From Circinella umbellata (Eukaryota > Mucoromycota > Mucoromycetes > Mucorales > Lichtheimiaceae): a stretch of DNA of 64,000 nt. Every line of letters starts with the position of its first letter. Positions within the stretch are counted from its first letter, which is position 1. Location: positions 186,001-250,000 of the forward strand of contig JAIWNF010000027.1 in assembly GCA_025093555.1 (NCBI GenBank), in the 5' to 3' direction. This document shows, one piece after another, positions 1 to 64,000 of this stretch. Both the position numbers and the translations under genes were made by a program. The notes beneath the pieces were generated by a model. It did no database searches, was not told where the DNA came from, and was given only the letters and a program-made list of their open reading frames with translations.

Positions 1-194
1 GAACATTCAAAGAAAAAAGACGTAGTTTCATTCTAACGATTGAGCATGTCTAGGTCATCCTCACTGTGGTCTATTAATAAATATATTTTATTCATATAAA
101 GATTATTTGTTTTTATTATGTGTCTTCTTCACCAACATAGGTTTCGACTCCTTTTTGAATTATTATCACAAAACGAGTTAAAAAAAGCTGTGCT

Positions 195-208
195 GGTTCC
201 ATAGCAAC
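195..208. promoter_or_regulatory. X-box-like palindrome
   Basis: GGTTCCATAGCAAC has the two half sites of an RFX-type X-box (GTTNCC / RGNAAC). The motif match is seen directly; binding is inference. The nearest recognised gene ends about 950 bp away, so any target may lie outside the window to the left. Confidence 0.3.
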
Positions 209-638
209 ATACCATGTTCTGCAATTCTTTCGAGACTTTAGCTTGTTGATCTATAATATATATAATATACAGTAAAAAAGAAAACTAATAATAATCACTT
301 GCTTTTTTAACCATCATATCATCAGAGTAAAAATTTAGAGTAGGAATTACAAAGTAACTACTTTTCGCTCCCTTAAGAAAAGCAAAATTTAATGATCTAA
401 AAGATGGTCTATTCTCTGTTTTTTAAATATTTAAACTGCTCCGTTAATCTTTTTCACTGATTTGTTTGTAAAAAAAAAGAAAATCGATCAGTGGAAAAAA
501 AATAATACTAAAGAAAAAATAAAGGGATTCATATAAAAATGGTTCATTTCTTGTTTCTTGAAAGTTGTTATAATTCATACACATAACTATCTTGACCCGT
601 ATATTTTCATTAAAAGTAATATGTAGTATGAAAATAAG

Positions 639-672
<34 letters not shown>
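639..672. repeat. (CA)n(TA)n microsatellite
   Basis: Compound dinucleotide tract in the intergenic sequence downstream of the palmitoyltransferase gene. Confidence 0.9.
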
Positions 673-673
<1 letters not shown>

Positions 674-1160
674 CTTATAGTAGCTAGGTAAAGATAATGT
701 CAATTGTATACGTTACGTAGCATCTTTTTACAATAATTCTGTTATTACTATCATATCGTCGGCAATCGGACAAAAGTTTTTTTTCTCCAGACCAAGAAAT
801 TCATGCATGAAGCTCAGCTATGTAATAAAAATAATTTTAAATGAGGTTCCACTTTGAACAAATTGGTATATACATTTTTGGTTGACAAGTGGCATGAAAT
901 AATATACATATCCACTACCAATCCCTCTCTCTTTAGTAGATTACAAATCATCTTTTTTCTGTTTTGAAACATATTATTATATAACATTACAACGGGTATT
1001 TTTTTTGTATAATAGGTAATAATAATATAATTAATTCGAATGAAAACTCCATCGAAAAAAATGGGATTATATATAAAAAATATATTGTAGATACAATTGT
1101 TGCAATAACATAAATATAATATTATTATGGATATATATAAGTTGCCAATGTCAAAATGTT

Positions 1161-2947
1161 TTAAGTAGTCGAAGGATTCAACATCATACGTTGACGTTTT
1201 GCTCGTTCAATAATTTTATCATATAGTGAATCATTATAGACAAAAACACATCCATCACCAAGACCACCATAAATTGGTACTAAAAAAGATGATTTATCAT
1301 ATAGAGTCAATATATGTAAAAATAAAAAAAAAGAAAAGCGGTGGCAGGATTTTGTTTTTATATAAATATATTATTTGTTTTAGACTAATCCAATCAAAAT
1401 AATAGATAATACTTACCAAACCATCCCCAAGGACTTTTACCCATCACGCTCTTCCAATTTCTTGAATGACCCAGATCCCATAACTTATCATCATGATGTG
1501 TAGTAACAATTTCATAGTTTTGCCCACTGATATCAAAATCAATTCGAATTTCATTAGGTCGTTGGGATATATGTTCAATTGTTGTTTGATTGTTGATAAT
1601 ATAATAGCCATGTACTCCTGCAAATCCCCATAAGGTCATTCCGAATACAAATGCTCTATATTATTATTCTTATTGTTATTATTATCATAAATCAACTCGA
1701 TAAAAAGAGCGACTACTTCTATATCTTTTATAATTTTATTGTTTACTTACAATACTAATAGTACAATCCATTGTGGGTCCAGACTTGCTTCTAATTCATT
1801 CATTGCTTCTATCACCGTAGGTAAACTTGTACAAAACACCCATAAAGCATAAATGGCACAATATAAAACAAAAAGGAAAAAGAATTTGTAATTTTTATGT
1901 CCTACGCATCCACTAATCCTAAATGATTATAACAAACAATTTCCATAATTATTAATCAATAATTATATGCAAAAATACAACTAATTTTGAATAAACAATA
2001 CTATACCATGGACAATGACTGTAATAATAAAAAGAATAAAACAAAAAATTGATTAGCTTCTATATTTCTTTTATATATAATAGCTGATTTCTAGAAATTT
2101 CTTTTTTAATTAATTGACGCGTTCATCTTAACTGGTCCATTTTTAATATGCATGCATTGCATTCTTTACAATGATGAGTGCGATCTGGTTTATAACACTG
2201 ACATGTATCACAATAACGCGGTAATCCATCATTTCGACAAACTGATACTACTGGTAATAAAGATGTTGTTTCATTTGCTTCTTCTATATCTCGTCGACCT
2301 GATTTTTTCGAATCCAATAATCGTGGTGAATAATAAAATCTTGGAAAAGAAGGAGGTGTAGATAATGATACTGGTGTTGCCTATATAATATATCATTTCA
2401 GAGAAACACGTTACTTTATCCATTGATTAATCATCCTTCCCCTCCGATCCATTCTATTTATTATTCGATTTTACATGAATAGCTTTGCCAGGATAAGAAA
2501 AAAAAACTCGAAAATAGGATATTAAAGTAAGAATCATAAAAAAAGTTCCAATGGTCATAAACGCCACTAAATAATTAATAATAAAAATGAAAAAGTATAG
2601 TTTGCTTGGTAAGGAAGTTTCTAAATGTATTCTTTTTTATGGATTATTACAACTAGAATTAAATTCTTACCTGCTTCAGCTCTATTCACATCAAATATTT
2701 GGGCATCTAAAACATTCAATAAAAAAATAAAAGGAAAAATAGTGAGTTGATCTTTTTATTAGCATTGAATGGTTGAAATTATGGTTTTTCTTTTTCGCTT
2801 TCTCTCTCTCTCTCTCTCTTTCTTTCTCTTTCTATAAAACGTACAGCATAGTCGAAAAATATAAATATACCAGGTATAAATTACAATGCCAAAAACTACA
2901 AAGGGCAAAATAAAGCCAACTACTTCATTCCCTAATTGCGAAGGCAT
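1161..2947 (-). CDS. DHHC-type protein S-acyltransferase (palmitoyltransferase)
   Basis: Transfers palmitate to cysteines of membrane proteins at endomembranes. Eight exons close in frame to 338 residues: 2947-2845, 2706-2671, 2566-2475, 2380-2133, 2018-2007, 1918-1751, 1655-1417, 1279-1161. The N-terminus ([16 protein letters not shown]) starts a first membrane span, and a second lies in the third exon. The cysteine-rich domain reads [18 protein letters not shown], then DHHCPW, then [10 protein letters not shown], the family signature. Two further spans follow. The catalytic DHHC is assembled from three exons, the middle one only 12 nt long. Length fits the fungal Pfa4/Pfa3 class, but I cannot assign the exact orthologue. 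Exon 1's donor (GTACGT) was chosen because it is the only one seen that keeps phase. Confidence 0.88.
2007..2018 (-). other. 12-nt micro-exon encoding the DHHC core
   Basis: TCATTGTCCATG is bounded by a TTACAG acceptor and a GTATAG donor. Joined to CA from the exon before and G from the exon after, it gives His-His-Cys-Pro-Trp, completing DHHCPW in frame. The protein cannot be read through this point without it. Confidence 0.85.
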
Positions 2948-4753
2948 ATATTAATATATATATATCTGTGTGGGGGTGTAAAGAAGACAAGGGGAAACGT
3001 TTTATCTATAATATTATCAGCGGAGTAATGCTAGATGCCAAAGGTTGAGAATATGTATTGTTCTTTTTATAACTGTGGCTCATAATCCTTACTGTACATA
3101 GTATTATTATTATTAATGATACTGTTTTTGCATAATATATTACAAAAGTTCTTACCGGTTATATGCAATTGTATGCGAGCAAAAATTTTGCACGAGTATA
3201 ATCCGGAAGCTGGGTTGTCATCGCCACCATGATTACTCCCACCAATTCGTTTCCATAGTAACTAATGGATATGCTCAGCAACCAGTAATGGATATATTCT
3301 TACCATATATGATGATGAGCCTTCTTATGTGGCTGACATTCAGTTTTAGATATTATTAGCCAAGAAAAGTATATCCAATTTAGAAGATATATCTATTTAT
3401 TTTGCTATAGAATATTCAGTACTAAAACGCGCCAAGTATCTGAGTTAAAGGTTATTTTATTATCATTATTATGAATAACTACATAGAACGGATAATATTA
3501 TAATTGTCTCTCAAAGAAGTAAGAAAGAAAATAACTATTCATTGTTTTGTAATTCCCACAGAGTGAAAGAATACCAAAGAAAATATAGTTAGACAGTGGT
3601 ACATAAACCCAATTACTTTTATGTCTTTTTTTCTTTTTCTGTAAAAAATAAATAAATAAATAAATAAGAAAGGAATAGTCAAATATCAATTGCAGAATTT
3701 GCGGAATTCTCTTTTTCTCCCAACGTAAAAGTTATTTTAGTTTCATTGTTCTAATAAATAAATAAGGCTTCCTTTATAGCTTTAAAAAAAAAAAGAAAGC
3801 TCCGTTAAAAACTTTTTGGTTCAACTTTTTAACTTTAAAAGGCGAATTAAAAATAAATAGTTTGAATAAATAGATTGGTTGGATTATTTAAAAGAAGGGT
3901 GAAAAAGAGATAGAAAAGGTAAAAGAAAAAAAAAAGGGGGGATGTGAGAAGTTTAGACAAGATAACAATAAATATATACTTTATTATTCAATACAGGTAT
4001 TTATAATTAAAATGTTTCTTTTCTCAGGCACCGAGCCTGTCAAATAAAAAAATATATATTATAAAATAGCATGTAAACTTAAGGTAATTATACTATAAAA
4101 ATGGGTTTTGGAGAAAAATAAATAATTGAACACAAGATTTAAGTTTTGATTGTTAATGTAACACCATTACTACAATAGTATGGCTGCGCACCTGGAGTGT
4201 GTATGTGTGAGGGTGTATTCGTGTTCAGGTATCTAGAATGAAAAATAAAACAGTGAAATAATAAAGGACTTTTTATGTTTATATTGTATCTTTGGAAGAT
4301 GTAATAAAAATGGATAGAAGAAAAGAGTCTCGCTTTTACGGCAAAATTTTTTGAGTTAGGGATCTAGTCAAAAATCCATATTTGCCAAGTTCTGGCGTGT
4401 ATTTTAGTGTTTGTGCGTCTCCTGCTGAAAATGAATTGCATTTTTTAAGTGATTCGTGAACTATAATCATCTCACTTTCTCGCTCTTTTCTTTTATTCTT
4501 TGTATATTTTTCGTTCTTTCTTTCTTTCTCTCTTTTCGTTCGTTCATTCGTTTGTGTAAAGGTTTATTTATTTTTGAACGAGCAATAAGAAGTAGAAAAT
4601 AATCTATTATTCACTTTCTTATTACTCTTTTTTTTTTTTCGCTCTTGTCTTTTTCAGCTTCTTTATAATTTACATAAACTTCATTTACCCAAAAAAATAC
4701 AACGAAAAAAAAAATACAAACAAAAACTCTTTTAATATTATAAGCGGCCGTAT
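2948..4753. other. Intergenic region, divergent promoters
   Basis: Lies between the divergently transcribed palmitoyltransferase and arrestin-like genes. It contains an X-box-like site at 3249-3262, a short (TAAA)n tract near 3646-3665 and long pyrimidine tracts (about 4490-4640) just upstream of the arrestin-like gene. No convincing gene was found. Confidence 0.55.
3249..3262. promoter_or_regulatory. X-box-like palindrome
   Basis: GTTTCCATAGTAAC is a near-perfect RFX-type X-box (two half sites GTTTCC and GTAAC around AT). It lies about 300 bp upstream of the palmitoyltransferase start and 1.5 kb upstream of the arrestin-like gene. The motif is seen; regulatory role is inferred. Confidence 0.4.
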
Positions 4754-7254
4754 ATGAGGCATCTTACCAAAGGAAACAGTAAAACAATTGACATTCGTCT
4801 TAATGAAGAGAAATTCTATTTTCCTGGCGAAACAATTAAAGGTGAAATATTCTTTTAATTTCAAAATAAATAAATAAAGGGTTATTGATTTATATTTATA
4901 AACTAACTATATATATGTGTGTGTGCTTTTTAGGTGTGGTCACGGTACACCCAAAAAGTCCAACAAAAACGAACCACATTACATTAAGGTTTACTGGTGA
5001 AGTATTTTTATCAATTAAAGATAAAGAAACAATCATTTTGTTTCAAAAAACTGAAACGATTGCAGTAGCCAACGATGGTGCCAAAACGCATGTTTTAGAT
5101 GCAAAACAACATACTTATGATTTCGAATTTGTTGTTCCAGACGATTTGCCTAGTGCTATGGAGGTTCGTTTTATGGTTATTTCTCTTTATATTTGAGACG
5201 GAAGGAGTGGTGGGTTGGGGGATACGCGTGGAGAAGGAGGGATATGAATTTATTTATACATTAAAACATCTCTATTTTTATAATTAGTTTGGTAAACGAA
5301 AAGCGCGTATTCGATATATGTTGACAGCAATTCATGATCGACCTATGGTACCTGAGTCCTTATGTGCCAAATCAGAATATACAGTACCTATCTTAGAATT
5401 TGTGGATGTTCAATCCCCACAATATAATAAGATACAAGAACAAATGCTTGATTTTGCAATACCACAATTATTGTCATCTAAAAAAAAATCACAATGTCAA
5501 CTGAAAGTTTCTATGCCAAAGTTTGGTTTTACAAGAGGTATCAACTTATTTTTTAACTGTTTTATTTTGGGGCAAAAATTTTTATATCATGCGGGCAAAC
5601 TAATCAATATTTATAATACAAAATGATCAGGCGATCTTGTCAAACTTAGTATCGTTTTTAGTCATTATGAACCGTTTACTCGCGAAAAAGCTCTCAAAGT
5701 CGATCTTATTCGTAAAGTGGATATTCGTACAAACAAGTAAGTAGAATTAGAGAAGGATATGATATTTCTCAACTTTTTTTTTTTGTCTGGTTATCTTTTT
5801 TAAGAAAGGAATGAATAGGGAAATTTGATTGATTTTCTTTTTTTTTTTGCTTCAGGAACACATTTGGAAAAGAAGATGTATTAAAATCAGTTGAACATGA
5901 TATCAATATTATTGGACCGTACAATTTTTCACAAGCAATCAATTCACAAATCTTGATTCCTACATCAACCCCACCTTCCATTCGATATAAGGATAAAGTT
6001 ATTGATATTCATTACAAGATTGTAGTTCGTCTTTATTTTGGAAAAAGAAAGTTAGGTGAATCACAGTGTCTGGAAATGCCCATTGTCATTGGAACTTGGC
6101 CAAAAGCAGACGTTCCTATTGATGATGACGATGATGATGATGATTACTATGGAGAAATTCATGTTATGAGTGATTCGGATGACGATGATGATTTTATTCG
6201 GCGCGATTCTGATTTTTCACTTCCACCACCACAACCAACACAATCAAAATCATCTACTACTACCTATCAAACTCGAGGACATCAACGCAATATATCTAGT
6301 TCTATGTTATCCATTGGATCAGCATCAGCATCAACAGTAACACTGACACTTCGCAATACACATATTAGTGATACACAGAAACAACAAGGAAATGTTGTAC
6401 GCTCTGATTCAAACGCTTCCCATTCTTCACGGCGATCTCAAGGATCTGAAAGATCTTGGCGTTCAAGTCAATCATATGAACCACGATCACCTACGTTATC
6501 ACGCAATACATCAGCAAGTACCAATTTAACTACACCTGATGGATATTATTCATCTAATGGTAATAGTAATGGAGGACGTAATATGATTGTGGCTGCTGGC
6601 AACCAAACGTATATTAATCGTTCTTCTTCCACACCTGATCTTCTAAATAATCCACCTATTCCTCCTCCAGCTGCTTCACCTAGCGGCGCTGTGTACTCAA
6701 TGCGTCCTACTATAAATACTCCATCTACATCTACTTCTCCTACTATTAATAATACTACTACAACAACAATTAATAATAACACTAATCCTAATATCCGCAC
6801 TTCTTATTATGATGCAACAAGTAATTTTGAATATCAACAACAACAGTATCCACGCACCACGTACCAACAACAACAACAACAACAACAACGATACCAATCT
6901 GGCCAAAATGAATATAACTCTACCCCTAGTAACGTACCCACTCATGTTCTTCAACCACTTCCAAGTTCATCAACCAACAACAACTACGCATATACAAATA
7001 ATAATCGATCGCCTGGCAACAATAACAATACTGTTTCACAAACAAATCCTCGGATGCCTCATCGAAATTATGATTATTCATATTATGATGATTTAACAGA
7101 TAGTGAACCAGATACAAATAACAACCATAACAATCAGATTCCATTATCAAGTGATGATTCAGATGATTCAGATGATGATGGTGATTTATTACGTATTATT
7201 GAAAAGAAAAAGAAACAAGAAGAAAGAGCAAGACGTGCTCGTGGACGTTACTAA
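4754..7254 (+). CDS. Arrestin-domain protein with long low-complexity tail
   Basis: Likely an alpha-arrestin-type adaptor linking membrane proteins or receptors to trafficking or ubiquitination. Five exons (4754-4841, 4934-5163, 5288-5537, 5631-5736, 5856-7254) close to 690 residues. The N-terminal arrestin fold begins with EKFYFPGETIKG and VVTVHPKSP. The C-terminal arrestin half begins near FTRGDLVKLSIVFSH and continues to MPIVIGTWPKADVP. After about residue 280 the protein is Asp-, Ser-, Asn- and Gln-rich, with an acidic block (DDDDDDDD), NTS/RSS repeats, a polyQ run, and a charged end (KKKKQEERARRARGRY). PPxY ubiquitin-ligase motifs are not obvious, so a Rod1/Art-type role is unproven. The start is the first ATG in frame with the arrestin fold and follows a pyrimidine-rich leader. 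Confidence 0.85.
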
Positions 7255-7641
7255 ACAACAACAAAAAAACGCAACAACCGACCATTTCCCTCCCTTTTCT
7301 GTTCTCTCTCTTTCATTTCTCATCTTCAAACTCCTTATTTTAAAACATACTCTTTAACTTATCAACTCTTCAACTTGTATAAAGCTTACAACTAAAAAAC
7401 GAAAAACAGAGACTGTGAAAAAGAGAGAGAGATAGAGAGAGAGAGAGTATTTAAAGCAAATCCCCCACCCAAGCTTCGTACTTCCATCCATCTTATTCAA
7501 CTTATACATATAATCATGTACCATTTAGTAGTTCTTTTTTTTTCCTCATTTTTTTTCATTCTTAATATAAAAAAATAATTATATCTATTTACAAAAAAAT
7601 ATATTATTTATCATCATTATTCTTATTATTATTTACTATTA
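7255..7641. other. Convergent 3' intergenic region
   Basis: Separates the convergent arrestin-like and ecdysoneless-like genes. It contains a (GA)n tract at about 7420-7448 and AT-rich sequence likely to carry both poly(A) sites. Nothing else recognised. Confidence 0.5.
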
Positions 7642-9808
<2,167 letters not shown>

Positions 9809-11686
9809 AACTTTTTTTTTTCCTGTCAAAAAAAAGTAAAGAGTAATAAATGAATGTTTCAAGCTGCGGTGAGGAAAAAAATCAGGTTCAAAACAAAAAT
9901 CCCATCCCCCCCACACAGATTGATGATCCTCACTCTCCATATTTTTGATAGACAATTTTTTATTATATATTAGCACAACATCGTAACCAATATAACATCC
10001 AAATAAAAGCACCATTACATTTTAGAAGTTGTTGTATATACACTAGATATTTGTCATGGTAACAAAATGACTCTTTTCAATAAATGTTTCATGGCAACAA
10101 TATTTATAACCTTTTCTAATAGTCAAAAAAAATCTAGAGTACTCATGGGAATGGTTTTAAATACAGACAAATTTAAAGAGGAAGATATTCTTCTATTCGG
10201 CGTAAGGACCGAGTTATTGTAACCCTTACACAAAAAAAGGAGTTTTTTTCAATATTTCTTGGCAATAACTGTAAGAAAAAGAAAGAGGAGGGTTTATGTG
10301 ATTTACCGGGCGAGAAGGTAAGAAAACCTGACGATCGCATTAAATCTAAAAAAAGATTATGTGATTGTTGAGCGTTATGTCATGTAAAGAAAGAAAGAGA
10401 GTTACACAATGGAAAAAACATATACACCTGCTATCTTGTCCTTTTTTTGGAAGATAATTACTGTGGCGAGAATTCTTTGTTAATAAGGCAATTACTATTG
10501 AAAGCACACTTTTACCAATCTATGCGTGTAAAAATAAAAAACATAAATAAATAAAAACAGTGATCTATAAATATATTTTGAACGGGATAAGAAAAGAATA
10601 ATGATGTTATATTATTGAATAATTATATTAAACAATCCAATTTTATTGACGGTGACGCCATGCTTGTTGATTTATCCTTGCCAAAAAGAAAAAAAAAACT
10701 CTTGGCGAGCAAAAAATAATGGGGGAGAAAAAACCGTTTACTATTTTTTTTTATCAATTATAATTCTTTAATAGGCTCAGCAACTTAATAGTACAACTTT
10801 CAATTTTTTTTTTGATATATGTAGTTGATATTTCAATATTATAAACTATAGTAGTACCAAAAATGTCAAAGATATTTTAGGGTGTGGGTTATCGTCACAT
10901 TGATATATAGTGAGTAATAGCAGTAGAAGGATTATTTATAATGAATAATGATCAAAAGTAAATTCGTACTACCACTTATTTCTTCTTAAAATCTCAAAAA
11001 ATTAATCAATGGTATCATATTCCTTTTTTCCTAGTCAATTGCGTAACAAATAAAATTATATGTTGATCATATTTTATGAAATTCTGGCTACTTATTTTTA
11101 TTTCTCCCTTTCTTTTTTTAAAGGAATGCTATAAAATAAAATTCTGGATCGTTCCGATTAATAAACTTTTATTAATAATCTTTTTTATTATATTCCATGT
11201 TACTTTAACTTTCGTTCATGAATGGAGAAAACAAGAAAAAAAAACATGGAGAAATAATGAAGCGAAAAGGATAGTTTACAAGAAGTATTTTTATTTGAGA
11301 AAGGGAATAAAAGCCAAGCAAAGCAGATGGTTTCACATTGTTTGTCACCAGCCACGACGAATGTTTTATTGTTACACCAAGTATTAAAAGGACCGCCACC
11401 ATGTTGTTATATTAATATATGGTGTTGTTGTTTCTCTCCATGCATGCTGAGTGAAATGCCAAGACCGCTTGACCCTTTTATTTTTATTACTTTTTTGGTA
11501 TTTTCTCTCTACTTTTTTTTCTCTCTAACATATAAATATAATCCTACTTTCTCTTTTATTTATTTTAATTCATCAAAAAATCATTAAATATAATTTTATT
11601 CTTGGCACATAAAAAAATACAAACCTCCTTTCTTTTTTTTTTCTTTCTTTTTTTTAACCTGTCCTTTTAAAAAATAATAATAACCT
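9809..11686. promoter_or_regulatory. Divergent promoter region of ECD and PacC-type genes
   Basis: No gene found. It contains five GCCAAG (either strand) PacC consensus cores, at 10258-10263(-), 10701-10706(-), 11313-11318(+), 11458-11463(+) and 11601-11606(-). Two truncated X-box-like sites lie at 10053-10063 and 10086-10098, close to the ECD start. Short ORFs at 11076-11587 look like promoter and leader sequence. Confidence 0.5.
11313..11606. promoter_or_regulatory. Cluster of three PacC consensus sites upstream of the PacC-type gene
   Basis: GCCAAG cores at 11313-11318(+), 11458-11463(+) and 11601-11606(-), all within 375 bp of the start codon. The Aspergillus PacC consensus is GCCARG. 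Sites are seen directly; autoregulation is inferred from PacC/Rim101 biology. Confidence 0.5.
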
Positions 11687-13808
11687 ATGAATATTGCTTC
11701 TGACTTTACAACTGCGGAATCTACCGTTTTCACTTGTCGTTGGGCTAACTGCGCCAAGACTTATACCGATGCTGAAATACTTTATAGTCATCTTACCAAT
11801 GACCATGTAGGTCGTAAATCCACTGGTAACTTATGTTTAACTTGTCATTGGGACCAGTGCGATGTAAGTGTGGTCAAACGAGACCATATTACCAGTCATT
11901 TACGTGTACATGTTCCTCTGAAACCTCACCACTGCGGTGTAAGTTTATATTAAAAATTCAAAAAAAAAAGAAGCCGTTGTTTCATTAATATAGAACATAA
12001 GATATATATGTATACTAAATATATTGATTTACTTTTCTTGGGACGTTTTTTTTTATTTATTTAAATATAGTATTGTGAAAAATCATTTAAACGACCTCAA
12101 GATTTGAAAAAACATGAGAAAATTCATAATGAAGAAAGAGTCAATAGCCAATTATCATCAAAAATCATGCAACCATTGACTCCACCGAGACAAACCGATT
12201 TACTTTCACCGGTAAAAGACCGTAATCATATATTAGGTGTCCCTGTTTCTCCACCACAAAGCATCTATTCAGAAGATGATAGTTTAAGTTGGATTCACCA
12301 GCATAGTAATAGTATTTCTCCTGCAACATCTGCTTCTGATCATTTTGATTATAACCATCAACATAAACCACTTACCGTTCCTTCACAAAATTTTTATGAT
12401 ACAAATAATTCCCCATTTGTTCCCCAGCAACAGCAACAGCAATTAAATTTCCAACAACAACCACTTCAACAACAACAAAATTCTCCAGATCAACTATTAT
12501 CTAATATGATCTTTCCTACCATGGATACTCCACCAGAATATAATCAAGGTAATTATTTATTTTCTATTCTTCAAAAAGAAAAATACTCATTTTATATATG
12601 TTTGTTGTTTTATATAATTTATAGGTGTTGCAGATCAGTTAAATGTATTACAAGGGATGCTTGATGCTGGTGCTGTAAGTCCCGCTGATCTAAGTGTTAA
12701 TGTGACGAGCGATCAAGAATTAGCAGATATTAATGCTTGGTTAGAACGTCTTTCACAAAACATTCCACCGAATATGGAGCAAGATACTATGATGATGGAT
12801 CCTACCTCATCCCCACAACAACAGCAAGCAACCACTGATATATACAATGGTCTTGGATGTTATGATAATACAACAACTCAACATATGTTATCTTCTTATG
12901 AAAATCATTCAACACCTGATATGACCCAGTGTTTTGGTGGAGGACTATACCCATCTTCACAAGATCACGATATGTATGTACGATCTCATCCAATTATGCC
13001 CAGCGACTCAGCAACCACTGGATTATATAGTGATTTAATAACAGGGAACAATAGCAATAACAATCCACCGGATATGATGATGAGTATGGTCTCAGGAGGA
13101 TATAATCCAAATGATATGCTTATCAGTCAACGTTCTCATATTATGAATGTACCTGATATTACATCAACTCAATTTGATCATAATATTCAAACGAGTTTGA
13201 ACTTAAATAATCATAATCCAGCATCATCACTATCACCAACATCTAGCAAAGCGTCATCACGAACACATAAAGTACCAACAGAAGGTCAAGTAGATAAGGT
13301 GGCAGCACAAAAATCCTTTATGGCTACGAAATCTACACGTGGTGTATCAACTGAAGAAAAGAAGAAACTTGCTACTATGGCCGTTGTATTTAACGGTAAA
13401 GATATTATGACTTCTTCATCCAAATCATCACCAGTTACACCGATCAAACAAGAAGAAAAATCAATGAAAGAACAACAGCAACAACAGAAAAAGACAATTT
13501 CTTCAAAGAACCAAGATGCTATGGATTTGCTTACACGTGACATGTCAGATATGAGTTTGAAAAAGAAACAACAACAGCAAGCACACTTATCACAACACAA
13601 GAAAGATAATGATGAAAAGGTATCTCTTTACCCTGATCTAAACAAGCCTGTTATTAAAAAGAACAATACAATTTCAGAAGCACAACGTCATCGCTTATTA
13701 CTTCAACTTATTCGTCAACAAATCAATAACTCTTATAAAACCGACTCAACCAATGTATGTAATAATACTCCATCTGGAACTACTTCTGGTGTTGTTCCAG
13801 TTAAGTAA
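11687..13808 (+). CDS. PacC/Rim101-type pH-response zinc-finger transcription factor
   Basis: Controls ambient-pH responses in the nucleus after proteolytic activation by the Pal/Rim pathway. Three exons (11687-11938, 12071-12548, 12625-13808) close to 637 residues. Three C2H2 fingers lie at about residues 17-105: [40 protein letters not shown], then [20 protein letters not shown]. The KRPQDLKKH finger-3 helix is the PacC/Rim101 hallmark and is split by intron 1. The rest is Ser/Gln/Asn-rich, with charged blocks ([20 protein letters not shown]) and a basic C-terminus. The SLYPDLNKP motif (YPxL/I-like) may be the kind of site used by PalA/Rim20; that is inference. Homologues are about 600-680 residues, so the model looks complete. 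Confidence 0.9.
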
Positions 13809-14500
13809 TTAATATGTATTTGCCCTTTTCTCCTTTCCTTAACAGCAATTATTTTCCTTTCTGTTCTATTTTTTTTTATTTTTATTTTTGAAAATCTCCT
13901 TTCATTATCGTTTCCACCTTTGATTTTTTTCTTTTTTTTCTGTACAGCGTTTATATAGTTTCTTTTTTTTTTTCTTTTTTTTGCGATTCAAATAAATCCA
14001 AGCATATGCATTCTTTTTTTAAACACAACATAAAATTATTATGACTAAACTTTTTTTTTTCTGTGATTATATGCCTCATTTTTAAAGTAGACAATAACTG
14101 GCCGATATGATGGAAGTTTTCCATGTTCAATTAAGTTATATTATATGTAAAAGTTATCAGGTTATATATCTGATAAAAATAAATGCAGTATACGTAGATT
14201 GGATAAATAATCAAATATTATCATGTATTATCATGTATTATTGTCACGACATTAATCATATCTAACATACGTATATATTTTTTATATAAGTACGTACGGT
14301 ACCTTTTTCTTATAAAGAATAGTATTTTTGTCCATTGTTTTCGATATTATTATTAATGATTATTGCTCCAAGTAACATAAATCCATTTCTTAATATGGTA
14401 TTTTTATCCGCTAGAAAAAAAAAGTAACCGATTAGTAGTAAAGCGAAATTACTAAAATACAAATATAAAAAGAAGTCAAATGTAAACAGATGTATAAAAA
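13809..14500. other. Intergenic, AT-rich
   Basis: 3' flank of the PacC-type gene with many T-tracts. It contains a direct repeat of TATCATGTAT near 14218-14240. No gene seen. Confidence 0.5.
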
Positions 14501-14678
14501 TACGTTGAAATTATATGTTTTTATTAAAGACGAAATTAATTAAGCACACACTGATTCAGCTTTTTGCTCTCGTTGGCTCACGAAGAGAGGTACTGAAAAA
14601 CCTGCGGGGCAGCAGGAAAAAGGTGTAGTTACATCAACAGTAAATGGGGATACAATATATAAGGATATTAGTAGGGAA

Positions 14679-15764
14679 CTATTGTAAAAAATAATTGGTA
14701 CAAGAGTATAAATTAGTGGTACTGCTGGGGGAGCTAGTTACGTATAATTGTCGTGGATTTGACATAATGTGATCAAAGTCGGATTGACCGATCCATCTTT
14801 TCGAACTGAAAAAGCGCGCTATTTTCGTACTTAGTGTAAGAGACTGGGCTGCGATTGCTCGCAAACATCGTTGGCGGTGACATTGTTTAGAAATATTCGA
14901 ACGTTCAGGTTCGGAACAGCTTTTGTTATTTGGGATCCTTGAGATTATCTGGGTGAATAGGATCAAAGTTCTTTAATGTTGGAATGTTAGCTTCTTGAAG
15001 CATTGTGTTGATATGTGGGAGATAGTGCTGGTGAACTAGTATACCGATGATATTTCGACCAGGATAGGAGATATCCAGAACACGAGAGGTGTTAATCTTT
15101 AAACTACGGAATAGCTGACGGATTTTCTGTCGTGTTTTGCGTTTCAGATATGGGATGTGTATGTATTCAAATTTGGTTTGATTATGATCAGGAAACTGAA
15201 AGAATTTACTGGCTTCTGTGATATTGGTTACACAAGAATGTTTATGCAGGCGGACTTGTTGATTATGTGCTTCCTCTTTTTGCATAGTTGTTGGACTATG
15301 AGAGTACGTTGGTACAGGGTGGACCTTTTTGGGTCGTGCTGATGGTGTTACTGCTGCGCTCGTAGTAGTGTCAATGATTGCTGGCGCTGGCTTCATTCAT
15401 GGGAAATGGTTGGAGGTTGCATCTTAAATTCATTTAATGATAAATTTGACGATGTCAATTGTGATGGTGACAAAGTATTCTGAGGTTGGTTGACTTGGCT
15501 GCTATGGGTAGAAGTGATACGGAGAACATGGAATGAGTAGTGAAATGGTGCTGTTTTTTTGTGGATCGGACAGTGAGAGCTGATTCAAGTTCCTTGACTT
15601 TAGCTAGTAAAGTTTCATATAGCTTGTTGACTCTATCAAATTTTTGGCGATAATAGCGTTCGTTCTGTTGTGTTTGGCGAAGTTCAGCTTTGAGGACATC
15701 CATACGAGAAGGACGGAACGAGTTTGCAGCCTTTCGTATTTCCTCTGTATATTTGCGATTTTGA
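14679..15764 (-). pseudogene. LINE-type gag-like ORF remnant (left arm)
   Basis: Runs right to left in pieces. A coiled-coil N-terminal part (FRPSRMDVLKAELRQ, then YYRQKFDRVNKLYETLLAKV) is followed, after a frame break near 15400-15460, by SLKINTSRVLDISYPGRNI, HPDNLKDPK and, after another break near 14930, CHRQRCLRAIAAQS and RWIGQSDFDHI. This domain resembles the N-terminal region I associate with LINE retrotransposon proteins in Mucorales genomes. No endonuclease or reverse transcriptase follows. The copy is non-functional. Family assignment is from memory of motif style, so moderate confidence. Confidence 0.55.
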
Positions 15765-15830
15765 TTCGAAATGATTATGGTTATATGCTTACCACCCTTA
15801 AAAAAGTGATGGAAAGCCTATTTCTACGTA

Positions 15831-15914
15831 CAGTTGAACCCCGTTTTTTGCACTCCCGGTTTTTGCACTACTTTCAGGCCAAACCCCACCTGTGCAAAAA
15901 ACGGGGTTCAATTG
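15831..15914. mobile_element. 84-bp palindromic MITE at the centre of the inverted repeat
   Basis: Terminal inverted repeats start CAGTTGAACCCCGTTTTTTG and are flanked by TA on both sides (15829-15830, 15915-15916). This fits Tc1/mariner/pogo-type non-autonomous elements. The internal sequence has tandem TTTTTGCAC units. A related copy lies at about 32131-32233. The inverted symmetry extends beyond the element into CCTATTTCTACGTA on both sides. Confidence 0.65.
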
Positions 15915-15990
15915 TACGTAGAAATAGGTCCCTTTCCGCTTTTAAAACACTTTTTTTTTTTTGAAAAGTGTTTAGCATTTACAGCCAGAA

Positions 15991-17111
15991 CCATTACGAA
16001 ACCCTACCGCAAACCTACCACAGAGGAAGTTCGGAAGGCAGCGGATTCGTTCCGTCCGTCCCCTAAGGATCTTCTTCTCCAGGCTAAAGATAATGAACAA
16101 TACTACCGTCAGCAATTTGCTCGTGTTAACAAGCTCTGTGAATCCTTGTGAGCCAAAGTCAAGGAACTTGAAACAGCTCTCGAGAAAAAAACGTCTCAAC
16201 CACTACCATTTTTGAGCACTCATACCGTGGTCTCAATGTCCCTCTCACCCATGTCAACTACTTTGACAAACCAAAAACTACTTTGCCACAAACCTCATTG
16301 ACATTATCACCACAACCGACGTCGTCAAAGTCACCACCAACCAATCTCACCAAAAGCAACCAACAATCAATCATGAAGCAACCCCACTATCAGCAAATAG
16401 TAAAAATATTACTACTAATCTGACTGTAACAACACCTTCAAAATCAACAGAGCGTATTAAACAGGCTCGTCCTGCACCAACTACTTCTATTAGTCCTACC
16501 ACTCACGAACCATCCAACAAAAAGCTTCGACAAGTAATCGATAGTAACCCCGCCAGCATAAATAATATATGTGTAACCAACACTACTGAAGCCAGTAATT
16601 TTTTCCAATTTCCTACTACCCAACCAAAATTTAACTACGTCCATATTTCATGTCAACAAGCACCACAAGACAGGAAACATGCAAACTACTTCGCCACTTG
16701 AACATCAATACCTCACGTATTTTAGATATCTCTTTCCCTGGTAGAAACATTATCGGTCTACTAGTACACCGCCACTACTACTTACCAGAAATCATATCCA
16801 TTATGCATAATTCCAAGATTCCCGTTCTTAAAGATTTTGACCCTACCCACCCGGATAACCTTAAAGATCCAAAGTATAAAAAATGTTCCGCTTCCGAACG
16901 AGATACTATTTCCCAACAATGTCATCGAACTCGATGCCTGCGCGCCATTGCAACGCAACCTTTTACCCTAATTGGTAGAATAGCAAGTTTTTTTCAATTC
17001 ACAGGATGGATCAAGCAAGCAGACTATGATCATACTCATGTCAGGTCCTCGTCAACTGTAACCAACACTAAAGATTCAAATTCTATAGTACCAAAGCCCC
17101 ATCGGCCTTGA
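15991..17111 (+). pseudogene. LINE-type gag-like ORF remnant (right arm)
   Basis: Plus-strand counterpart of the left arm. TITKPYRKPTTEEVRKAADS and NEQYYRQQFARVNKLCESL end at an in-frame TGA (16149), where the other copy reads through. After further frame breaks comes HLNINTSRILDISFPGRNI, then HPDNLKDPKYKKCSASERD, CHRTRCLRAIATQ and GWIKQADYDH. Similarity to the left arm is obvious over most of its length but clearly diverged, so the duplication is old or the copies inserted separately. No reverse transcriptase is present. Confidence 0.55.
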
Positions 17112-17440
17112 ATCTACAGCATTAAAAAAAATCATTTATTATTTTAAAAAAAAAACCAAGTGACTCTCGCTCTTTTCTCCAACATCACAGTTTACCAACC
17201 CTTCCATTTAGCATAGATGTTCTCAACTCCCTCTTAGTTACTATAACTGAACCATATTTTCCTTCTTTTATTTTTGTGTTCCCATTTACTGATGTTGCAA
17301 CCTTCACATTTTTCCTGCTGCCCCGCAGGTTTTTCAGTACCCCTCTTTGTGAGCTGACGAGAGCAAGAAGCTGAATCAGCGTGTGCTCAAATAATTTCGT
17401 CTTTGATAAGATATATAAGTTTCAACGTACGTAGAAATAT

Positions 17441-17913
17441 ATTACGACAATTTTAAGCAGATGAGTATGAAGCAACCTACTTTATTTTAGTATTTTATTA
17501 TTATTTTTTTACTGCTAATTCTGAAATTATGGCTTCACTTATCAAACTAACCTTATAATTTTATTTCCCAGATGATTTAAGCCCTTTAATTAATAAATAA
17601 ATAAAAATAAGAAAAGCGATGGAAAAAGTCAAGAACACTGAACCACCCAAAAAAAAAAATCTTATTTTTATTGCCATGTACATAATTTAAGCTCTGTATT
17701 ATACTCAAACTGAGCGAAAATTATGTTTTGATTACTATCCTACAGTGGCTAATAAGCCATCTTTCGACGATATAACTAGCAAGAAGTATTATTATAGCAC
17801 TCGGTATTTCATAACAATAAATAACAACAATAGTAACAGTAGCTAACTATAAGATATTTTAAGCTTTTGGTAGCATTTATTAAAAGTTACGTACATATAT
17901 TACAATGTTCTTT
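17441..17913. other. Intergenic, AT-rich
   Basis: No gene seen. The part near 17815-17850 (AATAACAACAATAGTAACAG) resembles the 3' flank of the second secreted-protein gene at 20425-20450, so the paralogue duplication included 3' flanking sequence. Confidence 0.4.
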
Positions 17914-18440
17914 TTATTTATTAGCAGCAACAACTTCAACAAGCACCTTGCGAAATTCAACCAGGCAATTAGTATCAATGTTTTCTGGATCACTGTACTT
18001 CACGCATTCTTTATTATTAGCTATAATGTCACTGACAAGACTCTTGAAGTCCTTTTGTTCCTCATCAGCACCATCGCCAGTTAAAGAATCCACAAAGACA
18101 GTGTCAAAAACTTCGTCAAAACATTTAACTTCCGACAAGCCATTTTCCACACAGGTAGCATACTCGGCCAAACCTTTATCAATTATTTGGTCTGGGGACT
18201 CCGTTTGTCGCTTATTAACACTATATATTTAATAGTAATTAATAAAATACATCGGTTGAAAAAAGGGTACAAAAGACATAGGAATCATAACTATTCAATA
18301 ACTTACTTGAATGTGCTTCTCAAACCATAACCTTGACTACTACCCATTGGTTCAGTAGGGAATGCATCAACCATGGGAGTAGACACTTGTAAAAGCAAGA
18401 AAACGGCAGAGAAAATGGTAGTAGCGTATTTGATTTGCAT
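17914..18440 (-). CDS. Small secreted four-cysteine protein with Lys-Arg processing site (paralogue A)
   Basis: Two exons (18440-18307, 18220-17914) give 146 residues. The N-terminus MQIKYATTIFSAVFLLLQVS is a clear signal peptide, probably cleaved after VDA near residue 26. A dibasic Lys48-Arg49, one residue after the exon junction region, suggests Kex2-type processing and a mature peptide of about 97 residues. The mature part has four cysteines (ATCVENG, VKCFDE, KECVKY, TNCLVEF) and conserved blocks FVDSLT and SDPEN. I do not recognise the family. The paralogue at 20520-21073 shares gene structure, signal peptide, KRQ site and all four cysteines. A secreted effector-like, signalling or surface protein is possible, but function is unknown. 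Confidence 0.8.
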
Positions 18441-19887
18441 AGTGATTTGTGATGTCGGTAACAAAATAATTAGTTCTTGGTGAAGATATATGAATTTGTA
18501 TCTGCTGTTGGTCCCTTTTATATTTCAAAAAAGCCTGTTGATCTTTTCTCGACTTTTTTTTTTCGACTATGAATTACAGCTTTTTCCAAACTCCGTAATT
18601 ATGCAGGAGGTAATATATCGTTTTTTCAAAGCGTTATTACATGTGGGTAGGATATAAAGTTGTAACCGTACTACTACTAAAAATAAGATTATTGAATGAT
18701 AATCCAGCTACATTCGATACAACAGATGAACTTTTTTACTTTTTACTCATGTCGTTCATCATTCAACCTTTACTAATAAACTTCTCCTTCAGATGACTGA
18801 TATCAAATGGTTCACTAAAGTTAATACTCTCAATATCTCATAATAAAAAGCATTTAATGAGCTTCAGTGGGAGTGTTATGATTAAGATACCCGCCAAATT
18901 CGGATTTCGATATTAAAAAAAAATGACAACCCCTATAATTCAGGGCGAGGGGAATGGCGTAAAAGATAAATAAACCTCCTCTTTGATGGAAAGAAAGAAA
19001 TTATACAGTGTATGCTGCGGCGCAACTACTCCCAAGGCCGTTGAAGTTTTGCGACAATCTTCATCCGAGACCCCATTTACGTCTGTGAAATTTGAAAGAT
19101 TTTTATAATATTACTGGTCCTGTCAAAAATACAACATAATGTTCTGAATGAAGAAGGTTGTTGTGAAATTTCAGCGGCTTTTAGGTTTGGCAGTACATGC
19201 GCGGAGCGCACTTAGCAACTTATGATTCAGTCTTTTTCTTTCTATTTTTGACTTTTAGAGCAGCAGCACAGAAAACTATACTTGATGTTGACTAGTAATC
19301 AGTACAGTAAGACTCGATTTGTAATTATACGTAATCAATGTAGATTTCCCACTAGGCATTAAAAAAATACATTGGTATATTACGTACGCCATGTTAACTT
19401 AATTATATACGTATTATGATAAACAGTAAACTTTCTGTCAATACGTAAAACGCCAAATTGCCGAGGCGCATAAAGGGGAAAAAAGGAATCACAGCAAATA
19501 AAAATATAAGATGTCGTGAATAATATATCGAGCAGTATTGAACTTAATATTCTGTGTAAAAATATTAAAAATCGATAGGAGTCGAAGATTTTGGGGAAAT
19601 GTAAATAAATATTCACTAAAATATGTGCATGGATATGCCGTACATGTTGAAGAGCTCTCAAGAATAACTATCAATAAATATTATGACTCTCTGGAGTTCT
19701 AAATGATATATATAAAGTATAGATATGATACAAATATGAATAACTACGGTTTACTGTAGTTAAGAGTTTATAAAGTATCATTAAGTGTAACATGATGGAT
19801 ATATATGAAAACTAATAAAAATGCATAAAAAACAACGCATTTTTGATCTTCTTTTGTCTTTTATATCTTATGCGCACACAGATATGT

Positions 19888-19933
<46 letters not shown>

Positions 19934-20519
19934 GTAGTAGGATAGTGTATAAGGCACCAATATATATAGTACTCATACAGGATATGAACACTATACAGTC
20001 AAAAAAACCCTTCTATTTATTTTTATGTATTGAATTGTACGTATCATATTTTCGTGTTTCACTACTTAATGATTGCCGTTTAAACTAGTTACATATAATA
20101 GGGGGGGATGTTTGTAGCATTCTTAGTTTGAAAACAGGAAAAAAGCAATAATAGCGATAGTCTCTTATCAGATTTTCGGCTTCATTTACCTCAAGCTTAA
20201 AGAATGTGGCTAAGAAGGGAAAGAATAAAAAATGAGGAAATCCGAAAAAAAAAATCCAGTCCTATGTAAACCTAAGCTTTATATGACACGTACCCAACTT
20301 CAAGCAAAACTAATCTACTTACTACTATGTTAACACATATACATAAAGTTTCTTTTTATTTATTTCTACACTGTCTATATAACGAAAAATCAGTTCACTA
20401 AAACTATCCATATAATATACTAAATAACAACAATGACAGTAGTGACAGTAGTGACCATAACTAGTTTATGCTTAGAGCTCTTAAGATTGTTTATTAAAAA
20501 TTATGTTCCAATTTACATT
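18441..20519. other. Spacer between the two secreted-protein paralogues
   Basis: Mostly AT-rich. It contains a less AT-rich islet at 18990-19250 with a 40-codon coding-like ORF (MERKKLYSVCCGATTPKAVE, plus strand) followed by frame-shifted coding-like sequence, perhaps a decayed element. A (TA)n(TG)n microsatellite lies at about 19888-19933. Several ACGTAC motifs are scattered. No intact gene recognised. Confidence 0.45.
19888..19933. repeat. (TA)n(TG)n microsatellite
   Basis: Compound dinucleotide tract between the two secreted-protein paralogues. Confidence 0.9.
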
Positions 20520-21073
20520 TTAATTATTACTGATTTCAACAAGTAGCTTATAAAATTCATTAAGGCAATCAGCTTCAGCATTTTCTGGAGAAGACTTTTT
20601 CAAACATGCACTAGTAACACCTATCATGCTAGTAACAGTATCTTCAAATTCAGGCACATTAGTGGCGTTATCACCTTTGGCAGCTTCAGTTAAAGAATCC
20701 ACAAAGATGCTACTAAATGAGGCCTTGAAGCATTTGGATAGTATGATAGACTCGTCTCCGGAAGCATTTTCTTCCAAACAGCTATGAAATTCATCGAAAG
20801 CTGGATCGATTACTTCGCTCTGAGTACTGATAGCATTGCTTTGTCGCTTATATATTCTACTATACGTATATTTGCCGATAAATTAATAGAAATATTACTT
20901 GAAAGAAGCCATAAAAGACATATAAATTAACTGTGTACAATACTTTACCCGTTCGTTATTTCAGCACCACTGTTAGTAATAGCTTCAATAGGGGTCGCAC
21001 TAACCAAAGGGGTGGATAGTTGCAAAACCAAGGAAATACCAGAGAGAAAAGTAATAGGATATTTAATTTGCAT
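20520..21073 (-). CDS. Small secreted four-cysteine protein with Lys-Arg processing site (paralogue B)
   Basis: Two exons (21073-20949, 20859-20520) give 154 residues. The signal peptide is MQIKYPITFLSGISLVLQLS, with likely cleavage after VSA. Lys46-Arg47 (IYKRQS) falls just after the intron at the same place as in paralogue A. The mature region carries four cysteines (HSCLEEN, SKCFKA, SACLKK, ADCLNEF), FVDSLT, and SSPEN before the last Cys, as in A. The protein is acidic, with a short insertion (AAKGDNATN) containing one N-glycosylation sequon. Unknown family; clearly a tandem duplicate of A on the same strand 2 kb away, diverged enough to be old. Confidence 0.8.
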
Positions 21074-23633
21074 GGTAGTCCGTGGTGCGAATAAAAAACA
21101 ATATGTACAAATTATCTTCTTTTATACTTTAAAAACGTGTTTGCTTTTCCCTAGTTTCTTCTTATTTTTTTTTCTCCGTATGGACCACCGTTTCTCGAAA
21201 CTCCAAATATTATGCAGAAGTTTTAAACTCTTTTTTTTTTCGGCATTTTATATGTATGAGAAACTGAACTGTAATTTTGTGTTTATATGATACTTGTCTG
21301 CTATATTTTGTTTTGTACAAACTGGAAACAGCATAAAATTATATAGCTAATGCTGATTTCTGATTTCTGATTTCTGCTTTTACGTTTTGACTTTTTTTTA
21401 CCATACAAAATACAAAAACAAAAATGATTATACGTACTCATAAAGTTCATTTTTATTTTTACTCCTCCTGTAATGACCCTGGTAATCTTTTAAATAAGAG
21501 TAACATTCCAAGACACTTTTTTTATATATATTCTTTCTCGCATACGTAAAATAAAACAAGTACGTACACTTGATTGATTGATTTTTTTGGGGGTATAATT
21601 ATGATGAATCAATCTTCTATACCGCTATGTACAGAGTATATTCTCATATCTATCGGTAGCAGGAATATATTTAATTGTCAGCTGGATAAAGGGAGTAGCT
21701 AATTAATTTATTAGTTTTAACAATTATACTGCTCTTTTCTAAAACAGTATGTAATATTTAGCTTTGACTCAATCAAATTTTTATTATAATGATACTCTTT
21801 TAAAAAAAAGACTTGCTAGTATCACTGTTTAAATAAGTCTTTTTCAAGTTTCAATATATTGTAGACTATTTTGTATGCACATGCCTCAAGAGCCAATTCT
21901 TGTTATTTTCGGTTTATTCACTATCGGTTTCATTCTTGTGCATAAGTAAATACAGGACGATAATAAATTTATATAATAGCTTTTGTTTTGTTTAACAATG
22001 AACACGTTCACACAATATATACAACACAGAAATGATGGTAATAGGTAATTATTATTATTCACATCAGATATAACAAGATCATAGTAGCTGCTACAGTTTA
22101 TAGCCATTATTATCCTCAAAATAAGTAACAAGTATGTATTTTGTAATAATTCATTTTACCAATAGAACAAAAGATTGTCATTGACGCCATATCTATGTTT
22201 TAAAGAGATAAAAATAATAATAATAGATATACTCACAAAAAGCCAAAGAAGATTCGTCATTATAAATAAATCTGAGAAAATAAGCTTTGCTAATATATTA
22301 TTATGGATTAACTTAAGCTTTGCACGCACACATACGTATATATATATTATTAATTGCAATACAAAACATTTTGTTGTAAAAACTGTAAAAATATGAAAAT
22401 TTGGGGATCGCTTCACAGAACAATAATAATACTAAAACGTTTTTTTGTATAAAATATATTATTTTCGTGCTATATCAATATATCTTGCAATATACTATGT
22501 ATGATACCTAAAAAAACAAATTATATATAGCCTACATATGTAATACGTAATAACTCCTATTGCTATATACTACTTCCTCAAATATATAGAATCAATAGGT
22601 ATAATCACTGTATAGGTAAATCGATTGTAATTAATTATATTTGACGGACAGTAACGAAATATCATCACTATCTAAAGAACTCGAGTGTTTTTGTTGTATC
22701 GCTATATCGCCAAGCAAGAGGACAACATAGTTTTATATTTTAAAGCCATTTCAGGGTTAAATTAGCCGAATGAAAAAAAAAACCCGTAGTATTATAAGTG
22801 TGAGATACTTTCTTTTTTCATTTGAACTCTTACATAATGAAAAAACTCTCCATGGTATTTCTTGTACCATGGCCTTCTGCGAATTTCTTTTCCAGTATTT
22901 CTTTAATGGAAGATATGAACGCTATTCTATTAACATACGTTAGCATAATATATAATAAGAAACATAAAATAAGATATGTAAGTCTGGTATGCTACAATTG
23001 AAAGTCGCTACTTGAAAAAATTCCTTCTATGAGTTTTGTGATACAAAAAGCCATGTGGATGACCTTGTACCTCACATATAGTATATATATATTAGATATC
23101 TGGAAAAGAGGAACCATATTACATTCATCTTATTCATTATTATTAATAAGAATTAAATTTCCATAATTAAATTAAATAAGTAACAAAAAAAAAAAAAAAA
23201 CTTTACAAGAATTATATAAGTGAAATGAGCTATTAAAAGTATGCTTAATATTTGTCAATGGACTTGTGTGCCTGACCAATGAAAAAGTTTACCCGAGAAA
23301 GTCTTTCGTAATGTTATTATAGACAAGACTTTACTGTATATACGTATTTGAACAGTAACATATAATATATATATGATGACAAGCATGAGCAAGTAGTAAA
23401 GAGAAGTGTGTGACATTTGGTAACGTGAGAAATGAAAAAAAAAAAATATAATCGGAAATACGTGAGTTTTTTTTCCCAGTGCTCATTTAATTGACATAGC
23501 AAAAAAAGAACTTCACACGCAGATTAAGCAGAATTCATCCATCATCACAAAAGCAAACCTTTTATTCAAACTACCCGTTTTTCTTCCTACTTTTACTTTT
23601 ATTTTTTGCTCTTTATATCCAAAGAAAAAAAAG
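21074..23633. other. Long AT-rich intergenic region
   Basis: About 2.5 kb without a recognisable gene on either strand. A perfect 8-bp inverted repeat CCATGGTA / TACCATGG (22850-22857, 22865-22872) has a 7-nt loop. Several TA-rich runs and a poly(A) tract are present near 23185-23200. It may contain promoters of the flanking genes. Confidence 0.5.
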
Positions 23634-26600
23634 ATGATTCTTGGTAAATATAATGAAATATAATGTACAAAGGAATAGTTTTATGCAAAATGATATAGAC
23701 ATGTATCTAATTTGTTCATAACAAATATGTACTGTATTTATATAATAGGTGCAGTCGCTGCTGCAGTTCTTGGTAGTATTTATATTGAGAATAAACTTGC
23801 TCTTAGAAATGATTATAGACATTATAGTTCAATAAACAATGCGTTGACCAAGTTAATAATTTTTCATACAATAAAGATTTTTTATGTAAAGTTATTATTA
23901 CTAACAACAGTATAATCTTTTATAAAAAAAATAGTCTTCAAAAGGCTGTGCGCGAGGATAAATTAAATTTGTATTATCGTTTCAGAGATCATGCAAAGAC
24001 AACACCAGATAGAGTGTTTTTGATTTTTGAAGGACGATCATACACATATAAAGAGCTCGAAGTAAGTAAGTAAATCACGACTTTTTTTTTGTTTGACACT
24101 TTCAAGAAGCCCGACGACAAAGTTATTGTTATCTCGTTTAATTCCAATACTAAACATTGTTTTTTCTTCTTGAAAATAGAATCCAATCGTTTGGTAATAT
24201 TTTTTTTTTCTTTTTAAAACTATGTACAGAGTAAAAGAGATCACAAAAACTCATCTTAGATATGAACTGTTGTACAAATAATTCGGATTAATTATAGGCA
24301 CATTGGCTTTTAGAACAAAACATAAAACCTAAAGGTACAGAATCACATAATCATTTTAATAATAGAAAATTATACTAATATTGCTGCTAAACTTTACCAA
24401 CGTATTAAAATTAAAAAAAAAAAATTGTTACGATAATTATAGATGTAGTTTGTATGATGGAGCAAAACCACCCAACATTTTTTATAGTATTCTGGAGTAT
24501 TTTAAAAATTGGCGCTGTTCCAGCTTTGATTAATACAAACCTTAGTGAAGGTTCATTATTACATTGTTTATCTGTTGCTGAATCTTCACTCTTATTATTT
24601 GATCCCATGTATGAAGCTCAAGTGGAAACTATTGCTAATGCTGCACATGAAAAGGGGATGAGATTAGCTGCATATGGTGAAGCAACTGAATTTGACAATA
24701 CAACAACGTCAAATCTTGGACCCGCTTTGACACCTAACGTGCTTTCCAAATATTCGGATGAAGATACGGATGAATCATTAATCCGGGGAGTCACACTCAC
24801 AGATCTCGGTGTGTTGATGTATACAAGGTATGTTTATAGCTCTATAAGATATTTGATGATGTTATTATATAATAGTAGTAATTCGATTAACGACTTTCTT
24901 TAATTTATTATAATTATCATTTTTGTTAAAAATAATAGTGGTTCTACAGGATTACCAAAGGTTCAACAGAGTTTTTCGAAATTTATAAAAAAATTTTATT
25001 GATCAAAACTTTTGATGATCAATTTCAATATACCTCATTTATTAACTTTATGATTTTTAATATATATATAACAATAGGCTGCGATTGTACAACATGCTAA
25101 AATTGCTGTCGCTGGATGGGGAAATGTTATAAATACAGCAATGACCAAGGATGATATTACTTATTGTTGTTTACCTTTATATCATGCAACTGCATGTAAG
25201 TTTCATACCTTGTATAATCAATTTTAGTTCTTTTTACAATAACACATCCAATTTTTTTTAAAAAAAAAATTATGTAGTGTTTATGGCCACACATATTACA
25301 CTAGCTGCTGGTGCTAAATTAGTATTAGCAAGAAAATTTTCTGCTACTGGATTTTGGGATGATGTTTATAACAATGATTGTACCATTTTCTTCGTAAGTT
25401 TTTATATGTACATAGTATTGGCTGATGTGTTTTAAAACATTAATCTGTCTATATATATAATACAATGTAGTATGTCGGTGAAGTATGTCGATATTTGGTG
25501 AATAGACCACATCATCCCTTGGAACGTAAACATAAATTACACACATGTTATGGCAATGGTATGCCTCCAGAATTATGGAATCAATTCCGTCAAAGGTAAG
25601 ATAAACACAGGATTTACTTTACTTTTTATAGGAGAGATCTACACACATACATAGAAGGGAAAAAAAAGGAACGAATACATTTGAATTCGCACTTACACTA
25701 CCTACTTGATATAAATTATTTTTAATAATAGATTTGGGATGAAAGTTATTGCAGAATTTTATGGTGCTACTGAAGGAGCTGGAGGTGTATTTAATTATAA
25801 TAAAGGTCCAAAGACAGCTGGTGCAGTAGGTCACCTTGGTCCACTTGCACGTAAATATCTTCGTCCAGAACTGAAACTTGTCAAGATAGATCCAATTACA
25901 GAAGAACCTATGCGTAATAAAGATGGGTTCTGTCTTGAATCTAAATATGATGAGCCTGGAGAATTGATGATCAAGCTAGATCCACCTGGAGGAAGAAGAC
26001 GGTTCCATGGATATTATAAAAATAGTGAAGCAACAAATAAAAAAGTTATTTCAAATGTATTTGAAAAGGATGATAGGTAAGCGATAATAATGAATATTAT
26101 CACTTTTAATATTATTTTATAAGATTAAATTAACAATTAAACATGTACGTATTATGATAAATAGTTATTTCCGATCTGGAGATCTTCTCAAAGTTAACGC
26201 AAAAGGATTATACTATTTCCTTGACCGACTTGGTGATACATTTAGATGGAAAGGTGAAAATGTAGCTACTACTGAAGTAGCTCAAGTTATTTCTAAATAT
26301 CCAGTCGTTGCAGAAGCTAATGTCTATGGCGTCAAAGTACCTGGTCATGATGGTCGTGCTGGTATGGTGGCATTAGTCTTATACCCGGATGCTATCTTGG
26401 ATTTTGCTGATTTCCACAAATACCTTGCGAAGAATCTACCTAAATATTCTATTCCTTTGTTTATTCGATTTGTATCATCAATGGATTTGACTGGTTCACT
26501 GAAACAGACCAAAGTGACATTTCGTAACGAAGGGATCGACAAGGTACCTGAAGATCAAAAGCCACTTTATTGGGCTAAGAACCAAACTTATATTCCATTT

Positions 26601-26648
26601 ACAGATAATGATTATGCTCGTCTTTCTGCTGGTAGACACAAGTTGTAA
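23634..26648 (+). CDS. FAT1/FATP-type very-long-chain acyl-CoA synthetase / fatty acid transporter
   Basis: Activates long and very-long-chain fatty acids to acyl-CoA at ER, peroxisome or plasma membranes. Twelve exons (23634-23643, 23749-23851, 23935-24065, 24180-24193, 24298-24334, 24443-24827, 24939-24960, 25078-25195, 25278-25393, 25471-25595, 25732-26076, 26165-26648) close to 629 residues, the usual length. The N-terminal hydrophobic helix is MILGAVAAAVLGSIYI. The AMP-binding P-loop YTSGSTGLPK spans exons 6-7. Further motifs are YVGEVCRYL, FYGATEG and YFRSGDLLK with DRLGDTFRWKGENV, the VLACS/FATP motif. It ends in RLSAGRHKL. An alternative start is the ATG at 23727, which would replace the 10-nt first exon; both keep the helix. 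One exon is only 14 nt. Confidence 0.9.
24180..24193 (+). other. 14-nt micro-exon in the acyl-CoA synthetase gene
   Basis: AATCCAATCGTTTG lies between a TAG acceptor and a GTAATA donor. Only its inclusion connects ELEV to SNRLAHWLLEQN in frame. Confidence 0.75.
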
Positions 26649-27140
26649 AAATCCATTATAAATATTTATACATAAACTATTTTTTACTGTTGTATTTTTT
26701 CATGTTGTAGCACATAGGGGGTTGTTTAGCTTTCTTATGATTTTAAATATTCTGTCTACGTCCAAAAAAACTTACGTATTTGTTAAAAATGATTACATAC
26801 TTATACTTTACTATCTAACAGATTAAAGTATTTTTTAGTTGATATTGTACGCTTTAAATAACATAATATATTATTCATCATTTTACAACATCTAATATGA
26901 TAATAACATCGATTTCTTATGATATACATTGACGTCAACAGCGAAAGAAAAAGTAGTTGTCGAATGCCAAGAATACTTATTTTCAAATAAGCTCAGTTAG
27001 TTAGTTGAAATCTTACAGAACAACGAATTGAAGGAAAGGTCAATTTGGATATGAAGGAAAAATTTCATGTTACACACAGCTGTCCTATTCTGTAGTATAA
27101 TAGTCGTCGCTTCTGTTATTTTTTGGACTACCGACTAACC
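26649..27140. other. Intergenic region upstream of the aldehyde dehydrogenase
   Basis: Tandemly oriented genes flank it. It is AT-rich with no ORF of interest and probably holds the 3' end of the acyl-CoA synthetase gene and the promoter of the dehydrogenase. Confidence 0.5.
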
Positions 27141-28592
27141 ATGTCAGCAACAAAAAAAGCATGGAATGCTTTGGGACCCTACATTCGTGGAGGATTTCAA
27201 ACATCAACAACACGTGCACGATCCATTATTGATCCATGTACAGGAAAACCAACGACAACAAACCATGTCGTTACAGATTCTACTATTGACCATGTCGACC
27301 AAGCACTTTTGAGCGCACGTCAAGCACAACGCGGTTGGGAATCCACCACTGGTAGTCAACGACGTGATGCACTTTTAGGTCTAGCCAACAACTTATCTCG
27401 TCATCGTGAATCCCTGACCGACCTTGAACGTATTCAAACTGGAAAACCACGAGACGACGCTGAATATGAAATTAATGACACTATTGAATGTATTCGATAT
27501 TTTGCCGGATATGCCGATAAACTCTTTGGTCACTCCATGATCGACAGCAATAATAATTTACATTCCATCACTGTACGTGAGCCGTATGGTGTTGTAGGTC
27601 TTGTTGTTTCATTTAATTACCCATTAATGCTTGCTGGATGGAAATTAGCACCTGCATTGGCCGCTGGTAATTGTGTTCTGCTTAAACCAGCACCACAAAC
27701 ACCATTAACTGCTCTTGCATTGGCGGATTTAGCAAGTGATTATTTACCTTCAGGTGTTCTAAGCGTATTACCTGGAGGTAGTCAAATTGGACAGCGAATA
27801 TTGGAAGGGGTGGATAAAGCTAGTTTTACTGGTTCAACAAAAGCAGGACAATTAATTATGCAACAACAAGCGCAACGGCTGATACCTTTGACATTAGAAT
27901 GTGGTGGGAAAAACCCAGTAATTGTTTTGAAAGATGCAGATATTGAAGAAGCTGCAGGGCACGTTGCGTTGGGAGCATTTTCAAATGCTGGACAAAATTG
28001 TTGTGCTGTTTCACGGGTATTGATTCATCAGTCAATTCATGATAAATTTGTGGATGCTGTCAAAAATGAAATGGATAAAATCGACTATGGACCAGTAATT
28101 GATAAGAATCAATATAATCATGTACAAAGTTATCTTCAACAAGTCAATAGTAACAAACATGGTAATGAACCAACCTATATCGGAGCACCCCCACCTACAC
28201 TACAACAATTACAACACGAAACAAAAGATGGATATTTTATACCAGCAACATTGTTCACCGATGTTTCAGACGATGCACCGATAGCAACAGAAGAAATCTT
28301 TGGACCTGTATTAAGTATCTTAAAACCATTTGATGATATTGAATCAGCCATTCAACGTGCAAATAATTCACCTTATGGATTAGCTGCAGGTGTCTTTGGA
28401 AAAAATCAACGACAAACACACCATGTTGCATCCAGGTTACATACAGGTTATGTTTGGGTTAATACTTATAATTTAATGCCACCATATAATCCATTTGGAG
28501 GACGTAAATTATCGGGTATTGGTAAAGATCTTGGTCAAGCTGCTTTAGATGAATTTACATTTGTAAAAAGTATAGTCACTGGCTTATACTAA
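27141..28592 (+). CDS. Aldehyde dehydrogenase (ALDH9/betaine-aldehyde-dehydrogenase-like)
   Basis: NAD(P)-dependent oxidation of an aldehyde to the acid. Intronless, 483 residues, typical of the family. The start is the ATG in ACCATGTCAGC. Motifs in order: VVSFNYPLMLAGWKLAPALA (cofactor domain), LKPAPQTPLTAL, SFTGSTKAGQ, the general-base Glu253 in LECGGKNP, catalytic Cys287 in NAGQNCCA, EEIFGPVL, and NPFGGRKLSGIGKDLG near the end. NAGQNC resembles ALDH9/BADH more than the mitochondrial NQGQCC type. The N-terminal GPYIRGGFQTSTTRARS could hint at organelle import, but this is weak. The intronless state contrasts with its neighbours. Substrate cannot be set from sequence. Confidence 0.92.
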   Translation: MSATKKAWNALGPYIRGGFQTSTTRARSIIDPCTGKPTTTNHVVTDSTIDHVDQALLSARQAQRGWESTTGSQRRDALLGLANNLSRHRESLTDLERIQTGKPRDDAEYEINDTIECIRYFAGYADKLFGHSMIDSNNNLHSITVREPYGVVGLVVSFNYPLMLAGWKLAPALAAGNCVLLKPAPQTPLTALALADLASDYLPSGVLSVLPGGSQIGQRILEGVDKASFTGSTKAGQLIMQQQAQRLIPLTLECGGKNPVIVLKDADIEEAAGHVALGAFSNAGQNCCAVSRVLIHQSIHDKFVDAVKNEMDKIDYGPVIDKNQYNHVQSYLQQVNSNKHGNEPTYIGAPPPTLQQLQHETKDGYFIPATLFTDVSDDAPIATEEIFGPVLSILKPFDDIESAIQRANNSPYGLAAGVFGKNQRQTHHVASRLHTGYVWVNTYNLMPPYNPFGGRKLSGIGKDLGQAALDEFTFVKSIVTGLY

Positions 28593-28690
28593 TAATAATT
28601 ATTATATTTGTTGTATTCCTTATATGTCTAATTTATTTTTCTTTTTAATTCTTAAAAAAAAATTACAAGTTTTTTTTTTCTCTATTTTAT

Positions 28691-28964
28691 TTATACAATT
28701 TCCTTTTTGGCAATACTAAGTACCATTCGTTTTCGAATGACATCCATATCATCTTGTGAAAAATCAAATGCATGAGCCCTTGAAAGTCGTTCAGCAAATG
28801 TACAAGTAAATACACCACAATCATGCATATTTTGTTGCCCCGGAATATCTTTAGGTTCATTTATTTTCCAATCTGACATATCCAGAGGTTCCTTCTTTTT
28901 ATCCAAATGTTCATCTGCAAGATATTTCATTAATATCTATATAATATATATTAATTAGTAGGAA

Positions 28965-29016
<52 letters not shown>

Positions 29017-30540
29017 ATAATACTAGTAATTACCCCTAATACTACTCGATGTCCTCCATGGAGTGAATCATATATAGTAACTGTCTTTTTCTTCATATCA
29101 ATCATTCCTAATGTCCAATGATATGAATAATTAATAGGTACAAATAATAAATCTTTTGAGAATATATCAACCTAACCAATAACAACAATATTTCTATTAG
29201 TTCCCTCTCTATCCTGACCTTTAATTAAAATTAATAATAATGTTACTAATGTTACTTACCCTTTTTGTCCATCGTCGAACTTTGGCATATCCATTTTCTC
29301 GTAAAGTTGAACAGAAAAAGGTACTGTAACAATGTACGCTAGGTGCTTTTTCTGCAATAGCAGTTTCTGAACGTGATCGATCGGCAATAAGTTCCATATA
29401 AAAATTAATAATTTCATCATTTAGCCATTCTCCTGGTTTTAATTTTTGAATATCTGAATATTGTACAACAGCTGTTTTTAATTGCGCAAGTTCTTGTGGT
29501 CCCGTTTTACGCATGATATTTGTCACCTAGTTTGAAAAAAAAGTCAGTTTGCAACCAATTACATTCAACAAAAAAGTGTTATTCTTATCTCACTATCACT
29601 TACCAATGCTTCTTCTTCAGCACTAAGTGGTTTAACTGATGGAACCTTGACAATACTCGTCTTTTCATATAATTCATCCCATTTTTTAGCCAGAGGACTC
29701 TATATATATATCAGTATGAATATGGTATATTTTTTTTCTCTTTTAGATGATAATGCCATTAGCTATTTACTTTATCTTACCTGAACTCTTTTCAAAGCTG
29801 CTCTCTTTGCAGCGAGATACTGAAATAATATAATATTCTTTGTTATCAAAAATACATGATTAAATAGTTTATTTATACACCATACAAACTTTAAACTTCT
29901 CACCTCTTGATTAAGTGTCTTTACTTCTAATTGTTGTTGTTTTTCATAACTGCTGGTTCTCGTGTGAGCTGTTTGCTTTTGTTGAATAGTTAAACTTTGT
30001 AAATCTCCCAATAGATCATCAATCGATGGTGTGATCGATTTTGTTTCGTCTTCATCAACTATTGTAATGGCACTTGCATATGAACTTCCTGATGATATAG
30101 ATGCATGATTACTATTATTATTATTTGAATGATGGTTGAAATTAGATGGTTGTGTTGTCGTTATTGAAACAGTACTTCTACTATGGCTATTATCGCTATT
30201 TCTAGTGCGAGTGTTATTAATATTATTATTGGTATAGGCATTGCTCATGATATCGCTATTGTGTCGATTCATTGTTGGAGCACGCTGCAACAGAAAATAA
30301 GCTTTAGGTAAAAAATGAGAAGTAGATCGACGACGACGTGCTAATAATAACAAAAGTTTTATATGTGTCAAAGCTGTGTATAGAAGAAAGTAAAGTATGT
30401 ATATAAAGAAGAAAGAGAGAAAGAAGGAGAATTCATGCTGTAAATAATTCCTTACAATCACCGTAATTTCGTTTTAAGCTTTTATTTGGGGTACTAGTTA
30501 ATGCAGTAAAATCAACTGGTAAAGAACGGGTTTCTTTCAT
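28691..30540 (-). CDS. Ulp1-type SUMO-specific cysteine protease (C48)
   Basis: Processes and removes SUMO in the nucleus or at nuclear pores. Seven exons (30540-30456, 30340-29904, 29819-29781, 29699-29604, 29526-29260, 29171-29034, 28936-28691) close to 435 residues. The N-terminal half is disordered and Ser/Asn-rich. The protease domain begins LKPGEWLNDEIINFYMELI. The catalytic His is in YSYHWTLGMI, the Asp in TIYDSLHGG, the Gln in PGQQNMHDCGVF, and the nucleophile Cys in DCGVFTC. All four catalytic positions are intact. Intron 6 contains a (GA)n/(TG)n microsatellite. The gene is tail to tail with the aldehyde dehydrogenase, and a MITE starts 46 bp upstream of its start codon. Confidence 0.9.
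28971..29016. repeat. (CT)n(CA)n microsatellite
   Basis: Compound dinucleotide tract inside the last intron of the Ulp1-type gene. Confidence 0.9.
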
Positions 30541-30585
30541 ATTTTTTTTAAGAAAAAAAATTATAAATAGAATAAAAGAAGTATC

Positions 30586-30964
30586 GGATTTTTAGGCTGC
30601 TTTTGCGCATTGTAATTATATTTTTTGCGCACTTGCAATTTTATTTTTGCGTCCTTCATTAAATTTTTTTGCGCACCCTAATTTTATTTTGCGCATATAA
30701 AATTATTTCGAAAATCAATAATGATAATGTTCTCGAATATATTTATTAACGGCATTGAATATTAAGATTATTAAGAAATAACTATGTATTATAATATATT
30801 TTCTGAAATAGGTGAAGATTGTAAGGAAGTTTATTTGTAAAAAAAAAAGTTAATGCGGAAAAATAACATTAGGGTGTGCAAAAAAATTAATGGGAGTACG
30901 CAAAAATATAGTTTTAAGTACGCAAAAGAAATAATTACAATGCGCAAAAGTAGTCTAAAAATCC
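30586..30964. mobile_element. 379-bp MITE with terminal inverted repeats of about 115 bp
   Basis: The left end GGATTTTTAGGCTGCTTTTG and the reverse complement of the right end GGATTTTTAGACTACTTTTG start two long, imperfect arms. Each holds several TTTTGCGCA/TTTTGCGTA units. The central part (about 30705-30850) is AT-rich and non-coding. No clear target-site duplication was seen. The element lies in the Ulp1-type promoter. Confidence 0.7.
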
Positions 30965-31019
30965 AGTAGTTTTGAAGAAGAAAACGGGAGAGGTATTTTC
31001 TGACTTTAAACAAACAATT

Positions 31020-31340
31020 TGCATTAGTGGAAAGGAAGGGCCTTTAGTTGGTGCCTCAGGGTTTTTGGAGCAATCACAACCAGTCGTTAAAGTGCAGATG
31101 TGAAAGTTAATGTGCGGAATTATTATTGGCTCAAGTTGTTGATTATAATTTACAGACAAGTACTTTGGTACCTCTGTTCTTGTCATCTGTCCAGTTCTGG
31201 TCAATTTGGACTCGCACAAGGGTACCATCTTTTATTGTGGGCCTGAAGGGAATAACCCTCTTCGGGTTATTATGGATCTTCACTGAGACCTGATACCCCC
31301 ACATTCTTTCACCAAATACACTAATGTAATTCAAGGCACT
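31020..31340 (-). pseudogene. Frame-shifted coding remnant of unknown origin
   Basis: The minus strand reads SVFGERMWGYQVSVKIHNNP, RVIPFRPTIKDGTLVRVQID, then after a frame change near 31150-31170 VPKYLSVNYNQQLEPIIIPH and FHICTLTTGCDCSKNPEAPT. The region is less AT-rich than its surroundings and the amino-acid mix is protein-like, but I do not recognise the family. Placed between a MITE and a LINE fragment, it is probably transposon-derived. Confidence 0.35.
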
Positions 31341-31496
31341 ATACTTGCATTATGGCGATCCTACTGGAATCTGGTATTCAACAATCATCCTTTTGTTCCA
31401 GAACAAGTATTTCGCTCTGCTTTAAAAATAATTCATTCTTTACAACATCCACCTGATGATTTATTAATTGCTTTGAATTACTATTATTATATATAG
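31321..31496 (+). pseudogene. LINE reverse-transcriptase ORF 3' tail fragment
   Basis: Plus strand reads NVIQGTILALWRSYWNLVFN, NHPFVPEQVFRSALKIIHSL, ending at TAG 31494-31496. The LALWRSYW pattern is what I recall from C-terminal ends of LINE polyproteins in Mucorales. It fits a 5'-truncated insertion, although no poly(A) tail is obvious. Family assignment is from memory. Confidence 0.45.
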
Positions 31497-31934
31497 ATAG
31501 ATATATATATATTCTTCAATACATATTTCCAAAAAAATAACAAAAGAAAAACTATCCATTTGTTTATTTTCTGATTCTTTCTTTACGTAGCTAGTAAATC
31601 TTTCAACCTTATATTCGACTTTTAAGTATTGTTTTCTTTTTTGACGTTACATCCCTTTGTTCCATTTCCATACACGTATCTTCCATAATAAAATTTTTAA
31701 CCTCAACCGACTATTTATATATATAAAAAAAAAAACTTCGGTACCTCTGTGACATTATGAGGTTATAATTTACATAAGGTAAGAAGCACCAGGCAAACAA
31801 AAACTACTTTTGGTATTTGACTTTTTTAATAATGAATATTAAAAAAAAATATTTACAAAAAAAAGTTATTACAAAAAAAAGTTATTACAAAAGAAAAAAA
31901 AATTATAAAAGAAAAAAAATATTAAAAAAAGGAA

Positions 31935-32370
31935 CTAATCCTTTTTTTCTTTAATCCTGGACATGTAGCGATCAAGCTCCATGTCCAGTACGTCGATATT
32001 ATTATTATTATTATTTTCGTTGTTGTTGTTGTCGTCGCCAGTGGTCAAAGAACCACGAGCACGACCGCCACCACCACGACCACCACGGAAACCACCACGG
32101 CCGCCACCACGACCACGACCGCCGCGACCGAACAGCCAAACCCCGCTTTTTGCACAGGTGGGATTTAGGCCAAGAGGTGTGCAAAAAGCGGGGGTGTGCA
32201 AAAATCGGGAGTGCAAAAAGTGGAGTTCGACCGTCATTGTTGTTGTTGTTGACGAGAGCACGACGTAAGTAATCTGGAAGATTACTACCACTACCTGCCA
32301 TGATTATGCTACTGTTTTGCATGTTAATCATGGCAGGAGTGTTTCGATTTCTTTCTGTACGCCGTGTCAT
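31935..32370 (-). pseudogene. FoP/CHTOP-like RGG protein gene split by a MITE
   Basis: The N-terminal part starts MTRRTERNRNTPAMINMQ and reaches DYLRRALVNNNNNDG. The C-terminal part has GRGGRGRGGGRGGFRGG followed by VLDMELDRYMSRIKEKKD, the LDxELDxYM motif of the Friend-of-PRMT1/CHTOP C-terminal domain, a family involved in mRNA export and arginine methylation. The two parts lie in different frames because of an insertion of about 103 bp (32131-32233). Taking out the insertion together with one copy of the flanking CGACCG brings them into one frame. No splice sites that would remove it precisely are visible, so the allele looks broken unless alternative splicing rescues it. Confidence 0.65.
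32131..32233. mobile_element. Small palindromic MITE inserted in the FoP/CHTOP-like gene
   Basis: Related to the MITE at 15831-15914: CAGCCAAACCCCGCTTTTTG at one end, and at the other end (reverse complement) CGGTCGAACTCCACTTTTTG, with internal TTTTTGCAC units. CGACCG occurs on both sides (32125-32130 and 32228-32233). It is either a 6-bp target duplication or partly the element's own degenerate end. Confidence 0.65.
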
Positions 32371-33733
32371 TGAAATAAATTTTTGGTGGAGAGAAAAAAA
32401 AGAAAATACGAATCTTTTTATATATCTAGCAAAGCAGTAAGATTAATTTATTTTTTCGTGCATTGTCAATAAAGAGTTTTTTTTATGGTCATGGGTGCTT
32501 ATCAATTGTTTGTTTCTCCATGTATAGTATAGTATCATCTTCACAATGACAAAATATGTTTTCATTTTTCTTCCACTAATTCATATATCAATATTACGAT
32601 TGATGATCTACATACATACTTATTTTTTTTTCATTATTACTATTATAATGTCTTATTTTTATAATCACAAGAAAGAATAACTTTCTTATGACACTCTTTT
32701 TGTAATTGTTTTAATCGATATTGTTGATCAATGTATCATACGTACGATTAAATGAGTGCACCATCAAAAAAAACCTATCTTTGTTCCTATCAAAAATACG
32801 GAAACCAATGTAATGATATCAATGTTCCTTACTCAACAAAAAAAAATGTTTCACTTTTTCCCCAACTTTTGGTTATGCATCATCAATCAACAAGTAGGAA
32901 ACAGAAAAACAAAAAGATGTCATTTACCTCCTCTATATTCATTAATGCTCAAGTAATGTTCTGTGTAACAATCGAAAATCATGCGTTCATCAATATAAAG
33001 AATGTACTCTCTTATTTACTACTTGATGCTATAAGGAACAAAAATAATTTATAACCAGTAAAAAAAAAGAATCGACTTCACCATCGATGGCATGTTTATC
33101 TATCATTATTTGTGTTTATGTTTATAGAAATAATAGCAGCATCAAATAATTTTCTGTCAAAAAATATTCATCTTTATCTAAAACTGAATAAGCATTAAAT
33201 TATCAAACAAAGAATAGAATAAAAACTATACCAAAAGAAAGATCAAGCTTTTCCCATTCAAATGAAACCCATCATCATATATATATTAATGATGATAATA
33301 GTGAAATAGAATGAATGAATAGAGTAATCATCATTTCTTTCATTTAATAGAAAAAATAAACAACCCTTTTTCTTTATTTATGCAATTTTATGTGTTCCGA
33401 TTGGTTCATTGTTATATAAAGTGCACGAACATAATGATGGTTAAACGGAAAAGTGCGCTTTCCCTGTCATAGAAAAAAGATAAGCAAAACGTGTGGTAAA
33501 AATATAATTGTATGCATCCGCAGTTAAGAACTTCAATGACATTGTCATTAACACTCTATTTCTCTCAAACACTCAAACACACACTCACACACACATATCA
33601 CTTCTCGTTTTTATTAACTACATATATAGTATACTAACTTAAACTTACAAATCTTATATTTTTTTTTATTACGTATTTTCTATTCATTTTTATTCATTTA
33701 TATAGGTTTTTTTTAGTTATAAATATATACTAT
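32371..33733. other. Intergenic region upstream of the XPG-like/Fanzor-like locus
   Basis: AT-rich. Short coding-like pieces are seen on the minus strand (for example ERMIFDCYTEHYLSINEY near 32925-32985), but they could not be joined into a gene. (CA)-rich sequence occurs near 33570-33595. No terminal inverted repeat matching the 3' side of the Fanzor-like gene was found by eye. Confidence 0.4.
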
Positions 33734-35647
33734 ATGGGTGTCAAGAACATTCATAATACACTTAAATCAAAAAATGTATTTCATTCTAATGATAATTTAA
33801 AGCAACATTTGGATTCAAATTATGTAAACCACGTATTTATTGATTTATGTCAATCATTTTTTTGGGTTTTACGCAAGCGGGCTGTAGATCTTTTAAAGCC
33901 TCAATTTGAAATTGGTAATAAGATCACAACACATTTTATTTGTGTACGTATCCTAAATAAGTATTAATTTTCATATGCATGAATTTATTTCTTTACGTAT
34001 CTTTTTATATTCTGGCTCCACAGCTACCCAAGATGTTATAAATAATAATACACAAAAAGTCACTGCTGGAATCGTCGCGGATATCATTAGCTGCTGCCTC
34101 AATCTCTATTTTAACCCCGTTACCGGTCATCCTATGCCACGTTCTATTGTATTGGTTCTTGATGGGGAAAGTCTGCCGATAAAATCCGAAACACATGATA
34201 AGCGCGACCAATACGCAACAAGTAAATTCAAGGAGGCAAAGGAACTATACAAGTCGCGTGGTATCAAAAACAAAAATTTCATAGCAGCAGCAAAAAGTGC
34301 TGTACGTTTTACATCGGATATAAAGACTGCTATTATTGAAGTAGGTCTAATTTTATATTATTATCGTACCTAATAGAAAAACAAAATAAGTGCAAGATAT
34401 ACAAAAGGAAGAAAAAAAAATAAATTAAAAGAAGTATATATATTTTTATTAATGGACCCATATTTTATGACCCTTTTTTTTAGATTCTCAAGAAAACTTA
34501 TCAAACATTTGATCCACTAGCAGATTTTCTTCCCGCTGTTTATTATTACCAAGCACCTTATGAAGCAGATGGCATGATTATTAAGCTGGCTTCGATGTTA
34601 CCATCACCACAAAATCAAACAGCTATTATCTCTTCCGATAGTGACTTATTGGTTTACAAAAGATGTTTGGATGTCATGCGAATTATGGAAATTAAATGGG
34701 GCGCTCCTAGTATTGGCTCTATCATCTCAACAACCAAATTATGTACCAAACGTGACATTCTTCAGAAGCTTCATCTCAAGCACCAAGACGATAGTACTTT
34801 TGATATGGCTGAAAAGCGTCTCATGATTCTTCCATCAGCACCTGGTAACGACTATGCTAAAAATATTTATGGTATTTCTTTCGCCAAGTTACGAATCCAA
34901 ATGCTTAATTTAATGGAATCAGAAGGAAAAGACGGACTTGGAACCCATCCAGATGAAATGCTCGCCTCTTTGCTATCAATTTATAACCGTGTTGGCAACA
35001 AGACGAAATTTGATATGCAATGTGCTCTTTATACTTATTGCGTTTTTACTACTCGTCCTCCTCAACAAAATAATGACCAAGCACCATCATCATCGTCTAC
35101 AACTTTCCAATTAAAAGAGTATTTTGTTACTGTATTTGATAAACTTCGAACTACTTCTTATTCTAAACAAAGAGATACAGAACAACAGCAACAAGAGCAA
35201 CAACAATTACAATTACAACATCAGCGGCACCACCAGCACCACCAGCAGCAACAAGAACAACAACAAGAACATCATCACCATCATCATCATCCAAAAATAC
35301 AAAGACAAAAAGAAGCACAAAAAGAAGAACAAAGAGAAAAAGGAAAAGGAAAACAAAAAGAATCACCTAATGCATCTGAATCTGCTCATTGGCAGCTCCG
35401 TTCTTTTGAAGGGCGTTCGAGCTCGGTCTGTGTTGATTCCCCTCTGACTTTGTCAGGAGGTTGTCGGCACCGACTTGGTAGTACTGCTGTTGAATCGAGT
35501 AGTAGTGTAGCTAGCAGCTCGGATCAAGGTCCTGAAGCGCAGCCGTATTGTTCTTCCGCTATTACTTCCGGCAGTCCCCATGAATCTGCACTCATGAATA
35601 TATCAAGTAATGGAAAAAAAAACAGGTCGATATTTATTTATTCGTGA
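33734..35647 (+). CDS. FEN1/XPG-like structure-specific nuclease domain protein
   Basis: Three exons (33734-33914, 34024-34340, 34484-35647) give 553 residues. It begins MGVKNI, as FEN1/XPG proteins begin MGI. Acidic residues align with the FEN1 active site: Asp37 (FIDLCQS), Asp107 (VLDGESLP), Glu193/Asp195 (QAPYEADG), Asp218/Asp220 (SSDSDLLV). LPIKSETHDKR matches the helical-gateway start. From about residue 360 it becomes Gln/His-rich and then Lys/Glu- and Ser-rich. The stop overlaps, by 38 nt, the start of the Fanzor-like ORF in the +1 frame, at an A9 tract (35613-35621). It may be the N-terminal half of a single fusion protein with a one-base slip, or a separate gene. Exon 1's donor could instead be 66 nt from the acceptor (GTGTAC). 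Confidence 0.75.
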
Positions 35648-38600
35648 TGTTCAAAGGATTCCAATGGATGCAACCGTACCTGAATATAAAGGTGACTTGA
35701 GTAAAAGACAACAACGACGAACAAGCCCCTCTGCCAAAAGACAAAAGACAAAACAAAAGGGTAAAGGAAAGGCTATCAGTATTCAAGATAATAATGATGA
35801 TGATGCTGATTATGATGATGATGAAGAAGAAGAAAGATTATCAACAGCCAGAAACACAGCTGCGTTATATACTGGACCTGCCAAGACGATTTATTACCGT
35901 AAACCAGGAGCTACTGAAGAAACAAAGGTTGTACAAATATCTCGAGCGATGAAAACATGGACATGTGGATTAAATTCATCAGTATTAGCAAAAGCATGTC
36001 AACGTTATGTACCATTTGACCGTCCCTCTCAACAAAGTCAATTGGTTGGACAACCATCTTCATCTTCGTCAACTATAGCAGATGCACATGAAGCTTCTAC
36101 AACAGCAGTGTCAGGAACAAAGAATCCTAAAGCTCAAATAGTTAATCCAACTGCTGTTCACCAGGGAAATTTGTTGACATGCGTTATTTATCATGAAGTT
36201 TCTCAGCTTAGCCTTGTACGGCAAATCGCAATGCTGATAGGTAATATGATTGTCAGATATGCTTTAGAACTTAATGAATCTTCAAAAACAAAAGTTTATA
36301 GGTCATTTTTCTCAATATCTTCGGTCAAAATCTGGAAATGGATTATTTATTGTGCAACCGATTACCGACCCTACCGGTATGACAAGGATAACAACACAGT
36401 TCAATTTGATAGAGCAACAATTGGCCAGTACAACATTCAAAATCTTCCAACTAATCCTCTGGCATTCGTTGCTTATCCTGGTGACGAAAAAACAATAAAA
36501 GGTCTATCATATATTATGCGTGAAAATATAGAGCTCCGAAGCATTATTTTATATGTACGGCAATTATGGTTTGCAGGATATAATGACCAGAATATCCCGT
36601 GGTTACCATCATCATGGCTTCGTCGAGAAGTTTTGGATGCTATTGCAGAAGACATCGATATTCACTTTCGACAAACACTCGTTTCACACTTTGTTGATAA
36701 TTTTTCCAAATATATTACCGTCAGACTCAAGGAACAAGCACAAGTTGCACTTGATTGGCCAAGCGATGACAAATTTCGACGTTATGTTCTCCGTCGATGG
36801 CAAAAAGAAGCATTGGGTCCTACTGATCATCAAGTCGAGAAGAACCTGAAAGACAAAGGTGACGTTATCAACAACAGTGTTCAAAACTGGATTAAATCAA
36901 CATGGGCACATATTCGTCGAACGGGCAAGAAGGCAACCATGGTATTAATTGATCAGCAGTTAGAACGCAAAGCAACAGTGCCTCGTGGTTGGACAACTGA
37001 AGAAGGTTCTTCCGAATATTTAACAGCACAAATTTGGGAAATTCCTCTTGAAGTCGATGCTCGACATTCATCCGTGATAAATGTTGGAAAATGTAAAGAG
37101 GCTAGCGCTGCTCTTCGAAAAGCAACAAGAAAAGTTCAAACAGATGTCGATGCATTTATCAAACAAGAAAAAAATAAGTGGCAGCAATTTGTTGGAAGAC
37201 CCATTGGAGCTCGAGCATCTCAAGTTGATATAAATTCTAACCAAGCGCCAGTTGATTTATTTGATTGTTTTGGTATGAAACGGGTTAATCAACCAACGAC
37301 TGGTTCACGACGACAACGTGATGCTAATTCTGATGAAGCGTCGAATCAAGGCCAAGATGATAATAATAGTCAAGACGAAGCTGGATCCACTGAGCATGCT
37401 TATATTTTAACATCTATATTGGCTCGGATTCTTGAAGATTATCCAGAAAAGATTTCCTTTTCTATTTGTCCAACAGCACCAAGCAAGAACGTATTTATTC
37501 CTTTACATGGCTCATATACCAGAAATATACTTACTCATATGGGCGACTTTGTCAAATATACTAAGGATTATATACATCATAAACTTCAGCGAGCAGAAAC
37601 ACATCAAGATATTTTGACAATTAACAGCACAAAAAAACGTAAGTTTCAAAAAGTGAGATATATTTGTGATTAATAGTACTTTATCTAACTTTTTTTTTCA
37701 ACCAATCTCTTCTTTATGTTAATTATAGAACAAACATTACTATTTGATGCTCTTGAAAATAATGCTCTCGAAATACTCAAGCAAGATGTTGCCCGATCTG
37801 TGCATAGTGCTGAAGAAGCATTATCATTTATTGTTGATTTGGGAAAAAGTGCTGTAATTGACTTGCCAAATCTTGTCAATATCAAACGATCCAAACATGC
37901 CACTGACTTACGTAAGATGCTTGAAAATGAACGCCAAATTCCACGATACACAATACGCATGCTTCGAACAAATGGTGTCTGCTTACAAGCTGTTATGACT
38001 GATTGGGGCCGCCCACGTCGAAAACTACAGCAACGTCAATTCAAATATCTTGTTGAAATCCGTAAATTTGCATTCAGAAAATGTGAAGAGCTTGGGCAAC
38101 ATGATGCAAATCTTCTCAACGAATACAAAGGTGTTTTTGGAATTGATCTGGGTGAAACATGGACTGCCGGTGCCTTTTATCTTCCTACCGATACAGAACA
38201 TCAGCCTGGTGTACAACATACCATTAGACGAGATGAACTTTATGGTCGTGAACCTATCAATAGAAAGTGGTTAGAAAATCGAAACGAACAGACTTCAGTG
38301 CACAGCATTCAACGTGATTTAGCAAAAAGCGATGGCAGCAAAACATCCAATATGGTTAAATTTTTGACTTTTATCCGTACCTGGCAAGCCGAAGACCGTG
38401 GTTTTAGATTGCATGATGCGCACTCAAGCAAAGCAGAACTCCATCGTTCCTGGGATACAAAAATGTCAATGCGCTCAGAAATTGATAAGGCATGTGAACG
38501 GATCATTAATATAGCAGACGCGTCTCGTCAACGTGCAATTGAAGAAGATGCCCTTTCAGAGCTGTCTACAAGAAAGAACAAATTCTTGATTGGTATAGGA

Positions 38601-39020
38601 TTGGATGGAATGGATGAAGGTAATCGAAAGGGCGCCAAGTCAGGACTTGCTCAACAATTTGCCGATAAACTTTATGACCACGCCAAGGCACGACAAGAGC
38701 CTGTCCAAATCGACTTGTCACGTATTGACGAATATTGTAGTAGTAAACTATGCTGTCATTGTTTTATGGAAGGTGAAATAATATATGTGGAGTATTTACG
38801 CCGGCCCCCTGCTCCTAGTCGACAAGTCAATAAAGATAAGTTGGATAATCAAGGCAAAGAAAAAGTCATTCGTGTCCTTGTTTGCGAAAACTGCCACAGG
38901 AAATTTCATCGTGATGGAAGTGCAGGAAATGTGCAAGCATCTATAGCTGCTTCCATCCTTGAACATGGACAAAGGCCCCAAGCAGTGATCAGCAAGTTTC
39001 GTCGTATTAACTCCCAATAA
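35610..39020 (+). CDS. Fanzor-like (eukaryotic TnpB/OMEGA) RNA-guided nuclease
   Basis: Two exons (35610-37638, 37729-39020) give 1106 residues with no disrupting mutation. Residues 30-55 are strongly basic (KRQQRRTSPSAKRQKTKQKG), a likely nuclear localisation signal, followed by an acidic run. The C-terminal 300 residues carry the TnpB/Fanzor RuvC core: RuvC-I Asp816 in FGIDLGETW; KGAKSGLAQQFADKL before the rearranged RuvC-II Glu1011 in IDEYCSSKLCCHC; second zinc-ribbon pair Cys1062/Cys1065 in VCENCHRKF; RuvC-III Asp1072 in HRDGSAGNVQASIA. This E-x-SK-C-x2-C ... C-x2-C ... HRD-x-A-N order is diagnostic. Fanzors are known RNA-guided DNA nucleases often carried by transposons. Here it lies 3' of, and overlaps, a FEN1/XPG-like ORF. 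Activity and guide RNA are inference. The middle 600 residues are unrecognised. Confidence 0.85.
35613..35621 (+). other. A9 homopolymer at the XPG-like/Fanzor-like frame junction
   Basis: GG followed by nine A then CAGG. With eight A the upstream frame would continue directly into the downstream ORF. The upstream frame contains A-AAA-AAC, a classical -1 slippery heptamer, but a -1 shift would not enter the Fanzor-like frame; a +1 shift is needed. Confidence 0.6.
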
Positions 39021-39533
39021 AACACAAGGCGATCAATAAAAAACTTCAAGATACGATTTAAAAAAGATTGACGTGGTTTGAAGTTTGTGTCAATAAGACA
39101 AGCACAAGAATATGATTCTACGACTACAAGGCATGGTAATCAAGGAATCAAAACACTTTGTTTGACAAAAGTGTTGAAGTTGAAATACTTCGTGGAGTGT
39201 AAGTATATATCCATATTAAAAAAAAATTGATTCTGCACTTAAAAATATTTTTGCTGACCTACAGATATAGTTACACTCTTAAAGGAAGACTAAAAAAAGA
39301 CCTGCTTATTATTTAAAGAAGGAGATAAAAAACCATTAGATGATTAAATTCAAATAACTTGTTGTATTAAGATAACTATTACTATCTTTGGTGAACAGAA
39401 ACGCCAAGTGACATACCATAATAAATTCTTGGCTATCTTATCCCCCTCCCAAACAAAAAAAAAGTGTTTATGTTTGCTGCGAAACAAATTTTAAAGTTCT
39501 TTTTTCCTTTTCTTGATTTTTTTTTAAAAAAAA
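39021..39533 (+). other. 3' flank of the Fanzor-like gene; possible guide-RNA region
   Basis: TnpB and Fanzor guide RNAs typically overlap or follow the 3' end of the nuclease ORF. Here an inverted repeat AACTTCAAG / TTGAAGTT lies in about 39043-39090, and a hairpin AACACTTT / AAAGTGTT (8-bp stem, 8-nt loop) at 39152-39175. These are compatible with, but do not prove, a structured RNA. The next gene starts only 513 bp after the stop codon. Confidence 0.3.
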
Positions 39534-41927
39534 ATGTATAATACAATGCGTAACCCAAAACCTTGTAAAGGTATTTCATAATAATAATCTTAATAAAATA
39601 AGCTTTTCATTTAATTTAACAGTTATTAATTGCAATTGTATTAGTATGTAAATATCGAAGGAAAAAATGTGTCTGGAGTAGTCTCAACGATAATAGTGAT
39701 AATACCGATCGACGAATACGTTGTGCTCGTTGCTTAAAACTTGATATTGAGTGTATACCACAATCAGACTCGAGCGATGAACAACTAGAGGATGCTCTTA
39801 ATTCATCAGAACTTATGGCACAGGATGGGGATCCAGAATTACGCCGCATGTTGGACGATATGAATCAATTACAAGTTGAAATGCAACAATATGAATCAGA
39901 AAAAAAAGATATGGAAAAACAAATGTTTTCATTAGTCACTAATACAACCGCCAAGTCACCATCATTATCTTTATCTTCTTCTCCTTCTCTATCAACAGTA
40001 TCATCTTTTTCTTCTACATTATCACCCTTTTCCTTTCCAACAATATTAGCAACAACTACGGGCAATAAAAATTCAAAGACAACACAAGAGCCTACAGAAT
40101 GGAAATTAAGTATTATTGATGGCTCTATACGCCTTAATACACCTATTCGTACCATTGATGAACTCATGATGTTTACCCAAGCTTCTTTACGCTATTTATC
40201 ACCATTTACCGGTTTATTTAAACAAGAGCCTGTTCGTTTTGAGGCAACATGTATCAGTCCTTCTCTTGGATTAGCTACAGTCCTCCAACGTAGTGTTATT
40301 TGTCGATCACGTAAAAAGCAACAATTCGATATGATCCGTTACAATAGCAACAATACAACACAACTTTTTGATTATCGAAACATTATGAATTATCTCTTGC
40401 CTCTCTATTTTAAATACGTTGTTCCTGTTACGGGATTAGTTCATGCACCTACATTTTGGAAACACTATCAAAGTCTCGACGATCCTTTCGAATGTCCTAT
40501 TGCATTAGCAACTTCCATAGACGCTCTTGTTTCTTTGCGTAACGTTATTGATTACACACCCATTCAACGACGGACTATTGCTGATTTCTTTTACAGTAAA
40601 TGTAAAGACCTATTGTTTGATCTATACGAAAACCCGGATAGTAAACTGGATGTTATCATGGTGACATGTTTATTACAAACTTACTTGACAGACGTTTTAT
40701 TGAATGCAGTGGAAGCACGCCGATTACTTTCTGTTGCGTTATTGCTCTGTTTAGAAATGGAAATCAAGATAGATGAAATGACTGACGTTCAACGAATATT
40801 ACTTAAACGACATCATATGAGTATGGAAGTCCAACAACGGTCATTCGATATGTTATTTGAGGATAAAATTGATTTTGCAGTACCTGATCGACTGCTTGGA
40901 TTGGAATATTTGGATGATGAACCAGAAAAGACCAAAATGTATGTTAGGATATATAACCATATATTTCGATTTATTGGGAGTCCGTATATTTCAGAGATCA
41001 TGGTAAAGTATTTATATCAAGCACACGTACACGTGTAACCTTTTTTTTGTTTTGTTTAAAGTTATATGCTAATTGACAACTTGGGTTTTTTTTTTGGGGG
41101 GGGGACGATTATGTAATTCATAGGGACAAGTTAATGGAATTTTTTATGGTGAACATTGTGAAATATATCTGGAAGACTTATTACGGTATGAACCTATTGT
41201 ATTGGAATGGTGGAATAGTTTACCTTCTGACTTACAGCTGTGTGAAAACCCATTTGACCCTGAGGCATATAAATTGGTTGGAAAGAAATTATCTCCCAAT
41301 TTATTGTTTCCATTTACTGCCGTGCATTTAATGACTGCTGTCTTGACGTCTTCTGTTTTAAAACCTCAATATACCCCCTCACCAGATAACGCAATATCCA
41401 TCGATGTAATGCGAGCTGTACGAGAAAAATTAATGTCGCTTGCGCATAATTCAAGTAAAGTTCTAATACATTCATTAAAAGTCAATTGGGCTCAATACCA
41501 TTGTGATACACCATCATGTAAGTTTCTTAGGAGGAAAAGAGAGGGGGAGATAATAGGATTTGTATAATTGAAATAAAGAAAGGGGAATATATACTAATAT
41601 GATGTCATTGTCTATTTAGTTTCTTTATGTGTGATTATCCATGTACTTTATTGTCTGGAAAAACTAGGTCATTGTACCGATACGCCTTTTCCTTTCCATT
41701 TATTATCAATGATCAAAGAAAACTTCAATGAAAGGAGGATAGAGTTGTTACCTGTTGGTCATGAAGTCCCCTCATCCGCTTCTTTATTGGTATCTTTGAT
41801 GGAAAATCCGAATCAAAATTTAATCGACTTATATGGACAATACCCACTCCCTGGATACGCAATGTTATCTGACGTACTCTGTACTTCATTTTCTCTATTG
41901 GACCAACATCTTCGTCCAACCTTCTAG
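39534..41927 (+). CDS. Zn2Cys6 fungal-specific transcription factor
   Basis: Four exons (39534-39570, 39645-41002, 41124-41517, 41620-41927) close to 698 residues. The binuclear zinc cluster is split by intron 1: PCKVCKYRRKKCVW gives Cx2Cx6C, and IRCARCLKLDIECIP completes it. A short coiled coil (MLDDMNQLQVEMQQYESEKK) follows, then a Ser-rich linker and a fungal-specific regulatory domain (YFKYVVPVTGLVHAPTFWKH, YLTDVLLNAVEARRLLSVAL). Domain and intron positions match the partial gene at 62453-64000, so the two are paralogues. Two in-frame ATGs (39534, 39546) are possible starts. The promoter, if any, is within 513 bp of the Fanzor-like stop codon. Target genes are unknown. Confidence 0.85.
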
Positions 41928-42425
41928 ATATATAGTTAATTCATTCATCTCGTCCTACCGTTCATTTCCCCTTTCTTGATTTTCTTTGTGTATATAATCC
42001 CAACCCTCCCCTTTCTTTATTTTGATCTTGGTCATCTTTTCTTTTCTTTTGTATGTATGTATAATAACAATAGTAGTAGCAGTTAATATCAACAATACAT
42101 CTACAAAACACACAACAAACGATCAAAATATTTCTTCAATTATAAAGAAAACCATACATATTGAAATTACTATTTTGATTTCTAGATCCAGTATTTGCTT
42201 TCTTTGATATGCCTGGAGAAAAGAGAGATATATTATTCAATTAGATCACTCAATATAGTAAAAATAATTAGGGGAGGGAGATTCGGATAAAAAATTACAA
42301 TTCTTGACATATGAGTAAGCGTGTGTGCGTATGTGTTTTGTGTGAAAAAGCTTTTGGTATGTGGACAAAAAGAAAGAACAAATCTAGTTGATTAAATATT
42401 TACAACTGTCAAAAAGAAATCGAAA
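41928..42425. other. Convergent 3' intergenic region
   Basis: Between the Zn2Cys6 factor and the cyclin-D1-binding-protein homologue. AT-rich with T-rich tracts. No gene seen. Confidence 0.5.
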
Positions 42426-43579
42426 CTAGTCTTTCTTCTCGGCCAATTCTTTTAATTTTTTAGAACACATCTATTAGGGGAACATTAAAAAAAAAGATAA
42501 ACTCAATTGTTAATAAAAAGAAAATAATAATTTCATAAATATAAAAGATATAATTACCTCAAACCATTTTGAATGATCTTCTGGTAATGAAATTTTTTGA
42601 GCCACTTTGATAAGTTTTAATGCCTTATCAACATATTCCTTGATGTATTTAGATCGAATGACATCTGGTTCACTATCATAAAGTTGTGATACCAAAATAT
42701 CCGTTTCATCCGTTAATTGTTGACCTGCCTCTGCCAGTTCATCACATACATTTAGATCAGCTTCCTTAATACATCGTTTCTCCACCTTGACATAAACGAA
42801 TACAATCAAATCCACCAATTGAGCACATTGTTTTGCAATCTTTAATTGTTCCTCGTCCCATTCTTCTTCGTCTTCGTCTTCATCAAATCCTTCGGCATTT
42901 CCATCTGCTACTTCATGAACTTCTGATTTAGCATCCGCTACTGTTTCATGCATAGTTTTCCATTTTTTTAATACAGCCTCGCGATTATCTTTTGGCATTT
43001 GAGTTTCCAACAGTTTACACGTTTCCCATAATACAGCTGTGGGGACCATAAATTGTTTCTTCTTGTCATTCTCGTCGTCATTGATAAAACTATTACAGAG
43101 TGAAATTTGACCGAGCAATAAATCTCGAATAGCAGTACGATAGGCTTCCTTATAAGCTTTTCCAGATAATTCAGTAGGAATGGTATGATAAAATCCCAAA
43201 AGTCGATAAAATGTATTACTTATTTCTGTAATCATTTTAATACCATCCATGGGTTTTCTGGGTGGTTTACAAGCAATAGTTAACTTGGTCGCGTCATGGC
43301 TCAAGATTTTACCCAAATTGGCCAAAGTGATGTTCATATTTTTCGAATCGAATTCGGAATTCTCAATAGGTCGATCTACTTTGAGATCAGAAAGGTACGT
43401 TTCAGCCATGTCACGACATGCCTTGAGCTTGTCTATTCTTAAACAAGTAAAGAATTTTTTTTTCATTGAGTAACTTTTATACAATGAGAGTATCGAATCT
43501 CGAATTATCAAAAAAAAAAAATTACTATTTAAATCAAAAACAAAACAAACATACTTTGAAATGCTTCTTCAGTTGACAT
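42426..43579 (-). CDS. Cyclin-D1-binding protein 1 (GCIP/CCNDBP1)-like protein
   Basis: Three exons (43579-43555, 43432-42558, 42470-42426) close to 314 residues. It starts MSTEEAFQN and ends CSKKLKELAEKKD. The helical body matches the GCIP family: IACKPPRKPMDGIKMITEIS, LGFYHTIPTELSGKAYKEAY, PTAVLWETCKLLETQMPKDN, an acidic stretch FDEDEDEEEWDEEQL, and SEPDVIRSKYIKEYVDKAL. Animal homologues bind D-type cyclins and other helix-loop-helix partners; the fungal role is not known to me. The final 15-codon exon was chosen because it is in phase after GAG|GTAATT and ends at a clean stop. Confidence 0.78.
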
Positions 43580-43713
43580 TTTTTTTTTCTTGTTACTTTG
43601 AAATCCAACGAGAAAGAAATAAAGCGAAAGAAGTTTAAAAGAGAAAGGAAAAAAATAATGCAAAATTTTTTATTTATGAATTTTGAACTGAGCTTATTAT
43701 TTGTTTAAAGAAT

Positions 43714-45228
43714 TCAGTTACTGTTATTAATATCATTAACGAGTTGAATATCAAGTCCAGGACGAATAACTTTCATATCTGATCGAATACGAACATTTAC
43801 TTGAGATTGGCATCTAATTACCATTGTTTGGTATTGATTTTCATCTTGCTGTTCGACTGTAAATATCAATTCATCTTGCTCTTCTCCCTCTTGTTGTTCT
43901 TCTGTTGGTTTAAGGATAGCTGGTGGTGATTGTAAGATCGTCGTTGTCGTCCCTGTTACTGTACTGTTGCTAGGAGAAGGAACACTATTGCGATGATGTT
44001 TTTGTTCCCATACCAATTCCATGGTATTGTTTTTTGAATTATAGTTAATTGTTTGAATGTTCTTGTTAAGCGCAAGATAAATCTCTTTTGTTATACCATA
44101 GTCTGGAATAGATACTACAATGGAATGGTGTGATGGTTGTAGCGAAAGAACGGTTGCTTCTTTTATCAAGAATGGTTGTTTTTTATCAAGACATTGTCGA
44201 TAAATATAAGCCGCGTTGTAAAGAAATACACTTTGTTCATAGGCTGTATCTCGAGCATATTCTTTTGCATTACAATGACGAGCTAATTTATCTATCATAT
44301 CAATATTTCTTTTATTACTGTTACTATTATCGTCATCATCTTCATTGATTGCCTTATTTTTGGCAATACTGCTGGTACTTTTATCAAGTACACTATGTAA
44401 TTGTCGTTGAACTGCGATACATCCATATCGATGAAGCGGCTCACTAAATACAGTATACAAAGGTGCAGCATATGGATAATGTTCATATCGTGTAATATCC
44501 ATATTTCCACTACAAAAATACGTCGGTCGATTATGTGGATCTCTTTTGTAATCTTCTTTCACTTCTTTGTTATGATTCTATAATAGTAACAGTAGTAGCA
44601 TTTCTTTTAGTACTAGCTATAATATATAACTGGATACCTACATCACACAAGTATACATCTATATATATATATAAAAAATTACTTTTGCTGTTGTACTATC
44701 ATAGCAAAGCTGCTTTGGTTGATGATATAATAATGCGTGCTCAGGTAATCGACTTGTAATCTTTTTAGCCACTTCTTGGCCTGCAAGAATAGCTGCTTCT
44801 TTTAATAATACAAGTGGATGATCGTCACTTCGATGAATACGAACAACAGATTCTGGATATCCTCCTGTACTGTCACTTGTTTGAAATTTTTGATAAGTCA
44901 TTGATAGACTATCCCCTCCATCTTGTTCAATACGTTTAATTTGTAGTGTTTTACATGCATCAAGCATATCTTGTGGAACTTTATTATTTTCCAAATGGGT
45001 ATCAGATCTTTACATATATAAGTAGAAAAAGAGGGAAAGAGGAATGATGTTATATAAGAAAATTCAATTATATAGACTGACAGATTGTACTATTTTTTTT
45101 GAGCTACTTACTTGATGATCGTTTTTCCAACCCACGAATGAATAAATTTACCAGATCGTGTCACACGACAAAGTACAGATAGTGCTGCCCTAAAAAAGGT
45201 GATACGCCATCCACAGTCAATATATCTT

Positions 45229-45270
<42 letters not shown>

Positions 45271-47489
45271 CCTTTCTTTTCCCGGTGCTAATTCAGCGTG
45301 TGCATTAGTAAATGATGGTGGAAGCATTGGTATCTGCCTTTCAACAAGTTGTACAGTCACTCCACGATCTCTTGCTTCTCGATCTAATAGTGTATTGGGT
45401 CGTATCAAGGATCCAACATCTATTGTATGAATTCCAATTTCATATAACTCTCCTAGCCCATCAGCATCTTGTTGTTTGATCATTTTAATTGAAAACCCAT
45501 GATCTATCAATGGGTCTTCTTGTTGCCATTGATCATCTTTTACCGTGAAAATAGGCAAATCGCGTAAATCACGTCGCTTTATACTAACTTCTTCTTCCTC
45601 TTCCACAGCATCGGCAGATTTTAGCACGCCTTTTGTAAACTCGCAATAGTCTTTTAGATGATTATCTGCCATTAGTGCTTGAGAATGAACGTTTAATTCA
45701 CCCATTAATCCAATTTCTCGTTCAATAGTCCCAAAAGGGTGTAAGGATGTGACCGGCCATCGCTGAATACTACCCTATAATTTTAGTATTAAAAATTGTT
45801 AGTGGTGTGAATTGTGAGAAAAAAAAATAGAGAAATAGAAATCTATATTAAAGCAACTAAACGTACGATAAAAATTCGGTGTCTAAACTCTTCATGGTAT
45901 TTCACAAATCCATAAGGTGCATGTTTAGCAGGAACAGCTACTAAAGGTAATCGTTTGTCTGCTGGTACAAGCCATATGATAGAGGGTTTATGATACTGCT
46001 GCTGATGACTGCTGCTGTTGTACTGGGTTGTTGTTGGTGAAGGTAGCTGAAAAAGTGAAGGAAGTATCAAGCCTGTTGGTGTTGTTGGTGTTGCCGTACT
46101 ACTGGGTCTTTCAAGTGACAATGTACTAAAACAACCATACATATGTTACATAATGAATAAACGTGCTTGTAACAAGTACAAATACTATATGACCTTTTTT
46201 TTTTGCTTACCCTGAGAATAACATTCTTTTAGGCCGTTCAAGAATTGATACTACTTTTCCACAATACTTGGGCTTTTCTTTTTGTTGTTCTATCAAACTG
46301 TCTTTTATTCTTTCACCGCCAAAAGCAGTTTCTTCAGGAATAGAGTGTAATGTAGCAGTGGCTAATGAAGATCGTCTTCTTGCTTGTTTTTTAGATGCTT
46401 TTTCAGACAACATGGTATCAACGTCTACTAATTCTATAGCAACATAATCACCATCCAAAGCACGGTTTCGATTCCTTGAACCATAAATATAAATATCATC
46501 GTTGTCAAGCTCTTCACATGCAACAACAAATGCATCTGAGCTATCTTGACTATCTACAGATAACATGCCAGAAAACAATTTTCGTTGCTGTATTTGATGA
46601 ATGGCATCAGGAATAGGTATATGACTTGAATAAAGTGGACGACGTTCATTTGATTGTTGTTGTTGATGTGGTAATGGAGGTTTATTAAAATGACCAGGTA
46701 CTTTTCCCAATATAAAATAATACGTATTTATTATTTGTTATTCTTATGCAAAAGATTTTTTTTGTGGGGTAAACACACACACACACACACAAAATAAAAA
46801 GGATTATTATTATTATTATTATTACTCACAGGATTGACTTCTCACCCTTTTCGGTGAATTCAAGTGACCATCCACAGCATGTTTTATTTGTTCTGTATTA
46901 GTTTCATCATGTTGCTGCTGGTGTTGGGAAAATGTTGCTTCCAATGGATGATGTGAGAAAGTAGTGTTTGTAGAAATAATTGAATCACATCGCGTTTGTT
47001 GTTCTTCTTGTTGTTGCTGATTATGATGATTATGATGATGAAAAGGCTCAGAATGCCGTCTTCCTCTTCTAGAATAAGGAACAGTTGTCCATTGTTGATC
47101 ACCTCCTGTGTTTGGTAATCGTCGCATTTCTGCAATAATGTCATTCACAGATTGAAGTGCGGGTGATTCATCATTATCGTTATTTTTATCATCACTATTG
47201 CTTTCTTCTTTTTTAAATCTATTGTTATCATCATTGTTCCCGCTAAAAGATCGTCGTCGACTGCCACGTCGTCCACGGTGATGCTTTTTGAAAAGATTCT
47301 CTGAAGACACCTTTTTCTATATATAAAAAAGCGTAGTCCCCATACCCACAATTTATTATTAGTTCTCTTTTTCTTTCCGTTTCTTTTGTACTATTACTTT
47401 TTTGCATTGAATTCAAGAGAAATGATATAGGTCTTTACTGTAGCTGAGGTAGCAGTAGTGGAGGCTGAAGGGTCTTGTTTTGTAGCCAT
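43714..47489 (-). CDS. Ssd1-like RNB-domain protein, predicted nuclease-dead
   Basis: Eight exons (47489-47439, 47316-46830, 46700-46211, 46125-45867, 45774-45272, 45189-45112, 45007-44683, 44577-43714) close to 1018 residues. A low-complexity RGG/Gln-rich N-terminus is followed by the cold-shock region (LFSGMLSVDSQDSSDAFV, IYIYGSRNRNRALDGDYVAI), then the RNB fold (RDLRDLPIFTV, YEIGIHTIDVGSLIRPNTLL, VQLVERQIPMLPP, PLYTVFSEPLHRYGCIAVQR). Active RNase II/Dis3 proteins have ARDLDDA after the DLP block; here the position reads DPLIDHGFSIKM, so metal-binding aspartates are missing. This is as in Ssd1, an RNA-binding translational regulator of cell-wall and stress mRNAs. Dis3L2 is the alternative, less likely given the lost active site. 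Confidence 0.8.
45232..45270. repeat. (TA)n microsatellite
   Basis: Dinucleotide run inside an intron of the Ssd1-like gene. Confidence 0.9.
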
Positions 47490-47895
47490 GTTAATAATAT
47501 AAATAAGATGATGGGAAAGAAAGGGAAAAGAAAGGAAAAAAAAAATAGGGAGCCCTTGTGTGTAGTGTGTGTGTGTAAAATATATATATATATATATATA
47601 TATTCTCACTGGATGTCGCGTGTTGTACATTTTGTTATGCATGGTAACACCACTATTTTTTTGGCCCTGCTGCAACAACTATAAGATGCCCCAGGCTAAC
47701 TTATAGGAAATACTTTTAGTTCCCCGCACAAGATTGAAAATAACCCGCCATTCGTTCATTATTTGCATAAATAACCTGTCAACTTACGTTGATTGACAGG
47801 GGATTTTTGAAGATCATATAACCCTAACACATGTAGAATCTTTTGTTTCCAGAAAGAATAAACTTACTTTTTCAAATTTAGTAAATTACTCCATA
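47490..47895. promoter_or_regulatory. Short divergent promoter of the Ssd1-like and flavodoxin-like genes
   Basis: About 400 bp separate the two divergent starts. It contains an X-box-like GTTATGCATGGTAAC (47634-47648), an inverted repeat CCTGTCAA / TTGACAGG (47775-47782, 47793-47800) and a TG/TA microsatellite (about 47560-47602). Confidence 0.45.
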
Positions 47896-48750
47896 ATGAA
47901 ACGAATTCATATTTATACTGACAAGTCTCAAGGTGATAATAATACAATATTTATATTCATGAATAACCTTCAGCTGTCCTTGTTGCTAAGGGAATAAAAT
48001 AAAATATAATCTGTAGGTTCTGAAGACAAAGCCGAGCTTTTAGCACGTGGTATTCAACAATTTGATAAAGATGCCCAGGTAGATATCATAGATGTTGCTA
48101 TGACACCGAAAGGTAAATAACACATATAAAAACACATATTACGAAAAGAGACACTAGTTCAGGCTAAATAAATATCAAAAACCTCGGCTATTTACGGGGT
48201 CTATACGTAATATAAAGCTGCCATGTCGGCTAATTACACAAGTCAGACTTCGGATGTTGACAATGAAGATTTGTTGGATGCCGATGCATTCTTATTTCCA
48301 ACAACGTAAATAAATTAAAAAAAAAAAGAAAAAAAAAAGAGAGAGTGGATGACTTACTATTTACATACTATTTTATTATTACTTTTCTTTTTTCTTTTTT
48401 TGAAGTGGTACACTTTCAGTATTTGAGAAACATTTCTTAAATAATTGGGACGAAGAACCTCTGAGAGGCAAGAAATATGGTGTACTTATGTCAAGTAAAA
48501 CTACCTTTGATGGTCCGAATGCTACTGAAGGGCATACTCTTGACAATAAGTATGAGAAAATAAAATATTATTTTTATACCCTCCTTTTTCACCAAAAAAT
48601 TAAAAAAACCCCACTTTATATTTTTATAGGTTGATTGAAAGACTTGCTCAACAAGGTTTATCAAATTTCCCGGTTGTTGTTGAGCGTACGAATAATGATC
48701 AAGAAATTGAAAAGGCTGGTGAACGATTTATGAAATCTGTTTTTCCTTAA
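47896..48750 (+). CDS. Flavodoxin-like fold protein (divergent WrbA/flavodoxin family)
   Basis: Five exons (47896-47932, 48017-48112, 48218-48305, 48406-48549, 48630-48750) close to 161 residues. It begins MKRIHIYTDKSQGSEDKAEL, the strand-loop-helix that holds FMN phosphate in flavodoxins. VDIIDVAMTP, LLDADAFLFPTTGTLSVFEK and LRGKKYGVLMSSKTTFDGPN follow in the order of WrbA-type NAD(P)H:quinone oxidoreductases (target strand, GTP-like loop, Gly-Lys strand). Conservation is weak: the phosphate loop (TDKSQGSE) differs from TYYGHT. FMN binding is therefore uncertain. Head-to-head with the Ssd1-like gene. Confidence 0.6.
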
Positions 48751-49061
48751 ATTGATAAAATAAAATAGATATAACAAATCACAATAATAAATCTGTTTTG
48801 AATGAAAGAAAGAAATAATAATATTCATCGGAACAGGACACGTGAAAAGCCGATAGCTCTTCACATGTCACTTACTCCGATATGTGGAAAACTCTTGTCG
48901 TGAGCAAAAAGAAGTTGGTGTGAGTGAATGTGGATTTGTTCAAAAGTTAAAGCAGTTATGAGATCAACACTTCCTTCTTCTCTCTAATTCTTTTTCTTTC
49001 TTTTTCTTTTCTTCTCCATTTAAATTTTCTTTTTCTTTTTATGTAAATATATACATATAAT
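48751..49061. other. Intergenic, promoter of the bHLH gene
   Basis: Pyrimidine-rich (TTCTTTTT repeats) from 48970 to 49040, as expected upstream of a fungal start codon. An inverted-looking CACGTG-like core (GACACGTGAAA, 48837-48847) may be an E-box. No gene seen. Confidence 0.4.
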
Positions 49062-49651
49062 ATGGATCCATCATCAATAGCATCATCTTCATCTTCATCT
49101 GGTACTTTTAATATATCACAACAACAAAACGTCTTCATAGATAATAATACTTATAATACAGCCTCACAACAATCTATTCAACAGCCTACCAACATCAATA
49201 ACAATAACAACAATAATAATGATCAATCAATACAACAACATGATAATATCGAGGAACAAGTCGACGATAAATCATCAACAGATAATAAAAAGCCAACTAG
49301 TTCTCGACGTAGTCGTAAAGCACCTCATGAATTATTGACAGAAGCTGAGAAAAAAGCAAACCATATTGCGTCTGAACAAAAGCGACGGCAAAATATTCGA
49401 CTCGGTTTTGATCAATTAATCGAAATCGTCCCTTCTTTAAACCATGGAAATAGAAGTGAAGCTCTTATCTTACAAAAATGTAATACAATAATTCTCCTCC
49501 CTCATCCAAAAAAAAAAACGTTATAGTCTCTAACCTAATTTCTTATACGATTGTAATTATAGCAATTGAACATATACGAGGTTTAGTGTCTGTCAAGAAT
49601 GATCTCAAAAGTCAAGTTCGAGACTTAGAAATATTATTAGGTCATCCGTAA
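49062..49651 (+). CDS. bHLH transcription factor (Max/Ino4-like)
   Basis: Two exons (49062-49479, 49563-49651) give 168 residues. The N-terminal half is Ser/Gln/Asn-rich. The basic region NHIASEQKRRQNIRLGFDQL has the H-x3-E-x3-R pattern that recognises CACGTG E-boxes. Helix 1 and the loop (LIEIVPSLNHGNRSEALIL) are followed by helix 2 (QKSIEHIRGLVSVKNDLKSQ) and a short leucine-rich extension (VRDLEILLGHP). It stops at TAA 49649-49651. The same bases (CCGTAAGT) could be a donor to an exon at about 49884 beginning LITKKSIPES; I prefer the stop. Short bHLH-only proteins of this type usually work as dimer partners. Confidence 0.8.
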
Positions 49652-50925
49652 GTATAAATAATAATATTGAGTATACAAATAATCTGATGACCTGAGAGGC
49701 AAACTCGGTACTGTGACAACGCTTTGACGATGATTACAGCAAAACTGTTTATTAACTTAACTCTGTTTATAATATAGAACCTATGATGACGACCTAAGTG
49801 ATTAAACAAAAAAAAAACGGTTAATGGGAAATTATAATTATATTCCCACACACACAACCTCTCATTTCTTTTCCATTGGCAGGCTTATTACAAAAAAGTC
49901 TATCCCCGAATCAACAATAACCGAAATCCGACTTTTTTTTTTTTATAAAACGTTTTTGTCATAACAACCGACACATTACAAAGCCAACATAAATACGGGT
50001 TGTAAACATAACAATACCCCCCCCCTTCTCTTTCCAAGTTACTCTTTTATTTTTATTTTTGATCATTTCCATAACGTTCTTATTGTAATAAAAAATCATC
50101 AATCATTTTATTATATTTTTGCATGAATAATTAAATTAGACTACTACTATCATTATTATTATTGATCAAAGAGAAAAAGTGGTTAAATGATTTATTTTGC
50201 ACGATTATTAAAGGGAGGATAAATCAAGATACTCTCTTTTTCTTTTTGACTAAAAGATAAGGAGAAACTATTCGCTGATTACGTTTCATATATGGATAAC
50301 CTTTGATTTGTGAGCTACTTATATAACTAGTTTTAATCCAGATTATGTTTGTGACCAAAGTGGCGGTGTATCATCATATGTGGTATGTGCGAGAGCAGGT
50401 CACGCGATTATTATTATTGGTATTATTATCCCATCTCCAAAAAAAAAAACAAAAAACAAAAATAGGAATGATGCAAAACAAAGTTTTTTTATTTATTTTT
50501 GCTCCGTTTTCTTTTTTTTTTATGAATTTCAAAAGCCGTTTTGGTGCTACGGTCACACAAGTATGAAAAAGAGACAAAGCCCAATTCTTCTTTCTTTTAG
50601 TTATGTATGCAAAAAAAATTGGTATGTTAAGTTGTTTATTTTATAAAATTACATTTTTTCTTCTATAGATATATAGATATATAAATGTATGCTAATTCAT
50701 GCTGGATAAAAAAGGGGACAAGAACAAAATTGAATAAAAAAGATTGCGTATGTGTGAGTGAGAATTGTAAAATAATTGTTGTAAGGTGTAAAAGAATGCA
50801 TAGTAAGTAATAGAGGGAGATAAGAGGAGAAAAAAAAATGTACAAGGGAAAGCGAGAAAAAAAAAATATTATTACACAAGTGTTCAACCAAGAGTATATA
50901 GGAAGAGAGGAAGATTAAAAGTTTT
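49652..50925. other. Intergenic, AT-rich
   Basis: Between convergent genes (bHLH and fucosyltransferase-like). T/A tracts and a C9 run near 50018-50026. Several short ORFs, none convincing. Confidence 0.5.
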
Positions 50926-52299
50926 TTACGGCTCAGCAGCGAATGGATAGTAAGACAAGAACCTACGATTACGGAATTGAATATACTTTGAAAAAGTACT
51001 TTTTCTTGTGCCAACAAAAAATGAACCATGAGAAGCTACTTCCGCATCAACTAAGGGCAATAATAAGGGTCCAAAATGATCATTTTGTTCGCGCGCAGCT
51101 GGGCTTGCACCCTCTACAGTTTCTTGAACTATTTCTGGAAAATCGGGCAATGTAAACAAGCAAACAAATTCTTCAAACAAGTCTGGTAATGTTTGACGGG
51201 GCTGAGCGGTATCTGTAGCCATAAAAATAAGTCGCAATCTTGGATGAAGCAAGTCGCGATGATGCTGGATAGCTGTACATTCATTTAATAATTCTCTGGT
51301 TTGACCTTCCTGGGCTAATGCTTGCAATCGTGCCATAATAGCATATTCTTGTTCATGATGCATTCGATGGAGTGTAGTATATCGTTCCAATGTTTGTCGT
51401 ACTTTATCCATGGTACGTGTCATGATCGTCTTGAATACTCCATCACCCGTACGTAAATGAACGCTAACAAAATTACCGGGACCACCCAATAACGAAACAA
51501 TATTAAGTGCTTCTTGCATCACTGTTGGGTTACCGAACCCAATTTCACCCGATAAATGTTGTAATAACCAGTAAAGATCATTGCGAGCATCCAAAACCAA
51601 TCTTGGCGTACCAAATAAGGAGCCGAATTCTATTAATTGTTCAGTTCGTTCTTCTAAGTCTTGCAAATTAATACGATACTTGAATTTATTTAATGGCTCT
51701 GTACTATTGATACTATCGTAAATTCGATATGAGGATCGCTTATCGTCATTAACTTGATAAATATTATCTTCTTCAAAACCGAATCGGTCATGAAAATAGG
51801 TTGTACGCATATCATCTCGCTGAATGTATCGAATACCCAAACGGTGCAATGCTGATAGATCAAAAACGGTGGAAACAGGAACAGGGACGTATTTTCGATA
51901 ATCGGCGCACAATCCATTACGTTCAGATAGCGGTTTTTCAGGACAATCGCTCAATTTTTGTGCCAAAAGCGGTGAATCAGCCCAATAAACACCTTTACCC
52001 AAATTGATCTGTGGTAAAATCAAGGTACGATCCAACGCCTTAGCTAACACCATAGCATTTAATAAACCAAGTCGCTGGTTATGTAATCCAGAATGGGGAT
52101 AAAATGTAATGTATTTTTCATTAGGGTTAGACAAGATTTTTTGTTGGCGGTCAGGAAAAAAACGTTGTATCCGTTTTGATGTGGGTTCCCAAATGTTGTG
52201 TTGAGCGTCACTTAATCCCTCTTGTGACAAATAACCAAGTGTCAGCAAGAAAGTAATCGTGGCTAAGCCTATGGATAATAAGAGTTTATATGAACGCAT
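50926..52299 (-). CDS. GDP-fucose protein O-fucosyltransferase-like type II membrane protein
   Basis: Intronless, 457 residues. The start is the ATG of MRSYKLLLSIGLATITFLLT, giving a short cytosolic tail and a signal anchor, as in Golgi/ER glycosyltransferases. The family core is visible: FYPHSGLHNQRLGLLNAMVL (GDP-binding N-R-L motif), LAKALDRTLILPQINLGKG, SVHLRTGDGVF (HxR), and near the end DAEVASHGSFFVGTRKSTFS, the C-terminal GDP-fucose motif with F-x-G/S-T-x-S. Acceptor is unknown. The C-terminus after FVGTRKSTFS is short. The high content of codon-rich, less AT sequence and lack of introns resemble the aldehyde dehydrogenase gene. Confidence 0.8.
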   Translation of the reverse strand: MRSYKLLLSIGLATITFLLTLGYLSQEGLSDAQHNIWEPTSKRIQRFFPDRQQKILSNPNEKYITFYPHSGLHNQRLGLLNAMVLAKALDRTLILPQINLGKGVYWADSPLLAQKLSDCPEKPLSERNGLCADYRKYVPVPVSTVFDLSALHRLGIRYIQRDDMRTTYFHDRFGFEEDNIYQVNDDKRSSYRIYDSINSTEPLNKFKYRINLQDLEERTEQLIEFGSLFGTPRLVLDARNDLYWLLQHLSGEIGFGNPTVMQEALNIVSLLGGPGNFVSVHLRTGDGVFKTIMTRTMDKVRQTLERYTTLHRMHHEQEYAIMARLQALAQEGQTRELLNECTAIQHHRDLLHPRLRLIFMATDTAQPRQTLPDLFEEFVCLFTLPDFPEIVQETVEGASPAAREQNDHFGPLLLPLVDAEVASHGSFFVGTRKSTFSKYIQFRNRRFLSYYPFAAEP

Positions 52300-52624
52300 T
52301 GGAGAAGATAGTATGGAGGGTAGAGCGAGAATAAAGTTGAAAAAAAGGGACAAGATGAAGAAAGAGAAAGATGAAAAAGAAAAAATATATATTTTTTTTT
52401 CGAGAATATATAAAAAAAAAAAAAAAAAAAAGAAAGAAAAGTCAAAGGCAAAAAGGATAAAATGCTTTTTATAGCGATTATTTTTTTAAAAAAGAAAAAA
52501 AAAACGAAAATAGTTTATTTTAAGAAATGTATAACTGTTTTTTATTAGAGTTGGTCAAGTGAACTTGTTATACTCCAAACTTGGTGTTAAACAAAAACAG
52601 TGTACTATGAAAAGATATTCCTTT
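52300..52624. other. Short intergenic region
   Basis: Between two minus-strand genes. It contains an A-rich run (about 52411-52440). It probably holds the fucosyltransferase-like promoter and the bZIP 3' end. Confidence 0.4.
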
Positions 52625-54670
52625 TTAAGCATCGTCTAGACCAGGTGAAGGTGTCGCCATCAACTGTGTTTCAAGTTCCACCAGCTGGGCTTTGACTATA
52701 TCTTTTGTATTATCATCAATGCTTTGTTCTCCTCCTGCCGTATGTGGCTGTGTTACAGCTGGTTTCGGTGACAGTTGTTGTTGTGATGATTCATTTTGTT
52801 GTTTTTGTATTTCTTGTACTTCTTGGGATTGTTGTACTTGTTCTTGTTGTTGCGATTGCGACTGAGGTGGAGACGGATCTTGTATGGTAGATAGTTGTGG
52901 TGATTGTTGTTGAGGTGAAGAAGTAGACGATGTCGTTGCAGTTGTTGCTTGTTGTTGCTGAGCTTGCTGATGCTGTTGTTGATGTTGACTAGCAGCCGCC
53001 ATCACTGCAGCCGTAAAAGCACTACTGCTACCAGGAGGAAGATGCCCCATTCCCAATTTTGCATTCAGTTCTTCCACTTCTTTCATCAATCGATAACTTT
53101 CAGACGAATTTGGCAAACCACTCAAGGCAAATTTGGCATTTAACTCATCCACTTGTTTATGTAACCTTGCATTTTCATCTTCTAGACTTTTGATTTTATC
53201 TTCCATATCTTGAATATACTGTTTTTTCTTTTTACGGCATTCTTTTGCTGCCATTCGATTTCGTAATAAACGTCGCTGACGCCTTTCATCATTACTCATA
53301 TTCCGCGTTGCAGGGTTACGTTGTTGCTGTTGTTTGTTATTATCATCATCGTGATCATTGTTGCCATTATTGACTGAATTTGTATTATTTGTATTGTTAC
53401 TGTTATTAGAATTGGTGTTACTACCATTTGAGGATGTATTATTATTATTGTTATTATTAGAGTTTTCACCTGTTGCTGATGATGACTGCGGAATAGCAGT
53501 TGGCTGAGGTATCTGTTGTGGCGGACCGGGTAATGCAGTGATCACATTACCAGCACCTTGAAGATGTTGTAATAAATTTAATCCAGGTACAGCAATAGGT
53601 GATACCATGGCTTGAGCTAATGAAGATGCTGTCAAGTTGGCAAGATCTTGTCCGCTTGCTTGTGCATAAGTTTGTAAGAATTGTTGTTGTTGTTCAGTAA
53701 TAAAAAGAGGTTGTGGTGGTTGTTGAGCTGTTTGTGAAGGAGATGATGAAGAAGAGGGGGATGGAATAGCTGATGTAGTTGATGTTGGAATCGATAGCAT
53801 GCCATTGGAACTAGCCACGGCTGCTGCAGCTGCAGCTGCTGCAGCTGCTGCTTCAACTACTTCAGAACTGGGTTCGCTTGGATTATTTTTTAATTGAATT
53901 ATAGTTGGAGCTTTACCACCAGGAATAATGTTGTTATTATTATTATTAGTTGTTGTTGTAGTGATAGTTGGAGTAGATGAAGTAGGTGTAATATTAGGAG
54001 AAGATGTAACTGTAGTTGTTGAACCGGGTATGGATGACGACAATGAAGTTGGTGGAGAAATTGGAGTAATAATGGGGCGTGTAGTGGTAGAATTGTTTGC
54101 GGCAGCAGCAGCAGCTGCTGCTGCTGCTGCAGATATGATGGAAGCAGGTGGATTAATTGGTGTAATGACTGAAGGCATTGCTGGAATACTTGGCGGAGCG
54201 CTTGAACTAGTAGTAATTACTGGACTTGTGGCATAGGTAATACCAGTTAATGTAGAAGAGGATGTTCCTGTGTTACTATTATTATCATTACTATTATTGG
54301 TGGTTCCTGGAGCTGTTGATGGCGCATTATCAGTATTATTAGTATTATTGTCTACTGACTGTTGCTGCTGGTGTCCTTGTTGTATTTTAGACGATGGTGA
54401 TTCAACATTGGGTTCACATTTAACTGGAACTAGATCTGAAAACTGATGTTCTTGTTCATCATTATTATATGTTGTTATGATAGAAGGTTCACCGCCATCA
54501 CAAGTTTTACGTGCTTTAGTTTCTTTTGCATCGTCGGGTTGTTCTGAAGCTTGTCGCTTATTGCTGTTCACCGCATGTGACTCGTTTTCAGATCCATTAA
54601 TAGCTGAATTCAGGTGTGATGCTTGATCATAATTAATATTATTATTATTATTGTGGGCTGACTCGGTCAT
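52625..54670 (-). CDS. CREB/ATF-like bZIP transcription factor
   Basis: Intronless, 681 residues. Long Asn/Ser/Thr/Gln-rich regions contain four or more polyalanine runs (for example SAAAAAAAAAAAN and VEAAAAAAAAAAAVA). The bZIP starts near residue 460: RRQRRLLRNRMAAKECRKKK, with the basic-region N-x7-R at NRMAAKECR (Asn471), then QYIQDMEDKIKSLEDENARL and HKQVDEL as the heptad zipper. The AAKECRKKKKQYI sequence is CREB/ATF1-like and predicts binding to TGACG. After the zipper a segment is duplicated: DELNAKFALSGLP and EELNAKLGMGHLP. Four TGATGACG copies lie 400-500 bp upstream, suggesting autoregulation. Confidence 0.85.
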   Translation of the reverse strand: MTESAHNNNNNINYDQASHLNSAINGSENESHAVNSNKRQASEQPDDAKETKARKTCDGGEPSIITTYNNDEQEHQFSDLVPVKCEPNVESPSSKIQQGHQQQQSVDNNTNNTDNAPSTAPGTTNNSNDNNSNTGTSSSTLTGITYATSPVITTSSSAPPSIPAMPSVITPINPPASIISAAAAAAAAAAANNSTTTRPIITPISPPTSLSSSIPGSTTTVTSSPNITPTSSTPTITTTTTNNNNNNIIPGGKAPTIIQLKNNPSEPSSEVVEAAAAAAAAAAAVASSNGMLSIPTSTTSAIPSPSSSSSPSQTAQQPPQPLFITEQQQQFLQTYAQASGQDLANLTASSLAQAMVSPIAVPGLNLLQHLQGAGNVITALPGPPQQIPQPTAIPQSSSATGENSNNNNNNNTSSNGSNTNSNNSNNTNNTNSVNNGNNDHDDDNNKQQQQRNPATRNMSNDERRQRRLLRNRMAAKECRKKKKQYIQDMEDKIKSLEDENARLHKQVDELNAKFALSGLPNSSESYRLMKEVEELNAKLGMGHLPPGSSSAFTAAVMAAASQHQQQHQQAQQQQATTATTSSTSSPQQQSPQLSTIQDPSPPQSQSQQQEQVQQSQEVQEIQKQQNESSQQQLSPKPAVTQPHTAGGEQSIDDNTKDIVKAQLVELETQLMATPSPGLDDA

Positions 54671-56227
54671 TATTTCTTTATTGAAGCACTAGTATAACGA
54701 ACGGATAATACGATATGGATATTTAATAACTATTTGTTGGTATAAAATATTAATGATGGTGATATTAATGAATAATGCTTGGTTCGATCTCCTTGAAACA
54801 CGTTAAACGTTGGGATTATCTTTTTTCCAGTCCGTGATTTTTCCTTTAAAAAAAACATTTTTTTTTTCGTTTTACGTGTATTAGTTTATAGAATCCGAGG
54901 GCTTAGAAATAGGATATAAAAAGATTCATTATTGTCACATACAAACTTCTTATAAAAGGTAACAGGAGGCTTTATATCTGTCGGTGATTCGATTTGTTAC
55001 CGCGTGTGTGTCGTGTTTAGTTATTTTGTATATGTGTGTATATATTATCTATTGTTGTGTCCTTTTTTTTTTTTGATGACGATACAAATTGTCGACGTAG
55101 ACAAAAAATAAAATAAAAAAACTGATGACGGAAGAAAAAGAAAGTGATGACGCTCAGCTGAAATTTGATGACGAAAGGATTTTTCTCTGAAGTTGGGTTT
55201 GCTGTAATTGAAATGGAATGAACCAATCATATTTCACAATATGTTATAGTGGTGACCATACTTTCTGCACAGGACTCGCTTTGGGTAACTCTCAAAGGAC
55301 CACTGCATATTATCACGAGTGCTAAAAAAAAGTCTTTGTTTCTCCTGCTCTTCCTATCTCTTTCTTTCTTTTTTTTTTTTCTTCCTTGATACATCTTTTT
55401 TAATTCTTATCTTTTATTTACTAAATTTTTTGAAAACCATTGTCAAGAACTATTGGAATATTGGCACTCTATTATTCCTTTCATAGATATGTAAAAAAAA
55501 CCAAACGCTTGGATGAGTTTGCCGCTAGTAATGATTTTTAGCGTTTAAATAAATAAATAAATAAAATAAAAATGGACAGGTGGTCAAACTTTGTCATGAT
55601 AACTAAGGGAATATCTATATGATAACAAAAATACCAGTTACCCCTTAAAAAAATTGGGAGAAAAAAGATCATCATCCATCATTTAGAAATCTGTTCTTTG
55701 ATTATTATTTATTTGTAGATACCATATAAATCATTATGAAATATGTTAGCATGAAATATGTATGTTGATATATACATGAAGAAATGTATAATTAAATAAC
55801 ACATACAGGATGAAGCATTTTTTATTACACATATAACGCATTTCACCAAATTGAAAAAAGTTGAATGTATATTCACAAGAAAGGAGGAAAAAAGAAGTAT
55901 TATACCAGTAGAGAGGGATCAAATTCGCCCATTACCACAAAAGAGACCCTCTCTTTCTCTCCTTTTAGCCCATCATAATAGACTAAACAATATGTCTATA
56001 CTATGTTAATTTTTTGTTCTTCCCCTGGGATCCAACCCTTTCTCTTCTATTCGATAAAGAATATTTTGTTCCCCTTTTTCTTGTGTCTTTCTGGACGCTT
56101 TATCTTTTTCGTTTTTCCTTTGTTCTTGTCCGTCGCTTTTTTCATCGTTTATCACTCGCTCACACACGTACGCAGATTCTCTCTTTCAATAATAAATACT
56201 AGGAAAAATAAGGATTAACACAAAATA
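54671..56227. other. Divergent promoter region of the bZIP and membrane-protein genes
   Basis: No gene found. Four TGACG cores at 55077-55173 (listed separately), T-rich tracts, and (TAAA)n at about 55548-55565. Confidence 0.45.
55077..55173. promoter_or_regulatory. Cluster of four TGACG (CRE half) sites
   Basis: TGACG at 55077-55081, 55126-55130, 55148-55152 and 55169-55173, each preceded by GA in GATGACG. This is the half site of CREB/ATF-type bZIP proteins, and the downstream minus-strand gene encodes such a protein. Sites are seen; function is inferred. Confidence 0.4.
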
Positions 56228-57442
56228 ATGGCTGGGCATAGTAGTACTCGTTCACATAGTAACCACCATGCAACACCAACACCGTCATCATCCAATCATA
56301 GTCATACCAAAAACGACAATAAAAAATATAATAATAATAGTCACCATGCATCATCTACAACTCCCATAATAGCTAATCCATTAGAAACATCAACTAAAGA
56401 AGATGGATCAGCAGCCAATCAGGCCCATTCACCGGCAGGCATATCATCAAATATTATTCTTCTACCTTCTAATGTACCTGTCATGACTGATCCATATTTT
56501 GGTAAACCTAGTCCCGTTAATATATCAACACCTTCCAAGACTAAAGTATTTTATTCAGCTACCATTGATGCTACAGCTAGTACTACGCCCACTTCTGGTT
56601 CTTCTAATCAGCAACAGAAACAAATTACAGGGCCATTAGTGGGTGCAATAATAGGTATCATTGGTCTTATTGTTATCGCTATTGGCGTGCTGGTCTGTAT
56701 CAAACGACGAAAGAGAATTAAACGACAAGATGATTATATATATAATAACAACAGTCGGGCAGGAGCACTGTTCATAAAACAGCAACAACAACTGCGGCAA
56801 CGGCAACAATATGCTACTATTAAACGTGAAAAAAGTAATCATAGTGATAGTCCAACATTACAGCCACCACCGACATCCTATACACCTCATTGCCAAAAAC
56901 GATTGACGGCTGATACATTGGTAGATCAACGAGCATCTTTGTCAACAGTGAGCTCAACTTATAGTAGTAGAAATAATCAATACATACCACAATTGGCCTA
57001 TAAGCAACAATTACATGAAGACTATGGCGTAAAAGAAGGACAAGATGACTATTACCATTTGGATGGTGTGTCACCAAGTAATACATTAATTGATGCGACG
57101 GCAATCACGATGGCAATAACCGCTGACGATAAGGCAATGGAAAATAATAATAGCCGTCGACAGCGTGTGCCAAGTTACCAACCAAAGATAGTTGCCATGA
57201 CTGACGATGAAAATATAAATAATAATAATGAACAGCACGTTCCCGCGGGACAACAAGAACAACACGCCACTAATAATATTGATAAGAATAATTATAATAA
57301 TATCTACGCAAGTGATGTTAAAGGAGTCATAACGTCAAACTATTATGATTATCTATATCTAACTAATTATTCGGGAGAAGAGCGAGAACAACAACAACGG
57401 CAGCATGTAAATCAGCAATGGAAACAAAATGATGGTCATTGA
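56228..57442 (+). CDS. Single-pass membrane protein with low-complexity ectodomain (SKG6/Mid2-like topology)
   Basis: Intronless, 404 residues. There is no N-terminal signal peptide. Residues 1-135 are Ser/Thr/Asn/His-rich, a typical O-mannosylated-like stretch. One membrane span, ITGPLVGAIIGIIGLIVIAI with GVLVCI, is followed at once by KRRKRIKRQDDY, so the C-terminal half is predicted cytosolic. The G-x3-G helix followed by basic residues resembles the Axl2/Skg6-type transmembrane region used in fungal surface sensors. The cytosolic tail is Gln/Asn-rich with no domain I recognise. A cell-surface or wall-sensing role is only a suggestion. Divergent from the bZIP gene. Confidence 0.7.
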   Translation: MAGHSSTRSHSNHHATPTPSSSNHSHTKNDNKKYNNNSHHASSTTPIIANPLETSTKEDGSAANQAHSPAGISSNIILLPSNVPVMTDPYFGKPSPVNISTPSKTKVFYSATIDATASTTPTSGSSNQQQKQITGPLVGAIIGIIGLIVIAIGVLVCIKRRKRIKRQDDYIYNNNSRAGALFIKQQQQLRQRQQYATIKREKSNHSDSPTLQPPPTSYTPHCQKRLTADTLVDQRASLSTVSSTYSSRNNQYIPQLAYKQQLHEDYGVKEGQDDYYHLDGVSPSNTLIDATAITMAITADDKAMENNNSRRQRVPSYQPKIVAMTDDENINNNNEQHVPAGQQEQHATNNIDKNNYNNIYASDVKGVITSNYYDYLYLTNYSGEEREQQQRQHVNQQWKQNDGH

Positions 57443-58550
57443 CCCATAAAATAGACATTATATAAAAGAAAAGAAGCAGAGCACACATAATATAAAATAT
57501 CAAAATAATAAGCAGTAAATACATATTATAATCTTATTATACATGTAATCATTATCAAAATAGTATTTTTTTCATTTATTAGTTGAAACCTAAAAAAAAA
57601 CAACGTTTATCCAAGCACTCGTCTTTAATCTTACAACGACACATATTATTTTGACACACTTCAATGCCCCCCCCCCAAAAAAAAAAATTACTTGATCTCC
57701 ACTTTCTTCTCCCCCCCGGGGGTATCAAAACAGCGTGATACATCACACAAACACTTTGATAATTTGATATTAATAATATTTGGAAATGTGTGTGAGAGTG
57801 AGTCTGGGTAGGATAAATAGAAGAAGAAGGAATAATTCCTTATTTTGATTTTCTCTCTTTCTTGCTTTTCTCATTTTATTGATGAGTCATTACTATTTCT
57901 TTTATAAATAACAATACAAATACAAATATAGTGTGTATGTATGTGATACAATAATAATATTTTTAAACATTTGTATATTCTCCTCTTTTTTGTAAAACTC
58001 CCTCGGCTTGGGATTATTCTTTCGGCACTCTCGGAATCAAAAACGAAAGGGGCAAAAAAAAATTTGATGGACCGAAAACAAACAAATATTTATGCCAATA
58101 TTTACTGTATTATTCAAAAAGCCAAAAATACACAGAACAAACAACCTCCAAAAAACGAGGCCTTTAATTAATACTATTACTTCATGTGAAATTCAGGGCC
58201 CAAAAAAAAAAAAAGAATGGCGTGAGTTGAATGAAGAACCTTCTTTTTCTCTCTATTTCTTTCATTTCTTTTTGTCTTTTGTCTTATGGCCTGAGCACTT
58301 GAGTTTAAAAATAATGAGGTGAGGTAGTGATTGACCAATCACCTTGCATAACAAATTGTGGCCTGTTTCTTTACTACCCATCAAATTATTGTACTAGACA
58401 ACATATATTAGGAGGAAGGAAAGGTCCCTTAAAAAAACTCCACATATCTTTTCTTTTGTAACTTTTCTTTCAAACGAACAAACACACAACACTTTTTTTT
58501 TATATATACAGCATTTTTTTCTTTTTTTCTATTACGAAAGAAAAAAAATC
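57443..58550. other. Intergenic, promoter of the SREBP-like gene
   Basis: T-, C- and A-runs (for example C9 at 57667-57675) and CCCCCCCGGGGG near 57711-57722. Pyrimidine-rich leader (58440-58540) before the start codon. Scattered short ORFs look non-coding. No sterol-response element is evident by eye. Confidence 0.4.
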
Positions 58551-61500
58551 ATGTCTTCTGAATTAGACTTTGAAACGTATCTAGGGATGCGTACCACCAG
58601 TAACAATAACAACGACAATCGTCATCCTAGCGCTAGCCCACATTCATTCACATCACCTCAGTTATCATTGGGATCATTAGATCAATCTCAAATTTCTTCA
58701 GGTCCTGCTGTTTCTACATCTGATTTTTCATTAGATGATTTAGAACATATGTTTGATTGGGGAGACTTATCACAGCACCAGCAACAACAACGTCTTCCTC
58801 AACAACATCCATCACCAGCATCTAGTAATAACGATCATATTTTTTTGTCCGATTTTTCACCTTCATCATCTGGTACCTTATCACCACCCACCGATTTATT
58901 ACACCATCATCAACCTCTTGGAGAGCATTTTCAACCATTATCTTCTGCTGGTCAGAACAATAACAACAATGTATCATCGATTCAAGCTGAAGCTCGTAAA
59001 GCATTTGTAGGTGGTTATTTTCCTGCATTTAACAACAATACTGAACCAGCCGCCTGTTTCGTTGATACTTATTCTCTTGGTGGCCCAATGCCAGGTATTA
59101 CTATACCTGCAACACCTATACCTGAAGGGCCAACATCCCTTTCACCGTCATCTTCATCTGGTTCATCCTCTGCAACACATGCTTCTTGGCCAGCTTTGGA
59201 TCAATGGTATCGTGCTGCAGCTGCTACTTCTGCACCTCCTCCTCCACCTACAACAACATCAGCCATCACACCACCACCTGAATCAACATTAACAAATAAT
59301 AGCTCCTTGCCAATACCATCAATCAAAGGTAAAATAAATAAATTACATTTTCTTTTTTGGCCCGCACGTACAACTATTGAGTAATTTATAATAAATAACT
59401 AATAAATTTTTGCACTTTATTTCTATATTAGTCGAAAACACTACCACCACTAACAACGAACCACCGAAAAATTGGCGTAAACGTACAAATAGCAACGCAA
59501 GCGTCGGTGACTTGAATCAACACTTGTGGCGCCTCGAACCCAATCAACAAATCAAAAAAGTCGCCCATAATGCTATTGAACGACGTTATCGCAACAATAT
59601 CAACGACCGTATTCAAGATCTCAAGAATGTTGTTCCTGCTCTTTACAAGGCAAAAATCAAAGAAAAGGGCGCCCAAGACGATGATAGTAGTGATGATGAT
59701 GATGCAGACCAAAAACAAGGAGAAATCGTCGAAGGTGTTGAAGTTGCCAAAAAGCTCAATAAAGCCACCATTTTACGAAAAGCAACCGAATATATCATGT
59801 TTTTACGTCAAAGCAATGATTTAGCCGACCGTGAGAATCAAATCTTACAACACATTATATCCCAAATGCCAGGTGGTCAACAAGTCTTGGGTCAGTTTTT
59901 GAATGAAAAACAGGAGTTCGAACGAGCTGAACAAGAAAGAATGGTGAGAGACCGAAAAGAAGCTCATGCTCGTGAGCAAGTACAACGGCAAGAATTATTA
60001 CGTGAGCGTGCTGCTCAAAGAGCTGCATTGGCTCAATTAATGCCAAAGCGTGAACGTAGACCTTATCGAAGACGCAAGAAACAAGATACTGGCAGTACTA
60101 AAAAGAATGCCAAGGCAGCAGCAAGTGAACAAGATAACGACAATAGTCGAATGTTTATGGCAATGTATATGTGTGTTGCATTCTTTTCCACTTCACCTTT
60201 TGGTTCATCAACAACTACAACGGCTCAACATTCAATTCCTAATAATCACAATCATCCTTCTCGAGTGGCTTTCCAAAATACAACAATGTCATCGGATAAT
60301 CTGGATATAAATTCCATGTCCTCAGTATCTTGGGATAGTTGGTAGGTTTTACTCTTTATTTTATTTTCGACCATTTTTCATTGGTTTCCCGCATAAGACT
60401 AACATAAATCCTTATTATTAGGTTCTGGATTAAAATGATGCTTTATACTGTTGGTATCATTTATTTTGTGGTGATTCCTTTAATTAATCGTGTTCTCCAA
60501 CCTCGTCCTGTTGTGATCAAGAATAAAAAATTGAATGATTGCTCTGAACATCATCATTACGCTGCTGAAGTATCTACATCATGGCATCAACTTTATGAAG
60601 CATTAGCTACCTTAGTTCCATCCCCTGCTTTTGGCCAACCTAGTCAACTTTTGTACGGTACTATTTCGGACTTAACTGTATTTGCTCCCTTTAGTCGTAC
60701 ATGGATCAAGTTATTCCATGGTTCCAATGTGGATCCTGTTGAGCTTTCCAACGCCGGTGCTTGGGTGCGACTTTGTGAATTACAATGTCTGGGTGGTAAG
60801 TTTACATATATCCTTTTAATATTTAAGCTTCTTTTTTATACTAATATATTTTATAATAAAAAAATTTCTACCTTAGGTGACTCAACCGTTTCTAAATTGG
60901 AACGTATTCGTTCATGTACTGGTATGCTTGCATCTATTCATGCCATGGAACGCGACTCTCGTCGTACAGTATTATTGCGGCCTCGTACACTCGCACGAGT
61001 CTATACCACAGCTGCTATTCAAACAGAACTTATTTTAGGCAAACAAAACAATCGATTATCAAGATCTTATTGGAAGCGTGCAATTCAAAAAAGTAACAAC
61101 AATGGTGATGGATCTGATGATATACAAGAAAAATGGCTTACATCTAAATCTTATCGACAACTCTTGGACATAATGACTGAGCGTACTGGTCAATCTTCTT
61201 CCGGCTGTACATCCAAGTTTTATTCCTTTGTCTTACCTTATTTGACAGCTCCTTTGGATTGGGTAATCTATTGGCAAACATTACAACAATTCCAGCATAC
61301 TTATATCCATTTCATTGAACGTATGGTCCAGCCTACCACAAACGAAAAAAAGGTGGTCCTTTTTGATGTATCTCAGTTGCCTGAATCCAATGATTCTCCA
61401 ATTGATTATATGTCTTCTTGGTGGACCCATTTGGGGATTGCTCTTGAATCCAACCATCAAGATGACTTCAAGCAGCTTGAACTTGAATTGGATGGTTCCA

Positions 61501-61874
61501 TGTTATTGAAGCGTCATTGTCGATCTTTATCTCATCTCGTCAAGGCCACTGTAGCAAGAAAACAAGAAATGATACTTCAAGAGCTTGAACAAGCATTAAC
61601 GGATCCTCTAGCTTCTATTGATGCTATTCGTTATATTTCTAATCATGATACCAATGATGAAGCTATTTTATTATCTTTATCGGCACTGGCTACCCATTTG
61701 ACTGTATATCATACCCTGTCAGCAACAATGACAACAACATCGCCTGATGATTTATTATCAAAATATTTGAAACAACTACAAGAACATATCCGCATTGATT
61801 TAGAACTACTTGAACCCGCTAAACTGATCTCAGAATCTTGTCGACAACACATTCAAGCCAATTACATTTCATAA
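58551..61874 (+). CDS. SREBP-type membrane-anchored bHLH transcription factor
   Basis: Four exons (58551-59328, 59432-60341, 60422-60795, 60877-61874) close to 1019 residues. Acidic Ser/Gln-rich N-terminus (activation domain), then bHLH-zip near residues 300-390: KKVAHNAIERRYRNNINDRI, with Tyr312 in ERRYR, the SREBP hallmark, VVPALY and KLNKATILRKATEYIMFLRQ. Two membrane spans follow, near residue 500 (MFMAMYMCVAFFSTS) and 569 (MLYTVGIIYFVVIPLINRVL), separated by about 65 residues. The C-terminal domain (WVRLCELQCLGGDS and RVYTTAAIQTELILG) matches the fungal SREBP regulatory domain. SREBPs are held in the ER and released by proteolysis when sterol or oxygen is low. The acidic insert between loop and helix 2 (QDDDSSDDDDAD) is unusually long. 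Confidence 0.9.
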
Positions 61875-62452
61875 TAGAGCGAATCCTTTTACTTTAGCCT
61901 AAAACCCCAGTTAATTATAGACTTCTATTTTAAATTTCCCACCCCACCTCTTCATCGTTTTGTATATTCTGATTATATACTTATTCATACACTCTCACAC
62001 TCATTTAACAGTCTATCATACGTATTTACACTATTTTATTCATCAATATTACTATTCTTATCATACATTATTATCTCATTGTATTTTTATCCTTATATAC
62101 CATTTCTCTTCTTTTTTTTTCTATATATACAAAACGTTCTTCTTCAATATAAAATCTACTAGTGTAAATATGTAATTTTTTTTTATTAAAAAAAAGTCGA
62201 ATGGCATTTGTTATACAATAATGATGATTTAGAGAAAGTTCAAATTGATTTTATTTTTTGTATATATAATTGATGAGATTGATAGGAAAATGAATAATAT
62301 TATTTACAAATACAGCAAAAAAAATATTGCGTGATAATGATTGTTTTAAACTTTTGTGTAAGTTATGTGATTGAAAGACGGAAAGTGAAGAACGGAGTAT
62401 CAATATTATCACTTTATACATAGACTAACACAACAAATATCGAGTATAATAA
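61875..62452. other. Convergent 3' intergenic region
   Basis: AT-rich, between the SREBP-like gene and the minus-strand regulator. No gene seen. Confidence 0.5.
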
Positions 62453-64000
62453 TTATGAGAGGGAGAAAGGAGAAGTAGTAGGTGTATATAAATATTGATC
62501 CAATTGGTTTAACGACGTCATGATGATATCGTTAAGTTGTGCGGAACCTGGGAATGGGTATTTTTCATATACTTCCAAAGGAGATGGTGTTAATATTTTG
62601 GAGTTCTTCGTATCTTTTAATTCTTCTACGATATAAGCTGCTAAGAGTGAAGAAGAAGAGGAGACAGTGTGATCTGGTGGGAAAAGTGTTTTGATTTGCT
62701 TATTCATAATTTTTTTGAACAAATATAATAATTCATACGGGTATTCAATATCTGGACAGTTGGCCAATTTCTCGAGTCCATATAGAATTAGAACAATTAC
62801 ACAAGACGACACTTTATGTATATGTCAGTTAACACTGATCGTTACCTAAACCACAATAAAAATATAATATAACACAAATTGAAATATAGAAACTTTACAT
62901 GATGCTGATGAAGTCCATCCTGTCCCATCTCGAGCACAATTCCTTTTTAAGATATAGATCAATACTCTACTTGTGTTCTTCGCAAGTTCAACTAGCTCCT
63001 CTCGAAGGGATTGTAATACACTGTTTGCAATAGGATTATCATTAATCTTCTCAGAACAACCTTCGCTTCTGGACAATGATGTTTTGAATCGCGGATGTAA
63101 TAAAGACGCAGAAATAAAATTGTTGAGCATGTGAACTGCAAGAAATGGAAATAGCGTTGTAGCTGGTAGTTTTTTTTCTGAATATTTGGTGCAAGCGGCT
63201 GGATCAAAAGGATCATCACAAAGACGGTATTCGGCTGGTAAACTCTTCCACCAGTCAAGAACGATGGGCTTATAAGCCAATATATCTTCTAGAAATAATT
63301 CGCATGATTCGCCAAAGAAAGTACTGTTTATCTTTCCCTAGGAACACAAATAAATATTGACATTCTTTGGTCCTCCCGAAATAATATGTTGCACCGTTTT
63401 TTTTTTGTCCAAAAATAACCAAAAAGAAAAAAAAATGATGCGATGTTTTTTTCTTGAACTTACCAAAAGAACTGAAACATGTGGAGTGCAAACCAACCGT
63501 ATAAGATGATTGTAAAACCGAATATAGTCTTTGGTAACTTGTAATTCATCATCCAATATAACGAGTTCAATAAAATTACATCCATTTTTGACTCGGTAAT
63601 CCATCCTAGATTCAAAAAATATATCAAATGTTCGATTTGACATTTCCAAGGATAATCGATGTCGTTCATAAAGAGCATTGTCCACAACTGTCATTTCCCC
63701 CTTATGATATGGTCCATTTAAGAATTCATCACAAATTAAAAGAGCCACCGTCGTCAATCGTCTTGCTTCAATATAATTGAGTGTGACATCCATTAAATAC
63801 ACCTGTAAAAAACTGGTGGTCATGACAATTTCAAGTCCATATTGGACTGGATCATCATACATTTCAAAGAGAATTTGTTTGCAACGATAACAACAGAGCT
63901 CGGCCAGCATCCGACGTTCCATAGTAGAGTAGCGGGTTACTTGAGGCAAGGATACTAAAGCATCCACACACATAGATAAGATCACTGGGTTTGTTAATGG
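62453..64000 (-). CDS. Zn2Cys6-family transcription factor, 5' end beyond window
   Basis: Partial gene; three 3' exons are visible (64000-63463, 63337-62899, 62811-62453). Sequence matches the 39534-41927 factor along its regulatory domain: SMCVDALVSLPQVTRYSTME against TSIDALVSLRNVIDYTPIQ; VYLMDVTLNYIEARRL against TYLTDVLLNAVEARRL; KPIVLDWWKSLPAEYRLCDD against EPIVLEWWNSLPSDLQLCEN; YEKYPFPGSAQLND against YGQYPLPGYAMLSD. Intron positions agree in phase and place. The zinc cluster is expected upstream, outside the window. As the first residues of the visible part are internal, the true start is not in this window. Confidence 0.8.

What the first reader, a model, noticed from the sequence alone, without database searches (positions are those of the whole stretch)
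33734..39020. Intact Fanzor-like RNA-guided nuclease adjoining and overlapping a FEN1/XPG-like nuclease
The 1106-residue protein keeps the RuvC Asp816, Glu1011, Asp1072 and both zinc-ribbon pairs of the TnpB/Fanzor family. The overlapping upstream ORF keeps six FEN1/XPG active-site acidic residues (Asp37, Asp107, Glu193, Asp195, Asp218, Asp220). I know of no described system that couples a Fanzor with a structure-specific 5' nuclease. A flap/bubble nuclease next to an R-loop-forming nuclease could act on the guide-RNA:DNA intermediate or help repair or excision. This is the best candidate here for an undescribed system.
Basis: partly seen in the sequence, partly recalled or inferred. Interest (0 to 1): 0.92.

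Follow-up and report, generated by a model that had tools for sequence, protein, structure and literature searches.

The report
Jumping gene fusing two DNA nucleases
A fungal jumping element carries what was very probably one gene joining a FEN1/XPG-like structure-cutting nuclease to a Fanzor-like RNA-guided nuclease, a combination that, if active, could show what Fanzors do for the elements that carry them.

Summary
The window has a three-exon XPG/FEN1-like ORF (33734-35647) with seven acidic active-site positions, and a two-exon, 1106-aa Fanzor/TnpB-type ORF (35610-39020) with D816, E1011, D1072 and a C4 zinc ribbon.

Two things change the picture. First, this is the cargo of an ~8.24-kb transposable element (31039-39280) without recognizable terminal inverted repeats, flanked by the 8-bp duplication AAAGGAAG. 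The 50.8-Mb host assembly holds at least 9 loci with Fanzor sequence, 3 of which also keep XPG sequence, plus short derivatives.

Second, the 'overlap' of the two ORFs is a frame offset at an A-run. Two related proteins, one from Circinella minor, read in one frame from the XPG ORF's C-terminal part into the Fanzor N-terminus. The ancestral gene was therefore most likely an XPG-linker-Fanzor fusion.

Limits: no complete intact fusion was seen; both halves score below Pfam cut-offs; the Fanzor has DLG, not the usual DPG; no transposase was found; structure prediction failed; XPG shows no constraint.

Most likely role (inferred): Fanzor cuts the unoccupied site and the XPG part processes the displaced strand, favouring copying of the element.

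The parts
31039..39280 (.). Transposable element, about 8.24 kb, no recognizable terminal inverted repeats
   Evidence: Shared borders with paralogous copies by blastn; end sequences compared by eye and repeat search
31031..31038 (.). Left copy of the 8-bp target duplication AAAGGAAG
39281..39288 (.). Right copy of the 8-bp target duplication AAAGGAAG
33734..33947 (+). XPG/FEN1-like part, exon 1 (starts MGVKNIH; D37)
   Evidence: frame and GT/AG sites; splice not confirmed by transcripts
34024..34340 (+). XPG/FEN1-like part, exon 2 (D118)
   Evidence: matches at C131 and C144 only
34484..35647 (+). XPG/FEN1-like part, exon 3 (E204, D206, D229, D231, D300), then Q/H- and S-rich linker; frame stops at 35647 after the A-run 35614-35622
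   Evidence: relatives continue into the Fanzor part
35610..37638 (+). Fanzor-like part, exon 1 (basic stretch, variable N-terminal half)
37729..39020 (+). Fanzor-like part, exon 2: RuvC D816, E1011, D1072 and C4 zinc ribbon
39194..39278 (+). Right end with a possible 14-bp terminal stem (arms 39194-39208 and 39265-39278); candidate 3' part of a guide RNA
   Evidence: stem kept in about 7 of 9 aligned copies, 0 of 23 predicted pairs with changes on both sides, so no covariation support; no Rfam match
31935..32291 (-). FoP_duplication-like ORF in the left arm (captured gene or a second element gene)
   Evidence: Pfam PF13865 30.1 bits, cut-off 24.6; a related open frame in the C199 derivative scores 18.4

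Best explanation
The finding is the coding cargo of a fungal (Mucorales-type) DNA transposable element of about 8.2 kb with 8-bp target duplications. The cargo descends from a single gene of roughly 1,650 codons encoding an N-terminal XPG/FEN1-like 5' nuclease, a low-complexity linker with a basic stretch, and a C-terminal Fanzor1-like, TnpB-family nuclease. In the window copy the two halves lie in different frames at a homopolymer run (mutation, slippage site or assembly error). Most likely working, inferred by analogy to TnpB: an RNA from the element's right end that reads into the flank guides the Fanzor part to the unoccupied allele or donor site; RuvC cuts there; the tethered XPG part cleaves the displaced strand or 5' flaps at the R-loop, which hinders religation and favours repair by copying the element. 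The transposase acts in trans and was not found. Shown: element, duplications, anatomy, one frame across the junction in two relatives. Inferred: RNA guidance, XPG activity, cooperation. My split: element and fused ancestry about 0.85, the cooperative mechanism about 0.33.
For: Shared borders with paralogous loci; exact 8-bp duplications abutting the element in 5 of the 7 copies that the script could test, one more by eye in the eighth; XPG and Fanzor order kept in C144 and partly in C79; P0001 and P0002 cross the junction in one frame (P0002 matches the XPG ORF over 2-193 and the Fanzor ORF over 185-312); complete acidic sets in both halves; open frames over the whole window copy apart from the offset; dN/dS 0.43 for Fanzor codons 236-1106 against the C170 copy, synonymous excess P=0.031 in a matched simulation.
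Against: No complete fused ORF was seen: P0001 is a 282-aa piece of a 2,560-nt contig, P0002 leaves the frame after about residue 312 (by eye), and how either source predicted its protein is unknown. XPG shows no constraint (dN/dS 0.95 against C144, whose copy has two stops; 0.72 over 83 codons against C79). The deleted form shared by C170 and C146 spread without XPG in cis. The no-stop test for the Fanzor part is not significant at 0.05 (P=0.058). Both halves are below Pfam cut-offs. The window copy lacks an 80-180 nt stretch downstream of the Fanzor stop that other copies have, so its guide-RNA region may be damaged. No guide RNA or transposase was found; structure prediction was uninformative.
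Confidence: 0.55

Rival explanations
1. Two separate transposon genes: an XPG-like nuclease that helps transposition itself (end processing or gap repair) and an independent Fanzor; the open frame across the junction in relatives is incidental or a gene-prediction effect.
For: In the window both halves have their own ATG and the frames differ. Deleted copies that keep the Fanzor C-terminal part and lack XPG moved or were copied.
Against: P0001 and P0002 run through without interruption; the two ORFs leave no room for a promoter between them, they overlap by 38 nt; the start of the Fanzor ORF is conserved as protein in the same place in C144 and C79.
Confidence: 0.2
2. A dead passenger: XPG was captured once by a Fanzor element, became joined in frame, and has no function; only the Fanzor part was ever maintained.
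For: XPG dN/dS 0.95 against C144 and 0.72 against C79; 6 of 9 Fanzor loci have no XPG match; the window's frame offset.
Against: All seven acidic positions are kept in a protein that is otherwise very diverged from host XPG-family exons, and three exons are open. The C144 ratio is pulled towards 1 because that copy is itself broken. XPG pieces occur at 5 loci.
Confidence: 0.2
3. The XPG/PIN-type part acts on RNA, trimming the element's guide RNA, rather than on DNA.
For: Only analogy: some RNA-guided effectors mature their own guides (recalled). A tethered metal nuclease would serve.
Against: The kept motifs resemble the DNA flap/exonuclease type, YEAD...SSDSDLLVY against YEADAQL...TEDSDLLVF in a host gene on C184. 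The four Fanzors characterised in PMC10432273 are RNA-guided nucleases (passages); that they lack such a domain is my recollection.
Confidence: 0.05

Closest known systems
Fanzor1 elements of Mucorales: MCi-2, MCi-4, MCi-5 (Mucor), ROr-4 (Rhizopus), PBl-3 (Phycomyces); PMC3627910, section 12 read in full
   Same: Fanzor1 cargo in Mucorales; MCi-2 and MCi-5 lack recognizable TIRs; MCi-2 has fuzzy 5' ends; [quoted passage not shown]
   Different: Duplications there are 11-12 (MCi-2), 6 (MCi-5) or 9 bp (MuDR type), here 8; 'XPG', 'flap', 'fused' and 'fusion' do not occur in the main text. The element sequences in its additional files were not compared, so MCi-2 with its 6-kb 3' region could be a relative.
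PGv-1 (Mariner element of a Phaeocystis virus): transposase + GIY-YIG nuclease + Fanzor; PMC3627910, passages
   Same: A Fanzor and a second nuclease in one transposon.
   Different: Another nuclease fold, separate proteins, own transposase.
Eukaryotic FEN1/EXO1/XPG nucleases
   Same: MGV start, YEAD, SSDSDLL and NDY...GI motifs; seven acidic positions.
   Different: Very diverged (XPG_I 19.6 bits, below cut-off; not among the 6 XPG_I places of the assembly); sits in a transposon beside a Fanzor.
IS200/IS605 and IS607 TnpB elements
   Same: RuvC/zinc-ribbon nuclease as transposon cargo; expected role by analogy.
   Different: Eukaryotic, intron-bearing, no TnpA seen, XPG part attached.

Membership tests
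Fanzor/TnpB | Motif D-X(125,275)-[TS]-[TS]-X-X-[C4 zinc finger]-X(5,50)-RD (PMC3627910) | tested here: met
   D816, S1014-S1015-K-L, C1018/C1021/C1062/C1065, five residues, R1071-D1072 (and reading)
Fanzor/TnpB | Pfam zinc-ribbon profile PF07282 | tested here: inconclusive
   E=0.0005, 20.6 bits, below the cut-off of 26.3; the genome-wide scan did not list this locus
Fanzor | Alternative RuvC glutamate six residues before the zinc finger (PMC10711439, passages) | tested here: met
   E1011-x6-C1018xxC1021
Fanzor | DPG motif in RuvC1, near exclusive in Fanzors (PMC10711439, passages) | tested here: not met
   DLG, also in C170, C144, C79 and C146; Fanzors on C200 and C156 of the same assembly have DPG. 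I therefore call it Fanzor1-like and divergent
Fanzor | RNA-guided DNA cleavage with a guide RNA at the right end | not testable with these tools
   No small-RNA data; right-end stem without covariation, no Rfam match
XPG/FEN1 (Rad2) nucleases | Seven conserved acidic metal-binding residues (recalled) | tested here: met
   D37, D118, E204, D206, D229, D231, D300; E204 to D300 checked against host XPG exons, D37 and D118 by motif only
XPG/FEN1 (Rad2) nucleases | XPG-I profile over the curated cut-off | tested here: inconclusive
   E=0.0012, 19.6 bits against 24.9
XPG/FEN1 (Rad2) nucleases | XPG fold | tested here: inconclusive
   AlphaFold2 of exon 3 alone, without an alignment: mean pLDDT 37.3, not usable
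XPG-Fanzor fusion | One open frame across both halves | tested here: inconclusive
   Continuous at the junction in P0001 and P0002; offset in the window; no complete fusion seen
DNA transposon (DDE type) | Fixed-length target duplications | tested here: met
   Exact 8 bp in 5 of 7 copies by script (C131, C170, C144, C199, C163); C146b by eye; C146a 7 of 8 by eye; C24 none
DNA transposon (DDE type) | Terminal inverted repeats and a transposase | tested here: not met
   No TIR seen in the ends. No transposase noticed in the element's ORFs or in ORFs of 110 aa or more of 14 left-end loci, read by eye and not profile-searched

The most novel reading that the evidence does not exclude
A natural one-chain, two-nuclease editor: an RNA-guided Fanzor-type RuvC nuclease with a built-in FEN1/XPG-type nuclease that trims the displaced strand of its own R-loop, turning an RNA-guided cut into a gapped end that favours copying of the transposon into the homologous site.
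Probability: 0.33. Interest if true: 0.88.

Novelty: new variant of a known kind. Interest (0 to 1): 0.7.

Why it matters
The biological role of Fanzors is unknown (so stated in PMC10432273, passages). A lineage that joined a flap/bubble nuclease to a Fanzor would be a direct clue that processing of the cut or of the R-loop matters to the element, and would make that role testable. It would also be a natural counterpart to the use of FEN1 in engineered prime editing (PMC12386499, search listing with the start of the abstract only). Apart from the fusion, the element adds a Fanzor family without recognizable inverted repeats but with fixed 8-bp duplications and short derivatives that must have moved in trans.

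Tried and rejected
Chance adjacency of two host genes: rejected, because both halves lie between shared element borders and the pairing recurs in C144 and C79.

Retroposition: considered because copies carry internal deletions; rejected because the Fanzor intron is retained in the C170 and C144 copies and the C170/C146 deletion junction shows no splice signal (by reading).

Programmed -1 frameshifting at the A-run: rejected, the offset is in the other direction (by reading). Transcriptional slippage or an assembly length error at the run stay open. An intron joining the two frames in the window is not needed, as relatives are continuous.

Capture from a close host paralogue: 6 XPG_I places found in the assembly; none looks close in the alignment (identities not computed).

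Leads that gave nothing: protein searches with the Fanzor part (7995 candidates scored, none at E<=0.001; 1486 candidates, none at E<=1); viral contigs with each half; NCBIfam and PHROGs (nothing meaningful); PDB sequences; AlphaFold2 without an alignment (mean pLDDT 37.3 and 34.0), so no fold search was made; Rfam; covariation of the right-end stem; a guide-adjacent motif in the left flanks (by eye: C/G-rich next to the duplication, no motif).

Not in print, as far as searched: 'Fanzor'+'XPG' 0 papers; 'Fanzor'+'Mucoromycota' 0; 'transposable element'+'XPG domain'+'fung' 0; 'Fanzor'+'Circinella' 0; 'Fanzor'+'domain fusion' 2, neither opened; 'TnpB'+'flap endonuclease'+'transposon' 2, neither opened; 'Fanzor'+'fused'+'nuclease'+'fung' 8, of which I opened one ('fused' there, in the places shown, means tags); at least two of 'Fanzor', 'XPG', 'FEN1', 'Rad2' 1,002 papers, 20 listed, none of those 20 holding 'Fanzor'; 'Fanzor'+'transposon' 60, 30 listed; 11, 10 listed. 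I opened three papers: PMC3627910 (sections 5 and 12 in full, passages), PMC10711439 and PMC10432273 (passages). The library holds open-licence PMC papers only; supplements were not available.
Full report
WHAT IS THERE. The window is G000:C131:186001-250000 of a 50.8-Mb assembly of 210 contigs. The only named relative found is from Circinella minor (Mucorales), so a Circinella-like fungus is likely; the species was not established. The Fanzor-like protein is 1106 aa from two exons, 35610-37638 and 37729-39020. Its RuvC residues are D816, E1011 and D1072, with zinc-ribbon cysteines C1018, C1021, C1062 and C1065. A motif with gaps widened to fit is found once, at 816, and in 0 of 20000 shuffles; the two published narrower patterns do not match. 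The XPG-like ORF needs three exons (33734-33947, 34024-34340, 34484-35647) and carries D37, D118, E204, D206, D229, D231 and D300. An alignment with exons of the 6 XPG_I places of the host places YEAD, SSDSDLL and NDY in the family's columns; by eye the nearest is the gene on C184. Both profile scores stay below curated cut-offs.

THE ELEMENT. Blastn of the surroundings against paralogous loci shows shared borders at window 31039 and about 39278. Eight copies with both ends were looked at. The script could test 7 of them and found exact 8-bp flanking duplications at the borders of 5: C131 AAAGGAAG, C170 CAGTTATT, C144 AAAAGCGT, C199 CACAATAA, C163 CGTTTATT. In C146a the script reported only an unrelated A-run, but 7 of 8 bases agree at the border by eye; C24 has none. 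The eighth, C146b, was not tested because the script did not find its divergent right end; by eye it shows CCTAATTCAT. As background, 3 of 42 mismatched pairings of flanks also shared 8 or 9 nt somewhere (where they lie was not checked), so it is the position at the borders that carries the argument. No inverted repeat at the ends was recognized. The right end carries 1 to 5 extra nucleotides in those five copies, and the left end of C170 begins about 14 nt further in. The ends are thus somewhat fuzzy, as reported for MCi-2 of Mucor, whose duplications are longer (PMC3627910, section 12).

COPIES. Fanzor exon 2 finds 21 matches at 9 loci: C131, C170, C144, C146, C113, C130, C79, C135, C128 (a lower bound). 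XPG exon 3 finds 6 matches at 4 loci: C131, C144, C79, C112. XPG exon 2 finds only C131 and C144. A further XPG piece sits at C151. Three of the 9 Fanzor loci therefore keep XPG sequence (C131, C144, C79). C170 and C146 share one internal deletion joining window 31796 to about 36313, which removes XPG and about the first 235 residues of the Fanzor; they lie on different contigs with different flanks. The deleted form therefore moved or was copied without XPG in cis. Its Fanzor frame in C170 has its first ATG only 74 codons into the remaining open frame. Shorter derivatives with both ends and no nuclease are C199 (2.1 kb), C146b, C163 and C24 (0.57 kb). No transposase was noticed, in a reading by eye that covered the element and 14 left-end loci.

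THE JUNCTION. In the window the XPG frame and the Fanzor frame overlap by 38 nt (35610-35647) and part at the A-run 35614-35622. The protein search with the XPG part returned 2 proteins at E<=1 among 2551 candidates. P0001 (282 aa, 2,560-nt contig) and P0002 (339 aa, Circinella minor) both read ISSNGKKTGRYLFIRDVQRIPMDAT, that is, from the XPG ORF's C-terminal part straight into the Fanzor N-terminus. P0002 matches the XPG ORF over its residues 2-193 (80%) and the Fanzor ORF over 185-312 (88%). P0002 then leaves the frame (by eye), and P0001 is a fragment. Neither is a complete fusion, neither contains the XPG active-site part, and how either protein was predicted is not known; but both have the frame open across the junction. 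The A-run differs in length between the window and C144. My reading is one ancestral gene; whether the window's offset is a mutation, a slippage site or an assembly error cannot be told here.

SELECTION. Window against C170, Fanzor codons 236-1106: dN/dS 0.43 (24.5 synonymous, 38.5 nonsynonymous differences, no stops or gaps). Against C146 0.39, C144 0.63, C79 0.55, C113 0.67; these four copies contain 2 to 4 stops each. XPG against C144 0.95 over 401 codons (two stops in the copy); against C79 0.72 over 83 codons. A simulation matched for substitution types gives, for window against C170, P=0.031 for the synonymous excess and P=0.058 for the absence of stops. This is modest support for constraint on the Fanzor part and none for the XPG part.

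MEMBERSHIP. The protein meets the original Fanzor/TnpB motif and the alternative-glutamate feature of Fanzors, but not DPG: it has DLG, as do C170, C144, C79 and C146, whereas the Fanzors on C200 and C156 of the same assembly have DPG. I call it Fanzor1-like and divergent. The 10-kb surroundings of the three PF07282 hits (C200, C156, C134) gave no tblastn match to the window's XPG or Fanzor, so the XPG partner was seen only in this element family.

MECHANISM. By analogy with TnpB (PMC10432273, passages), Fanzor cutting of the unoccupied site should promote copying of the element. XPG/FEN1 enzymes cut at bubbles and 5' flaps (established knowledge). An R-loop contains a displaced strand, and SpuFz1 leaves 5' overhangs (PMC10432273, passages). 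A tethered XPG nuclease could therefore trim the displaced or flapped strand and hinder religation. Shown: anatomy, element, duplications, frame open across the junction in two relatives. Inferred: RNA guidance, XPG catalysis, cooperation. Against it: XPG-less copies spread, XPG shows no constraint, and the window copy lacks 80-180 nt of the region downstream of the Fanzor stop that other copies have. The right end can form a 14-bp stem, but without covariation.

VERDICT. The strongest new result is that the two nucleases lie in a transposon with 8-bp duplications and are read in one frame across their junction in relatives. Searches of the paper library found no such combination, within the limits given under Tried and rejected. 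The fold, the guide RNA, the transposase and a complete intact fusion all remain to be shown.

Noticed in passing
31935-32370, minus strand; L049 1694-2263: Left arm of the element carries a small FoP_duplication-like ORF (PF13865 30.1 bits, cut-off 24.6), split over two frames in the window by a 17-bp tandem repeat but open in the C199 derivative (18.4 bits); three other places of the assembly pass the cut-off (C178, C13, C1). Captured host gene or second element gene.
   Followed up: partly
31182-31739: Left arm is 72-78% identical to DNA at C178, C194 and C150; at C178 and C194 this is the end of an ORF with a YADD reverse-transcriptase motif (by eye), so the arm contains the 3' end of a LINE-like element.
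   Followed up: partly
39130-39135: The window copy lacks a stretch of 82-182 nt downstream of the Fanzor stop that C170, C144, C146, C113, C130 and C24 have.
   Followed up: partly
L041, L042, L043 (C200, C156, C134): Other, unrelated Fanzor/TnpB-type loci of the same assembly (PF07282 at 50.6, 37.5 and 25 bits); C200 and C156 have the DPG motif.
   Followed up: partly
L061 (C131:86625-86661): A solo copy of the outermost 37 nt of the left end (97% identical), without the rest of the element.
   Followed up: no
left flanks of seven copies: The two bases before the duplication are nearly all C or G (GG, CC, CC, CG, TC, CC, CC by eye) in an AT-rich genome; possible insertion preference.
   Followed up: no
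39663-41038: Next to the element's right side lies an ORF with a C-x2-C-x6-C-like start, perhaps a Zn2Cys6 regulator (by eye); its 407-aa ORF has no Pfam match at 1e-5.
   Followed up: no
8193-9314, 27123-28592, 42510-43511, 50926-52353, 52625-54670: Ordinary host genes by Pfam around the element: SGT1, aldehyde dehydrogenase, GCIP_N, O-fucosyltransferase-like, bZIP factor; 5 of 10 ORFs scanned had a match at 1e-5.
   Followed up: no
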